Below, one piece after another: positions 1 through 64,000 of a stretch of DNA of 64,000 nucleotides. The translations under genes and the position numbers were made by a program. Each line of letters starts with the position of its first letter. Position 1 is the stretch's first letter. The stretch covers positions 186,001 to 250,000 of the forward strand of contig OY101115.1 of assembly GCA_956465555.1 (NCBI GenBank). The letters are read 5' to 3'. The notes beneath the pieces are model-generated. The model ran no database searches and was not told where the DNA came from. It saw only the letters and a list, made by a program, of their open reading frames with translations. The DNA comes from Nitzschia sp. pyKryTriq1. Its lineage: Eukaryota > Bacillariophyta > Bacillariophyceae > Bacillariales > Bacillariaceae.

Positions 1-1459
1 TTGGACGGATAGCAGTAGTAATAGTAGTAATAACAAACGGACCGAGCGAGCCACCACGGCTCTGACCGAAGACGAAATTTTGGCAGCGCTCGAGGAACAA
101 AATACGGCCAGGCTTCGAGAGATGGTCCAACAAACCTTGGGAGATTCGTACTGTCAGGTCGCCGACGAGCAACGAGGCCAAATGAGATTGCATATTTGGG
201 TCCGACGAAGCATCATGAAAGGCATTAGAGATATTCGAATCTCTGGGGCTAACACTGGTGTCGGAAACATGCTTGCCAACAAGGGTGGTATTGTGGCTAC
301 TCTTTACTACAGAAACACGAGAATCTCGTTCTTGACAGCTCACTTGGCCGCTCATGAAGGCCGGTCGTATTACAAGGCGCGGTGTGACAACATGAAGGCT
401 ATTTTACGGGAATCCAGGACGTTTGGACTCAGCAAAAAGTTTGATGACACCTTGACCGCTCACCACATGTTTGTCTTTGGAGACTTGAACTTCCGAACGG
501 CCTTTGGTTCGGAAAGCAGCAAACATGACGACAATGTCCATCGGGCTAGTGAACTGATCGTTGCCAAGGATTTTGAGAGCTTGTACGTATTCGACGAGCT
601 ACAAGAAGGTTTAGCCTCTGGCCACTTGTTGATGGGTTTTGAAACGCTGCCATGCACGTTTCCGCCGACTTTCAAGGTGGAACGCCGTCCGGGATTTGTC
701 TACAAGGAGCAACGCACGCCAAGCTACACGGATCGTATTCTGTTCAAGTCCGCTCACGGCCTCTCAAAGAATCTAATGCCGCTGGCGTATGAACCCTGTG
801 TGGATTTCATCACCTCTGACCATAAACCCATTCGGGGCGCGTATTCTATCAGACCCAATGACGCCATGGGATTTTTTGATCTGCATGGCGATTTGCACAT
901 TGAATTCCGAAGAATGAGATGCTCGAATCTTCCTTCGGCAGACTCGAACGGGAAATCCGATCCGTATCTCATGTTCATTTGGGACTCGATCGAGCTCCAA
1001 ACGGACAAACGCTCCGTGATGGACAAACTCCGAGAATTTTGGATGGGAAAAAGCTGGCCAAGAACAAGCTTCATTCCCAAAACATTGAACCCGTACTGGA
1101 AAGGGGAGAAGATGCGGTTGTATGCATCCGATACAATCATTGGACACGATGCCATGCTTTTCATCGCGGCTATCGATTATGACGCGGTCGGAAAAGATGA
1201 TTATCTTGGAGGTCTCGCCTTGAACATCCGAGAACTTATCCAAATGAGACGTGGAGAAGCTTTCAAAACTGTCGATATTGATCAGAACTTGACGAGAAAT
1301 GGGAAATCTGCGGGACGAATCAAATGCAAAATCGACATTTCACTCATGCAAAGGACGACGGAAGCGTCTCGCCTCATGGCCCTTGGAAACGCGTTTCGTT
1401 CCTCCAAGAGATTGAATAATTTGCAACCCACCAAATCGAGCAATAATAATTTTGAATAG
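1..1459 (+). CDS. Inositol polyphosphate 5-phosphatase plus C2 domain, 5' part outside window
   Basis: The frame is open from base 2 to the TAG at 1457-1459, so the gene enters from the left edge; the TTG at 80 is not a real start. The visible 485 or so codons hold the C-terminal part of an inositol polyphosphate 5-phosphatase (removes the 5-phosphate from phosphoinositides or inositol phosphates). Seen are TAHLAAHEG, the signature VFGDLNFR, PPTFKVE and RTPSYTDRIL, then SDHKP. A C2 domain follows (SNGKSDPYLM, NPYWKGE), likely for Ca2+ or lipid binding. It aligns without large gaps with the C-terminal third of the receptor-phosphatase at 41419-46014, roughly two-thirds identical by eye, so the missing N-terminus may also be a receptor; that is inference. 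No intron is visible. Confidence 0.9.
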   Translation, partial: WTDSSSNSSNNKRTERATTALTEDEILAALEEQNTARLREMVQQTLGDSYCQVADEQRGQMRLHIWVRRSIMKGIRDIRISGANTGVGNMLANKGGIVATLYYRNTRISFLTAHLAAHEGRSYYKARCDNMKAILRESRTFGLSKKFDDTLTAHHMFVFGDLNFRTAFGSESSKHDDNVHRASELIVAKDFESLYVFDELQEGLASGHLLMGFETLPCTFPPTFKVERRPGFVYKEQRTPSYTDRILFKSAHGLSKNLMPLAYEPCVDFITSDHKPIRGAYSIRPNDAMGFFDLHGDLHIEFRRMRCSNLPSADSNGKSDPYLMFIWDSIELQTDKRSVMDKLREFWMGKSWPRTSFIPKTLNPYWKGEKMRLYASDTIIGHDAMLFIAAIDYDAVGKDDYLGGLALNIRELIQMRRGEAFKTVDIDQNLTRNGKSAGRIKCKIDISLMQRTTEASRLMALGNAFRSSKRLNNLQPTKSSNNNFE

Positions 1460-1970
1460 ACAGGCACCAGTTGGTCACACAAGAATACGTAGCTATATGC
1501 ATACGCGTATCGAGAAGAAGCACTCAAATAATAGTAGGGCAGCCACATGAGCAGGAGACCAAAAGGTAGTTGAACTCGTGACTCGCAAGATGTATTCGTG
1601 ATCGGACACGATCTTTCTCATTCGTGCTTTTCTGGCTACAGCTTGGCTATCTACTAGCTAGTAGCTGAAAGAGGAAACTTATCGAGTTAGTCGAAACAAG
1701 GTCGAAATGAATCCTTTGACCATGAGAGCCAATCCCAACGGCTGCTTTTTTTTTCTTTTGAATTTTTCGCGACACATATGTTGTATGTGCGCAAGATCTC
1801 TATTACACAGAGTAGAGGTAGACTATACTACACCAGTACTGTACCGGTATAGACCATCATAAAGTAGACCTGGTACCACCGCTATCACCAGCGCATCCTC
1901 CTCCTCCTCATCATCATCATCATCATCATTTTCATCATCATTGCTACGAATACTATACTCTACTACTAGC
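1460..1970. other. Intergenic, 3' and 5' flanks
   Basis: No gene seen. It holds a T-rich tract near 1745-1765, one TACCGGTA palindrome (1842-1849) and a (TCA)n/(TCC)n simple repeat at about 1898-1940 just before the next start codon. Confidence 0.6.
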
Positions 1971-3782
1971 ATGACCACTATTACTACTCGAGCCGCCAAG
2001 GTGAAGAATCCCTTCAAGGAGCACAACAAGAATCTTTGGATTCACTACACGTTGTTACTCGCGACGGCGTTGGGTCTGACCGTACTAGTCATTTTTTACT
2101 CTCATCATGAGCAACCACTCCCCCTTTCATCAGTGATATCCTCTGGTCATGGTGGCGGCGACGCTCATAATAATAATAAGAATCATAAGAATCATCACGA
2201 CAACAAGAGAGAGGACGGGACCGATCCAAAAAGAAACAGTATCCAGCATCCAAAGAATAATAATAATATCAACGTGGTGGTATCCAAAGAAGAATGGAAA
2301 CAAGCCCAAAAGGATGGACCAGGAGCGAAAAAACAGAAACAGAAACAACAGCAACAAAAGAAGAACAACAACATTGCCTTTCCCCAGCACATGTCTCAAA
2401 ACGATTTTGAGCTCTGGCTTCATGACTACTATCAAGAATTAAAGTGGACTACAGATGATGTGGCGCTGATTGTTCCTCAACTCGCTGATGATGAAAAGGA
2501 CGAACAAGATGAGCAAGAAGAGAATGAAATCAAAACCTTGAGATTGATGAATCGAGATATTCTTTCCAAATCGCTACAGTTGGGTTGTCAAAATATCGTG
2601 GAAAATCAAAACGAGGCAGGAAATTTCAACTATCAGTATGATTTTGTAAAACAAGAACTGGATCGATCCGACAGTGCCGTTCGACAAGCGGGAGCTCTGT
2701 GGGGGATCGCTCTCTGTTATCAATACGATCCATCCAATGTCCAATACAAGAGCGCTGTCGAAAAGGGAATTCAATTCTTTATCAATCACTCCGTCTCGTC
2801 AGGAGGAGGAGGAGGAAGTGGTGGTGGTGGTGATGCCTTCTCCTCCGACGGTAAGGCCCTCGCCGTTCGATATCCAGACAAGGACGCTCCGGACTCTGCC
2901 ACGGGTGTCAATGCTTTGTTTGGACTAGGAATGATTGAATATCTTCGAACTATTGCCAAATCAGAGGGTGCTGCTGCTGCGGCTGCTTCTGATGGGTTTC
3001 CGAATCAAGTTCGAACGACTCTGGATGGAATTTTAAGGCATCTTCAATCGATGCAACTCCCCAACAAACACTTTGCCGATGCGTATTATTTTGGTACAGG
3101 TAAAACCTCGGAACGATCATCACCCTACTATGATGGAGAGACTATGCTTTGTTTGGTCAAGGCGGCGAAATATATTCCAGGCTATGCACCCATCACTCCT
3201 CTTTTAGAACGGACGACTCCTATCTTGGCCAAAGCCTACTCGATTGATGTCTGGGGAGCGATCACAGATGATGATGATGGTGATGATGATGCAGCTCAAC
3301 GGCAGCAGCAGCAGAAGCATTTTGACTCGGATCAAACCAAAGGATTTTATCAGTGGGGTTCCATGTTCATGACCGAATATTTTGAAGCTGGATGGAGCGA
3401 TACGGAATTGTGTGGAGATTTCGTCATGGTCTTGGGGCATTGGATTTTGTACACCCACAACGTGTTGCATCGCCAAAAGAATACAGGATATGCCTTTGAG
3501 GGAATCATTTCGGCATACGAAATTGCCAAATATCGAGATGACGAAGAGGCCATCAAGGTCTTGGAACTGGCAATCGATCAGGGACTGCACAAACTAACGA
3601 CGTGGCAAGTGGGAGGTCCGCTCTCCCAGAAAAATGAGTTTCTGGTGCAGAATCCGACTTTGGAGAAAATTGCCATAGGTGGAATCATGAATGCCAAGGA
3701 CGAAGCACCGTTACGGATCGATACGACACAACATCAGATGCATGCATTAATGATGGCACTAACAAGCGTCTATATCAAATAA
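1971..3782 (+). CDS. Type II membrane protein with alpha-helical (toroid-like) domain
   Basis: Predicted 603 residues, no intron. The open frame begins at a TTG (1941), but the first ATG is at 1971, giving MTTITTRAAKVKNPFKEHNK. One membrane helix follows (about residues 26-44, rich in L, A and T), so the bulk should lie in the lumen or outside. Residues 55-190 are low complexity (H, N, K, Q). From about residue 190 the sequence is ordered and helix-rich with regularly spaced motifs such as RQAGALWGIALCY, DSATGVNALFGLGMIEYL, SPYYDGETMLCL and TGYAFEGIISAYEIA, which looks like an alpha/alpha toroid (terpenoid-cyclase or six-hairpin type). I do not recognise catalytic residues. Small inserted G, A and D runs sit in loops. 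Coding status is clear; the function is unknown. Confidence 0.8.
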   Translation: MTTITTRAAKVKNPFKEHNKNLWIHYTLLLATALGLTVLVIFYSHHEQPLPLSSVISSGHGGGDAHNNNKNHKNHHDNKREDGTDPKRNSIQHPKNNNNINVVVSKEEWKQAQKDGPGAKKQKQKQQQQKKNNNIAFPQHMSQNDFELWLHDYYQELKWTTDDVALIVPQLADDEKDEQDEQEENEIKTLRLMNRDILSKSLQLGCQNIVENQNEAGNFNYQYDFVKQELDRSDSAVRQAGALWGIALCYQYDPSNVQYKSAVEKGIQFFINHSVSSGGGGGSGGGGDAFSSDGKALAVRYPDKDAPDSATGVNALFGLGMIEYLRTIAKSEGAAAAAASDGFPNQVRTTLDGILRHLQSMQLPNKHFADAYYFGTGKTSERSSPYYDGETMLCLVKAAKYIPGYAPITPLLERTTPILAKAYSIDVWGAITDDDDGDDDAAQRQQQQKHFDSDQTKGFYQWGSMFMTEYFEAGWSDTELCGDFVMVLGHWILYTHNVLHRQKNTGYAFEGIISAYEIAKYRDDEEAIKVLELAIDQGLHKLTTWQVGGPLSQKNEFLVQNPTLEKIAIGGIMNAKDEAPLRIDTTQHQMHALMMALTSVYIK

Positions 3783-4045
3783 TAACACCTACCTTCTAAT
3801 AATAATCTATTGTAATAGTAATATATAGTGGGTTAGTGTGGCGGTTGGCGGTACACCACTATTTTCACAGATTAGTTGTTGTCGAATAGTACAGACTGCA
3901 TAATATGTACTCCTGACTGTCTGTACCGGTACATCTTCAGTACTAAAATAAATAAATAAATAAATGGAACAAGAAAGCCATTGCATGCTGCCCTCTTTTT
4001 CTGGCTTTCAAAGTGGAACAATACCACCTACCATACGGGTATGGA

Positions 4046-4664
4046 TCAGTCGTCACTTCTTTCGTATTCCAGGGTTTGCAGTAGCTCTTTGAGAGCCTCC
4101 ACTTTCAATCGTTTCGCCATCTTCTCAATATTGATCATGCCGATGGTGCTGGTGCTGGGCGAGCCCCTGGTGCTGGATGATCATGATGATGATGGCGACA
4201 TTATTTCTAACAAAGAATACTCTACCCAATCATCCAAATATTTGTTCATCGTACTTTCTATCTCCCATTTGAGCTTATTTCGCATCCGTCCATGCATGGG
4301 CAGAAACCTTGAATTTAGGATCTCCTAATGCTGCTGGTGGTTTGGCTGTTTATGATCCTGCTGCTGCTGCTGGCTTTAATTTTTGCATTCTTGTTGCAGC
4401 AGCCTCAAATTGATCTCGCGACCGTTTCTTATTGTCGGAACAAACCAATGGTGAGGGAGTAATATTACTGTTAGAGCCAGTGATAATGGTGGTGCCACAT
4501 TGTTGTTGTTGTTCGTCGTCGTCGTCGTCGTTCGGAAGGGCGGCTACTGCTGATGCATTATTCGTGCTGACAATCGAAGAATAATAATGATCATAATGCT
4601 GCTGCTGCCACTGCTGCTGCTCGTCACGTCGCAACGAGGATGGATGTATCATAATCATCATCAT
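4046..4664 (-). pseudogene. Possible small degenerate or multi-exon gene
   Basis: A 104-codon frame (4664-4350) starts with ATG and encodes an H, Q, D and N-rich peptide ending in a basic stretch (KKRSRDQFEAAATRMQKLKP). Downstream, a second frame (ATG at 4297 to TGA at 4046-4048) gives helical, charged peptide such as NKYLDDWVEYSLLEIMS and KRLKVEALKELLQTLE, with one in-frame TGA between the two halves. The composition resembles host coding sequence, but I cannot find a convincing splice pattern. It could be a decayed gene, a gene with unseen introns, or chance. Confidence 0.25.
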
Positions 4665-5147
4665 CTTCTCATCTCGTCCTGTATAATGTTTGTGGAGTAG
4701 TCCACGAAAGAAAGTGGCTGAGGAAACGCATCATCATATATTATCCGGCATTGGAATAAAATAATAAGTGCGTATATAATATTATGAGATGAGATACATA
4801 GTTCCCAAAAAATCCGAAAGCGTGTGGCAGCAAATTCTGTCACGCCAGTGGCTCGCCGCGCGCGCTTATACAATACTCAGTACTGTAGCTTTGTTATGAA
4901 GATGATCGCCGATGATGTGCGCGCTAGAATGAATCGCGCGCGTGTCGACCCGCCCCCCGGAATTATTCTGATCGCCAACACAAAAGCGAAGAGAAACAAA
5001 AGAAGAACGAAACATCATCACGCATGATGGAAATCACGATGCCACCGCCATGTTCAATCACCCAAAGCTGCAAAGACGCAAGCAGCCACATCATTCCATC
5101 ACCTTAAATTCATCGATCGTCCAGCAATACTTCTTCCTTCTCTCAAG
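4665..5147. other. Intergenic
   Basis: Promoter-side flank of the next gene. A GC-rich patch (4855-4960, CGCG-rich) is the only notable feature. Confidence 0.5.
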
Positions 5148-6122
5148 ATGAAAGATTCCGATGAAGCGGCGAACAATAGCTGCACCGAGGACGATAATAC
5201 AGATACCGATACGCTGTTGACTCATCCCCCGTCTAAAACCGCCTTTCTACTCGAAACCCCACCACTGACCTATGACGATTTCGATCCCAAGGACATCAAG
5301 CTGAATAGGGATCAAGTGGAAACGATCGAGGAGTTTGAAGTGTTATGGACAGAGTTCTTGGAAGACCACCCGAACATTCTACCGGCTGGAAAGAAGGGAG
5401 ATCGAATTGAATCGCTGGAAAGGAAGATACTTGCCTTGCAGACCTCCAAACAAAATGTGGCTGCGGAGCTGCAACGACAACTGGATTTCTTTGAGAATTC
5501 AAAGGAGCAACTAGAGCTCAATTTTGAACGACTCAAAGCCCAAGCACAGAAAGAACAAGAACAAGTGCTCGAGGAAATGGCGAGCCGGTTGGACGCTGTC
5601 GGTACTGCGGCACGCAATTTGCAGGCCAACGGAGACTGGGAACTATTTTTTGAAGCGTTGGATGATGCGGTTGAGCAATCCGATGTCAAGACTTTGCCTG
5701 GCGATGGATTGGCTACTCTCTTGGGAATATCCGCACCGTCGTCCCCTCGCTCCAAGGCGAGCAGCAGTGCGATCAAGCCCAGTGCTAGGGCCATGTTTTT
5801 GAACAACTCCAATGCCGAAAGTGATATCCATTTGAGATCCCGCGACTTTTTGTTGCGGGCGTTTCGTATTGATAATGGCTTGCTGCATGCTCAGGTTAAA
5901 ATGTTGCAACGGGATGTCGAACGAGTACAGCAAGGGACGAAAACTGTGGATATGGTCGGAAAATTCTTGACGGAACATAACATTTGGGGCTTGCTATCTT
6001 CTTCTACTTCGTCGTCGTCGTCTCAAAGCGGCGGCGGAGGAGGCCAGCATTCGTCAGTGTACGGATCCATGGTTTCTCGACCAACCATGTCGGCAAAGTC
6101 TCCGCGAGCCGCTGCCTATTAG
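5148..6122 (+). CDS. Coiled-coil protein of unknown function
   Basis: Single exon, ATG at 5148, 324 residues. The N-terminus is acidic (D, E, T-rich). Residues about 80-150 form a strong heptad-like coiled coil (KGDRIESLERKILALQ through EQEQVLEEMASRLDAV). A second helical block (about 225-280) contains DFLLRAFRIDNGLLHAQVKML. The tail is S and G-rich and basic. I recognise no catalytic motif and no named family. It is convergent with the potassium-channel gene on the minus strand, only 224 bp apart, so the two 3' UTRs probably overlap or abut. Confidence 0.8.
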   Translation: MKDSDEAANNSCTEDDNTDTDTLLTHPPSKTAFLLETPPLTYDDFDPKDIKLNRDQVETIEEFEVLWTEFLEDHPNILPAGKKGDRIESLERKILALQTSKQNVAAELQRQLDFFENSKEQLELNFERLKAQAQKEQEQVLEEMASRLDAVGTAARNLQANGDWELFFEALDDAVEQSDVKTLPGDGLATLLGISAPSSPRSKASSSAIKPSARAMFLNNSNAESDIHLRSRDFLLRAFRIDNGLLHAQVKMLQRDVERVQQGTKTVDMVGKFLTEHNIWGLLSSSTSSSSSQSGGGGGQHSSVYGSMVSRPTMSAKSPRAAAY

Positions 6123-6346
6123 GCAATGTAAAGAAGGAATAAGTGACAACAGGAGGAGCATACCATATTTTCTCTACTTTATAACAACAAAGACCATTAC
6201 AGCAGTAGCTACTAGTAGTAGTGATAGGGCACCACTCCTGTTCTTTCAAAATACTTGAATAAATGCGCCAGCGATGGGCAGTAATAATGGACGCCTTTTG
6301 GGTGAAGGAGAAACATATTGGCATGCGTGAATGGAGGCAAAGCCTA

Positions 6347-8572
6347 CTAAAACTTGTTAAAGGCAGTTCCTTGTGACTTGGGCATCTGGAGTGTATCGTC
6401 CTCAACGTGTAATTTGCGATCCTTCCTCGCCAACCGCTCAACCGTCAAGTGGTTAGTATCCACAAGATATTGGAGTGCCAAGTCATCGGTACTGTTCAAC
6501 CAGCCCTGTAGTGTCTCGGCATCGCCCATGGCGGCCAATAAAGGACTGAACATGGAATAAAACTCGTCCGGAGAAAGTCTGAAGAGCGCCTGTGAACCCT
6601 GCTGGATCAAGGGACGTTCGCCAACCAGCATCATAGCATTGAGTGCCGCGGCACGAAATAACTTCCATGCTCCCGAAGGAATGAGCCATTTGGTCGCAAT
6701 TTCTTTCCAGCTTCCAATGCGAATCACGATATAGGATTCTTGGACGTCGACATTGTGATTGCCACCCGCCACTTCGCGAGCAATGATGGCCGCGAGGCGT
6801 TGTGCGACAAGAACACGCAAGGTGAAGCACGGCTTGTCTTCGTTCGCCGGTTGTAATGACATGAATCGAAGCGACTCTGTTGCTGTTGCGTTCTCTATCA
6901 AGTCATCGCCCTCCCCGCCAAGAAGGCTTGTGTCCGTCTGTCCCACCATCATATCCGCCGCTTCCTCCGTGTGTTTCTGGACGGCTTGGATGACATCTGC
7001 CATCGTCGTCAAAGTGGACGTCATATTCTCGACAATGACCGTGGTGGTTGGGGCATGGACATCCTCGTCGGTCAAATCCTCGTGGTCTTCTTCCAGCTGG
7101 TTTCCATTCTCACTGGATTTCGTTGATTTTGTAGCAGTGGGCTCGTCGTCGTCGTCGTCTGAGCCGATGCTGCTACTTTCATCGGAGAGTCCGTTTTCAA
7201 TATCCACCTTGTTGATGCTATTGGTACTGATATCCTTCATGTTACCGGGAGTGGAAATGGAACGATCAAACACCAATTCCTCGGCCTTTTTGGCCCGAAG
7301 ACTCTTGCGAATGCGTTGAATGCCGTTGGTAGAAAGATTCAAGTACCACTTGGCAACGGATCCCATGTAAATTCTGCAGCAGCAGCAAACAAGAAGAAGG
7401 AAAGAGAAAATGAGAAAAGACAAGCGAAAAGAGTTCTTGTTCAATGGGACAAGCAGTATTGCATTTGCCACTTCGAAAAAGAGGCGCGCGATGCTATTGT
7501 TGATGATCCCAAGAAGAAGGAAAACTTACGAAGTGAAAATGATGTTGCACGGAAGCCAAAAACAACAAATGATAATGGAGGAGGTCTTCGTAGGGTAGTA
7601 GTCTCCATATCCCGTCGTTGTGAGACTAATGACACCGAAATAAACACACTCTACAAAGGTCCACCCTTCAATAGCACCAATGGTGCAGGCTCCAATCAAG
7701 ACCAAAGCTGCCAGAGGCAAAAACACGGCCAAGAACTGACCAAGGCGGGTCTCTTTGAAAAAGGGACGTGTACGGTCGAGCCATGACCAAAACATGTCCC
7801 CGAGACAGGAAGAACGACGACGATTCTGGTGCTTCTTGCCCGAGGAGTGACGACCGCCTCCCGCCACGACACTGGCCAACTCGAGGGCCCGACGTCGGTC
7901 TTCGGCTCGTGAAGCTTCCAGCTGCAAGTACTGGTACACTTGAGCGACCATAATGGCCAACGCCGCAATTCCGATCAAGACGTAGACTATGTCCACCATT
8001 TGAAAGAGGACGGTATTCGGAATGTCCACGTGCCCATATCCGGCCGACGTAGCACTGTAAACGGCAAACAAAATCGTATCGGGCAAGCTCCAGTCGGTTT
8101 GCGATCGGAAAAAGACAATTCCAGCGGTCAAGTAAACGATGATGAACAAAATAGAAATCACGGCCGATCGAAAGGCCCAAGCACGCCTGGCCTGCTCCCC
8201 GATCGTTGTTTCCTGCTTGGCTGCCACATAGTCCGAGTCAAGTCCTCGCAGAACATCCATGTCGACGGGGGTGAACGAGGTCTTTTTGATGTAGGTCGTC
8301 GTCGTGCTGCCGATCAATACGCCGTGTTGCTGGTGGTGGTAGTTATTGTTCTTGTTGGTGCTGGGGGGAGAGTGTGATTCATCATCATCTCCCCCCCACG
8401 CCGAGGAGAGGTGTTGCTGTTGCTGTTGCCGCTGCTGCTGAATAGTAGCAGCACGAGTCGTCCTTTGGGCAGTAGTAGGAGTACTGTTCTTGGCCACAAC
8501 CGTCGAGGAATTCGAAGAAGAATTCTTGCTTTCCTCGGAAAGAGGGAGAGACAAACCAATAATTTCCACCAT
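6347..8572 (-). CDS. Two-pore-domain potassium channel with long C-terminal tail
   Basis: Two exons: 8572-7530 and 7373-6347, intron 7529-7374 (156 bp, donor GTAAGT, acceptor CAG), together 689 residues. The open frame starts upstream at a TTG; the first ATG is at 8572 (MVEIIGLSLPLSEE). An S/Q/N/H-rich cytosolic head (1-130) precedes TM1 (137-156), pore 1 with filter SAGYG (about 175-180), TM2 (189-213), a basic loop (240-275), TM3 (280-300), pore 2 with TTTGYGD (318-324) and TM4 (331-354), which is completed across the splice. This is the K2P/TPK layout for K+ leak or vacuolar K+ release. The remaining 330 residues are an acidic linker followed by a folded-looking region (FTLRVLVAQRLAAIIA, SGAWKLFRAAALNAMML) with no EF-hand that I can see. 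Confidence 0.9.
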
Positions 8573-10097
8573 GCTTTTGTTGAGGAGGTCGTTCTGCTGC
8601 TGAGACAACAACAACAACAACAAGGAGCGGAGGAAGAGACTAGTACTAGTAGTAGTACCAGCAGCAGTCCTCGTCGCGAGATGGTCGAGGAGCCAGGGAA
8701 AGCAGAAACACTATACCACCAGAAAGAGAAATTATGCCGTTGCCTTTTTTTCTTTTTTCTTCGTTGATGTATGTTGGCGACGAGAGATGAGACCGATCGA
8801 GACGAGAAGACGGTTTCTGATTTCGTCTACCGTACGTGTACCGGTACATACGACGCATCTGCCAAAAAAATATTCGCGATTTTCCAGCCGAGAAGGAAGC
8901 GAAAAAATGAGGCATATGATTTCGTTTAAACCTCAGTCTTGCAGCGCTTGGGAACACCTCGGAACACGCACTCGTCGTACGGTACAGTTTTGTGGACCGA
9001 CCGCTGTACGATGGCTAGATAACATTCCGGAGAAGATGAGGAGTTCTAGTCGTCCATCCGCTGAAGAATCATCAATCTCATCAGCCGCCAAGCCGCCTTT
9101 TGTTGGCAGCCTACCCCACCGAGACAGCTTGCCAAGGACATGGTCGTACTAATACTGGACCCGTCGATCTACTATGCTGTGGTGGTCGTGGTGGCATGCC
9201 ACCGCGCGGCTCTTGGGCAAAGAGCTACATACCGGTCGGTAGAGCTGCGAGGAAGATTCGCGTAGAAGAGTCGATCTGTACCAGTACCGGTATGTAGCTG
9301 CGTTTCCTTGGAGGACATGACGACAACAAATTCGAGGGCGGCGGACAGTTGTTGTTATTGAACGACACGCACGGGTGAAAGACATACAGTACGGTACACG
9401 ACGTCATTTCCATTCCACGCTCACTGGTACGTACCGGTACGTACTCTACCGGTAGGTACTCGTACTGTACGCATACTGTCTTCTGTGCTGTATGCAAACT
9501 GCTTTCTTGACGGGCGGGCGGGCGGGACCTTCGCATTTCTACCTTGGGGAATAATGACGTCAGACCAGTATTATGCAATTGCACTGAACATCAATTAGAT
9601 GTCAGGGCTTATATTATAGAATGTCAGTCGATGACTTTTGACGATTAGAATTGACGATTAGAAGATAATGGATAATGGATAATAGATAATGTGCCCACTC
9701 TAGAGCGATGATTGTTGACTCCCTACTGGTATTGGTACTACTGGTACCGGTACACAGTAATACTGTACCGGTACGACATGCAATCCATGCACGACCTAAA
9801 GCTGGCGGTACTGCCTACTACCAGTAGTAGTACTAACGTACGTACCGTAGAAGTCCCACCTCGGACGCAACGCACCTACTACCGGTAGTACTACTACCGG
9901 TACTAGTAGTTAGCAATAGAGGAGTTTTTGGAGAGAGCAGATCAAAAACAAAAGTAGATGATGGAAGTGATAGTACTAGCATTGCACCAGTAGTAGTAGT
10001 ACTAGTAGTGGACTAGTAGTAGGAGATAGAATCTAATCAAGTTTGTTAGAAGAAGCAGGCCATGGTGCTAGAGTAGTAGTGCCTACTACTAGAAAGC
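8573..10097. other. Intergenic, palindrome-rich
   Basis: No convincing gene. TACCGGTA occurs at 8839, 9285, 9432, 9447, 9745, 9766, 9880 and 9895, together with many CTACTAGTAG-type words and a CGGG-repeat near 9510. Short open frames on either strand lack coding character. Confidence 0.6.
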
Positions 10098-11264
10098 CTA
10101 ATAGGATGCCTCGTCTTGTTGTTCGTGCTGCTCCAACAAGAAATCATTAGCCTCCTCAACAGCCGTAGTACTTCTTCTTGTTGTTGTAGTGCTGGTGGTG
10201 GTGGTGGTGCTGGTGGTGGTGGTGCTGCTGGTAGTAGTACTACTATTATCGTCCAGCAGCAGGAGCATCATCATCGAGTCGTCCACTACAACCTTGGCAT
10301 CGCCAAAGCCCAAGAGTTGGGCGATTCTTCGACTTGGTTTGGACAGATTCAGGGAAACCTCTCGCAGTAGGTAGGCCTTTTGTTCGGGATTGATGGTGCC
10401 AGTGGTCGTGCTGCTGCTGATGCTAGTGCTGTTGCTGTTGTTGTTGGATGAGGAGGACGACGACCGCAATCTCGACTGAGCTCGGAGAACAATCTTGACA
10501 TGTCTTCGCCGGGCTTGGCTCATACAAGGAAGGATGCAATGTTCCAGTCCACGAGCTGGCGAATCCATGGATATGGATCTCACCAAGTGCTCGTCGAACT
10601 TTTCAGCCGACTGACTTATCCGTAGAGCTTGCTGGAATTGCTTCAAATAAGCGCAGGAAGAAGAAGAAGAAGAAGATGATGATGATGATTCGGAGGCTGA
10701 TGTGGTTGTTGCGGCTGAATCAACGTTGTTGTTATCGAGGGAAAAAAGTTCTTGTTTCAAACGATCCACTGTAGCTTTGGCCGATCGTTTGGTTTCTTTA
10801 CCGAACCAGAGAGCTTGTTCCACCATCTTCTTGTCTTCGTCTTCTGCTTCTGCATCGTCTTCTGAGTGGTAGTAAAAGTCCTCGTGAATCGCCGTCACCA
10901 AGTTGTTTGGATCAAACGAGACGCCGATGACTCCTCCTGCTGCTCCTTTGTTGTTCTGGATGGTGGTGCCGTTGGTGCTGGTGGATGCTGTTGCCTTGCG
11001 CCGTTTGGAATCAGGGGCGACCTTGCGTGCAGATGGTTCATCCGGTGAAACACGGACGTGCTTCAAGCCATGATGATGAGCATCATGATCATCATCATCA
11101 CTGCTGTGAGTAATAGCAAGATCCATCATACTATGATCAGCGCTCATCATGATTCGTTCAGTTGTTGTTGCTGCTCCAAGAAGTTCTTGCTGATGATGGT
11201 GTATGCTGCTTTCATGTTCCACCAAGTAATGGTTGCACTCTTCTTTCTGTTGATCTACTATCAT
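10098..11264 (-). CDS. Serine/threonine-rich orphan protein, diatom-type RGLE motif
   Basis: Single exon. The open frame extends back to 11474 through a TTG; I choose ATG 11264 (MIVDQQKEECNHYLVEHESS, 388 residues) because coding character begins there, although ATGs at 11426 and 11420 are possible. The ordered part has three blocks: VSFDPNNLVTAIHEDFYYHSEDD (about residues 115-135), an acidic helix ending in ALWFGKETKRSAKATVDRLK, and MDSPARGLEHCILPC followed by RRRHVKIVLRAQSRL. I associate this ARGLE...VxxVLxxQ layout with a lineage-specific diatom family of unknown function, from memory. Poly-S, poly-T and poly-N runs separate the blocks. No membrane segment. Confidence 0.7.
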   Translation of the reverse strand: MIVDQQKEECNHYLVEHESSIHHHQQELLGAATTTERIMMSADHSMMDLAITHSSDDDDHDAHHHGLKHVRVSPDEPSARKVAPDSKRRKATASTSTNGTTIQNNKGAAGGVIGVSFDPNNLVTAIHEDFYYHSEDDAEAEDEDKKMVEQALWFGKETKRSAKATVDRLKQELFSLDNNNVDSAATTTSASESSSSSSSSSSSCAYLKQFQQALRISQSAEKFDEHLVRSISMDSPARGLEHCILPCMSQARRRHVKIVLRAQSRLRSSSSSSNNNSNSTSISSSTTTGTINPEQKAYLLREVSLNLSKPSRRIAQLLGFGDAKVVVDDSMMMLLLLDDNSSTTTSSTTTTSTTTTTSTTTTRRSTTAVEEANDFLLEQHEQQDEASY

Positions 11265-12855
11265 CGTGATGGTGAGTTGAGTTATGTTTACAGAGTTGAG
11301 TTTAAAGAGTTGAAATGAAAGGAGAAGTTCTGCGATCGCCGCAGGTACTATGCCGCATATTATCGCATACTCCTCGCGTAATACGCAGCAGTAAAAGGCA
11401 GAGATTATTGTAGGCGACATATGCATACTGTACCCCTCTCCTTCTTCCCGGCGATTGCGCCTGCTTTCTCCCAATAAAGTGCAAGTGTACCGGCGGTACT
11501 GTACTGCTGGAAGGGTTTTCGAGATGATAGAATGCGAGACTTCATATTCCTAAGATTGTTCTGTGGGCATATATTTCGTGTGTGGTCACGTTCGGATTAT
11601 TTAATGGTGATATGAAGATTTATACCTCAGTGATTGAAGTATGTAACGGTAAGAGACATAATTTATAATTATTGTCATTCGTGACTTCTTCCGCACACAG
11701 TTCACTGGACTACGAGCGCTACTCATTGCGAAATGGCCTCTAAATAATGACTTCACTAGACATTCGGTGGATCGTGAATGGAAAGAACAGCACTTAGGAA
11801 TCCAACTGCTCGTACAGTTGTACTGAAGGAGACTGAAGACGACGACTGACGACTCTGATCTAATACACTGTAGAATACTGTAACGACAATGAAGAAGCAG
11901 AGTTTTAGACGCTTTCTATTATCTTCCTTCTTGTTCCCCGCCGCCCAAACTCCTAGATGAAGTTGAGAAGATACGGTCATACTGTAGCATCATGAATGAA
12001 TGCAAGATACCATAAAAGAGGCGGTAGCATCAAAGCGGCAAATACTGCTGTACCAGTACGGTACTCGTACAGTAGCGGTGGTACCTGCTGCTACCCTGCT
12101 TGTTTTTGGTACCGGTAGAGCATAGCAGTACCAGTACGTACTCTCTACTCTCTCTACTCTAGTAGGTACAGTAGAGTATTCGTTCTCTCTACTACTACTA
12201 GCTACTAGAGCTAGCACCAGAGTCAACTGAATCATCATCAATCGGTGGGCGGTTGTCATTCAGGCGTGCTGGCTACTATCGTGGTTCCGGCGGCGCAGCA
12301 GCAAGAGAAGAACATGGCTCGCAACGAGGTCTGCCAGCCAAGCGGACTTGTAAACAAGGTAGACAGTGCATTGGTTCGCTATTTTACGATACTAGTAGAT
12401 TGCTCTAGCTAGTAGTAGTACTAGAAGAAGAATACCCATCCCCATCGTCAAGAGTACTAGTACTAGTAGTACCGGTAGTACCTCGGAATAATAGTAGCAA
12501 ATCTACTACTAAAATACGAAAAGTACTGAATCGCGCGCCCACGAGTGGCCAGGGGGTGAGTACCAACAACTCTGGTGGTCTTTATTTGTCAAGACAGAAC
12601 ATGATTACCGGTATGTACCACCACCACTCTTGCCTTGTTGTTGTTGGTGTTGTTGTACTATAATACTACTAGTAGAGACTAGTAGACCAACAAGTAGACT
12701 GTTCTACGACCGCTTGGTTTGTTTGTTTGTTTGTGACTACGAGTTCTTACTTCAAACGTACTGACAGGACTGTGTTGAGCTACGGTATGTGGACCGCTAC
12801 TGTACCTACTCTAGCTACTGGCGCTAGAGCTAGCCTATTATCTACTTGCTGCTAG
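11265..12855. other. Intergenic, palindrome-rich
   Basis: No supported gene in about 1.6 kb. It contains TACCGGTA at 12110, 12470 and 12605, (CTCT)-rich and CTAGCTAG-rich runs (12140-12215, 12810-12865) and a (GTTT)n tract near 12717-12734. Confidence 0.6.
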
Positions 12856-15630
12856 CTAGCAGCAATAAGAGTCGTAGTGGTTGCTCGCTCTGAGACAAAC
12901 TCCACAGAACAACCAGTCGCCAAAGACATCCTCAACACCACCACCACCAACGACACGCAACGACACAGCAGCCTTAGCATTGGTTTTATCTTGATCGGGA
13001 GGATTGGTGTCGTTTGTGACACTCGAAGCGGTCGAGACGGACGAGGCATCGGGCGCGCCGCCAGATGATGGCAGCAGCGAATCATCATCATCATTATTAT
13101 GACGACCACCAAGTAGTCCTCCTACTCCTACTCCTCCTTGATCATGGTGATGTTTTTTCTTTTGCAATTCTTGATAGAGCCAATGCGCATATTCCGATTC
13201 ATGGGTCAACTCCAAGGTGAGTTGGGTGTTGTTGGAATCATGAGTAAAGGGCACTGTCAATTGAAGAGAGGAAGCGGGTTGCATGGAAGGTTGGGCGACC
13301 AATTCTCCCAATCCCAAAGTCATGGAGGATGTCAATCGACAAGCGGAACTTTGCGTTTGATGTTTTTTGGATCGATGAAAGGGTTGTTCAAACAATCGAA
13401 TTTCCAGAGCACACAAATCAAATGAATTGACTTGTTCGGACATTATTTGCCAAGTCATGGCCTGTCTTCTTGATTCGAGAACGCCCCGTTCTTGATTGTA
13501 AAAGAGTTGCGCAATTTCCGTATGCCCATCAAACGTCATGGACAGAGTCCACCGGGACTGTTTGGAAAGACCTGAAATGGAATGTACCTTGATGGAAAGG
13601 ACCGAAGACGAAAAGTCGTGCGGAGGAGCGTCCACGAGAACGACCTCTGTAGCTTGAGGCCGTTGATAAATGGCATCATTGCCAACGCGTGTGCGGACCA
13701 CTAGAGGAAGTGTTGCAGTGACTTGCTGCTGTGGATCGTTATTTGACAAAGATCCTCCTGCTCCTCCTCCAAGTTTATTCTTTTGCTGTTGCTCGAGCTT
13801 TCGTTTTCGTCTTTCCTTTCGCGACAAGGCTTGGTGTAGCTTACTATTGTCCTTGGTGTTGTAAAAGGAATCGTGGCACATTTTGCGCAGAACCATGAAC
13901 ACAATCTTTTGACACGACGTGTCCCAATGCAACAATAGTCCATATTGCATCGACAAGAATCCCAAACGCAATTCAATCATGCTTCTCGTTTCCACAATAG
14001 TAGTAGTATTAGTAGTAGAAGCCGTCGAAGTACAAGTACCTGGCGGAAGTAGGACGGCCTTGGCAGGTCGTTTCTTCACTCCTGCTTCTTCTTCGGAAAC
14101 TTGTACGACAATCTTCATTTTATCCCGTAACTTGTCCAAGCAAGGCTCTTTGCCTCGAGCCGAAATGGCGCTGGCAATGCCGAGTGGTGATTCTCCCTTG
14201 CCCTTGTCCTTTTGCAAGATACAAGAGTCATGGACGTAAAAGGATGGTTCTTGGAGCAAACCTTCCTTGCTGTTGTTGTTATTTTGACTGTTGTTTGCTG
14301 CTTGAGAATGAGAAGAAAGAAGAGATGATATGGGAGTATCGTCCTTTTTGGGTTGATTGGCCGGATTGTATTGGGTATCGTACGCTTCAATCGGAGAGAT
14401 TTTAGAAGGCTTGTTTCGCGAGGATGATGTGAGACGAAGAGGTGGTCTATTTCGTTTCGCATGCATGCGAGTCCGAGTCGAAGAGGCGCTGTTCATAGAG
14501 TACGTTTCGGAAGTGTGGAGAGAACTTTGGGACGAAAGAGTACTCGTGGTCATGTTGGACCCAATCGAATCATCGAGTGAGTACTCATGTTCCAGCGGGG
14601 AAGGCGGCGGAAAGAGAGAAGACGAAGGCGAGGGCAGACTTGAAGTAGCAGCACTGGAAGTGGAACGTTCCACTTGTTCCTTGAGCAAGGCTTCAAAAAA
14701 GTCCTCGTGCAATCGGCAATAGACTTGCTGTTGCTGCATTTCGGCGGCAGTAGCAGTACCATTCCCAGCAGCAGCAGTACCAGAACCAGTACCACCGCTC
14801 ATCCCGCCAGCATGATCATCCTGGCCGTCTTTGGATGATGATGCTTGCAACATCAAGGCTCTTCCAATCACACTTTGGCCACTTCCAATATCTCCATCGC
14901 ATCCAAAGAATTCAATCCCAGACGCAACCCAATCCATCCACTCCTCCTCAGTTTCATCCGTACCGGTACCGGTACCGGTAACAGTGCCAGCTTGACCCTT
15001 GTGGTTGTTGCTTCGTCCCTTGGAATTGGCATGGTTTGGGTTGTTGTTACTGGTAATCGATGGGGATGATCCCGTAATACTCGTAATACTACTACTGCTT
15101 TTGGTTCCCTGCTTGGCCGTTTGGGCCAACCGCAATCGTTGCGAGGGCCCCGAAGACCAGTCCATCATGACTACCGCATTAGCAAGAGCATTAGCATTAG
15201 CATTAGCATGAGCAGTTGCATCCGTCTTTCCATTCTTTCCATGCTTTCCATTCCACAACGGAAGACTCGACATGCTATTGTCCTTTGCGTGCTGGCTCAT
15301 ACTGGTATCTTCTTGTTCTTCTCCTCCTCCTCCTTCCTTTTTGTTGGTAGAAGTAGTAGTAGTCGAAAGCAAGTTACAGGCACTTCGAGCTCGTTTGAGG
15401 AGCATAGATGGAGGCCGGATTCGTCGTCTTCTGCTACTGCCACCACCGGTACCAAAGCTTCCACTCCCGCTCATGCTACTGTGATCGTCACCACCAACAC
15501 CAGCACCACCACCACTACTACCACCCATACTTGCAGCGTCTTCTTGAACACTTCCCAGTGGTTGCGACAAGGATCTTCTCGCGGGCAATCTTCGGCTGTT
15601 CCCACTCGTCCCTCCTGCAGAGGGCGCCAT
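12856..15630 (-). CDS. Large low-complexity protein with C2-like domain
   Basis: Single exon. The frame opens at a GTG, and the first ATG is 15630 (MAPSAGGTSGNSRRL), giving 924 residues. The first 640 residues are mostly disordered (S, G, N, T, A runs, basic patches RSLSQPL and RRRRIRPPS), with short ordered islands such as YCRLHEDFFEALLKEQVE and MIELRLGFLSMQYGLLLHWD. A beta-rich block at about 676-820 (SVLSIKVHSISGLSK, RWTLSMTFDGHTEIAQLFY, LQLTVPFTHDSNNTQLTLEL) looks like a C2 domain with little of the Ca2+-binding Asp set, so calcium-independent lipid or protein binding is likelier. The tail ends in a cysteine-containing stretch. Its role is unknown. Confidence 0.75.
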   Translation of the reverse strand: MAPSAGGTSGNSRRLPARRSLSQPLGSVQEDAASMGGSSGGGAGVGGDDHSSMSGSGSFGTGGGSSRRRRIRPPSMLLKRARSACNLLSTTTTSTNKKEGGGGEEQEDTSMSQHAKDNSMSSLPLWNGKHGKNGKTDATAHANANANALANAVVMMDWSSGPSQRLRLAQTAKQGTKSSSSITSITGSSPSITSNNNPNHANSKGRSNNHKGQAGTVTGTGTGTDETEEEWMDWVASGIEFFGCDGDIGSGQSVIGRALMLQASSSKDGQDDHAGGMSGGTGSGTAAAGNGTATAAEMQQQQVYCRLHEDFFEALLKEQVERSTSSAATSSLPSPSSSLFPPPSPLEHEYSLDDSIGSNMTTSTLSSQSSLHTSETYSMNSASSTRTRMHAKRNRPPLRLTSSSRNKPSKISPIEAYDTQYNPANQPKKDDTPISSLLSSHSQAANNSQNNNNSKEGLLQEPSFYVHDSCILQKDKGKGESPLGIASAISARGKEPCLDKLRDKMKIVVQVSEEEAGVKKRPAKAVLLPPGTCTSTASTTNTTTIVETRSMIELRLGFLSMQYGLLLHWDTSCQKIVFMVLRKMCHDSFYNTKDNSKLHQALSRKERRKRKLEQQQKNKLGGGAGGSLSNNDPQQQVTATLPLVVRTRVGNDAIYQRPQATEVVLVDAPPHDFSSSVLSIKVHSISGLSKQSRWTLSMTFDGHTEIAQLFYNQERGVLESRRQAMTWQIMSEQVNSFDLCALEIRLFEQPFHRSKKHQTQSSACRLTSSMTLGLGELVAQPSMQPASSLQLTVPFTHDSNNTQLTLELTHESEYAHWLYQELQKKKHHHDQGGVGVGGLLGGRHNNDDDDSLLPSSGGAPDASSVSTASSVTNDTNPPDQDKTNAKAAVSLRVVGGGGVEDVFGDWLFCGVCLRASNHYDSYCC
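14960..14982. repeat. TACCGG tandem palindromic array inside a gene
   Basis: Three overlapping TACCGGTA palindromes in tandem lie inside the coding sequence of the C2-like orphan, where they encode an alternating G/T run. They show that this motif also spreads into exons. Confidence 0.6.
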
Positions 15631-16606
15631 TGTTGGATTTGGTTTTGGGTTGGGATTTGGAGGTGGGATGGGATCAGACACAGACAGATAGAATGACAGA
15701 TAATTCGAGTTGATACTGTAGACACCACGAGTCAGTCAGTTATAAAGGTAGGGAAGAAAGGAATGTTCTTTTACCCTCAGTATATGCTGCTGCTGTTGTT
15801 GTTGTTGACACAAACGGACGCGGATGGATGACCCCTCCTCTCCGTCCAACAACAACTTTCTCCTTCTTTCTTTCTTTTGCTTGGGTGGGTGCGGGTTGGG
15901 CGGGTTTTGGGTGCCGCACATGTTGTTGTGGAAGCCAAACGCCAAGTCGTCGTCTGTCTCTACTGGACTGTACCAAATGTACTGTATCTCTGAGGGTGAG
16001 AGTCTCCGTGTTCCCTTCCTCGTACAGTACATATTATTCGTATAAGTACTGTGGTATGTGTGTAGTCTACATCTATCATCGCGGGGTTTCGCCAAAGACA
16101 ATTTCATGTGACGTCCTGTCTCAACGGATGGAGGCATAGAATGGTGTGTCGTAGACGACGCCGCTCATTCCCAAGAGGCGGTCTGAAATTTGTTATATAT
16201 TCTACAGTCCTGAAGAATATAGATAAAAGGAATTTGAACCGATCGTCCAACGCATGCCACCGCTCTATTGATTCCTTCGTCGTTGTGACTCGAATAAGTC
16301 AAACGAAACAGGCAAGATTGGATATTATTTTATTTTTTGATTTCTTCGAATACAAGGGTAATCCAAATCTTTGGGGGAGGGGGCGGAGTGCGGGTACGAG
16401 TAAAATACTGAATACTGTATGATATGGTACATAGCGAGGCGCGGCTCGTTGTTCCGTGACTTTTCTGTGCATCATCATCAGCATCATCGCATCATCTAAT
16501 TTCACCTCTCTACTCTTTTCATTCATTCATTCATTCATTCATCCTCTCGCTTGTCTCCAAAGTCTAGTAGGTCTAGATAGAGAAGAACATTGCCCATAGA
16601 AGAGTT

Positions 16607-16666
<60 letters not shown>

Positions 16667-16735
16667 CTCGACAAACAGGACAGACAGTGGCGCAAGATTG
16701 TATCCTGCGCACACAATAAAACACAGAAGCACATC
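15631..16735. other. Divergent promoter region
   Basis: Shared upstream region of the minus-strand C2-like gene and the plus-strand orphan. No gene seen. It includes (ATTC)n near 16518-16541 and the dinucleotide array described separately. Confidence 0.6.
16609..16666. repeat. (TG)n(AG)n compound microsatellite
   Basis: About 15 TG units followed directly by about 13 AG units, roughly 70 bp upstream of the ATG at 16736. It probably lies in the 5' UTR or promoter, and its length may vary between alleles. Confidence 0.9.
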
Positions 16736-18733
16736 ATGAGCGGCGGCAAAACTGTCACTGCGACAGCAACAACAACAACGGAAACGGAAACGTCCACGAA
16801 TGGAGGATCATTTCGGAATTTGGTCCAATCCTTATTGTTTTCCGGTGGTGGTGCCAAGACGGCGACGACGACGGCGACGGCGACGAATGATGGTGAGGAT
16901 ATTCTTACGACTGCAAGTGCTACAAGAAGCAGCAAGAGAAAACGATTCTGGAAAAGAACAACCAGCACCAGCACCACTTCTACAACATCGACATCGACAT
17001 CAACATCGACATGTATCGTGGTATCCGCCACGACGACGAGTGATGCTGAGAATGATCAGTCTTCATCAGTTCCAACAAGAAGAACAGCACCAGCACCGGT
17101 AGCAACAGCACAGGCAGCATCAGCAACAGCCAAAGCATCCTGTTTGGACGAACCATCAACGTCAGTCCCGCGATACAGCATCCGAAGTACCACGCAGGAA
17201 GATGCTGGGGATCCAACAGCAACAGTGGCAGCAGGAGCAGGAGCGGTAGGGAGTCTCTGTTATGACATCATTGCGCCGACTTTTGGCTCGGAGGTGGCTG
17301 GTGCTGCTGCTGCTGGTGGTGGTGGTGGTGGTGCTGTTTCTTCTTGGGAATCCAATAATACTGATGATTCGGCGTGGCGACTACCTCCAATACTACTACT
17401 ACAAAATGAGAAGGAGGATGAAGAAGAAGAAGAAGATGATGATGATGATGATGAAGATGATGCATCACAACCACCAGCATCGTTTCTACTTCCTTCGACG
17501 TATCCACCATCCCATGAGCAACGACCAGCACTGACGCCCCTGGAATGGACCAAACTCGTCTCCATTCCCAAAGAAGGAACTCTACAATATTACATCTATC
17601 AGCAACAGCAACAACAGCAGCAATTCAGGAGTAACCATCATCCCTGGACAATAATGCGAAAAGAGGAAGAGGAAGATAATGATGATGATTCTCATCAGGA
17701 TGATTTTGCTGCTGCTGCTGCTGCTGCTGCTGCTGAGAATGAGAATGATGATCGAATGCTCGTATTGTATCGATGGATCCAATCTCGTAGGGCCATGGGA
17801 TGGGTACGATCCAGTTTGGCGGAGCTGCATGAACGATTGCAACAAGGATATAGTGAGGCCGCCAAATGTCATGCTCAGGCCCGACGACAACGACGACGGG
17901 CCGATTGGGACAGTCATGACAGCCAAGATCATCATCGTCTTCAAGACAAGAATGACAACAACAACAACAGCAACAACAACAATAACGACAGCGTCAACAA
18001 GGACAACGACACGAATGACAACAATAGTCTTTCTCAGTTGCTGCAATGGCGACATCGATTGGCAGGATTATGGTGTATGTATGCTCATATTCTATTGGAA
18101 GTCGGAATTCATTCTTCTAAGCATCATCATCATCATCGTCATACACATCATCATCATCATCATCATCATCAGTCCGAACCACAAAAGAGAAGTAGTAGTC
18201 AAGCAACCAAAGATTCTTACACGACCAAGAATAAGTCGAAGAAACGACGACGCGGCACATCTGCTGCTGCTGCGGCCATCAGCAGCAGGAGCAGCAACAG
18301 CAACAATGATGCCCCTGCTTTGGAGACGACTACTCGTACAACTGCTGCTGCTACTGCTACTTCGGAACTACGAATTCAAGACGTCCTGAGTCATGTGATT
18401 CTCATTCTGAAAACGGCACAAACATGTCCTTTGGTGGGAAATCATAAATATATCGTCTTGGCATTGGGCCGAATGATGGTTGTTGGATCGGTTCTTTTGG
18501 AACAACAACAACGACAACAAAATGCGGCACTCCTATCGGTACGAAGAATAGAGTCGACATTCATGACGAATACGACTACTACGATCCTGTCTGAGGATGA
18601 TTCTTCCAAACCAGCATTGATCCAAGCCATATCAGACGCGATTTCCTCTTGTTGGGACGCCATGGAAATTTGTCAAGGCAAGCTACTGGTACCGCAACGA
18701 TCAGAGGAAGAATCAGCATCCTCATCTCAACAT

Positions 18734-18765
<32 letters not shown>

Positions 18766-19435
18766 ACAACACCAGCGTGCTCACGCAGAAGCGTCCATGG
18801 ACTTTGTCTCGCACTATATTCATGAAACAACAAGATCATCATCATCATCATCATCATCATCGACCTGTCGTGGTGCGCGGTCGTCGTCCTCGTCGTCCCG
18901 GACTAAAATGGCCAACACAATTATTCCCAAGGAAACGCCCATTTCTGATCTTGTTCTCAAAGCCGAAATGAGGGCCGTTCTCGACCTGCCAGGGGAATTT
19001 CTTCTTCTCCTTCTTCGAGAAGAAGAAGGAGAAGGAGAAGAACACACCACCACGATGGTGTTTTGCGATCGAAATGCGGCACGAGCCCTTTGTCAGGAAG
19101 TCAATCGATGGAGTCGTCTCAAAGAGAAACTGGGTCAGCGCCTGCTTGCCACGGTAACTCCTACTACTATTACTTCCTCTACCGGTAATAGTAGCATTGG
19201 CAGTAGTAGTAGTAGTAGTCACCAGCAACAACAAAAACACACGGCTGCAGCGACCCCCTGGCTGGAAAATTTCGTCTTTTATCGCACCAGGGACTGTCCT
19301 TCGGATGTACCTCCCCCGAATGCCAAATGGAGAGACGTGGAATACGCTCCTACTGGTGATGGTGAAGACCGAGGGGGTTTGCCGGGAGGGGGAGGAGGAG
19401 CATCCGCCGATGCCAGAGTCGAATGGAAGTGGTGA
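16736..19435 (+). CDS. Large homopolymer-rich orphan protein
   Basis: Single exon; the ATG at 16736 (MSGGKTVTATAT) gives 899 residues. An apparent longer frame upstream only reads the TG/AG microsatellite. Runs of T, S, D, A, Q, N and H interrupt the chain. Ordered helical segments include LTPLEWTKLVSIPKEGTLQY, MLVLYRWIQSRRAMGWVRSS, LRIQDVLSHVILILKTAQTC, YIVLALGRMMVVGSVLL and a C-terminal block with DLVLKAEMRAVLDLPGEFLL and AARALCQEVNRWSRLKEKLG. I recognise no known domain. Stretches between the repeats look conserved-type protein rather than random, so a genuine gene is likely. Confidence 0.75.
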
Positions 19436-20629
19436 CGAAAGAAAGAATGCTGCAGTATTACTACATTGCTTACACAGCATTACTGAACTGAAGTGAATTA
19501 TTAGTACTAGATTGCGGTGAATTCTTGATTTCAACTACGACTGTACTACCGGTACGTGGGCGGTGGCTAGCTGTACCGTATTTTAGTACACGTACTAGAC
19601 TAGATCTCGTACAGCAGCCTTTCATTAAATGCCGGTAGGCATAACACATGCATGGAAACAAAAAATAAATAATACGAACTGTAGTATGGAGGCACATCAT
19701 ATTATGGATCGGTATGAAAGGACCTGCTCTAGACTGTGTCACCCGCCGGTAACAGGTAGCCACCTTCTAATTATGGCCAAGAGAAAGACTTGAAGATAGA
19801 GCAGTAGTGAAAGATACTCGTAGAGAGAACAAAAGTACCAGGGGAAAGAAGCACCTGGAATTCCGGTGACAGCAACACGGGTTTGGTTAGGTGCGCGGTT
19901 GCCCGCACTACAGTACTGGTACCGATCCTTCGATGTTCCTGGTAATAAATACAGGAGAATAGCAGAACCGCGCGCTTCTTATGTACCACCACGTACTACG
20001 TACTGTAGGATACAGTGTACACGCTAATACCAACTTTCGGACAATTTCCGTAATAATTCATTCCTTCATGATGATGAAATCACTAGTTATTTCCCGCTTT
20101 GCATTATTTGACGCTCTCAACCTCAACACGAGTTCTTGTTGAACCGCATCTTCTAGTACAGTACACGTACCGTACAAATTTTGTTTTTAAAAAATGGCGA
20201 AGGTCAAAAAATATAGGCGATGCTCTCTATCTGGTTGAAAATGCTACAGTATGTACAGCAGTATAATGGAAACGAAAGGCTGCGGCATCGGGATACTCAG
20301 AGCGCAAAAGATGCGAAATGTCGACACATCATAAAAAATAATAGAGGGTTCCCATCGCATTCTTTCTTTCTTTCTTGCATTCATTCTACTGTATCCATCT
20401 TTCCATCTTCTGTCTGCAAAACAACAAGGATCGTGGTCTTTCTACGAACAACAACAAGTAATAGTGATAAAGTCCAATCCAATCCAATCCAGTCAAAACA
20501 AGTCAAAAGTCAAGTCAAGTCAATCCGCCTGTACCTGGTAAAGAAGACAAAGACGAAGAGTAGGAGCAACAGCAACAGCAACAGCAAAGAAGAAGCAAGA
20601 AGAAGAAGTCGCAATATTATTATTAAAAT
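19436..20629. other. Intergenic
   Basis: No gene supported. Features are TACCGGTA near 19548, an A/T-rich stretch (20178-20215) and purine/pyrimidine simple repeats (CTTT near 20360, AGCAAC near 20560-20585) leading into the 5' UTR of the lipase gene. Confidence 0.55.
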
Positions 20630-23400
20630 ATGCCCGCTCTAGTCTTTTATGGAGGTTGTCGCACCTTCTTGGCCGGCGATGATTTGGGAGTCTTTACGAT
20701 AGTGTCCTTGACTCTTCGTTGTATCCAACTGGTGGTCGTCATTGCCATTTCGGTCATTGTTGGCGGCAAAGTGAATACCTTTCCTTCCGTGGACGAATTG
20801 GCGGACCGTTGCGACATTTCCGTATCGGATGTTCCACGCCAGAAACTGGTCAATGCCTCGTATGAAATTACCGTCTCGTATCTCTTTTCGGCCTATTTCA
20901 CGGCCGTGTTTGGAATTATTTTGGAAGTGTTGATTTACACGGCGGGGGCGAAAGGAACGCCGACCTTGGGACACGAACGAACGGCATGGCTACGACCGCT
21001 GTGCTGTATCAAAATGATTCCCCTCTCCTTACTGAGAATTTGCAATATGATGTTGGGAATGATGCTGTTGTCTCTTCTTCAGACAGTGTGCTCTTGTGCC
21101 GGAACATTGAGTGTGGACGAGTATGTCGGACAATGTCCTCTGTTCTTTCATTGGCAAGGATGGGTGGCCTGCTTGATTGGGACGCACTTTACGGAAGCAT
21201 CCTTTGTCGGATTGTTTGCCATTTTCCTTTTGAAAAAGGGGGCCGGCCACGCCGCTGGCTCGACACTTCCCGCCATTCTCAAGCCCGAAACGAAATGGAA
21301 ATTGTTTTGCAAATGCTGCTGTACCGTATCGGCACTAGTGACATGCTGTATGTATGGTGGGACGGACAGCAGTACGACCGACTTTGCCGATATTGGACTC
21401 ATCATGGCCGATTTCTTTGATGTTGGTGGCAAGTTGGATATCGTCCTTTCGGATATTGTTTTGGGAATTCGCATGCTTGCTCGAGCCCAAAAACGACAGC
21501 AAGATGCGGCACGAAAAGAACTCATGAGTAGTATTCGTAGGGAGGTGCTGGCATCACCACGATCCGACAATAGTAGTATTATCCACGAGGAGAAGAAGAC
21601 GACGACAACTGATGTGGATGTGGATGCCGACGATAGTGGCGGTCTGTTGGCAAAGAAGAATACGAGTACGGATACGATGAATGAAGACGAGAAAATGGCA
21701 GAATATCTCATCAACCACCAGGCCGCCGATGCCCCCTCAGCACCGCCACCGCCACCAACAGCGCCAAAGGAGGAAAGAAGTAAAAGAAACCTTGGCCTGG
21801 AAAGACGGCAATCGGTGGTCTTTCAAATCAAGCGAGGGGCTGGTGGTGGAGGCGGAGGAGATGCTGGTGGTGGCGACGAAGAACAAGCTAAAGAGCAGCA
21901 ACAGTTTGTGGTCCAACCTACGGTACGGGCCGTGTTATCAGCGGACAACCGCCAGGACGCTCTTGTCATTGCCGAAGGCGCCCGATTCATTCATTTATCC
22001 AACAGTATTTACGAATTCAAAATCAGTGCGTTGGATACAGGTGTGATGCAGACATGCTGCAGTATTGGAGAGACGGGGCGACGCCGAGTGCATTGGTGTT
22101 GTGCCAAGGCGGAAGAGACCACGGAAAACATTGCGCCTGCCATTATCGGAAAACGTATAGGTGCTGGCGTTCGCATTGCCAAAGCTGCGGAACGAAAGTT
22201 TCTCGACATGGCCGGTTTGGCGGATGCGGCAGTCGAGCTGGTGTACGTCCAATTTGGGATTGGTCTGGCGCGACAACCCTACTGTATCTCTCTCGATCAT
22301 GACTGGAAGTCGATTGTGATTGCTATTCGCGGCACGTACAGTTTAGATGATGTAGTGGCAGATCTGACCATTCTCCCCGTTTCCATGGAAGAATGGGGTA
22401 AAAAGTGTGGGTTTGATGGGGAAGGCAGCTACTGCCATGCCGGAATGTTGAAGGCCTCGGCGTGGATCTACGATGACCTCCAAGCGTAAGTAAATGGACA
22501 CAATACTGATCGTATCGTATCGTATCGTACTACCATCTGGCTCACGACCATTTGATGTTTGTTTCCCCCTTCTAACAAAATGATGCTACTATTTTCAGCC
22601 ATGGCATCTTGGACGAGTTGCTGCAAACAAGGCCCGAATTATCGGATTACACATTACGATTGACAGGTCATTCACTGGGTGCTGGCTGTGCGGCGATTCT
22701 ATCCTTCCTGATGATGTCAAAATTCCCTACCCTTCGATGCCACTGCTTTTGTCCTCCCGGCTGCACCATGTCGGTGAATATGGCCGATCGCTGCAAGGAT
22801 TATCTCACGTCTTATGTGTTTGACCATGATATTGTGCCCCGTTCGACCTTGGATTCCATGGATCACTTTCGCGATGACATCTTTGAGATGGTGGCCCGTG
22901 TCAAGGTTGCGAAACGGGTCGCATTGAAAGCCAAAGCCGATGTTTCCGAAGAGGATCTCTTGTATCGACGAGATGAAATCCCTCCATCCATGTATTCCGA
23001 GCAGCTACGGCAGTTTCACCAACATCAAGAATCCCTCCGACACAAACGCTCCACAAGAGGCGTTCCTCTGTTTCCACCAGGTCAAATAGTGCATCTGGTT
23101 CGAACTACGGAGGAAATAGCAAAGCCACCATCGAGGGGCTGTTGTTTAACGTCATCAGAGGATGATCATGACGATGATCATGATGATGATGATCGTTATG
23201 CTGGTGCCGACGTGGATCATCATACTCCTGATTCACTGGACTATACAGCACAATGGGCAGATCGAAGTGACCTTGAGGAGATTGTCATCTCTTCTCATAT
23301 GGTGTCGGACCATTCTGCTCCCAACATGCTGGCGGAACTCAAAGCTACGGCGGAACTCTTTGGTTTATCACCTCCTTATGTTATCAAAGAAGACGCGTGA
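20630..23400 (+). CDS. sn-1-specific diacylglycerol lipase-like
   Basis: Two exons, 20630-22485 and 22599-23400; intron 22486-22598 (113 bp, GTAAGT donor, TTTTCAG acceptor, CTAAC branch-like site). 885 residues. Four N-terminal membrane helices (about 20-45, 80-103, 127-150, 172-198) precede a class 3 lipase domain, the layout of animal DAGL, which releases 2-acylglycerols from diacylglycerol at membranes. Seen are IAIRGTYSLDD, the nucleophile elbow GHSLGAG with Ser644, the probable catalytic Asp696 in FDHDIVPR, and a C-terminal SDHSAPNML whose His fits the third triad member. A long low-complexity linker (about 300-430) separates membrane and lipase parts, and another acidic/H-rich insert lies before the His. 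Substrate preference is inferred. Confidence 0.88.
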
Positions 23401-24261
23401 TTGACTCATTGACTGATTGACTGACTGACTGACTGACTGACTGACTTACCGACTGGGGCGTGACGATCCATCTACAGTACCGGTATCAAGGCCATTATGG
23501 TGGAGACGAAACCTTCTTGCTTGGCAATTCTCCGCCCTTGCCGATGATTGACTTCGAGTGTACCGGTACTACACTACAGTAGCATCCTTCTTCCTTTGAC
23601 CAAGCTTGTGGTGGCACCGCCTTTCTGCCTTCTTGAACGGAGTGAAGTGCTGAAAGAAAGTAGTGAGCACAAGAAGGCAAAATATCATTATGTTTGTTTG
23701 TTATTTTTAAGAGCGAACATTCAGTACCGTTCGTGTATACGGTACTGTACAAGTATGTGTAGCTCTACCACAAACTCCTCTCTACTACACGAGTACTCTC
23801 TACTACTCTAGCTAGCTCTACCAGTAGAGGAGTCCTCAGTACAAGAATCATACATACATACATACATAATACAGGTATTTTTTATTACAATTCTTAAAAA
23901 TAATATTTGATGTTTTTTATCTGCATTTTTGCATCGGCATGAATGATGTATTAGTTGGATGACGACGATGATGATGACGATGCATGATGATGCATGATGA
24001 TGATGCGAGATGTGATGTGATGTGACGCAATGTGGAGCTTTCTCGGTCGGTCGGTAGATACTGACTCGGTACGGTTTTGCTTGCTCGAGGATCGAGTGAC
24101 ATGTGTGATGTCTGATGTGATGTGTGTGTCATGCGGTCCATGGGGATACGAGTATTTAGGTAGGTAGATAGGTAGGTGTTGCGTTATTTATGAAGAGCCG
24201 CCTCTTCATGGGCCTCCCTTTGGAATGGGTAAGTTATTCATTTTCCTCGCGCTGCAACTGA
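23401..24261. other. Intergenic with simple repeats
   Basis: Starts with a (GACT)n array (about 23401-23455), which lies in the lipase 3' UTR or just beyond. It carries TACCGGTA near 23479 and 23561, (CATA)n near 23851-23868 and (GATGATGA)-rich DNA 23955-24025. No gene. Confidence 0.65.
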
Positions 24262-25479
24262 TCATGATGAAGGTGGTGGTGGTGATGATGATGATAATGG
24301 TGATGGAATTCGTAAAGCACCTACTTGTAGGAGTCGCATCATGAGTTGTGGTTTGGTCACACCACTGTACGGAATTCGATACCGTTGTGCCAATACTTTG
24401 AGTTCTTCCAAATTGTATTGCGATTGTTCTTCATCGATCCATTCTCGTCGTTCCACATATGACTTGAGTTGTCTATTTTCTTGACGCAACGTTTCGACTT
24501 GCATCTGTAGCTGCTGCATTGCCCGAGCATATTGTTCTTCTTTTTCTCTTTCTTTTGTTTCGTTTTCTTCTTTTTCTTTTTCTGGAACGACAAATAATGC
24601 CGCACGAGCGACCGCCTTGAGTTTGGGTTCGGTCGTTTCATACGATTTAATCGCCGATCGTCCAATGATTCGGGCGACGGGTCCTGCCAAATTACTAGTT
24701 TCATCCTCCTCCTCTTCGAAAGGATCCCTCAAGGCGACGAAACAAACGCCACAAAAGGTCGCCAACGACAAGACGGGAGAATCCGTCACCCATTCACAGC
24801 CCAATCCACATACCGTTCCCGATGCCAATGCGACTCTCCATCCATTATCCTGTTGCTGTTGTTGCTGCTGCTGCTTTTTCTTCTTTTGGGATTGTGAATC
24901 ATTTTTCAACCATTGTTCGACACGTTTCACATCAGCCTTTTCTTTGACACTGGTAGCGATTTCCGCTTCCCACTGACGAACGATCTTTTGATTATTATTC
25001 ATATTAATATTGTTGTTTTTGTTGTTGTTTCTTTGTTCGTCTTCTTGTTCCCGTCGTAGATCCATCATGAGTTGATTCGTGCGGGAAGTTGCCGACGTTG
25101 TCGTACCGGTGGTACCTGTTGTTGTTGTTGTTGTTGTTGTTGTTGTAGGAGTGAGGTGAATGTTGCTGCCCCCAAAATGATTGTAATGGGACTGTCGATT
25201 GTTGTTGTTGTTGTTGTTGCTGTTGTTGCTGCTGTGGCTGTTGCCACTATTGTGGTTACTGCTGTAATATCCCAGACATGATGTGGTACAAGTACTTCTT
25301 GTTGTTCTTGTTCTTGTTGTTGTTCTTGTTGTTGTCGTTTCCGTCGCCAAATACGCCAGACAGTAGAATGATGACGACGACGATGATGATGATGATGATG
25401 ATGATAGTAGCATCATCATCATCATCATGCTGGCGACGAAAAGAAGAACATCCATCGTCCGTCTTATTATTCTTGCCAT
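24262..25479 (-). CDS. Secretory-entry protein with C-terminal SAP/Rho-N-like motif
   Basis: Single exon. The frame opens upstream without ATG; the ATG at 25479 (MARIIRRTMDVLLFVASMMM) creates a clear signal peptide, so I choose it (405 residues). N, T and S-rich low complexity follows to about residue 150. The ordered part has VRQWEAEIATSVKEKADV, two hydrophobic segments (ASGTVCGLGCEW to SLATFCGVCFVAL), NLAGPVARIIGRSAIKSYE, a charged coiled coil (MQQLQMQVETLRQENRQLKS) and YNLEELKVLAQRYRIPYSGV, a helix-turn-helix of the SAP/LEM or Rho-N type. Plastid targeting is possible but no clean A|F site is seen. Function unknown. Confidence 0.7.
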   Translation of the reverse strand: MARIIRRTMDVLLFVASMMMMMMLLSSSSSSSSSSSSFYCLAYLATETTTTRTTTRTRTTRSTCTTSCLGYYSSNHNSGNSHSSNNSNNNNNNNRQSHYNHFGGSNIHLTPTTTTTTTTTTGTTGTTTSATSRTNQLMMDLRREQEDEQRNNNKNNNINMNNNQKIVRQWEAEIATSVKEKADVKRVEQWLKNDSQSQKKKKQQQQQQQQDNGWRVALASGTVCGLGCEWVTDSPVLSLATFCGVCFVALRDPFEEEEDETSNLAGPVARIIGRSAIKSYETTEPKLKAVARAALFVVPEKEKEENETKEREKEEQYARAMQQLQMQVETLRQENRQLKSYVERREWIDEEQSQYNLEELKVLAQRYRIPYSGVTKPQLMMRLLQVGALRIPSPLSSSSPPPPSS

Positions 25480-26475
25480 GGTACTTTGCTTTATGTCTTC
25501 CAGCAAGCAAGGAAGCAAGCAAGAAATACTGACTGCGAAGTAATACTGTAAGTGAAAGTGCCGTCGAACAAGTAGTGTGCAGTACCGAAAGAACAGCAGC
25601 AGCCAGCAGTTGTTGTAGTACACGTACGGTAGTGAACTTTTACTCGTATACTACACAACGATAAAATAATTGCCTTTTGTGTTGCTGCTTCTCGTGCGTA
25701 TTAGCGGTATTATTAGCTTGGCGTGCTTGCTTTTTCAAAAAACGAAAACAGTCATCGCGTCAAAATCATATTATTATCCCGCCCGGAAGAAGAATCATCA
25801 ATCTCTGTGTTTTGTGGTTGTTGTTGTATGTGCAACGTCCGTCGCTCGTTGAGAGAGAGCTGACGTGGCATCATCCACTGGCGATCCTTATCGCCCAAAA
25901 AAAAAAGAACTGATGACAGCTACTATTGTACCGGTACCAGGTACCGGTAGCTCAGCTACTCGTAGTAGCGTAGCAAAAGAGAGCAGAAAGCAAAGCAGCA
26001 CAGGCACCGAATTATGATACGGTTCGTACTCGGACAGGCCTTCTGGATTGTCCGAGAGTGGTCGGTGTCGAGTTGTCGGCGACCGGTACGGTACATCGGT
26101 ATGCATGCAACAGCCAGGCAACAACACGACAACGATGAATCCTACGTAATAGAGGCAGATCATATTTATATATAAAAAACAATCAACGATGGTAAATAAA
26201 AGTCATGTTAGTTGTCAGTAGTTCCAATACATTGCCGCTGTCGAGAAAAGTATAGGAACGACTGACTGTACGAAAATTATTGATTTGCTTGTCAATAAGA
26301 AGAAGCCCATTGTTCAAAATGATTGAATGACTCCTCTTCGTCGTATAATACTATCATGATAGCGCTTGGTCTTGGGCGCGGTATATGAGGATATGAGCGG
26401 TGACAGCTGTGTTTGTGCAGAAGTATGGGCGGCTGCCGGGTGCTGATGTAGAAAAGGGAGTGTATTATGAGGTGG
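25480..26475. other. Intergenic
   Basis: Nothing gene-like. Two TACCGGTA copies lie at 25928-25948, and the rest is low-complexity A/C-rich DNA. Confidence 0.55.
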
Positions 26476-28122
26476 TTACTCGACTTGTTCCAGGCGATGA
26501 GGATTTTCTTGAGTATCATCCGAAAGTACTCCATTGCTGTTCTCTTCCAATGGCGTACCAGTACCTTCTTCCTCTTCATCGTTGTAATGATCATGATCTT
26601 CGAGCGGCAATGACGAAAAGGATGATGATGGATCTTCTTCCTCGGCGCTGCAGCTGGATGGTGGTTCCTCCTCTGAGGTTCCCTCTGCTGGTGGTCCCTG
26701 TGCCGACGCAGATGTACTATCATTGGCGACAGCACACGCCTCAACATCAACATCAGCACCAGATTCAATGCCAGAAGGCTTGCAGCAGCTTCGATCATGG
26801 CACTTCCGAAAACAACCTCGGAGGCGGCAGAGTTTCATCAGACCTGCGATGATTCGGACTCGAAAGTACACGAGACAATTCAAAAAACCTTGGAGGGGTT
26901 GCATCGTGAATGCAATCAGGATGCCCCAGAAGAACGTGGTTTCCAAGAAACTCACGCCAGGTGTCGTCATTATTTCAGGGTTTCTCTTTAGAACGATTGT
27001 GGCCAAGATGAAAGGCACCCAACATACATAGAAACAGCCAACATAGAGCAAAGATTGAACTGCAACCAATCGTGATCGACTCAGCAGCTGTCGTTTCGAT
27101 CGTTCCCTGGAGGATCGTTGCTGTCTCATCTCTCGCCACTGCTGAATCAGTCTCTTTTTATCCATTTTTTGGCTTCCCATCGGCGTGTTGTTCGCAGAAG
27201 TACCAAAAAAATCAACAGCACTTTTTATGGAGCTGCTCGTCATCGCAGTCGTACCCTGAAGGTGAGAACTGTTCTGAATGCTTTTCACTCTGGTGGATAC
27301 TCTCCATTTGTTGCCTTTTGCTTCCGTATTGCGGACAGTACAAAAGAGGGCAAATTGAAGCAAGGTCGCCAGTCCAACGCAGATCCAAAGAGGTGTGAAA
27401 TAGAAAAGGTCGCGCATACGCCACACATGTTCTACACATTCCGTTGGAGTCTGTCCAGTCTCAGCGACACACGTTGGGATGTCCAAACCAAACCAGCACA
27501 AAGTCAAAAGAGGTCCATACGCATCCAAAAAGATGGGCGAGATACTTAAAGAAAGTCCAACGGCCAGCGCCGAGGCAATGCCTGGCAATGTCCACTTTCG
27601 CAATCGATCTTCTTGCCATCGATATCGAACCACAAGGAGGTAGTGTAAGCACAATATGACATTTAGAAAGATGACCGTGATTCCAAATTGAACCACGGTG
27701 GCCTGTGCCGTGCAAGTTGCATCAGTTCCAGTAGCCCAAAGTCGTTCCGGTCGTTTTTGCTGAAACGACGGTCCCGGAGGCATTGGCCATGAGCCCAAAA
27801 AATACCCAAAACTCGCCAGGACATCCACCATTGAAATGCTCAAAAGCAGAAAGTCGACGCTTTTCAAGCCCTCGCCACGTCTGCACTTTCTAAAAAGGTG
27901 AATGATAATCAAAGAAGAACCTATCATGCTCAAACCTCCGGATATGCGAGGAAGTGTCGCGAACACTTTTTCTCTCCTTTCCACTAAACTTCCTGTAGCA
28001 AACCACATGCTGGTTGGGCTACCGGAACCAGCACCACCAGCATCAGCACCTCCTCCCATACCACTACTAGTAAAAGTAGGAATAGATCCCTCCATCGTCA
28101 AACCAATAGTAGATCCCTCCAT
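26476..28122 (-). CDS. Seven-helix receptor, cAMP-receptor-like (class E type)
   Basis: Single exon, ATG at 28122, 548 residues. Seven helices can be placed at about 57-78, 88-110, 138-165, 178-196, 240-262, 351-375 and 396-421. An extracellular Cys pair candidate is C137 and C209, and TM7 ends in GFLNCLVYF, the equivalent of NPxxY. Loop 3 is long (263-350) and basic; the cytosolic tail is Cys-rich near the membrane (CRLRGCFRKCHDRSCC, likely palmitoylated) and then acidic and Ser-rich, suited to phosphorylation. The layout fits G-protein-coupled receptors of the Dictyostelium cAR/secretin-like group; the ligand cannot be told. A 9-codon near-duplication at the very start (MEGSTIGLT, MEGSIPTFT) gives a second possible ATG at 28095. 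Confidence 0.8.
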   Translation of the reverse strand: MEGSTIGLTMEGSIPTFTSSGMGGGADAGGAGSGSPTSMWFATGSLVERREKVFATLPRISGGLSMIGSSLIIIHLFRKCRRGEGLKSVDFLLLSISMVDVLASFGYFLGSWPMPPGPSFQQKRPERLWATGTDATCTAQATVVQFGITVIFLNVILCLHYLLVVRYRWQEDRLRKWTLPGIASALAVGLSLSISPIFLDAYGPLLTLCWFGLDIPTCVAETGQTPTECVEHVWRMRDLFYFTPLWICVGLATLLQFALFCTVRNTEAKGNKWRVSTRVKSIQNSSHLQGTTAMTSSSIKSAVDFFGTSANNTPMGSQKMDKKRLIQQWREMRQQRSSRERSKRQLLSRSRLVAVQSLLYVGCFYVCWVPFILATIVLKRNPEIMTTPGVSFLETTFFWGILIAFTMQPLQGFLNCLVYFRVRIIAGLMKLCRLRGCFRKCHDRSCCKPSGIESGADVDVEACAVANDSTSASAQGPPAEGTSEEEPPSSCSAEEEDPSSSFSSLPLEDHDHYNDEEEEGTGTPLEENSNGVLSDDTQENPHRLEQVE

Positions 28123-29170
28123 CGTCGACGATAAACTGCTGTGTTACGAGGAAATAGGTCGTCCTCTTACTGTACGAAGTATGACTACTGTAATACAAAT
28201 GCTTTTCTATGAAGTGTTTGCACATTATTATAACGGAATATTGTTTCCGGAGTATTTGTTTTTCAAGGGACCGAAAAGAGTTTGCGCAATGGTGGTTTGG
28301 GTTCGCAGGGTTCGCAAATAATATATTATCTGGTCTACTGTACTACTTACTCTCAGTAAACAAGGTTCACCACCACACAACCACGCACGACCGAACCCTT
28401 GCCAAGCCAAAGTACTAGCTGACCGTAAAATAGCATGGTTTCATAGCGCGCGAAGCGCTCTTCGCACTACATTATGGCCCCCTGTAAAATAATAGAAATC
28501 ACCAACTAGTAGCAGTTCATCTTGTTGGAGGCAGGCGGGGAGTCCACGCTGCTCTTGGTTTGGGGCAACTTTTGAAGGTGAGAGTATAGGAAGAAGCGTC
28601 AACAAAGCTCATGGTGGTAGCGGTGGCTTGCAAGTTCTCGCCATGGTAAACAGCTCCAAAAATGATTGCTGCATGCACAATTTGCTGTTGGTCTTCTTGT
28701 TGTGGTTTACTGGTTCGGTCACGTCCGCGGGATTGATGGCTGGACGCCCTCCTGCGCTACGCCACGCGTCGTAGGATTCTACGTAGCTTGCTGGACATTT
28801 CGCCCATGGAGAGAGAAAAGCGCCCAGCTGGACCGGATACCCGGATGTAATTGCTGGACGCTGGACGGGGATTTGCTCGCTGGACGCTTATTATTTTCGG
28901 TCTGATATCTGGGCCCCTACCGCCGGTACAGTTTACCCCTGTCTCATTGGACGCATCATTGACACGCATTGTTCTTTTCGCCTTTTCGTCGCGCTCGCGC
29001 GATCGCGATGATGATGCGATTCTTCTTCTTCATTTTAGAGGACGCACATCAAAGTACAGTAAAAAAATAAGCATTCCATTTTCATTTTCATCATTCATCC
29101 ATCCATCCATCCACCCACCCATCCATCCAGCATCATACGAAGTAAGAATATACCGGTACATAATATAATA
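28123..29170. other. Intergenic
   Basis: No supported gene. It contains a small GC-rich imperfect hairpin around 28446-28466, a block of short repeated CTGGACG words (28740-28885) and (ATCC)n near 29094-29130 before the acyl-CoA-binding gene. Confidence 0.55.
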
Positions 29171-29452
29171 ATGTCTTCCGAACTTTCTTCGCTCCAACAG
29201 CAATTTGATGCGGCCGCGGAAAAGGCCCGTCATATTTCAGGAGTGTCCAACGAGACCAAGAAACAAATTTACGGCCTCTTCAAGCAAGCCACGGAGGGTC
29301 CGTTATTATCATCATTCAATGATGCTCGTCCTCGACCGGGCATCTTTGATCCTACCGGACGAGCCAAGTGGGATAGTTGGAAAGCATTGGGAGAAGACAT
29401 GTCCAAGGAAGAAGCCATGAAACAATATATTGCCTTGATTGATAGTCTTTGA
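29171..29452 (+). CDS. ACBP: Acyl-CoA-binding protein
   Basis: Single exon, ATG at 29171, 93 residues, the usual size for the small soluble family. It carries the diagnostic IYGLFKQATEGP (family YGLYKQATxGD) and GRAKWDSWKALGEDMSKEEA (family KWDAWxxxxGMSxxEA). It should bind medium- and long-chain acyl-CoA esters in the cytosol and buffer or ferry them between the plastid, the ER and lipid droplets. The ligand-binding Tyr and Lys positions are kept. No targeting sequence is visible. Confidence 0.95.
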   Translation: MSSELSSLQQQFDAAAEKARHISGVSNETKKQIYGLFKQATEGPLLSSFNDARPRPGIFDPTGRAKWDSWKALGEDMSKEEAMKQYIALIDSL

Positions 29453-30011
29453 TGATACGAATATTAGTCTTGCTGTCGTTGTGGAATGAAAGAAGAAGGA
29501 ACAAGAATTTTTTGCGACCGATTTATTGACTCGAGATTTGGCTTGGCTTGGCTTGGCTTGGCTTGGCTTGTGGGTCGTGGTCGATGAACAACACTGACTA
29601 TGTACAGGTGTGTGTGTGTGTTCCGCTAGTAGTATCATCATTGATGTATTTGTCAAGGAGCAGCAGGTGCAGCAATCAATGCAACCAGCATGATGGGACT
29701 ATAATATATTCTTGTTCTCCTTCAATCCTCGCTTCACCACATGTTGTTTGTCGACTGTACTCCACAAGCTAGAGCTAGTACGTACTCTAGAGGAGTAATA
29801 CTTGTAGTCAATTGACTAATATTATAGTCTATACCATAATAGTATATACTGTATTCGTTCGTTTCAAACAATATTATAGTAGTAGAGTACATATTAGTGT
29901 TCTATATTATTATTCGTACTCCTACTCCTGGTGGGTAGTTTTGGGTGTCATGCCTCATATTAGATAATAGCATTGTCATTGGTACCAAAGGGAACAACAA
30001 CAGCAACAGAG
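29453..30011. other. Intergenic with simple repeat
   Basis: A (TTGGC)n array at about 29537-29569 is followed by AT-rich DNA rich in TATTATAG words. No gene. Confidence 0.6.
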
Positions 30012-31623
30012 TTACAATCGTTTCAGTTCGGCCAAACTTGGACTTCCCGGTTCATTAAAGGACGAATTGGATGACGTGGTACGTCGCAACAATTCATCAA
30101 AGTCAATGTACGGTTCGTAATGATCGACTGCCACTCCCACACGATTGGTATCATGGATATTGAGTTTGGGAGTGAATTGATGGATCCGTGTCATGGCTTC
30201 ATGGGTCGGGACACCAATGCTCATAATTGGTGCTCCGTCCACGCCGACCATCATATCCTGCACCTCCCGACTCAACGAATACTTTCCACCACGACCACAA
30301 ATCAAGAGTGCGGCCTCAAAGGGCGGTTCGTTATTCGTGTTGCGCTTTCGTCGTTCAAATTCGGCCAAGAATCCGACAATCAAATCGTCGCGGGTACAAT
30401 GACAAATATACAAGGTCCGTGCAGGTTTGACACGTAAATTTTCCAAAAAGCGTGTCAAATTCGTCGTGACGACATTGATATCTTGTGTCGTATAATGTCG
30501 AAATCGATGTTCGGTACCACACAAGAGTTTTGTATCAAACAAATTTTCCAAATCGGCCAAGGCGGGACAACCCAAAAAGGGTCGATCGGGAATGCATCCC
30601 AACAGTGGTACACCCCATGTTTGCATCATGGCTTTGGCCATGTAGGTTTGGGTCTGTTCCAGTTTTTCCGGAATGACCTTGTTGATGACGACACCGGCAA
30701 TCCTGACACCATAATGTTGACAAAGTACTCGATTCAATTCTAATTCATCAAAGGCCTTGCCCAAACCACCATTCGCACTGATGATGGTATTATGCATCAG
30801 CAGTGTAGTAGAAGTAATATGAATGCGAAAACAATGAGAGTGGAACGTTGAGTGAGTGAGTGAGTGAGTGAGTGATTGAGGACATGGTGCACACCACCAC
30901 CACCACCACCAAAATACAACATCATATAGTAATACTTGTACGAATACACAGCAGTAGTAGTACTTACATGAGGACCATATCGGCTCCCAATTGACTCGCC
31001 ACTTTGGCATTGTTCAATCCGACAATACTCCCCACCGCACAATGTCCCGTCCCTTCAATCAATACGATATCCGAGTTGGCATGGACATGTTCCATGGCGG
31101 CATGAACTTGCTGGAGTTGCTCATTAAAATCAATTTCCCCATCGACATATTTTCGTGTATATCCCGACGGTATAATGACGGGTGACATGTGCCGATAATC
31201 CAAATGGTTCAAATGAAAATGTTCTCGCATCAATACGACATCCTTATCGACCCGTAACGAATGATGGGAGGCATCTTCGACTTGAACATGCTGCTGACCG
31301 ACGGGTTTGAGAAATCCTACCTTGGCAAAGCGTTTGGAAAGACCGCTCATGAGGGCGAGACTGACCGTCGTCTTGCCGACGTGCTGTTTGGTGGCTGCCA
31401 CGAAAATGGGGCGCTGGGTGCGGCCGGTGGAAGGATCGGATGACCAGTACTTGAATGGACTACTGACAGACCCTGCGCTACCATTCGGGATATCATCACC
31501 AGTACTACTAGCGGCCGAAAAGGATCGTAGCGAGAAGAATGCAAGCGGCGCCGCGCTGCTGGATCGGTGTTGGGAGATGGTTCTCCGTAGCGACCTGACG
31601 GAAATGTTGGAAAAAAGTGTCAT
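30012..31623 (-). CDS. BioD-like/DRTGG protein (Pta N-terminal-type), organelle-targeted
   Basis: Exons 31623-30968 and 30777-30012; intron 30967-30778 (190 bp, GTAAGT donor, CAG acceptor). 473 residues. The start MTLFSNISVRSLRRTISQHR is Arg/Ser-rich without acids, typical of a mitochondrial presequence. A P-loop ATPase domain of the dethiobiotin-synthetase/CobQ type (AAA_26) follows, with ATKQHVGKTT, VGFLKPVGQ, VLIEGTGH and, across the splice, ANGGLGKAFDELELNR. The C-terminal 120 residues match the DRTGG domain (ICGRGGKYSLSREVQDMM, VGVAVDHYEPYIDF). In bacteria these two domains form the N-terminal regulatory part of phosphotransacetylase; here no PTA catalytic domain follows, as in the stand-alone plant-type proteins. 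The exact reaction is unknown. Confidence 0.85.
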
Positions 31624-32431
31624 GACGATGATGGGCAGACGATGGATGATGGTGCTGATGTGACTGCTGCTGCTGCTTCTGCTGATGGACTGCCGATTCT
31701 TATGACTGTTCTTCTAGTAGTAGCTACTGACTGGTGGTGTAAGGAATCGACGACGATGTGTTTTGCACAAAGGAATAGATAGACTACCACTCTACTAGAG
31801 TAGCTAATAGTGAAGTCCGTTGCGATTTTGTAATGTTGGAATGTGATGTCTTCTCATAATCGCATCATACACATCATCCGCATCATCGCGACAACGAAAA
31901 AAGATATCGCTCATCTCGCGTCGCGCGTCGTCGTCGATGACGCGTCGAAAGTTCGCGGTTCGCTTTCCCGCCATGTGCGCGAGGGCGTGCGCGGGGACGT
32001 ATCCAAATCGATCCATCCGATTCAATCTAAAAGCCTCCACGTGTCTTCACCGCATCAACTCCGGACTCCTCCGGAGACGTGCGACATGCAGACTATCACC
32101 TGCGATTGCGGTCTGTTTATTGATGCGGTTAATTCTTGCGGCAGGATCGTGTTTTTGACCATGGCGGCTGCTCCGCATCCCCGGCGGCGCTGTCTCAAAC
32201 ATGCGCCGCCCTCTGCATTTTTGTTGTTGTTGACCTCCGGATGAGAGTTTAGTTTATAGTTTGTTCGATTTCATTCCTGGCGCATCACTTTTACTTTCAT
32301 CCCTCCGCACCAACTCCTCTCATTTGAATTCTATCCTCAACAACTCAACTCAACTCAACTCAACTCAGTGTACTCATACAGTACTGTAGAAGACTATCGG
32401 CAGCATATCATCTACATCATCTACAATCATC
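31624..32431. other. Divergent promoter region with a small uncertain ORF
   Basis: Lies between the BioD-like gene (-) and the zinc-finger gene (+). A CG-rich patch at 31910-32010 overlaps the weak ORF listed separately, and a (CTCAA)n array (32340-32366) lies about 65 bp upstream of the zinc-finger ATG. Confidence 0.55.
31804..32016 (-). CDS. Possible small hypothetical protein
   Basis: An ATG at 32016 begins 70 codons (MDRFGYVPAHALAHMAGKRT, then a charged helix-like part with DDDARREMSDIFFRCRDDAD). Amino-acid composition is balanced, unlike nearby spurious frames, but there is no known domain and a stop lies just upstream. It could be an exon of an unseen gene. Confidence 0.25.
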   Translation of the reverse strand: MDRFGYVPAHALAHMAGKRTANFRRVIDDDARREMSDIFFRCRDDADDVYDAIMRRHHIPTLQNRNGLHY

Positions 32432-34660
32432 ATGCCTCCCGCTGCCGCCGCCAGCAGTTCCAATACGAATCATCATCAGCATCCATCCTCCTTACTTCCC
32501 CCCGATCCGTTTACTCCCTCAACGATTGAATATGATTTTGAAGATTATGCCTTGAAACATGGCATTCCCGAAACCTTGGACCCCTTGCCGTATCGCAAGG
32601 CAGGATCGGTCTTTGCCACGGGAGAAGAAGCGGAACCCATCTTGACCAGTGCCAAGCATGATCCACGATTGCGGACCGTGGTGTGTCGCCATTGGTTACG
32701 GGATTTGTGTATGAAAGGGAGCGCGTGCGAGTAAGTATAGTAATGGAAACAGCAGCAACAACAGCAACAACAAGAAGAAGCAGTAGTGGTAGTGGTAGTG
32801 TCTCACACATTGCATATCATTGTATATTGGTTTACGTATAGATTCTTGCACATGTACGATTTATCCAAAATGCCACTGTGTCGACATGGGGAACGATGCA
32901 AGGTCCACGATTGTCCCTTTCGTCACATTAGTGAAGCGAATCGGCTGGAATGTGTCTTTTATTCGCAAGGATTTTGTATCCATGGTCCCTTTTGTCGATA
33001 CAAACATGTACGACGAGAACGCATTGATTTGCCCGCCGTGGCCGATTTTACCTTGGGATTGTCCCAAATGCAAGCCGCGTCGGGGACGGGCGGAGGTGCA
33101 GGAGGAGGGGCCAAGGAAGTCACACGACGACCGGCACCCAAACCCAATGAATTTTTTAAAATTTCCTTGTGTAAACATTTCATGCAAGGAGAATGTCCGT
33201 TTGGAGATGGTTGTCATTTTGCTCATGGAGAACATGGTAAGTATTATTACCACCCGAGTACTAAATGGATCATGGATGATTGATGGAATCTTGCTTTATA
33301 CGTATCCGGAATGATGCCGCGTCTGATGTATTACAAATACTCACAACTTACAACTCACATCATCTTTATTACTATAGAATTACGAAACTTTCCTCGTCCC
33401 GACAAACACAGTCACCATCATGATGAAGGTGGAGACGATCATAATAATGACGATTCGGAACTAATCTCCGATAATATCTTTTCCAATCACCCAACAGCAA
33501 CAACAACAACAACGGTAGATTACTTTCAAGGTGGTGCCAGTGGGGGAGGAAAGCCATCCCCCATCTTGGAACCAGAAGAGGCACATTTCTTCATTGTGTG
33601 TGCGGCGACGCAAACGGATCTGGCCATTTCCACCTTTCAAGCGGAATGGTATGTCCAACGAAAACATGCCGAACAAATGAATGAAGCATTTAAAAAAGAA
33701 GGAGGCCATCAGGGAAAGAACAACAACAACAACAGCAACAATCAAGTCATGTTGTTCTTTACCGTCAGTGATTCACGGCATATTCAAGGTGCCGCCCTCA
33801 TGACATCCGAGGCAGAATTTCAAGAAGGAGTTGTCGACAATGAGAATTCTCCCGAAGCCTTTGCCTATCGTCTCGGAGTGGAATGGTATCGAACGACCGA
33901 ATTTCCCATTGCCACGGCCTTGGAGGCCGCTCCGGATCTTTTACTTCCGACGACTCAAACGCAATTTTGTCAAGACATGTCTCCAGCGACAGGAGAGAAA
34001 CTTATGAAAGCCTTATGGAATTCGCCGTTAGTGACACTCTACGAGAGCTGGTCTGCGGACGATGAAGAAGATCCACCGGCACAAGAGGCATTGTTGACGG
34101 ACTTTCGATGCCCTCCATTGGATGAAATCCCTTGGCCCGTCTTGCCAGGTCCCGGCTTTATCTTTGGATGTTCCAGTGATACCATGGACGAATGCCTGGG
34201 ACGGGGATTGTTGGGATTGCCGGCCCATATGAAAGCGGCGGCTCAATGGATTGTGCCGGGAAGTACAGTCTTTTTGTTCAATGTGACGGACCGACTGTTG
34301 TTTGGAATCTTTGAAGCCTTGACACCTGCCGCGATGAATTTGGAACCTACCGCCTTTTCCAAAAATCCCAATGCCAAAGAATCGCCCTTTCCCGTTCAAA
34401 TTCGAGTCCGCGTGGGTTTGGAATGCCCTCCCCTCGAAGACACGGATCCCATTCTCAATGATATCTTAAGAAGTCGAGGGAGTGGACGGATTGGACCACT
34501 TACCTTTGCTCAAACGGAAGCGATTGCATCCTTGCTGGCCAATGAGTGTGGGGCGTTGGCGTATATGATGGATTATCAACAAGCAGCATGGGAAGGTGTC
34601 CCCGTAAATCCACCTCCTATTGCCCTGCCACCACGAAAGATTGTCAAAAAGACGGCGTAG
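32432..34660 (+). CDS. CPSF30-like protein: four CCCH fingers, YTH domain, DCD domain
   Basis: Exons 32432-32730, 32842-33236 and 33378-34660; introns 32731-32841 and 33237-33377, all GTAAGT/TAG. 658 residues. Four CCCH zinc fingers (about 85-103, 113-128, 137-155, 210-228) resemble the 30-kDa cleavage and polyadenylation factor subunit, which binds the poly(A) signal. A YTH domain spans about 300-455 (HFFIVCAATQTDL, QAEWYVQR, VMLFFTVSDSRHIQGAALM, RLGVEWYRTTEFP); plant CPSF30-L and apicomplexan CPSF30 also carry YTH, there reading m6A. A DCD domain follows at about 490-585 (GFIFGCSSDTMDECLGRGLL, PGSTVFLFNV, LLFGIFEAL). The first cage Trp (W322) is present; the second aromatic is not evident. 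I infer nuclear mRNA 3'-end processing. Confidence 0.88.
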
Positions 34661-35006
34661 TAGTAGTAGTAGTAGTAAAACGCAACACACAATAACTTGT
34701 GTCATAAAACACAAAAGCGCTAACTCTCTAAGAGGAAGTCTACAGGAGCTAGAATGTTACTCTTCGGCCTAGAGGCAGTCCCAGCACTCTTGCTCAGAAT
34801 CATCTAGTAGTAGTGCACAAGTGGCATGATTGGATGCTCGGGTTCGTTGGTTACAGAAATCATAATTTTACAATAAAGACTACTACTAGTCAATGAATTC
34901 ATATTATATATAAAATATACAAAAATAGATGACACGGGGTTGCAATCAGCGTATTAGCCTGCTGCTGCAGACGACTCGAGCCAAGAAATTCTCATGGGGT
35001 GGAATA
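34661..35006. other. Convergent 3' flanks
   Basis: Space between the 3' ends of the zinc-finger gene (+) and the HSF gene (-). It begins with a (TAG)n run immediately after the stop codon; AT-rich DNA near 34860-34930 may hold both poly(A) signals. Confidence 0.55.
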
Positions 35007-36493
35007 CTACGGAAAAATAGTGGTGGGTCGTCCACCAGCTTCTCGAATCATCAACTTGGAAAGGTCTCCGTTGTTGTTATTGTTGCTTCCCTCTGCAGGA
35101 CGCGTTGGTTGCTCTTTCTGCTGAATCAGCCTCAATAGGCCAGCCACAATCAAGGCATCCTGCTGCTGTTCGACCTCTTTGTTGTTGTTGTTACAGCGGG
35201 ACAAGGTGCTTTCCGAGGACGAACGACACACTGCGTTGGGAGAAGAAGGAGCAGTAATGGTCGTTGCTGCGGGTGCTAGAGGGGGCGTCGTACTCCCGGT
35301 AGAAGCTGGTAGCGGGATGCTGGTTTGCTTGTTGAGAAGGAGGGCCCCCAAGGGTGGTGCTCTGGCCGACGACGACTCCTGAGTATTACTAGTAGTAGTG
35401 CCCACAAGAGAGGACATCATGAGGGCCGAGGCCGCCATAATACTTGGTCTAGCCAATGCCGATTGCAACTGTTGTTGTTGCTCTTGCGAAGACAACATAG
35501 CTGCCAACATGGCGTCGGAGGCATTAGTACTACTATTCGTCATCATCGACAGCAGGTGTGGTTGTTGTGCCAAATGACGATTCCATGGCATGCTGCTGGT
35601 ATTGCCCCCAGCAAACGAGGCAAGGCCTCCAGTATAATTGTTTCCACCGAGAAGTGATTGTAATAACAGGTTCGTACCCATTACCTTAGAATCGGCCAGG
35701 GCAGATGATGATGAGCTTGCGGGAGCCGCTGAAAGAAGTTGATTCAATAGTGCAACCGAAAGGACTTGCAGGTGTTGATCATGATGCACAGCACCAGCAC
35801 CAGTTTGATGATGACCGAGAGTACGAGCAGGCGGCGGGAAGAAGGAAAAATTGGAAGCGAATCCATTGGATCCAGCAAGACGATGATCCATGCAGCCACT
35901 ATTACTAGTAGTCGTACTCTCAACTCGCTGCTGCTTGGGGGTGGTGTTGCTGCTGACATTCTCTGCACTAGCAGGCGCCAAGACAGATTGCGAGCCTCCT
36001 TCTGCTGTGCCCCTCTTCTTTCCTGTACCCTTAATGCGGGTGCGCTTCATGCCAAGAGCAAGATCACGCTGCCCTCGTCGAAAGAGTTTGTTTGAGGTAT
36101 ATCCCTTGAGGGGACCTTTTCGGACCTGCCAAAGAAAAAGAGGGCGAAGAATATAGACAAACAGTAGCACCGATGAGAGGGGTGATGCTACCAATAAGCA
36201 GCATCTCACGACCCGAGCAATGAATGCATCGCATCACATACCGTGTGAAAACCCCATAAGTTAATCGAACGTTGGAATGACTTGAACGAGGCTGTATCGA
36301 AATAGCGAGGCATGAGTTTTTGGATGAAATCATCCTTCTTTTTGATTCGAAAGGCAGTACCGTTCGCTTCCCATGAGATGATATCACCTTGACCTGCAGC
36401 TTCCGCCTCTTCGAGGAGGATATGCATAGTCTGCGGGAGGCCAGGGCTGCGCCCACTGTTATTGAAAACCTCGTTGTTATTAGCTTCGGTCAT
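35007..36493 (-). CDS. Heat shock factor-type transcription factor
   Basis: Exons 36493-36242 and 36125-35007; intron 36241-36126 (116 bp, GTATGT donor, GCAG acceptor) lies inside the DNA-binding domain. 456 residues. The HSF winged-helix domain covers about 20-105: ILLEEAEAAGQGDIISWEAN, the recognition helix SFKSFQRSINLWGFHTVRKG and a basic end (KLFRRGQRDLALGMKRTRIK). No leucine-zipper trimerisation region is obvious; the rest is S, N, Q and T-rich with glutamine clusters, an activation-type tail. Diatoms have many such HSFs with roles beyond heat stress, so target genes cannot be inferred. Nuclear. Confidence 0.93.
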
Positions 36494-37342
36494 GGTGATA
36501 TTGACACTTCAACCGAAAAGTGTGAAGGTGAAGGTGAAGGTGAAGCGGTGATGGACGAGAAGATGAGAATATCGGACCAGAATATCTGCGTATTGGATGA
36601 ACTTACGTGTTCCTAAGTGACGCACACGTGGATATCAGTATATTTTGCACGTACTTCTCCTTGTTATTTTGTTGGACCTTTTCTCAACCGATGACTGTGG
36701 TCCCTTCTCCTGTTGGATGTGTCGAAAGCAAAAGTGTCAAAGTTCCGAGCGATGTGAGGCATAAAAAGAAGGCGCTGTCTGTGCACTGGATCTCCGATAG
36801 TGCGAACGGAGTGAAGTGCCGCTGGATCATTTAATGGAATTTCTTTCTCGTCATTGAAGTTCGTGGTGGATGGTCGGTGGACGCGAAGACGAAAGAGGTT
36901 GGGCATAAATAATTTCGTTGGGCACGCCGGCCAGTTCAATCGGCTCTCCTTTTTCTCCCTGCATGCTGCAGTACTCCTAGTCCACTGTTCCGCTAGAGCT
37001 GGAATAGCGCTATCAGCTTCATCCAATCAAAGTCGGCTTTTGATACTGTACTTTACTGTGGTAAAACGGGACAGCCCCAAATCCGACCTCGCGGAGTAGA
37101 GGGGGAGTGCCTGTTCATGAGCGTCCCTGAAACTCAATCTCCGCCAAAATCTCCCCCACATCAAACATAGCAGAGCAGCACAGCAAAGCGACAATGGTGC
37201 GTCCTATGCTGCTGATGCGCTTGCTTCAGCATATATTCAGCGTGCTGTGATTTTGATTAATAATAGACACCCCTCCTGCTGTATTGTCGTCCCTATTGCA
37301 TTCCATTGCATTGCTGCAATATTCCTGATCAAGACTCATACC
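36494..37342. other. Divergent promoter region
   Basis: Lies between the HSF gene (-) and prefoldin subunit 2 (+). A 120-codon minus frame at 37026-36664 has a possible ATG but no recognisable domain and no helical or hydrophobic pattern; I leave it unannotated. (GAAGGT)n lies near 36524-36544. Confidence 0.5.
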
Positions 37343-37833
37343 ATGTCGACCGCCGTCGCTCCAGCATCGCCGCAGCAGCAGCAGCAACAGCAGTTGCCCC
37401 CACAGATTCAATACCGAGAAATCCTTCAGGAATGCCAACAGTTGATGCAGAAGATTGCCGAACTCGAAGTGGATCGTAACGAACACGTGCTGGTGGAGGA
37501 GACGCTCAAGCCTTTGGATGGATCAAGGCGAGCGTATCGATTGGTCGGTGATGTTCTTGTGGAACGGTCGGTCAAAGAAGTTCTCCCCAGCGTGACGATG
37601 AACAAGGATAATGTAAGTGAAGTGAAGTGAAGTGACTGCGAATTTAAATACTGGAGAGGCAAGTCCGCCGAGTAGTCTAGTATATACATGTACGGAGGAA
37701 CGAATCATCATCTGACTCTGCTTGTCTTTCCTTCGTGCTATAGTTGGAAGCCACAATCAAAGTGCTACGGGAGCGTCTTGAAACAAGACAAAAAGAAGGA
37801 GCCGAGCTCAAAGCAAAGTACAACCTTGGATAG
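37343..37833 (+). CDS. PFDN2: Prefoldin subunit 2
   Basis: Exons 37343-37612 and 37744-37833; intron 37613-37743 (131 bp, GTAAGT/TAG). 119 residues, near the usual size. A short Q/P head precedes the first coiled-coil helix (YREILQECQQLMQKIAELEV), a central beta-hairpin block (EHVLVEETLKPLDGSRRAYR, LVGDVLVERSVKEVLP) and the second helix (IKVLRERLETRQKEGAELKA). This is the beta-type subunit pattern of the hexameric prefoldin chaperone, which hands unfolded actin and tubulin to CCT in the cytosol. The second exon codes only the last 29 residues. Confidence 0.93.
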
Positions 37834-38026
37834 TAAGAAAAATGCGGCAGCCAGCCGCCGTGGGGTCAGTTTTTGGAACGGAGCGCGGCACAGGCAGACT
37901 TGAGCAAGAATGCACCATCCTTTTTTAATAATAAAAAATAGAAACCTTTACGTCCTTTACGTGATCCAAGAACAGTACATTCGTATACAACTTCCCCCAA
38001 CGAAATTTCTCTAGAGGATCTACGTT

Positions 38027-39964
38027 TTACCTCTTTTCAGCCTCTTCACCTTCACCTTCCCCGTCGCCTTCCTCTGTTTCCGGGGTCGCGTCTGTTAATT
38101 TCTGATTGCTGCCAGAGACTGCTGGTACCGGTACGACTTGCAGATCGTCATCGACAACGTTCTTGTTGGACTCTTCTAATACTTCGTCCCATGGGGCAGT
38201 GAGCATCATGAATCCTAGTGATAGCAATTGAAAGATGACCAAACTGAAAAAGCCCCATCGAGTATTGCCTCCCGCTTCAACAATCAGCGATACTATAAAG
38301 GGAGGAAGCCAAACCAACATATTGTTCATGTACAAGAAGAAACCAGCCATTTCTGCCTCTTGACCCGAGGGAACCGACATTGAAAAGTATATATTCTCAC
38401 AGGGGTAGAACCATCCCAGGAGCACGCCCCACATAAACGCCCAGACATAGGCTAGATAGACCCGGGATTCGTCCATGGCAAAGGTTCCTGAAGTGGTGGC
38501 GACACACCAGCCAACCATATTCCAATTCCAACTCGCCCTGGGGCTCGTTCGGTGGGTGACAAAGGCTCCCAGAAATGTTCCAGGCAGCGAGCCCACAAGG
38601 GCACTCATAAAGACGACTCCAATGTCGAGTCCACCCAACTTGAGCTCTTCCGTCAAGAATGTAATACTCACAGGGACTACATGCGTAATCGTAATTGTAT
38701 TAGAGATGTAGCAGCAGTGCATTGTATGTGAGTGACAATGAGAGAATACGAACGACGAGTACGTAACGAAGGATGCACGTGAGACAACAAGAACAACAAC
38801 AATTCTTGTACATGAGCATCATCGCTGTTGTTGTTGTTGTTGTTGTTCATTTCTCAAGTAGTATACTAGATACGTACCCAACGAAGTAATTCCAGCCTCG
38901 GCGACCAGTACGGCCATCATGAACCACTTGACACCTTTCTTGTAATGGCGATTGATTTGTTTCAAGGTTCGATAATTCTGACGGAAACCTTCGATCCACA
39001 AGGAATGTCCCTCGGGAAGTTTTCGACGTGCCGGACAATCCGGCAAGAGATACCCCCACGCCCACCCAAAGGCAAGGGAACTGACGACTGTTACCAAGAC
39101 TTGTCCGGCCTGTCCTGATTCCACAGTATCCCATTGCAGTGCGACTCCCAGGATGGTAATGACCAATACAAAGAGGATTTGACTCAGGAATTGAATAAAG
39201 GTGAACCATTTGGTGTAAGAGTTCATCATCATTCCGCCCACATTTCGTGCCATTTCGGGTAGGTACGCAAAGGCCACTAGAACTTGAATGATGAAGACAA
39301 ACCCAACAATGGCTTGTAGGATACTCATGACAAACCAAGTAGACTCGACGGTATAAATTTGGGCGCCTTGCACCAAAGAAGAAAAGACTGCGGACCCAAT
39401 CCCAATCTGACGACGATAGGACGTGTAGTCGATAATGGCGCCGACCACGGGCGAGAATATCGCTGCTAGTAACCCCGAAATGACTGCAACGTTGGCAATC
39501 AAGGCACTTGGTTTGAAACCGTGGGTCTTGCCATTGCATCCAGGGATGACCTCTTCCGTTTCGGGGTCGACACAACCCGCGTCGATATTTGCCAAATAAA
39601 TGAGTGAACTGCTCAAGTAGACACCGGCCATGATAATCGAGCCCCTTCCAATTCCCAGCAGCAAGTATCCCTTGGCAGATGTATCGAGGCCAAAGTTCGT
39701 CCAACAAGTACACCAACCACCCGTATTAGTGCTGCCGCCTGATGGTGTGTCGTCTTGTTCCGGCTGCTGGTGCAAGGCCGTCATGCTAGCAGGGCCATCA
39801 GGAAGATCCAACCCATGAATCTGTGTCGCAGCTTGGAACAACTGGTCGCGGTTCAAGATGGGTTCCTCCTTGGAATCATCATTGGCGATGACGAACTCTC
39901 TGCTGAAAATGGGGACAGCGTCTAAAAAGGAACTTCGGCAGCGTTGCCGCACGTCCGAAGCCAT
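38027..39964 (-). CDS. Atg22-like major facilitator transporter
   Basis: Exons 39964-38878 and 38676-38027; intron 38877-38677 (201 bp, GTACGT donor, GTAG acceptor). The frame opens at a TTG (40009), so I use ATG 39964 (MASDVRQRCRSSFLD), 578 residues. About 12 membrane helices follow a 90-residue polar head: GRGSIIMAGVYLSSSLIYLA, LIANVAVISGLLAAIFSPVV, FVFIIQVLVAFAYLPEMARN and, after the splice, GVVFMSALVGSLPGTFLGAF, AYVWAFMWGVLLGWFYPCEN and NNMLVWLPPFIVSLIVEA. AIIDYTSYRR fits the MFS loop. The family includes yeast Atg22, a vacuolar amino-acid exporter; the substrate here is unknown. The cytosolic tail is acidic. Confidence 0.85.
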
Positions 39965-40383
39965 CACCGAAGATTGCCGACGCTCCGAAGCGACAAGAGA
40001 AGAAGGCAATAAGCGGCAGAAGCTCGCCTCTTTTCTACGGGGGGGTTCGATGGCAGGTTGTTATTACTGTCGACGATCGTGGTGCGGTACGATGATGATT
40101 ATGAAAATGATTTTGACTATCGGTATGATGAAGATATGCCGGTTTTTAGACTTCGGGAACAACGAACACGAAAAGAATGCGTTGTACAAAAATGCATAAT
40201 TATTTTACCAATAAAACATGGCAGATTGGCTGAAAGATCGCACCTTTTCAGTCACGCGATGTGCGTCATGCAGCTGGAAGGAGGAGGAGGAGTCAGTCTC
40301 GGTGGGTTCGAGTCACACCTCCCCGCCAGGTCCTTTTGGAACGTTTATCGTAGTACTGCTGTAGACCTGACGACTCCTCCTCC
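39965..40383. other. Intergenic
   Basis: Upstream flank of the transporter (-) next to the Copia scrap. A GGAGGA-rich patch lies at 40279-40292. No gene seen. Confidence 0.5.
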
Positions 40384-41148
40384 TCAAGGTTTAGGAAGAA
40401 ATAAAAGTGAAACCGGAGATTGAGTTTGGGATGATGAAGCCGGCGGCGACAGTGGTAGGGTGTTGTACACGCTGCGGGATCTATCTTTCACGGTGCGGAT
40501 GTAGCGCTCAATTTCGGGGACATGTTCATCTGCCGCGACAGTGTTGAGTGTCATGCGCATGGTGGCGAGGTCGCCTCGTATCTTGTCAAATTCATTGTCA
40601 CCAAGCACTGTCGTAATTTGGAATCCACGTTTCAGGTACACCTGGTGGATATGACGCACCGCGGTCGACAGCGTGGAGGCTTGCCGGTTGCCGATCCGTT
40701 CCGCCGTACCGAAACGGAGGTTTCTTGATATCGACATGAAGAAGGGTATTTTGTTCACAAACATAATGTCGATGGCGAGGATGATCGCACGGTACCGGTC
40801 CATGATCTCGATTGGTAGTGGGAGCAGGGGTGCCACGGTGACTGGTTCACCGGCGCGTCGGGGAGTTTTGCCCTTTAGGGATCCGAGGTTGGGGCCGAAA
40901 ATGTCTTCCGCTGTGGAGCCACCGTTTCCGTGGATCGTCATGCTCCCGGATACGGATCGAATGTTCGTCAGCAGGTGGGCGTTGGCGAACACGTTTACGT
41001 TGGCTTGATTGTCCAGAAGGATCCAGTTGCGATTGATGCGGGACTGTGCTGCCGCACTGTTGACGCGCCCGATGGTGTTCTGGTCCTGGAATCCAATAAA
41101 GATACCCACTTGATTGTTGCAATAGTCCACTGCGATCTGATATTTCAT
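40384..41148 (-). mobile_element. Copia-type LTR retrotransposon scrap (protease and integrase parts)
   Basis: A fossil fragment of a Ty1/copia-like element. The translated piece shows a protease-like stretch (WILLDNQANVNVFANAHLLT) followed by integrase-like sequence (IDIMFVNKIPFFMSISRNLR; DEHVPEIERYIRTVKDRSRS), in the protease-then-integrase order of Copia. This combination is common in diatom elements, from memory. No reverse transcriptase part and no long terminal repeats are recognisable here, so it is broken and much shorter than a full element. Age cannot be judged without LTRs. Confidence 0.8.
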
Positions 41149-41418
41149 GCAAATCGGATTATTAAATTTTTATGTTCCTATCCGATGATATCTTCCTTGT
41201 TTCACGTTTCACTTGTTTCTTCTCCAAATAATGGTTGGTCGATAGACAATATCTTTCTTTCTTACGTTGATGTCTCATACCACCATAGATCATATGTATG
41301 TATACTGCCTTCATACCTTGGTATGGTCGGTGTCCGACCAGTTTACTCAACAATGCACCCGAGCATAATACTCTCATCACACTTGAGACTCTCGGTTCAA
41401 ATCCACGGCCATAGCATT
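41149..41418. other. Short gap
   Basis: AT-rich flank beyond the Copia scrap, on the 3' side of the receptor-phosphatase gene. No gene. Confidence 0.4.
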
Positions 41419-44400
41419 CTAATGATGCGCCGGCAATTCCCTCGACGATCCGACCACGTCGTTCTGGCTACTATTACCGACGAACCTAGTAGATATCCAA
41501 TTGCGGGTGAGCCCGCCACGGATCATTCCCAAGGCCGAAGAGCGTCGTTTGCGATTTCCTGATGGCGCGTCGGGGGCGGGCCGGTGGCGCTTGACGCGAA
41601 GCGTAAATTTGATGCAACCCGCATCTAGACCGTCTCGCAGCAGCCGCCGTTCAAAGGGGAGACTGCGATCTTCCATTTCCCCCGCGGCGTCAATGGTCGC
41701 GACGCAGTTCATCATGGTAGATATCAATTCAGCAACATTGAAAACTGTGGACCCCAAGATTTCATGCCGCCGCCTCACCTTGTCGTAGTTGATGACAGCC
41801 AGGAACAGCATACCGTCTGGTTGGAGTTTAGTCTTCTTCAAACTCAAGGCTATTTCCTCGCCCTTCCAGTGAGGATTCACAGTTTTGGACATGAACGATG
41901 TCCGAGGCCACCGTGAAGTTCCTGAAAATAAGGAGCGGAGGAAATCCCAAGCGGCTACTTGTTCCGACTGGAACGGAGCGGCATCCCAGAGAATCATAAC
42001 ATATGGATCCGATTTCCCGCTGGCCGTGTTGGTCACCGGCAAATTGGAACAACGGATCTTGGTAAAGTCGAAATGAATGTCGCCATCGATATGAATACTA
42101 TCCAGAACAGCATTGGGCGTAAGAGAGAAAGCACCCCGGATTGGCTTGTGGTCGGACGTGATAAAGTCGCTACATGCTTCGTACGAAAGCGCCTTTAGGT
42201 GCTCACGCAAGCCTGGAGATGTATGGAAAAGAATTCGATCAGTGTAGCTTGGAATTCGTTGTTCCTTGTAGGTGTAGCCCGAATCCCGTTCTACCTTGAA
42301 CGTCGGAGGGAAAGGGCAAGGTAGTGTCTCGAAGCCAGCCAAAAAGTCTTCCTTCTTGAGACCTTGCTGGAGCTCATCCAATTCATAGAGGCTTGGATAA
42401 GATGCCGACTCGATGAGGTTCCTGGTCAACTCCACTTTCTCTTCGTGCGAGTGTTCATTTTCAAATCGCGTCCGAAAGTTCAAGTCACCAAGGAAGAACG
42501 TGTAATGACTGGAGGTTGGTACGTCAAACTTGGCCGACGCAGAGATATCAAAGGTCTTGGCTTCTCGGAGAATCGAGCGAATGTTGTCGCATCGGGCCTT
42601 GTAGTGCGACTCTCCTTCGTGTGCTGCTAAATGAGCAGTGACAAAGGAAATGCGAGTCTTTTGAAAGTATACCGTGCCCACAATTCCGCCCTTGTTGGCC
42701 AAGACGTTTCCAATCCCGGTATTGGCTCCGCTGATCTTGACTTCGGTGATAGCCTGTGCAATCTTCCTTTTCGCCCACAAATGAAGTCGCATTTGCCCAC
42801 GTCGTTCGTCGGCGATTTGGTAATAACTATCACCCAAGACTTCTTGGACCATTTCCCGAAGTTGGGCCGTGTTTGCCTCTTCTAGGGCATTTAGGACTTC
42901 TTCTTCGGTTATTTCCTTCTTTGCGTTATTTGCGCTGCCGGTCGATTCTTTGACACTCGACGTCCATGTTGCTTCTTGCATACCAATCGCTATCAAATCA
43001 AACGTTTGCATTTTATCCAGCATGTATTTGGGCTCGTCTCCGGTCTCGTCGTCGTCTGGAAGTGCCTTGATTCGATCGGAGCATCCACCTGGAGGAATCC
43101 ACGCTTCTAGCGATTCGGGGGTTGGCCCTTTGTTTCCCATGTTGGCCGAGCATACCAAAATCGAAAGTGGCCTGGGTACATGATGACGAATTCCTCCCAG
43201 CGTCGTCGCATGTTCGGGATTGTCATCCTCCTCCTGTACTGCTTCATCCTCGTTGATCAACGAGGATTTAGTAGGGCCTATAGTGGACGACAGCATTCCT
43301 GGTTTGTACGGTTCGGCTTTCCTCGACACTAACAACTTGGGTATCACGTAAATTCCCATGGCAGTCAAGGTATCCAAAGAAAACACCAAACTCATGATGG
43401 CTGCGCTGGTGCTAGAGGGAAATATGTCTTGTATGTAGAACACAGTGCACACCCCACGAAGTATGATAAAGAGAGAGTGCGAGTATACCATGACCGCCAA
43501 ACTCTTTGACTCGTTGAGCTGCGCCATAATGTCTCTTGATTGAAAGGCCAAAAAGGCGGCCAAAATGAGCAAGATGGCTTGCCAAGCAAAGGCGACATAT
43601 CTCCACACGGAGGTCTCAGCAGAACAACGGACATCGGATTCCACCAACGTGATCGATTCAGAACGCCCTCCGTCGTCGACAGATGTCGTCGTTTTCAGGG
43701 TGCGGTTTTCCTCGATGGTAGGGGGATCGATGAGAGTCCAAGCAATCAAATATGCCACAACACAGGCCACAACCCCGGCCACTTGACAAAGCATAGTATG
43801 TCGATTCAGTTGAATTCGACGTTGTGTCTTGGTATAGGATCGGATCAACTGATTGATTTTGGCGGTCTTGACCAATACTGGCACCAACTCAATGGTGTAG
43901 CCCAAAACGATGAGCCAGATTGACGCTAGACAATGCGATTTTTGGGGTGTTGTGGTATAAAAGACTGCTCCAATCGAGACCATGCAAAAGCCAAGCAAGA
44001 TGAGTTGCAGAAAGATGGGCTGTGCAAATACCATGGACTTGGTGTGCCGAAATCGGAATACCGCAAAGAATCCCAAAAATGCAATACAAGCCACGACACC
44101 CCCGATTGCGCGGGCCATGATCATGTACCAGGCCGAGTAGTCGCTTCGTTCCACCAAGATTCTTGGATATCCCGTAGGAATAAAGCTCTGGAGTTGTTTC
44201 TGATTCTCTGAGACCCATATGCAGACAGACTCTCGAATCGATCCAATGGGGTCGTACACCTTTCCTAGTCGCTCCTGATGCTTATTTTTAAGCTTCCACC
44301 GGCGAATGATGGAAAGAAGATCCAAATTGGTGACTTGGATGTGTTTGAGAAATTCGTATGCTGGAGATTGGTCCACTTCGGGCAGAGACGTGGTATGTTC

Positions 44401-46014
44401 TTCCAAGGCAATGGCTGTGATTCGTTGCAAGGATTGGACTCTTGTACCACAACCTGCTACACTACTGTTCCCGCGCCGCACCTCGAAGGAATCGCTGCAT
44501 CGAGCTGCGGCATCTGGTCGCGCCGCCAGACATTCCAGAGTAGCGAGTGGAAGGGTAACCGGCAACATTTCGTACTCTTCATCACCGAGGAACTCAAAGT
44601 GCATGGGCTCTGGTTCGTACCACTGGAGAATAATATGATTCCCCGTGGCATTGGCTGCCCTGTAGATTTGCTCAATGTGTGCCGACGAATATCCTCCCAC
44701 GGGAGGGACGGGTCCATCGCGGGCGAGTCCCACAATGTCGTTCCAATAGAGTTGGGCATCCAAGGAGACGGACCAAGTACATTCCGGTGTCACGATATGC
44801 CCTGTACAAGTTGTGGGATTCAGAGTACAATTGTTGGCATCCGTGGCGGCAAAGTATCCATTGTACAAGCCGCCACTTTCAAAATACAAGTCCCGTTCCT
44901 CTGGTACTGGAAACCGCGCCGCGGTCGATGACGGTTCCGAACATGCCGATTCGGACACTTGTTCACAATACTCCGCCCATGTCATGGGACGTAAGAAGGT
45001 TTCTGCCAAGAGTTGCCGATTCGCTTCACCCGCCAGTCCAAACCAAATGGTAAATTGGGGGAACTCTCGTGCCGTACGCGATGGAATATACAATCCAGAA
45101 CGTCCCAAAAGTCCATTCCCCGTCGGAGGTTGAATAGTATTGTTTGCAATCAAGGGAACGTACTCCGTGGCTTGACCCTGCCATACCTCCGGTAGAACAT
45201 CCACACAGGGTGCTGCGATGGAAGAACAATCGTCTCTTTTGCGTTGATTGACAGTCGTTGTTTCTCCTGCCACAATATTGGCTCGCTGGAGTGCCTCAAA
45301 AGGATAGGCCACGGGAGAAAACAGCCAATCGATATTCTCACTGTAAAAGCTAGCCAAGGGTGTATCGGACGAAGTCAATCCGACCGTTGTAGGGACATCC
45401 ATGAATTCGGATAACACAATTTGATAAATCCAAGACAAGATAATACTGCTCTCCCAATTGGACTGGTGAATGCGAACTTCCGGATACACATCATCAAATG
45501 GAGAGCGCACACAAGTATTCGTATCACTGTCACCTTCATCATCATCAACAGCAGCAGCATCCTGCTCGCCGTCCTTCTGTCCCCAAAGCGCTCGTTTATC
45601 ATCCGAGTTGCAGACTCGCTTTTTGGCAGGAAGAAGAGATCCGGCTGATGATGCTGGTGAGTTGGATTCGTCTCCTTCTGATCCTTGAAGTGACCTCCGA
45701 GTTTGCGGCTGCTGCTGCTGCGGCTGCGGATTTTCTTGCAGAGTACGGAAACATCCTTGTTGAAATGGATTCGAACAAGTCTTGCTTGCCGGCAAGCATA
45801 CGGTCGTTTTCATTTGATACACCGCTTGGCACTCTTCATTGGTTTCACAGGAAACCGAGCCTTGAACTGGCTGGAGAAGAAGAATCAGCAGCATCAAGAT
45901 AATATTATTCAGCACAAGAAACATTCCTGCTCGTAACGACATCAGCGCAGCAGTTTTTGGCATCATGTTGGTGGTGGTGGTGGTGGTGGTGGTGTCGAAC
46001 AGCGAGAACTTCAT
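41419..46014 (-). CDS. Receptor-phosphatase fusion: OpuAC-like ectodomain, class C 7TM, inositol 5-phosphatase, C2
   Basis: Single exon, ATG at 46014, 1531 residues. A signal peptide/anchor (about 26-50) precedes a short Cys-rich part, then a type 2 periplasmic-binding region (about 175-615) resembling glycine-betaine-binding OpuAC proteins: NWESSIILSWIYQIVLSEFM, LLGRSGLYIPSRT, NHIILQWYEPEPMHFEF, CIWVSENQKQL. Seven helices follow (about 630-652, 664-686, 695-716, 741-762, 804-824, 838-860, 870-894) with class C receptor marks FRFRHTKSMVFAQP and LVKTAKINQLI. The 5-phosphatase spans about 950-1300 (GMQEATW, FFLGDLNFR, RIPSYTDRIL, SDHKP, all catalytic signatures kept) and a C2 domain about 1305-1475 (GKSDPYVM, NPHWKGE). 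I infer a plasma-membrane receptor whose cytosolic arm hydrolyses phosphoinositides. Confidence 0.92.
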   Translation of the reverse strand: MKFSLFDTTTTTTTTNMMPKTAALMSLRAGMFLVLNNIILMLLILLLQPVQGSVSCETNEECQAVYQMKTTVCLPASKTCSNPFQQGCFRTLQENPQPQQQQPQTRRSLQGSEGDESNSPASSAGSLLPAKKRVCNSDDKRALWGQKDGEQDAAAVDDDEGDSDTNTCVRSPFDDVYPEVRIHQSNWESSIILSWIYQIVLSEFMDVPTTVGLTSSDTPLASFYSENIDWLFSPVAYPFEALQRANIVAGETTTVNQRKRDDCSSIAAPCVDVLPEVWQGQATEYVPLIANNTIQPPTGNGLLGRSGLYIPSRTAREFPQFTIWFGLAGEANRQLLAETFLRPMTWAEYCEQVSESACSEPSSTAARFPVPEERDLYFESGGLYNGYFAATDANNCTLNPTTCTGHIVTPECTWSVSLDAQLYWNDIVGLARDGPVPPVGGYSSAHIEQIYRAANATGNHIILQWYEPEPMHFEFLGDEEYEMLPVTLPLATLECLAARPDAAARCSDSFEVRRGNSSVAGCGTRVQSLQRITAIALEEHTTSLPEVDQSPAYEFLKHIQVTNLDLLSIIRRWKLKNKHQERLGKVYDPIGSIRESVCIWVSENQKQLQSFIPTGYPRILVERSDYSAWYMIMARAIGGVVACIAFLGFFAVFRFRHTKSMVFAQPIFLQLILLGFCMVSIGAVFYTTTPQKSHCLASIWLIVLGYTIELVPVLVKTAKINQLIRSYTKTQRRIQLNRHTMLCQVAGVVACVVAYLIAWTLIDPPTIEENRTLKTTTSVDDGGRSESITLVESDVRCSAETSVWRYVAFAWQAILLILAAFLAFQSRDIMAQLNESKSLAVMVYSHSLFIILRGVCTVFYIQDIFPSSTSAAIMSLVFSLDTLTAMGIYVIPKLLVSRKAEPYKPGMLSSTIGPTKSSLINEDEAVQEEDDNPEHATTLGGIRHHVPRPLSILVCSANMGNKGPTPESLEAWIPPGGCSDRIKALPDDDETGDEPKYMLDKMQTFDLIAIGMQEATWTSSVKESTGSANNAKKEITEEEVLNALEEANTAQLREMVQEVLGDSYYQIADERRGQMRLHLWAKRKIAQAITEVKISGANTGIGNVLANKGGIVGTVYFQKTRISFVTAHLAAHEGESHYKARCDNIRSILREAKTFDISASAKFDVPTSSHYTFFLGDLNFRTRFENEHSHEEKVELTRNLIESASYPSLYELDELQQGLKKEDFLAGFETLPCPFPPTFKVERDSGYTYKEQRIPSYTDRILFHTSPGLREHLKALSYEACSDFITSDHKPIRGAFSLTPNAVLDSIHIDGDIHFDFTKIRCSNLPVTNTASGKSDPYVMILWDAAPFQSEQVAAWDFLRSLFSGTSRWPRTSFMSKTVNPHWKGEEIALSLKKTKLQPDGMLFLAVINYDKVRRRHEILGSTVFNVAELISTMMNCVATIDAAGEMEDRSLPFERRLLRDGLDAGCIKFTLRVKRHRPAPDAPSGNRKRRSSALGMIRGGLTRNWISTRFVGNSSQNDVVGSSRELPAHH

Positions 46015-47196
46015 GAGGCTGTATGTACAGTCTGTCTGTAATGACTGTTTTCTCAGCGTTATGATCGAGAAGTGTATTGATTATATTGCGTTGCTGCGTA
46101 TTATTGTTTGTCGAGGTTAAAAGGCAACAGAATCTCTCGTTTTTGACATGTGGTGATGAATATGAGTGGGTCTTTGTTCGTACGACCGATAGAGAGCTAC
46201 CGGTATTGGTACGGTACTTGATGTGCAGTACTACCGGTAGTACCGAGTACCGACCGGTAGCTTGTTTTGTCTCGTAGATCTCGCGTTGATTCATTGGGCT
46301 TCGCCATCTACTAGTACTCTCTACTAGCTACTAGTAGTAGGAGCAGTTGCGGATAAAGAGATGCGTCGCGACACAACAACAACAGCGACAAGATAACAAG
46401 CAAGTTCGTGCGATCTTGCCAAAAATAGACACGTCTCCAAAAGTATGTGGTAGAATCGAGCGAGCGAGCGTGGCCGCCAGCAGAGGCACGGGCGGGTTCG
46501 GGGCAAATAATACCGGTAGCGGTATGTAACAACGAAAGAGAAAATCCGCTCCGTCCGCCCGCCCATCCACCACAATGTACCAGTATTCGTACGAACGTAT
46601 TCGTGTATCCATAGTATCTATGTTGATGGATACCCGAAGGCTCAAAATTAAAAGAGACGATAGCGAGGCGCGGCATTAGTTCGCACCCTTTTTTAGAAGG
46701 GTGCGAAGTACAGTAATGTTCGTTCCCTTCAAGATGCATGTTCGTTCCCCCGCCGGTGCATGTGTTCGTTCCAGGACATAAACAATAAATATGACGAGAA
46801 CAATAATAAGAAATAAGACATGAGTTAATTATTTTAGAGATAAACTCACTCTTTTACATATTATACGCGGTACGTTGCAACAAAGCAAATAACAGAATTG
46901 AACTTTCGGAACAGCTATCTAGAGAGCAGCTGTGAAGATCCATACCGGTTTTGCGGGGACACGAAGGATCAAGGAAGGCTGCTTTACTGGTTCAGGATTG
47001 TGAAACGTTGTTGGGTGTTCTGGGTTCTGGCGCTGCGTTGGGTGATGATGTTCTGGGTTCTGGCCTCGCTCTCGCTTGAAGCGATGATCAAATCCATAAA
47101 AAACATCTGCTGTGAGCATGAAGCTAGACTATTGTGGTTTGATTACAAACAAATATAGTATACGCCAGTACACGTGCTACAGAACTTGAGATAAAA
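46015..47196. other. Divergent promoter region
   Basis: Lies between the receptor gene (-) and the YeeE-type gene (+). No gene. TACCGGTA occurs near 46229 and 46512, a strong hairpin at 46680-46707 and repeated TTCGTTCC words at 46717-46772. Confidence 0.55.
46680..46707. repeat. Perfect 11-bp hairpin
   Basis: Arms TTCGCACCCTT and AAGGGTGCGAA enclose the six-base loop TTTTAG. It is not next to any gene end. It may be a foldback remnant or a structured RNA piece; nothing decides this. Confidence 0.7.
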
Positions 47197-48459
47197 ATGT
47201 CAATGGTTGGCTTGAAGCTTGGGATTCCCCGAGTGGGACCTCTCGGGGGTTTCGCCGTAGGTGCATTGTCGGGATTACTCTTTGGATACGGCTTGGCGAA
47301 ATCGCGCTGTATCGAACCAAATGCCCTTCGAGGCCAAATGCTGTTTCGCAATCACCTAATGATGAAGCTTTTCATGGGTTGTGTTGTCACGGCGAACATT
47401 GGCAGCAATTTGTATCTGCTGTTCATGGGAGAATGGAACGATCCGTCGAATATTTTGCCTGTGGATTATTTCGAGCCACTGCTCGACGCCGTTGGCGGTG
47501 CCTGTTTGGGCTTTGGTATTGCTATTTCGGGTGGGTGTCCTGGCACATCTCCAACCGCGTTTGGTTTGGGATTGTGGCGACATGCCTTGGGAACCTTTGG
47601 CGGGTCCTTCTTTGGAACGTGGTTGTATGCGGTAACGCCGTCTTCTGTCTTGGAATGGTTTGCGGCCAGCAACCCGCACAGACTCACTTTGGCCGAGATG
47701 TTGGGAGTCGATTATCTCGCAGTGTCCATTGGTATGGATGCGATGATGTTGGGTGTGGTAGCTCTCTTGGACAACTTGTCTCCCCTGGAACAGGAATTTG
47801 ACTATGATCCCAAAACTATGCATATCGGATACAATCCTCTCAAGAACAAAACCACCCACAAAGCCTGGCATCCAACATGGGCAGGTACTCTCTTGGGAAT
47901 TGGATCCACCATTGGATACTTTGCTATGCGGTCTACCATGGGATCTTCCAGTGGTTTTTGGTCCATTCCAGGACTCCTCATGCGATGTTTGCCAGTGAAT
48001 CTGAGGAGTGTCCTGGACCCGAACGCTAGGTATGCCGATTTCTATGACCATGATTGGTCCCATCCGGCAACCATAAACGGACTCTACCGTGCGGCTTTGT
48101 TAGGTTTTATTCCTATCGGAGCCTATATATCTGCTGTTCAGTCCAACAGTTTGGGAGAAACCTTTGTCAGAGACTATTACGATGGTAAGAGTGAACACAA
48201 GAAAAGTAAAAAGGCGGACGGGGAGAAACTGGATGCTCTCGTTGTCTTGCAAAGTTTCGTGGGAGCGACGGTTTTCGCCTGGGGAGCCCGTCTTTCCCGC
48301 GGCTGTACCTCCGGTCACGGAGTATCTGGAATGGGCATTCAATCGCCTGCCTCTGTGACATATGTCTGTGGCGTCTTTGGCGTCGGAATAGCCACAGCCT
48401 ACATCCAATGGTTTGTTCGAAAGAGTGCTTTTGGAAGCAGCAAAGCCAAGAAATCGTAA
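47197..48459 (+). CDS. YeeE/YedE-family sulfur-compound transporter
   Basis: Single exon, ATG at 47197, 420 residues. It is a polytopic membrane protein with the paired cysteine motifs of the family: GGCPGTSPTAFG (Cys114) in the first half and RGCTSGHGVSGMG (Cys370) in the second. In bacterial TsuA/YeeE the pore cysteines relay thiosulfate through the membrane, so import of thiosulfate or a related sulfur compound is the likely role; the substrate in diatoms is unknown. Glycine-rich helices (LGGFAVGALSGLLFGYGLAK) and a charged loop (EHKKSKKADGEK) separate the two halves. No targeting peptide is clear. The absence of introns and a mostly bacterial family allow ancient transfer. Confidence 0.85.
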   Translation: MSMVGLKLGIPRVGPLGGFAVGALSGLLFGYGLAKSRCIEPNALRGQMLFRNHLMMKLFMGCVVTANIGSNLYLLFMGEWNDPSNILPVDYFEPLLDAVGGACLGFGIAISGGCPGTSPTAFGLGLWRHALGTFGGSFFGTWLYAVTPSSVLEWFAASNPHRLTLAEMLGVDYLAVSIGMDAMMLGVVALLDNLSPLEQEFDYDPKTMHIGYNPLKNKTTHKAWHPTWAGTLLGIGSTIGYFAMRSTMGSSSGFWSIPGLLMRCLPVNLRSVLDPNARYADFYDHDWSHPATINGLYRAALLGFIPIGAYISAVQSNSLGETFVRDYYDGKSEHKKSKKADGEKLDALVVLQSFVGATVFAWGARLSRGCTSGHGVSGMGIQSPASVTYVCGVFGVGIATAYIQWFVRKSAFGSSKAKKS

Positions 48460-49240
48460 ACGGATTCAACTTCTTGTTGACGAGGTGTACTACTAGTACA
48501 TGTTGCTGACGAGGTGTACTAGTACATGTATGCGGTGACTGTTTTCCTTGCTGGTATCAAAAACTACTGACTCAAAACGATTTTTGAATTAACCAGCCGC
48601 CAAAATGATAGTAGGAATAAAATCTTTAAATGTATAACGAAAGAAATGAATAGGAACTCGCCTGGCTACTATATCTCTTCCCGGCGGACGGAGGATCAGA
48701 CCCCAGAGGTCGATGCTACTTCGCGAGTTGATCTGAGCACCTCTCTCACATACTACAAGTATCCATGAGTAGTCTCAAGTCCGAGGTGTGTCTAGGAGTT
48801 GTTGCCTCCTGCTGTTGAGATTTCTTGATGCAGAGTAGACGGCGACGAGTTTTTGGTAAAAATCGAGGACTGCTAGAGTGTGACAGCAACTTACACTAGT
48901 CTACGTAAGCAAAATACTTCACGATGATTCTGCTTTACAGTACTACTACAAGCAGACGAAGTTCAAAGCCTGCACGATGCAAAAGAATCATCTTGTAAAG
49001 CCCGTACAACGTGTCGGTAGCTAATTTAAAAATTTCAATCCATGAGTTTCAGCACTATAATAGACAGTCTCTCAAACTGATGAACAGTACTACTTGCAAT
49101 AGCATCGTCCATCACTACTGCTACTCTACGAAACAAGAAAGGCAAGCAATGATGATACGATGCGGGTGGTGATAGGCATGCTATCTAGTAGCTCTACTCT
49201 ACTACTAGTAGTAGACTCGTTGTCGACTGGCTTGTTGTTA
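48460..49240. other. Convergent 3' flanks
   Basis: Lies between the YeeE-type gene (+) and the thioredoxin-reductase-like gene (-). A short imperfect direct repeat (GACGAGGTGTACTA.. to GTACATGT) occurs twice at 48480-48529. No gene. Confidence 0.55.
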
Positions 49241-50467
49241 CTATTTGTGAATCCAATCGACCTTGACACTTTTGCGTCCTTTGAGGTACTTGTCAATGGA
49301 CATTGCTGCGATGCAACCATCGGAGGCTGCCACCACGACTTGCTTGAATGCGGTGTTGCGAATGTCCCCAATCGCAAACACGCCCTTGACATTCGTTTCC
49401 ATATCCTCGTTGACCATGACACCACCGTCTTCCTTGTAGTCGACCTTGCTCCCAATAAAGTCTGTGATTGGTTTAGATCCTCCACCGGCAGCGTAAATGA
49501 ATGCCCCTTCTACAGGAATAATATCGTTTTCTTCTATATCTTTTCGCTTGACTTCAATTCCAGTAACTCCGCTCACATCCCCTTGAACACTCACGAGGCG
49601 CGTCAAAGGCCAGTGCTTCACATTGTCTCGAGACAATAGCTCTTGCACATGTTCGTCGTCTTCGGGTCTCGGTGCGGAGGGAGTCACCCAATGGACGGTA
49701 GATGCGAATTTGGTCAAAAACGTGGCTTCTTCCATGGCTTCCAGATTCATCCCATACACAGCGACTTCACTATCTCGATAAAAGGCTCCATCACATGTCG
49801 CACAATAACTCACACCTTGCCCAAGATAGGTATCTTCTCCCGGAAAGGGAGGTGATACACGGCCCATGGCTCCAGTGGCCAGGACCAGTGATCTCGCCTT
49901 GAACGTTCCATCGGGTGTGTAGACGATTTTACTGTGCGTGTCGGAATTACCGCCTTCTTCGATATCGATCATAAAGACTTGGGATCTACGATAATCACAA
50001 CCATAATCAATAGCTTGTTTTCGCATTTGATCCAACAGCTCTTGGCCTGTCATAGACTTGTCGACTCCTGGATAGTTGGCAATATGAGAGGTGATTGCCA
50101 GAGCCCCGACAGCAGGATTTTTATCGAGGATGACAGTGTGAAGGTCGGCACGGGCCGTGTAGAGGGCACAGGTACATCCTGCCGGCCCACCGCCCACAAT
50201 CACAACATCACACTCTACCACATCCATCATGAACAAGCCAGAGCAGGACGAGGACGAAGACGATGATGCTGATGATCGTCTTTTCGCAGTCGTTCGCCGT
50301 GTGACATCAACATTATAGTGCTGTTGCTTTGTTCTTGCTTGCTGTGCTGCTGCCGCCCTCTGAAATCTAGCAGCATTCAACGATGTAATAGTAAAGGAGG
50401 AAACGTCTCCTACTACATACGACCACGCCAAACATAAAAGACCAACTTTCTTCATGGTGCCTCGCAT
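49241..50467 (-). CDS. Plastid-type thioredoxin-reductase-like flavoenzyme
   Basis: Single exon. ATGs at 50650, 50467 and 50455 are in frame; I choose 50467 (MRGTMKKVGLLCLAWSYVVG, 408 residues) because it begins the signal peptide. The sequence SS|F at residues 23-25 followed by a Ser/Arg/Ala-rich transit-like stretch is the bipartite plastid presequence of diatoms. The enzyme has the FAD fold GGGPAGCTCALYTARA (about 92-107), LATGAMGR, the redox pair CATC (Cys222, Cys225) in SYCATCDGAFYR, and GVFAIGDIRN. It should move electrons from NADPH or ferredoxin through FAD to a thiol partner. The NADP-binding GxGxxA motif is altered (VAVYGMNLEAMEEA), so the donor is uncertain; the protein may be an NTR-like rather than a classical NTR. 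Confidence 0.9.
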   Translation of the reverse strand: MRGTMKKVGLLCLAWSYVVGDVSSFTITSLNAARFQRAAAAQQARTKQQHYNVDVTRRTTAKRRSSASSSSSSSCSGLFMMDVVECDVVIVGGGPAGCTCALYTARADLHTVILDKNPAVGALAITSHIANYPGVDKSMTGQELLDQMRKQAIDYGCDYRRSQVFMIDIEEGGNSDTHSKIVYTPDGTFKARSLVLATGAMGRVSPPFPGEDTYLGQGVSYCATCDGAFYRDSEVAVYGMNLEAMEEATFLTKFASTVHWVTPSAPRPEDDEHVQELLSRDNVKHWPLTRLVSVQGDVSGVTGIEVKRKDIEENDIIPVEGAFIYAAGGGSKPITDFIGSKVDYKEDGGVMVNEDMETNVKGVFAIGDIRNTAFKQVVVAASDGCIAAMSIDKYLKGRKSVKVDWIHK

Positions 50468-50841
50468 TTCTTTAGTGTGACGATGTTGACGACGACGATG
50501 AGAAACAAACAAACAATACTGTGTAATAGCCGATATAGTTGATATATGATCGGTTCTTTGGATTTTGAAATCGGATTTTGTTGACATTGATGATGCGTTG
50601 TGATGACAGTAGAGGCTTCTTCGCGTTGTTTTCGAAGATACGCGCGTCATACGTCATCGGTCGGAAATAGTCAGCAGATCTGCGTGTGAACCTGACGACG
50701 CGCGCTTCGCACGTGTTCTCTACTTGTATGGCCGCTGCAGTGTCCTGTCGACGTCATTGGTCTGTCCTTCCATCCTGTCGACGTCAGCCTGACACTGCGT
50801 GACGTCATAGCGTTCCAACTAGGTACCCATAGTGACATTTT
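50468..50841. other. Intergenic
   Basis: Upstream flank of the thioredoxin-reductase-like gene, continuing into GACGTCA-rich words at 50748-50812 beside the recombinase element. No gene. Confidence 0.5.
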
Positions 50842-50904
50842 TTGTAGTAGCGGAGCAACAGGAGGGAAGGCCAGACGAAATCCGTTGGACGAAAGCATGC
50901 GTGA
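50842..50904 (+). repeat. Split direct repeat A1
   Basis: 63 bp, identical to 51642-51704. Left end of the recombinase element. Confidence 0.9.
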
Positions 50905-51512
50905 AGTCAACCCGGATGACACGCCAAAGTTGGCCATCGCATTCCCTACCGGCAAGGGGGAAGATCCGAAAGTGGCCATACCCTTGTCCCTACCCATGGG
51001 GTGGACAGAGAGCCCACCTTGGTTTTGCGCCGCCACTGAAACCATCGTGGACTTGTGCAATGATTATTGTGGAACCTCTTGGGACCCTCCCATACATCGA
51101 CTAGAGGGCGACGCGTCCCACACTCCTTCCGAAGGGCATGAAACTCTCGTGATACGGGATTCCCCGCCGACCAAGTCACCGCCCGATCCATGCGAGCGGG
51201 AGGAGCCATGGCTCTCCTCTGCGGTCGCATTGACTCGGACACCATCAAGCTCGTTGGACGATGGAGATCGGACGCGATGTTCCGCTACCTTCACGCCCAA
51301 GCTCTCCCAATCGTCAAGCAACTAGCCAAAACCATGCTACGGCATGGCAACTTCACCCTCGCTCCCGGCGCCGACGCCCCCGCCGACGTCGGGCCACTCC
51401 TAGCTCAGTGAATCTCCATTCTTTTCCTTTCTCTTTCCATTCTTTGCCTTTCTCTTTCCCACCCGCGCCCATCCGGGCGCTCTTTACCCACCCACGTTCT
51501 GGCCGAACAAGG

Positions 51513-51643
51513 GATCTTTGAGTGGATACATGCAAGGCTGGTGCGTGGACTCACCCGACTACTAGTCCACACACCACCATTCCACAAACCACTCTATGCT
51601 TTACCGCACGCATTGCAATGCTACGTAGGTGGCGATAGCCATT
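51513..51643 (+). repeat. Split direct repeat B1
   Basis: 131 bp, identical to 51903-52033. It directly abuts A2 on its right (sharing two bases), forming the internal B1-A2 junction typical of PAT-type elements. Confidence 0.9.
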
Positions 51644-51704
51644 GTAGTAGCGGAGCAACAGGAGGGAAGGCCAGACGAAATCCGTTGGACGAAAGCATGC
51701 GTGA
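51642..51704 (+). repeat. Split direct repeat A2
   Basis: 63 bp, identical to A1 at 50842-50904. Confidence 0.9.
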
Positions 51705-51902
51705 GTTGAGAGAGGAGCAGCGGCCAGCGCAGCAACAAACTAGCAACAGCGGCGATCGACCGGCTCCTCTCACTTTCTTTTTGTTGTTGTTACTGAACAC
51801 CGGAACGACGGTACCAGTAACAACAACAAGCTCTCACGAGCGGCATATCGTTGCCACTCTAGTAGAATAGAATGCTAAACCACCACCAGCCCCAACCACC
51901 TC

Positions 51903-52033
51903 GATCTTTGAGTGGATACATGCAAGGCTGGTGCGTGGACTCACCCGACTACTAGTCCACACACCACCATTCCACAAACCACTCTATGCTTTACCGCACG
52001 CATTGCAATGCTACGTAGGTGGCGATAGCCATT
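51903..52033 (+). repeat. Split direct repeat B2
   Basis: 131 bp, identical to B1. It marks the right end of the element, about 250 bp upstream of the next gene's ATG. Confidence 0.9.
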
Positions 52034-52284
52034 TTAAGTGCGCCAAAGTTGAAGCAAAGAGCGCAAAAGGTTGAAATAACACCATGAGCGCGCCAGAATT
52101 GGATGCTACTACTACGACAGTATGGTACTGTAATAAGAAAAGTTACGCGAAAAGCACAAAAGACTAAAAGACCGACTGCGTCGCCATAACCAAAACAACA
52201 ACACACAATATACTAGTACGCATACCTTTATTACGTAACAAAACAACAATTGATCTACGAGTATATTGTAGCAAAAGTCTCTCG

Positions 52285-53196
52285 ATGCGTCTCTATAATA
52301 CTGTGTTATCCCGCCTATCACTCCTTCATTATTTCCTCTTCCTTCATCAGGAACTGATGCTGGTGGTGTTCACCGATTCCTTCCCCTTGTCGGTGTCTAA
52401 TATTAATACCAAATTCAAAAAATCATCCCATCACCGACCACCACCACCACCACCATCATCATCATCATCGCCTCTTACCAGCAATAATCCTTCTACAGTC
52501 AAAAGTTATCTTTTGGCTACCGAAAAGGACAGCACTTCTTCGACATCGGCATCATCATCATCATCATCATCAGGTGCTGCGGAGGATGCTGTTTGGTGGG
52601 ATTGGGAGGCAGTGGCATCCACGGTGTTCCGCAATGATTCACGGCCTATAGTTCTATTTGACGGTGTTTGCAATTTGTGCAGTGCTTCCACCAATTTCGC
52701 CATTGATCGGGATCCCGAAGGTACGTTCGCAGAAAGAAATGATGCTTCTTGTTTAGTCGTTTAATACAGAATGATATTTGATTGTTCCTTTGACGAACGT
52801 TTGCTCATCTACCACTTTTTGTTCTTCTACACATTGTATGTATGTATGTATACAGCAAACTTACGATTTGCATCCCTGCAAAGTACAGTCGGCAAATCCC
52901 TCTTGATTCGGTCGGGCCGAGATCCCGATGATTTTTCCAGTATCGTCTTTTGCGCTCCCGACGGGGAGGCCTTTGTGAATTCCGAAGCCGTACTGAAGAT
53001 TGCCCAGAATTTAGTAGGGCCTCTGCCTTGGGGGGTGGGACGGGTGGGTCCATGGATACCTACTTGGCTACGGGATCGTATCTTTGCCTATGTTTCCAAG
53101 AATCGATACCGACTCATGGGAGGCGACTACGATTCTTGTCGATTAGACTTTGATGGAGAGTATGATGGTCGATTTGTGTCGGATCCAGAATTATAG
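52285..53196 (+). CDS. DCC-family thiol oxidoreductase-like protein (DUF393)
   Basis: Exons 52285-52720 and 52856-53196; intron 52721-52855 (135 bp, GTACGT donor, ACAG acceptor). 258 residues from ATG 52285. The first 110 residues have a hydrophobic start (LSRLSLLHYFLFLHQELMLV) and P/S-rich linker, probably targeting. The DCC domain begins with PIVLFDGVCNLCSASTNFAI, showing the DGxCxxC motif, and continues after the splice with FASLQSTVGKSLLIRS and SIVFCAPDGEAFVNSEAVL. It ends in a conserved-looking RDRIFAYVSKNRYRLMGG. Members are thioredoxin-fold proteins of largely unknown substrate. It converges with the NTF2-like gene, 171 bp between stops. Confidence 0.87.
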
Positions 53197-53277
53197 TAAC
53201 ACAACACACGAACGAGGATGATCTTATTCTTCGGCAGAACAAGAATATGCGGTAGTATATAGTACTTTATCCATGAC

Positions 53278-53304
53278 AAGGCAGGCAGGCAGGCAGGCAG
53301 GCAG
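53278..53304. repeat. (GGCA)n microsatellite
   Basis: About six GGCA units in the short gap between two convergent genes. Confidence 0.85.
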
Positions 53305-53367
53305 ACACACGCAGACATGGCTCAAGAATCGATGCTACACAGTGTTGTTTTGGAATTACTTTCTTTA

Positions 53368-54048
53368 TTACAATCCCAGTTCGGAAAGTCCCGGATGATC
53401 GCTTGGACGGGGATACTGACGATCCCAGTGAAACTTACGCTCGGATTCGGCAATCGGAACATCATTGATGGAGGCATGACGGTATTTCATCAAGCCATGT
53501 TCATTGAACTCCCAGTTTTCATTACCATGGGCACGAAACCATTGACCGCTCTCGGGGTTGCGATACTCGTAGCAAAATCGAACGGCAATCCGATTGTTTC
53601 CATCATGAGCCCAAAGTTCTTTAATCAGACGATACTCATCTTCGTCGGTCTCCCATTTTTTGGCAAGAAAGGCTCGGACTTGATCTCTTCCATGTAAAAA
53701 CTCGGAACGATTGCGCCAAACAGTATCTTCGGTGTACGCCATTTTGACCTGTGCCAAATGGAATAAATAGGCAGGACGAGGGTAAGAAATAAAGATAAAT
53801 TAGAGTTTAGAATAATTGTCAAACAACGACCATATATAGCACCACTTCCTGCTACGCGAATTACGACATACGAGCCTATAATCATACAGTACAAGTAGTT
53901 CATACATACATACCTTGTCTGGATTACGAGAATTCCAGGCATCTTCTGCCATGCGAACTTTTTGAACGGCATCTTGGTAGTTAAAGGGTGGGCACGGAGG
54001 CTTGGTTTCAACGACCGCCACTGCTGCTGCTTCTTCTTCTTCTCCCAT
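53368..54048 (-). CDS. NTF2-like/SnoaL-type protein (DUF1348)
   Basis: Exons 54048-53914 and 53748-53368; intron 53913-53749 (165 bp, GTATGT donor, ACAG acceptor). 171 residues. After a short acidic head, [20 protein letters not shown] continues into [40 protein letters not shown] and [20 protein letters not shown], with HASINDVPI near the end. This is the bacterial-type DUF1348 version of the NTF2 fold, a cone-shaped pocket. The function is unknown; a small-molecule-binding or enzymatic role is usual for the fold. No targeting signal. Confidence 0.87.
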
Positions 54049-54657
54049 ATTATTTGACCTTGCTTTGGTGGTTGTTGATGTTGCTTCTCGTTTTTAATGA
54101 GAGGGAACGTGGTTCACTTTTGTTGTATCTGTGGTAGTCGAAAGGGATCACCAAGCCCCATCGAATTCGCTGGAACTAGATAGTGCACAACAAGTCATTC
54201 GTCCATATCAGTGGTATCAGAAGCCCCATCAACAAGAAGATGGCCCGGGCAGAGTTTGAGGGGGAGAAAGAAGATTTTGTGAAGACGAGAGCGCGCGCGG
54301 CCCACGCGGCCCAGAGATCGGAGTGCACGTTAGTCGCGCGAGTCGTCGTAGCCATTTCGTGACTGGGGCGGCATTCATTCAAGAAGACGGACGACGAGGG
54401 ACGAGGGACATTGTACATGACTACTTTGATTACATAGTTGGGCTGGTTGCGCGGGCCGCGGGCGCCAACAAACCCTCAACTCTCTCGGACACTGTAGACC
54501 GATGGTATAGTACTTGGTGGTGGGATAATTCGTTGGCCTATGCCCCTGATCGATTTCGATTTGCGTAGTAAGATCGTCCTCTCTCGGGGATACCCTTGGG
54601 TACATCTCCTTGCCTCGTTCTCGTCAAGATGTAAAGGGATGGCGGGCGGGTTTTTAA

Positions 54658-54729
54658 AGCTAATTAAACTAGAAATCCGAAGTTGCGATATCGGTCGTCG
54701 ACTCGATGATCTTATGAGATCCATCGGTC
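54658..54729 (+). repeat. 72-bp direct repeat, copy 1
   Basis: Identical to 54834-54905, period 176 bp. It begins AGCTAATTAAACTAGAAATC and ends at GATCCATCGGTC. No coding sense in either copy. Confidence 0.9.
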
Positions 54730-54833
54730 TGGTCCTCGCCCACGACCCCTCTTTTTGGATCCTCTCCTGAAGAAAGTCTCCCCACTTTGGATTGCTAGGT
54801 TGCGCCATTGAATGGGTTGGAAAGTTCTCTTAG

Positions 54834-54905
54834 AGCTAATTAAACTAGAAATCCGAAGTTGCGATATCGGTCGTCGACTCGATGATCTTATGAGATCCAT
54901 CGGTC
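54834..54905 (+). repeat. 72-bp direct repeat, copy 2
   Basis: Second identical copy, see 54658-54729. Confidence 0.9.
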
Positions 54906-55153
54906 GTCTCTCTTCGGTATCGGCTCAAATCTTGTGTTCGTTCGACTTCTTGTCTGTCCTTCGTTCGTTGGGGGTCACCATGGCGCAAGGACCAATAATT
55001 ATCCATGTGGTGGCGGACTACGACTCTCTACTCTAAAGAAGTAATGAGTCGTCGTCTAATGGTAGTAGGAAACGTCAAGTCCGTCCCTGCTCGTCGACGG
55101 CCTATTGCTTTGTTCAACGATACTTGTATTTACTTCGTATTCTATTATTGGTA

Positions 55154-55461
55154 GTCTCTACTGTACTCGTAGTCAGTATTTTCACATGTCAGGTGGTGGT
55201 CACTGCCCTATCGCGATAAGTTATAACTACTAGTACTACTAGTATAAAGCCCGTACTACCACGAAATGATGATTCCAGACACCGGGCGGTAGAAGAAGCG
55301 CGGTACAAACCATGAGGGTACCGCTAGTAACCATCGAAGTCTGTCGATGGCTGAAATGGCGAAAGCTCAATCGATTTGCCGCATACTTTAACGCAGGTCG
55401 ATTCTGGTACCTCGTTCCACACACCTGGCAAGTCACCGAGTGGTTCGGAACAAATCAGACG
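55154..55461. repeat. Duplicated segment, parental copy
   Basis: 308 bp covering the last 46 codons of the amidotransferase gene and its 3' flank. It recurs in the same orientation at 56957-57261 with a few substitutions and one 3-bp difference. Confidence 0.9.
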
Positions 55462-56172
55462 AGTACCCGGTGCCAGTTTTGCGGCAAAAGGGTGGTCTGG
55501 GTATATTTTAACTAGAACGTCCAAATCGGAACTATAAAAAAGAGTGCGAGATTTCGCTTCCGAAGAATAACGAAATGCCCACATTTCCTCTCCATTCGTC
55601 ACACAAAGAGTCCCCTGCATGGGATATTTGATGCCCTTCTCATGTCCAACACTTTCAATGAAACCGATGGTTCGGGCAATTGCCTTGGGAGGGTCCTCCA
55701 TCAGTCCAAAGGTGAGAGCTAGGAAAAAGAAATGCTCGGAGTCCGTGTTGCCGAGAATGTTTGGGTATAGATCCGGGTCGATGCGCAGTGCGTAGTCACG
55801 CTTCACCTTGGGGAACTGACGAATGGCCCCATTGTGCATAAACAGCCATTTTCCGTGTCGAAAGGGGTGACAATTCGTCTGCTGGACAATGCTAACGCTA
55901 GGCGAAGCTGCGCGAACATGGCAAAACACCACAGGCGACTGGATATGTTTGGAAAGATCTTTCAAGTTACGGTCGTGCCAAGCAGGCTCAGTGGATCGGT
56001 ATTGGCCGGGTTCTTCCCCCAGTCCGTACCAACCAAGGCCGATGCCATCGCCATTGGTGGTCTCCGCCCCCATGCTGCAATCCAGGCTCTGAATCACAAT
56101 GGAGTGTTTTGGAAGGTAGAGCATGTCATGCAGCAGCAAAGGGTTCCCCATATAGGCCATCCAGCGACACAT
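55324..56172 (-). CDS. Class II glutamine amidotransferase (YafJ/EgtC/Dug3-like)
   Basis: Single exon, ATG at 56172, 282 residues. It begins MCRWMAYMG, so Cys2 becomes the N-terminal nucleophile after Met removal, as in all class II amidotransferases. Other family marks are NGDGIGLGWYG, FCHVRAASPSVSIVQQTNCH, HGKWLFMHNGAIRQF and GNTDSEHFFFLAL. It should hydrolyse a gamma-glutamyl amide. Close relatives are the bacterial YafJ/EgtC group and yeast Dug3, which degrades glutathione with Dug2; no Dug2-like partner is in the window. The protein looks complete and probably cytosolic. Its 3' end has been duplicated downstream (56957-57261). Confidence 0.9.
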   Translation of the reverse strand: MCRWMAYMGNPLLLHDMLYLPKHSIVIQSLDCSMGAETTNGDGIGLGWYGLGEEPGQYRSTEPAWHDRNLKDLSKHIQSPVVFCHVRAASPSVSIVQQTNCHPFRHGKWLFMHNGAIRQFPKVKRDYALRIDPDLYPNILGNTDSEHFFFLALTFGLMEDPPKAIARTIGFIESVGHEKGIKYPMQGTLCVTNGEEMWAFRYSSEAKSRTLFYSSDLDVLVKIYPDHPFAAKLAPGTRLICSEPLGDLPGVWNEVPESTCVKVCGKSIELSPFQPSTDFDGY

Positions 56173-56956
56173 GATCTTCTTGCAGAGGCGGTGCCTTTAT
56201 ATAAAATAATAGTAAAGATGGCCAGATTTCGTGGCGAAATCCAGAAATGAAACAAACCTGCTGCTGGTGATGATGAGGGCACAAATCAGCAGTATCAGTA
56301 TCAGAATTGAGTATTATTTCTAGACGACCAGGTAAAAGTACTTGTAACAACTCACAGTAAATATCCAAAGGATTTTACGGGTCCTCGAGATTGTGTTTTT
56401 GGAAACGAAGGACTGTTACTTCGTCTCTCTACTTGCATGGTATTACTGTGCTGGATCTCCCTTTGTTCCTTGTGGGAAATCGCAGATCGCAGACTGAGAA
56501 CATGCAGAGGGCGAAGCCCATTTTTGAAAGGGAAAGAAGATCTTTTTGTGAAGATTTTACGGTCACTGTAGGTACCGGTACCGGCATACACGTTTCGCAA
56601 GAATCTTGCGTTTCATGACTGGCAAATTTTCGGGCTGTAGGGACCAGAAAAAAAGCGCGCGTAAGCGCGTGCGCGCAGCGCAGCGCGCACGCGGAAAAAA
56701 GGGAGGCGGGGGGCGGGTACATACCCAATACGTAGATACGGACCACCGAGAGCGCGGCAAAAAAATAAATGACACGAGATGATCATTATCATCATCGTCA
56801 TCATCATCGCATTGAGTTGTTATCATTATTTATTATTCGTACAATCATTACTCTTCATCCTCTTGGCTCTTCTATCCTCCTTCTTACGTTGACTCTTCAG
56901 CTCTTTCTTCCTCTTTTTCTTCAGTTGGAGGAAGGCTAACCTGGAATATTTTATCT
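56173..56956. other. Intergenic
   Basis: No gene. A TACCGGTA-type site lies near 56574, and a GC-rich perfect hairpin at 56666-56693 (arms of 11 bp, CGCGTGCGCGC) sits in a CGCG-rich patch. Confidence 0.55.
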
Positions 56957-57261
56957 GTCTCTACTGTACTCGTAGTCAGTATTTTCGCAGGTCAGGTGGT
57001 CACTGCCCTATCGCGATAAGATATAACTACTAGTACTACTAGTATAAAGCCCGTACTACCACGAAATGATGATTCCAGACACCGGGCGGTAGAAGAAGCG
57101 CGGTACAAACCATGAGGGTACCACTAGTAACCATCGAAGTCTGTCGATGGCTGAAATGGCGAAAGCTCAATCGATTTGCCGCATACTTTAACGCAGGTCG
57201 ATTCTGGTACCTCGTTCCACACACCTGGCAAGTCACCGAGTGGTTCGGAACAAATCAGACG
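56957..57261 (-). pseudogene. Partial duplicate of the amidotransferase 3' end
   Basis: 305 bp, about 98 percent identical by eye to 55154-55461. On the minus strand it encodes the same C-terminal peptide as the functional gene (ICSEPLGDLPGVWNEVPEST through FQPSTDFDGY), but the upstream part is unrelated sequence, so no complete protein can be made from it. Differences seen: a 3-bp shorter GGT run, a T/A and a G/A substitution, plus changes near its left end. It is a recent segmental copy, not an expressed gene on present evidence. Confidence 0.85.
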
Positions 57262-57867
57262 CGCACCAAGAAAATACCTGCGACTCGGACTCAGTCCAAC
57301 CCACTCGCGCGTTGTCGCAATGTTCGAAAGCCTCAAAGACAAATGGCACAGAGTCATGATGGATAACCTTTACAACTCGGTCTCGTTGTGGCGTGGGTGT
57401 ATCGCAGATCGTCGACTGATGAGAACATCGATCTTGATGTTCCTTGTTAGTGTTCGGGTTATTTTCTCGAGGGGAGAAGAAGATTTTTTTGTGAAGAAGA
57501 GGTCGGAGTGCACGTGAGTGAGTCATTCGCGCGAGGAGGAGTCGTCAGTCGTCTCAGCCCTTTCGTGACTCGGGCGGCAGCCTCAACGCCAAGAAACGCC
57601 AGCCGAGCCGGCGTGCCCATCAGGATCACACCCACATGAAAGCCGGCGGAGACCGAACGGCTGGAAATAAACGCGGGAAATAACAAAGAACCCTCCAGCA
57701 TCTCATCGCACCACCGCACCTCAACACCATCCACCCTTACCACGTCGTGTATTTTTCAACACTAGAAAATTCCTCATTCGTTGTTCGGGTTGAGTGTTTG
57801 TGAGGAGAAACGAGCGGGAGGTTAGGTGTAGGCAAGGAAAGGAAAGGAAGGAAGGGAAGGGTCGATC
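57262..57867. other. Intergenic
   Basis: Beyond the duplicate. 57470-57580 is a diverged relative of 54255-54370. GGAAAGGAAGGAAGGG runs lie directly before the next ATG. No gene. Confidence 0.5.
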
Positions 57868-59579
57868 ATGGCGTCAAAGGTAGGTTGGCGAGAGCCGTAT
57901 GATGGCATCAGGAAGAACGGATTTGTTGTTCGACCGCGCCGACCCCAACGGATCGGAGCCTCACGGTTTAGTTTACGAAGGGTGTCTCACAATTTTTAAA
58001 AACACGCACTATGCTGTGTCTTTTTTTAAATAAATAGGAGGGGCCCAAGAAGGATGAAGCAAAGAAGAAGCAAGACCCCCCTTCAGCAGTGGCAACCGAA
58101 GTGGGAGGATCAACTAAGAATGAGGAAGAACGGCAAGCTACGAGTGCCGCCGATGGAGGTGCTGCTGGTGCGGCGGCGGCAAGTATTACCAAAGGGGCTC
58201 CAGAATCCTCCAAAGATGTGGCAGCAGCGGCAGTATCTACAGAACCGTCCTCCTCCGATGAATCGCAATCGCGTCGAGTCTATGTAGGAAATCTTTCCTG
58301 GGAAGTGAGTTGGCAGGATTTGAAAGATTTAATGAAGACGACTGGCCACGAGGTGACACATTCCGATATCATGAGATCTCACGACGGTCGATCCAAGGGT
58401 TGTGGAATTGTCGAATTTGCCACGGCGGAGGGTGCCAAACAAGCAGTGTTGACGTTGAATGATAAGGAATTAAAGGGGCGTCAGATTTTTGTCCGCGAAG
58501 ACCGAGAAGGACGTTCCGCCAGCAGCAGCAGTGGAGGCGGCGGCGGTGGTGGTGGGAATGGTGGTAATCATCATCATCAGCATCATCAGCATCGCAGCGG
58601 TGGTGGTGGTGGTGGAGGCGTCAGCGGTGGTGGTGGACATCACTTTTCTTCAGGAGAGCAAGCGCAGAGCCGGCGCGTGTACGTGGGCAATGTTAGCTGG
58701 GATGTCAACTGGCCTATTCTGAAAGATCACATGCGCCAGGCTGGTGAAGTTGTACATGCGGAAGTAATATGTGAACAAAACGGACGTTCGAAGGGATGTG
58801 GCATTGTCGAGTACGCAACCGAAGAAGAGGCTCAGGAGGCGGTAGCGACTTTGACCCATACAGAACTGAATGGTCGAATGATCTTTGTGAGAGAAGACCG
58901 AGAAACGTCAAGTGCAGGTGGTGGACCAGGCTCGAGCTCTGTTTCTTCCAATCGATCGAACCAGAACACTAGTGTATATGTTTGGAATCTATCGTACGAA
59001 ACGTCCTGGCAGGACCTCAAAGACCACATGCGCAAGGCTGGAAATGTGGACCAAGTGACAATACTGACTTCCGACGGGAATTCCGTAGGCTCGGGTATTG
59101 TCGTTTATCAAAAGCCTACGGAAGCAGCTCGCGCCATTCGTGAACTTCAGGACTCCGAGTTGAATGGACGTCCCATCAAACTCCGGGAAGATCGTGCTCA
59201 GTTCGGAGGGCGTGGCGGCTGGGGTCGTGGAGGTCGTGGGCGTTTTGGAGGAAGAGGAGGCGGTGCGTTCCGCGGTGGTGGTGGTGGTGGTGGAGGAGGT
59301 CGTGGTTCCTATCAAGGCGGCTCCGATGCTACTGCTACTACACGAAGTGCTTCTTCTGGGACCCAGCTTTTTGTTGGAAACTTGTCGTACGATACAAATT
59401 GGCGTGATCTAAAAGATCTCTTCAAGCAATGTGGCGAAGTCGACCGGGCAGATGTTAAAAAAGGTTTCGGGACTGTACGTTTTACAAAGAAAGAAGATGC
59501 CGAGCGAGCTATGTCACAACTCAATGGTGTGGAACTGGATGGGCGTGCTTTGGAAGTGCGCCTAGATCAGAAGGGCTAG
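57868..59579 (+). CDS. Four-RRM, glycine/RGG-rich RNA-binding protein
   Basis: Exon 1 is only 57868-57879 (ATG GCG TCA AAG), intron 57880-58037 (158 bp, GTAGGT donor, ATAG acceptor), exon 2 58038-59579: 517 residues starting MASK-EGPKKDEAKKKQ. The alternative GTG at 58089 is not needed. RRM1 (about 84-160, RRVYVGNLSWEVSWQDLKDL, KGCGIVEFAT), RRM2 (216-291, RRVYVGNVSWDVNWPILKDH, KGCGIVEYAT), RRM3 (about 314-388, SVYVWNLSYETSWQDLKDHM; its RNP1 is weaker), an RGG/FGGRGG block (about 395-430) and RRM4 (about 441-515, QLFVGNLSYDTNWRDLKDLF). The arrangement recalls yeast Gbp2/Hrb1-type shuttling mRNA-binding proteins; nuclear mRNA packaging or export is inferred. Confidence 0.92.
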
Positions 59580-60494
59580 CTCCACCTTGTTGGACAGTAG
59601 AGTTATTGTTGTTGCTGTTGCTTTTATTCTGGTCGTCTGCTCCTTACAGTTGTTCGGAGGACTCACATATTTTGTATCTCGAGCGATTTGGACCATCGGC
59701 TGGTAGTTGTTTGTTTTTAAAATAATAATGATCTATGTGTGTTGGTGTTATTTTAAAGACGTCGGGTTTACTTTTATGATAATGAGTATGAAGTACATAT
59801 ACACGTGTATCACGAATTATCGGTCGTTTTCGAATTCGATCGACTAAGTCGACCTCTTCTTTAGCGCATACATCAGTAATATCTACTATGGATAGAGCAA
59901 GAGCAACCACAAAAAGTGCTGCGGGCACTCGATGCACTGTACTACAGGTAGACAGGATTGAGGATGCACCATTGGGTAATCGATCTACTAGCTCTAGTAG
60001 AACCTCGAGCGGGATGAAAATGGTACGAGTACGAGAAGAGTACTCCATTCACACTCGCCATAGTGCATCGCTGCCAGTATTTCCAAAACCTCTTGTACTC
60101 GTAGTAGTGACTGTGGTACTACTACTAAAAGAGAGTAGTAGGAGCAAAATTTACTCACATCGATCGTTGTCGCGGTATGTTTCCCACTAAAATCCGATGG
60201 TGACTGAGGGGTCAGAAGATTCGGTTTTTTAGCAAACTACAAAAATGAATACCCCTATGTGACGTAGTTATGAAGAGACCCAACGCATGCGGAAGATCGC
60301 TCATTTTTATTTTGCGGAGAGGCGCGGTATGCGGGATTTCCTCCCGCATAGCGCATCTCTCTCGTTCCTTTTTCATTTCGAGGATCCAACATCCAACCAT
60401 CCAGCAGCTCTTAGACTTAGACTACTGAGATCACAGTTCATTACGTGCACACTCTACAGTATCTTCCTTACTCTACTACTACTCTAGTGATACC
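59580..60494. other. Intergenic with long hairpin
   Basis: Between the RRM gene and the repeat-protein gene. No gene supported. The notable feature is the hairpin at 60317-60361. Confidence 0.55.
60317..60361. repeat. 20-bp-arm imperfect hairpin
   Basis: Perfect inner arms TATGCGGGA/TCCCGCATA (60328-60336, 60342-60350) around loop TTTCC continue outwards to GAGAGG/TCTCTC with two mismatches. It lies about 135 bp upstream of the ATG at 60495, so it is either promoter DNA or a structured 5' leader. Confidence 0.7.
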
Positions 60495-63400
60495 ATGGCG
60501 AAGCCGGACGACCAATCGGGCTCGTCCAGCAGATCTGCATCATCATCATTATCAGCAGCAGCAGCAGCAGCAGAGAGTGATGATGATGTTGGTGAGGATG
60601 GCGACGAGGATGATACGCATAAGCGCACGGATGCTGATGATGGCGAAAAAGAGGCGACAGAGGATGCTGTTGATGATGATGATCATGATGATGATGATGG
60701 TGGAAGTATTAATGGCTTGGGACATGGTACGCAAGATGACGATGATGATTCTTCATCGGATAATACAGATCCAAGCAAAGTAGCAACGAATTTGAAAACA
60801 GCTCTCGAACAGCTTGATCTATCGACCGGGAAAATATTGGCATCGTTTTCCTCCTACGATGAAGCATTTGCACGTGTCAGGCACACGAGCAAAAATTTTC
60901 AGTCGTTCCGGGCTGGAATCGACAACAACGTGCACGGACGCGCAAAATCTTCTGTGGGCTACTTTTGGAGGCACGCTGGCTCAAACAAGATACCGCCAAA
61001 CTCGCGGCGAGAGACTGGACTTGCTGGAATTGAACAGCTTGATCTATGGACCGGAACTGTGCTGGCATCTTTTTCCTCCTATGAAGAAGCGTTTGAACAT
61101 TTCCGCATAACCAGCACGAACTTCCTGATCTTCAGGACTGGAATCTACAACAACATTAGAGGACGCTCAAAATCCTCGTTGGGCTACTTTTGGAGGCACG
61201 CTGGCTCAAACAAGTTGCCCTATAGCTTTAAGCGTGTTTCAGATGGCAGCGATTCTTCAGGGAAAGATGACGATCGGTATCAGCTAGAACCACCCAAGAC
61301 TACCGTTGCAGGCACATCCGCTAGGTCACCTGCTAGCAGTAAAAACGGAATAAAGCTCACTGGAACTGATCAGCTTGATTGTGATCAGGATGATGAGAGC
61401 GAAAGCGAAAGCCAAGACGATCAAGACCAAAAGATCCCAGCCAAACTTAGTATCTTTCGTGGTTCACCCTACGAAGAAGTTGATGATGGGGATTTTGTCA
61501 GCGCCGAAGTACGAGAACCCTTGTTTGAAGAATTCCACAACTTGTTGGCTCCTGTTTCCCAATCGAAATCATCGACGGTTTCCTTTTCTAGGCGCCGTAA
61601 CGGGATGGAAAAGCCGTCGCCCGCAGCCATTGCAAAGCTTGGCTACAAGATGGCCTACGCCATGGTCACTGCCAAGGAACAAATCTCTCTTACGGGAATA
61701 GCCTACAGCCCTGAATGGCTGGACTCGCAACGCATTCGAGGAAACGTCTCCATTCCTGGACTGAACGCATCCATGATATTGCTTGGCTTACGACAAGAAC
61801 GTTTGTGTCGAGCCGACGTGGCAGTACTCATTCGACTGTCCAAGGAGCTTGGAGTTGCGGGGATCGTCCAAAAGGCCTTGGGCGAGTGGAATTGGAACGA
61901 AGAATTTCCAGAATTGTCGTCTTTGTCGTGTCATTTTTCGTACAAGTATGACGGCCGTCTAGCCGCCCTGAAATGTCAAATATTTGTTGCACGAACCTAT
62001 GAATGCATGACCCTGCTGGATTACCATCCTAGCGACGACGACGACGAGGGGATAAAGATGAAACTAAAGGCATGCCTTCAAATCATGCAAGTCAGTCTAA
62101 CGGGAGAAAGCATTGACTTGAAGGACACCGGAATCAACGACGCCATCGAAGTGAGAAACAAAACCTCTGCTGGATATTTTTCGCGCAAACACGAATCTAG
62201 CCAACCTCCGGAACTCTTTATGATACACAACCGTGGATTTGAGAAACCAAGAAAGAAATCGGGCGCAGCTGCTAGGCCTCCTAATGTCCGAAAGAGAGGC
62301 GGGCAGAAAGACCCCGTTGCTGTGGAGCAGCTTGATTTGTGTACCGGAAAGGTTCTGGCATCTTACGCGAGTATGGCAGCTGCCAATGCCAGCTTGGGCC
62401 GATATAGTCATGGCGGCATCAGCGACGTAGTCAGGGGGAGAACCAAGTCCACAGCGGGATATTTCTGGCGGCGAGCTGGCTCACAAGTCTTGCCAGATGG
62501 GTTGGAGCGTGATGATGCGGACGATGGTGATGCTTCTTTATCGGCCACCGAAGAAAATAATGCCGACGACCACCTTGAAGAAGTCGAGACTTCTGCTGCA
62601 GACGATGAAACAGCTGCTAGGCCTCCTAATGTCCGAAAGAGAGGCGGGCAGAAAGCCTCCGTTGCTGTGGAGCAGCTTGATTTGTCTACCGGAAAGGTTA
62701 TGGCATCCTACGCGAGTATGGCAGCTGCCAACGCCAGCTTGGGCCGATATAGTCATGGCGGCATCAGCGACGTAGTCAGGGGGAGAACCAAGTCCACAGC
62801 GGGATATTTCTGGCGGCGAGCTGGCTCACAAGTCTTGCCAGATGGGTTGGAGCGTGATGATGCGGACGGTGATGATGCTTCTTTATCGGCCACCGAAGAA
62901 AATAATGCCGACGACCACCTTGAAGAAGTCGAGACTTCTGCTGCAGACGATGAAACAGCTGCTAGGCCTCCTATTGTCCGAAAGAGAGGCGGGCAGAAAG
63001 CCTCCGTTGCTGTGGAGCAGCTTGATTTGTGTACCGGAAAGGTTCTGGCATCTTACGCGAGTATGGCAGCTGCCAATGCCAGCTTGGGCCGATATAGTCA
63101 TGGCGGCATCAGCGACGTAGTCAGGGGGAGAACCAAGTCCACAGCGGGATATTTCTGGCGGCGAGCTGGCTCACAAGTCTTGCCAGATGGCTTGGAGCGT
63201 GATGATGCGGACGATGATGATGCTTCTTTATCGGCCACCGAAGAAAATAATGCCGACGACCACCTTGAAGAAGTCGAGACTTCTGCGGCAGACGATGAAA
63301 CAGCTGCTAGGCCTCCTAATGTCCGAAAGAGAGGCGGGCAGAAAGCCTCCGTTGCTGTGGAGCAGCTTGATTTGTGTACCGGAAAGGTTCTGGCATCTTA

Positions 63401-64000
63401 CGCGAGTATGGCAGCTGCCAACGCCAGCTTAGGCCGAAATAGTCATGGCAGCATCAGCGACGTAGTCAGGGGGAAAACCAAGTCCACAGCGGGATATTTC
63501 TGGCGGCGAGCTGGCTCACAAGTCTTGCCAGATGGCTTGGAGCGTGATGATGCGGACGGTGATGATGCGTCTCTAGCGGCCGCCAAAGAAAATAATGCCG
63601 ACGACCGGCAAGTAAACCCAAGAGTGCAACTTCCCCTCCAGCTATCGCAATCCTCCGCAGAGAAGTTGCCACAAGAGGTGAACGAGTTGCGGTACGTCTC
63701 TCCCAAGAGTAGCTCATCACGAAAGAGTGCAAGTGGACCTCCCGATCGATCTACCACGTCGGGAGAGTCAGCCGGAAAGGCAGTGGCATCTTGCACGAGC
63801 GTCTTGCCCGACAATGCTGCCGAGTTCCCATACGGCTTGCTTGAGGGCGACGATGATCATGATAATAAGAATACTGATAACAATGAAGCAGAAGTCAAAC
63901 CAGCGGCTGCAGCGGGACAAGTGCCAGTACTACACGCTGAGTCGCCATCCGATGATGAAGAATCATTGGAATCCGCCCCTGCTGCAAAAAAGTTGCCACA
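60495..64000 (+). CDS. Giant protein of NUMOD1/IENR1-like modules, 3' end outside window
   Basis: An ATG at 60495 (MAKPDDQSGSSSRSAS) opens a frame that stays open for 1168 codons to the window end. After an acidic D/E-rich head come two related modules (from residues about 105 and 180): EQLDLSTGKILASFSSYDEA ... GRAKSSVGYFWRHAGS. A middle part of unknown fold follows (about 360-540), ending in a half module (TSAGYFSRKHES). From 62268 (residue 592) there are four nearly identical 115-residue units, each VEQLDLCTGKVLASYASMAA ... GRTKSTAGYFWRRAGS, with basic RPPNVRKRGGQK before and acidic linkers after. The module pattern (D-x-TGK-x-x-AS-x-x-S-x-x-A...GxxKSxxGYFW) matches NUMOD1/IENR1 DNA-binding repeats of homing endonucleases. 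No nuclease motif is seen. DNA binding is inferred. Confidence 0.85.
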   Translation, partial: MAKPDDQSGSSSRSASSSLSAAAAAAESDDDVGEDGDEDDTHKRTDADDGEKEATEDAVDDDDHDDDDGGSINGLGHGTQDDDDDSSSDNTDPSKVATNLKTALEQLDLSTGKILASFSSYDEAFARVRHTSKNFQSFRAGIDNNVHGRAKSSVGYFWRHAGSNKIPPNSRRETGLAGIEQLDLWTGTVLASFSSYEEAFEHFRITSTNFLIFRTGIYNNIRGRSKSSLGYFWRHAGSNKLPYSFKRVSDGSDSSGKDDDRYQLEPPKTTVAGTSARSPASSKNGIKLTGTDQLDCDQDDESESESQDDQDQKIPAKLSIFRGSPYEEVDDGDFVSAEVREPLFEEFHNLLAPVSQSKSSTVSFSRRRNGMEKPSPAAIAKLGYKMAYAMVTAKEQISLTGIAYSPEWLDSQRIRGNVSIPGLNASMILLGLRQERLCRADVAVLIRLSKELGVAGIVQKALGEWNWNEEFPELSSLSCHFSYKYDGRLAALKCQIFVARTYECMTLLDYHPSDDDDEGIKMKLKACLQIMQVSLTGESIDLKDTGINDAIEVRNKTSAGYFSRKHESSQPPELFMIHNRGFEKPRKKSGAAARPPNVRKRGGQKDPVAVEQLDLCTGKVLASYASMAAANASLGRYSHGGISDVVRGRTKSTAGYFWRRAGSQVLPDGLERDDADDGDASLSATEENNADDHLEEVETSAADDETAARPPNVRKRGGQKASVAVEQLDLSTGKVMASYASMAAANASLGRYSHGGISDVVRGRTKSTAGYFWRRAGSQVLPDGLERDDADGDDASLSATEENNADDHLEEVETSAADDETAARPPIVRKRGGQKASVAVEQLDLCTGKVLASYASMAAANASLGRYSHGGISDVVRGRTKSTAGYFWRRAGSQVLPDGLERDDADDDDASLSATEENNADDHLEEVETSAADDETAARPPNVRKRGGQKASVAVEQLDLCTGKVLASYASMAAANASLGRNSHGSISDVVRGKTKSTAGYFWRRAGSQVLPDGLERDDADGDDASLAAAKENNADDRQVNPRVQLPLQLSQSSAEKLPQEVNELRYVSPKSSSSRKSASGPPDRSTTSGESAGKAVASCTSVLPDNAAEFPYGLLEGDDDHDNKNTDNNEAEVKPAAAAGQVPVLHAESPSDDEESLESAPAAKKLP
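62268..63610 (+). repeat. Four 345-bp in-frame coding repeats
   Basis: Units start at 62268, 62613, 62958 and 63303, exact period 345 bp (115 codons), differing at only a handful of positions; the fourth degrades after about 63600. Their near-identity at silent sites shows recent tandem expansion or gene conversion. Confidence 0.93.

Follow-up and report, generated by a model that had tools for sequence, protein, structure and literature searches.

The window, a stretch of 64,000 nucleotides from the diatom Nitzschia sp. pyKryTriq1, carries on its reverse strand an uninterrupted ATG-to-stop frame of 1531 codons. Its product consists, from the N- to the C-terminus, of a hydrophobic leader, an ectodomain of ~450 residues, a class C seven-helix (7TM) domain, an inositol 5-phosphatase and a C2 domain (Table 1). 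The first-pass annotation had claimed a single frame joining a receptor to an enzyme in an alga, and both points stand: the same layout recurs in the single open frame of a paralogue, and the host is a diatom with eight silicon-transporter matches, seven of them at E below 1e-260, in a genome of 40.65 Mb. A Kyte-Doolittle scan of the protein with a 19-residue window finds a single N-terminal hydrophobic stretch at residues 29-47 and then exactly seven, all within residues 637-891. The small Cys-rich segment that precedes the binding domain (residues 56-88) ends in C.NPF..GC and no family was found for it; the pattern is also present in the paralogue L010 and, by eye, in the non-fused receptors L011 and L013.

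Table 1. Features of the receptor-phosphatase gene and of its paralogue, in positions of the window.
Feature	Position	Strand	Basis
Whole receptor-phosphatase coding frame	41419..46014	(-)	1531 aa plus stop; open reading frame, Pfam, paralogue of the same layout
Probable signal peptide, N-terminal hydrophobic stretch, residues 29-47	45874..45930	(-)	Kyte-Doolittle scan
Small Cys-rich segment, residues 56-88	45751..45849	(-)	cysteines common to the paralogue
Ectodomain related to OpuAC/DmpX-type substrate-binding proteins, residues 165-620	44155..45522	(-)	family profile, Pfam on paralogues, hhalign
W187, position of DmpX Trp35	45454..45456	(-)	aromatic in 7/7 diatom rows with a letter
W278, position of DmpX Trp84	45181..45183	(-)	aromatic in 9/9 rows with a letter
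W414, position of DmpX Trp152	44773..44775	(-)	aromatic in 9/9 rows with a letter; register less certain
Y466, position of DmpX Trp202	44617..44619	(-)	aromatic in 11/11 rows with a letter
Class C 7TM (7tm_3), residues 630-893, IPK motif at end	43336..44127	(-)	Pfam; GABA-B2 match
Cytoplasmic linker, residues 899-950, poorly conserved	43165..43320	(-)	24% identity to the paralogue
Inositol polyphosphate 5-phosphatase domain, residues 951-1300, catalytic motifs present	42115..43164	(-)	Pfam, PDB matches, alignments
C2 domain, residues 1318-1431	41722..42063	(-)	Pfam; tail resembles two other diatom 5-phosphatases
3' end of paralogue L010 (remainder of phosphatase, C2, stop)	1..1459	(+)	gene begins upstream of the window

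Several other features were noted in the window and on its contig. On the forward strand a single frame at 33311-34660 encodes a YTH domain (m6A reader) and, after it, a DCD domain (development and cell death), a pairing that is to our knowledge unusual, and the frame at 47197-48459 matches the Sulf_transp family (PF04143) in two stretches (E 6e-23). A reverse-strand frame at 38819-40009 matches the Atg22-like vacuole effluxer family (E 3e-13), and a near-identical (95-97%) repeat array with a unit of ~345 bases occupies 62266-63606, within a long open reading frame that leaves the end of the window. Two 941-codon frames (12856-15681 and 16610-19435) match no Pfam family, and the idea that they form an inverted pair was rejected, as they show no mutual match in a blastn self-comparison. 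Four silicon-transporter matches lie within ~41 kb of each other on the contig of the window (G000:C1:275839-317295), and a fifth is found on it at 79892-81523.

The paralogue L010 is a stop-to-stop frame of 1569 codons on the opposite strand, 40 kb from the window gene (G000:C1:182750-187459), in which Pfam recognises 7tm_3, phosphatase and C2. It is 49% identical to the window protein, with 49.3% identity in the ectodomain, 48.5% in the 7TM domain, 24.4% in the linker, 62.7% in the phosphatase, the highest of all segments, and 41.5% in C2. As the frame was read directly from eukaryotic DNA, an artefact in which two adjacent genes are read as a single frame is conceivable. However, the fusion is repeated in the single frame of L010, so a two-gene artefact is unlikely and the layout is more than chance. 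In addition, L010 has no Met from residue 976, at the end of TM7, to residue 1080, in the GMQE motif, and thus no separate ATG for the enzyme before the first catalytic motif, and the linker frame is open in both copies. We consider the artefact very improbable, and the evidence from the paralogue argues strongly for one gene at this locus.

The class C assignment of the receptor part, made in the first-pass annotation, is borne out by a 7tm_3 match at residues 630-893 (100 bits against the curated cut-off of 33.5, E 2e-28), by the seven hydrophobic stretches and by a search of PDB sequences, in which GABA-B receptor subunit 2 is the best solved relative. The enzyme part matches Exo_endo_phos2 at residues 976-1293 (164.6 bits against a cut-off of 27, E 5e-48), and its matches among PDB sequences include SHIP2, INPP5B, SHIP1 and the 72 kDa 5-phosphatase. 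All the 5-phosphatase signatures that had been claimed are found: SAN (N958), GMQE (E1014), TAHLAAH (H1128, H1132), GDLNFR (D1177, N1179), PSYTDR (D1259) and SDHKP (D1288, H1289), where the residues in brackets are those that we take to be catalytic. Since these motifs are kept and the phosphatase is the part best conserved between the window protein and L010, we infer that it is a putatively active enzyme. The C2 domain, likewise expected, scores above its Pfam cut-off (residues 1318-1431, 30.9 bits against 22, E 3e-7). In an alignment read by eye both C2 loops have Asn/His in the window protein where L010 has Asp, at positions that we take to be Ca2+ ligands, which hints that the C2 domains of the two copies are perhaps unequal in calcium dependence.

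The ectodomain had been described as OpuAC-like, and this holds for the family but not for the window protein taken alone. Its N-terminal 620 residues match no Pfam family at E<=5, and the ectodomain by itself matches none at E<=10, hence there is no OpuAC (PF04069) match. NCBIfam likewise gave no matches for seven ectodomains, that of the window included, and a six-frame OpuAC search of the whole genome found none. Among eight family members, Pfam OpuAC is matched at E<=10 by three (L012 at 6.9e-5, L010 at 0.013 and L011 at 0.077), with L012 the sole member above the curated cut-off (23.0 bits against 21.2); on whole frames the match of L010 weakens to 0.32 and L011 gives none at E<=1. The profile A1, built from eight diatom ectodomains of which some are incomplete, was searched against 177,635 distinct PDB sequences and gave a single match at E<=10, the bacterial protein RnDmpX (7YLE), with an E value of 3e-4 for the whole sequence and 0.014 for the best single stretch.

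The relation was also approached from the bacterial side, with a profile of 88 betaine-type binding proteins, of which eight came from plasmids and the others were the best 80 of 566 relatives; five of the 88 frames exceed 400 residues owing to crude trimming. The plasmid proteins were taken from 28 records retrieved by tblastn with the L012 and L013 ectodomains and were used as seeds only, the tblastn matches against plasmids being insignificant (best E 0.2). All 14 records found with L013 are from Rhizobium, Paracoccus or Sinorhizobium, while 12 of the 14 found with L012 are alphaproteobacterial and the remaining two are unrelated genes of Gordonia and Streptomyces. Of 12 diatom proteins this profile recovers six at E<=10 in a search space of 20,000, headed by L012 (7.6e-6), L013 (6.5e-4), L020 (5.6e-3) and L011 (0.011), but neither the window protein nor L010. 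Among 600 shuffled sequences the lowest E value was 5.3. Comparison of the diatom family (11 of the 12 rows retained by the filter) with the 88 bacterial proteins in hhalign gave a score of 85.2, with an E value of 7.9e-11 for this single comparison. The aligned region begins at the NWES strand, reaches the C-terminal helices and spans about 280 columns. The maximum over 150 column shuffles was 26.7, and the reversed profile scored 14.5. Because the score is far above all these shuffles, and because the family profile matches 7YLE, homology of the ectodomain to OpuAC/DmpX-type binding proteins, a bilobed family, is well supported through the profile of its relatives. The window ectodomain is ~150 residues longer than mature bacterial binding proteins. 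Viral contigs gave 115 pattern matches, among which there was no relative.

In the complex of RnDmpX with DMSP (7YLE) the cage is formed by Trp35, Trp84, Trp152 and Trp202, with other contacts from Thr64, Glu113, Ala153 and Tyr200, and replacement of Tyr200 by Ala or Phe abolishes DMSP binding, as described in PMC10030565. All four cage positions align with aromatic residues in the window protein (W187, W278, W414 and Y466), and the counts in Table 1 come from 12 diatom rows; since the rows of L015 and L018 are nearly the same, some of these observations are dependent. The register of W414 is uncertain, as an insert lies just before it and a smaller sequence set placed W346 (in RPxTW) at the position of Trp152; the W346 column is Trp in seven of the eight rows of A1. 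A hypergeometric value of 3e-8 for the shared aromatics was set aside, since the alignment itself uses those columns, and the shuffle control was preferred. The aromatic cage suggests a cationic methylated ligand for the ectodomain.

Other pocket residues differ. DmpX Tyr200 is aligned with Q464, a position that is Tyr in L010, and Glu113 with S306, while L308 replaces a conserved Trp next to the Glu113 position. Positions 306 and 308 are S and L in the two fused receptors, whereas among A1's six non-fused rows 306 is E in four and I in two, and 308 is W in all. Because Q464 and S306 depart from Tyr200 and Glu113, DMSP itself may not be the true ligand. The same substitutions could mean that the betaine-binding fold, with its pocket altered, senses some other small molecule such as an amino acid, an amine or a peptide, which would leave the receptor-phosphatase mechanism unchanged. 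We think this unlikely, given that the four cage columns are aromatic in all diatom rows with a letter there, and continue with a betaine-class ligand.

Searched with the window protein, the genome yields 31 matches, among which L010 is the full paralogue. Seven further receptors combine this ectodomain with a 7TM domain (L011, L012, L013, L014, L020/L016, L021/L018 and L022/L015, the last three paired from neighbouring frames), and no phosphatase match is found at their loci. The genome holds 40 matches to 7tm_3, some genes giving two, and only two places also carry a phosphatase match; seven other large 7tm_3 frames, of which L122 holds a partial 7TM domain, lack any Pfam enzyme domain C-terminal to the 7TM at E<=0.01. 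The class C receptors of this diatom vary in their ectodomains (loci L117, L119, L120, L121 and L123), with ANF_receptor, Peripla_BP_4/1, SBP_bac_8/1, the 5'-nucleotidase C-terminal domain and the OpuAC type among them. Two non-fused receptors of the family form an inverted pair ~10 kb apart (G000:C6 145316-146620 on the forward and 156928-158256 on the reverse strand), with very short branches and apparently of recent duplication.

On the enzyme side, the nearest phosphatase relatives after L010 are L017 and L019, at 44% and 47% identity to the window protein. Their tails are C2-like and resemble that of the window protein (hhalign 84%, with E 7.6e-6 for this one comparison). Neither locus has a 7tm_3 match, and the frames read lack a hydrophobic helix, the L019 frame being cut at the edge of its locus. 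The 7TM tree groups both fused receptors with support of 85/88, under the 95/80 that the program stars, and the phosphatase tree, weak and with long branches, is consistent with the pairing of the window protein and L010. In the simplest history, a diatom receptor would have fused once with a phosphatase-C2 enzyme, likewise of the diatom, and the fused gene would later have been duplicated. Two independent fusions were considered and are not favoured by the trees, with the same reservation about the phosphatase tree.

As read from its sequence, the window gene is thus predicted to encode a single-gene receptor enzyme that joins a betaine-class binding-type ectodomain to a 7TM domain, a 5-phosphatase and C2. 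The full reading, in which these parts work together as an osmolyte-responsive receptor enzyme with a tethered phosphatase, we put at a probability of about 0.55. The ectodomain would be extracellular and two-lobed and would close on a small cationic zwitterion within the cage of four aromatic residues, the candidate ligands being quaternary ammonium or tertiary sulfonium osmolytes, for example betaine or DMSP. The 7TM core would relay this change inward and alter the activity or the orientation of the 5-phosphatase at the plasma membrane, where the C2 domain would aid docking. The phosphatase would then take the 5-phosphate off PI(4,5)P2, PI(3,4,5)P3 or Ins(1,4,5)P3. Matches to PIP5K at three places in the genome, together with PI-PLC matches, indicate that the substrate pathway exists, so that the alga can both synthesise and consume such lipids.

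Gating of the tethered phosphatase by such a ligand, for which the first-pass annotation had named glycine betaine, proline or DMSP, is the step that this arrangement would suggest. In its strongest form, a dissolved betaine or sulfonium osmolyte (glycine betaine, DMSP or similar), acting on a captured domain of bacterial type, would directly switch phosphoinositide hydrolysis at the plasma membrane within one protein and without a G protein; this we offer tentatively and regard as somewhat unlikely. The genome also contains a single G-alpha match of almost full length, interrupted by two in-frame stops that could reflect an intron, and therefore ordinary G-protein signalling is possible. The protein could then be mainly a conventional G-protein-coupled class C receptor, perhaps dimeric with another subunit, with an ungated phosphatase that is constitutive or serves local control of PI(4,5)P2. 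Such a role would fit the scarcity of the enzyme among class C receptors (two places among 40 matches, with none in the seven other frames tested) and a linker that is poorly conserved between the copies. On the other hand, the fusion persists in both copies, with the enzyme more conserved between them than any other part, and we judge this role distinctly unlikely. The osmolyte-responsive receptor enzyme remains our preferred reading.

The first-pass annotation had cited GPCR-PIPK proteins as a precedent for a receptor fused to an enzyme; that such fusions are known holds, but closer precedents are the GPCR-INPP bigrams (PMC5784254) and class C receptors with an OpuAC domain (PMC3251606), as far as the texts of these papers describe them. 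GPCR-INPP bigrams are, according to the accounts in PMC5784254 and PMC6033456, found in oomycetes and outside them in Nannochloropsis gaditana alone. Like the window protein they are stramenopile proteins in which a 7TM domain is followed by an inositol polyphosphate phosphatase, and the open frame described here has this same layout, with the seven-helix receptor N-terminal to the phosphatase. In contrast, no class C type or binding-protein ectodomain is named for them in the main text of PMC5784254, where 'class C', 'glutamate' and 'ectodomain' each occur 0 times; the comparison is by description only. PMC12716839 names GPCR-bigrams solely in its reference list.

The pairing of an OpuAC (PF04069) N-terminus with a glutamate-family class C 7TM domain is described for six sequences of Allomyces macrogynus in PMC3251606; these receptors share this pairing with the window protein but are fungal, and the passages on them mention no C-terminal enzyme. 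RnDmpX resembles the window ectodomain in profile homology over most of the domain and in the four aromatic cage positions. It differs from the window protein in that its Tyr200 and Glu113 are not kept there and in being part of a bacterial ABC importer, without 7TM domain or enzyme, as presented in PMC10030565. Seven diatom 7tm_3 receptors with a periplasmic-binding-type N-terminus were reported in 2013 (PMC3727952), but these N-termini are labelled there as PBP1 or as like components of ABC sugar transporters, unlike the OpuAC type found here, and the C-termini are said to resemble no known proteins, unlike the phosphatase-C2 part of the window protein. In Plasmodiophora brassicae 7tm_3 is joined with SBP_bac_1 or PBP_like_2 domains, as the text of PMC4815078 has it. 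In searches of open-licence literature, and in main-text passages of selected papers, we found no account of an OpuAC-7tm_3-IPPc-C2 protein or of a diatom GPCR-INPP.

The window protein thus resembles, on present comparison and in layout, a GPCR-INPP bigram, from which its sensor and its C2 domain set it apart, and it would extend receptor-phosphatase fusions to a diatom. How receptor-enzyme bigrams signal is posed as an open question in the text of PMC6033456, and the fused phosphatase, as a built-in readout, could help to settle it. The window gene and its family also provide concrete candidates for betaine or DMSP receptors in diatoms, with named pocket residues. Phytoplankton and bacteria exchange DMSP and betaines as major currencies, and we know of no receptor for either that is established in diatoms. 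If the strongest form of the reading is true, the window protein would be a one-molecule receptor for compounds exchanged between algae and marine bacteria.
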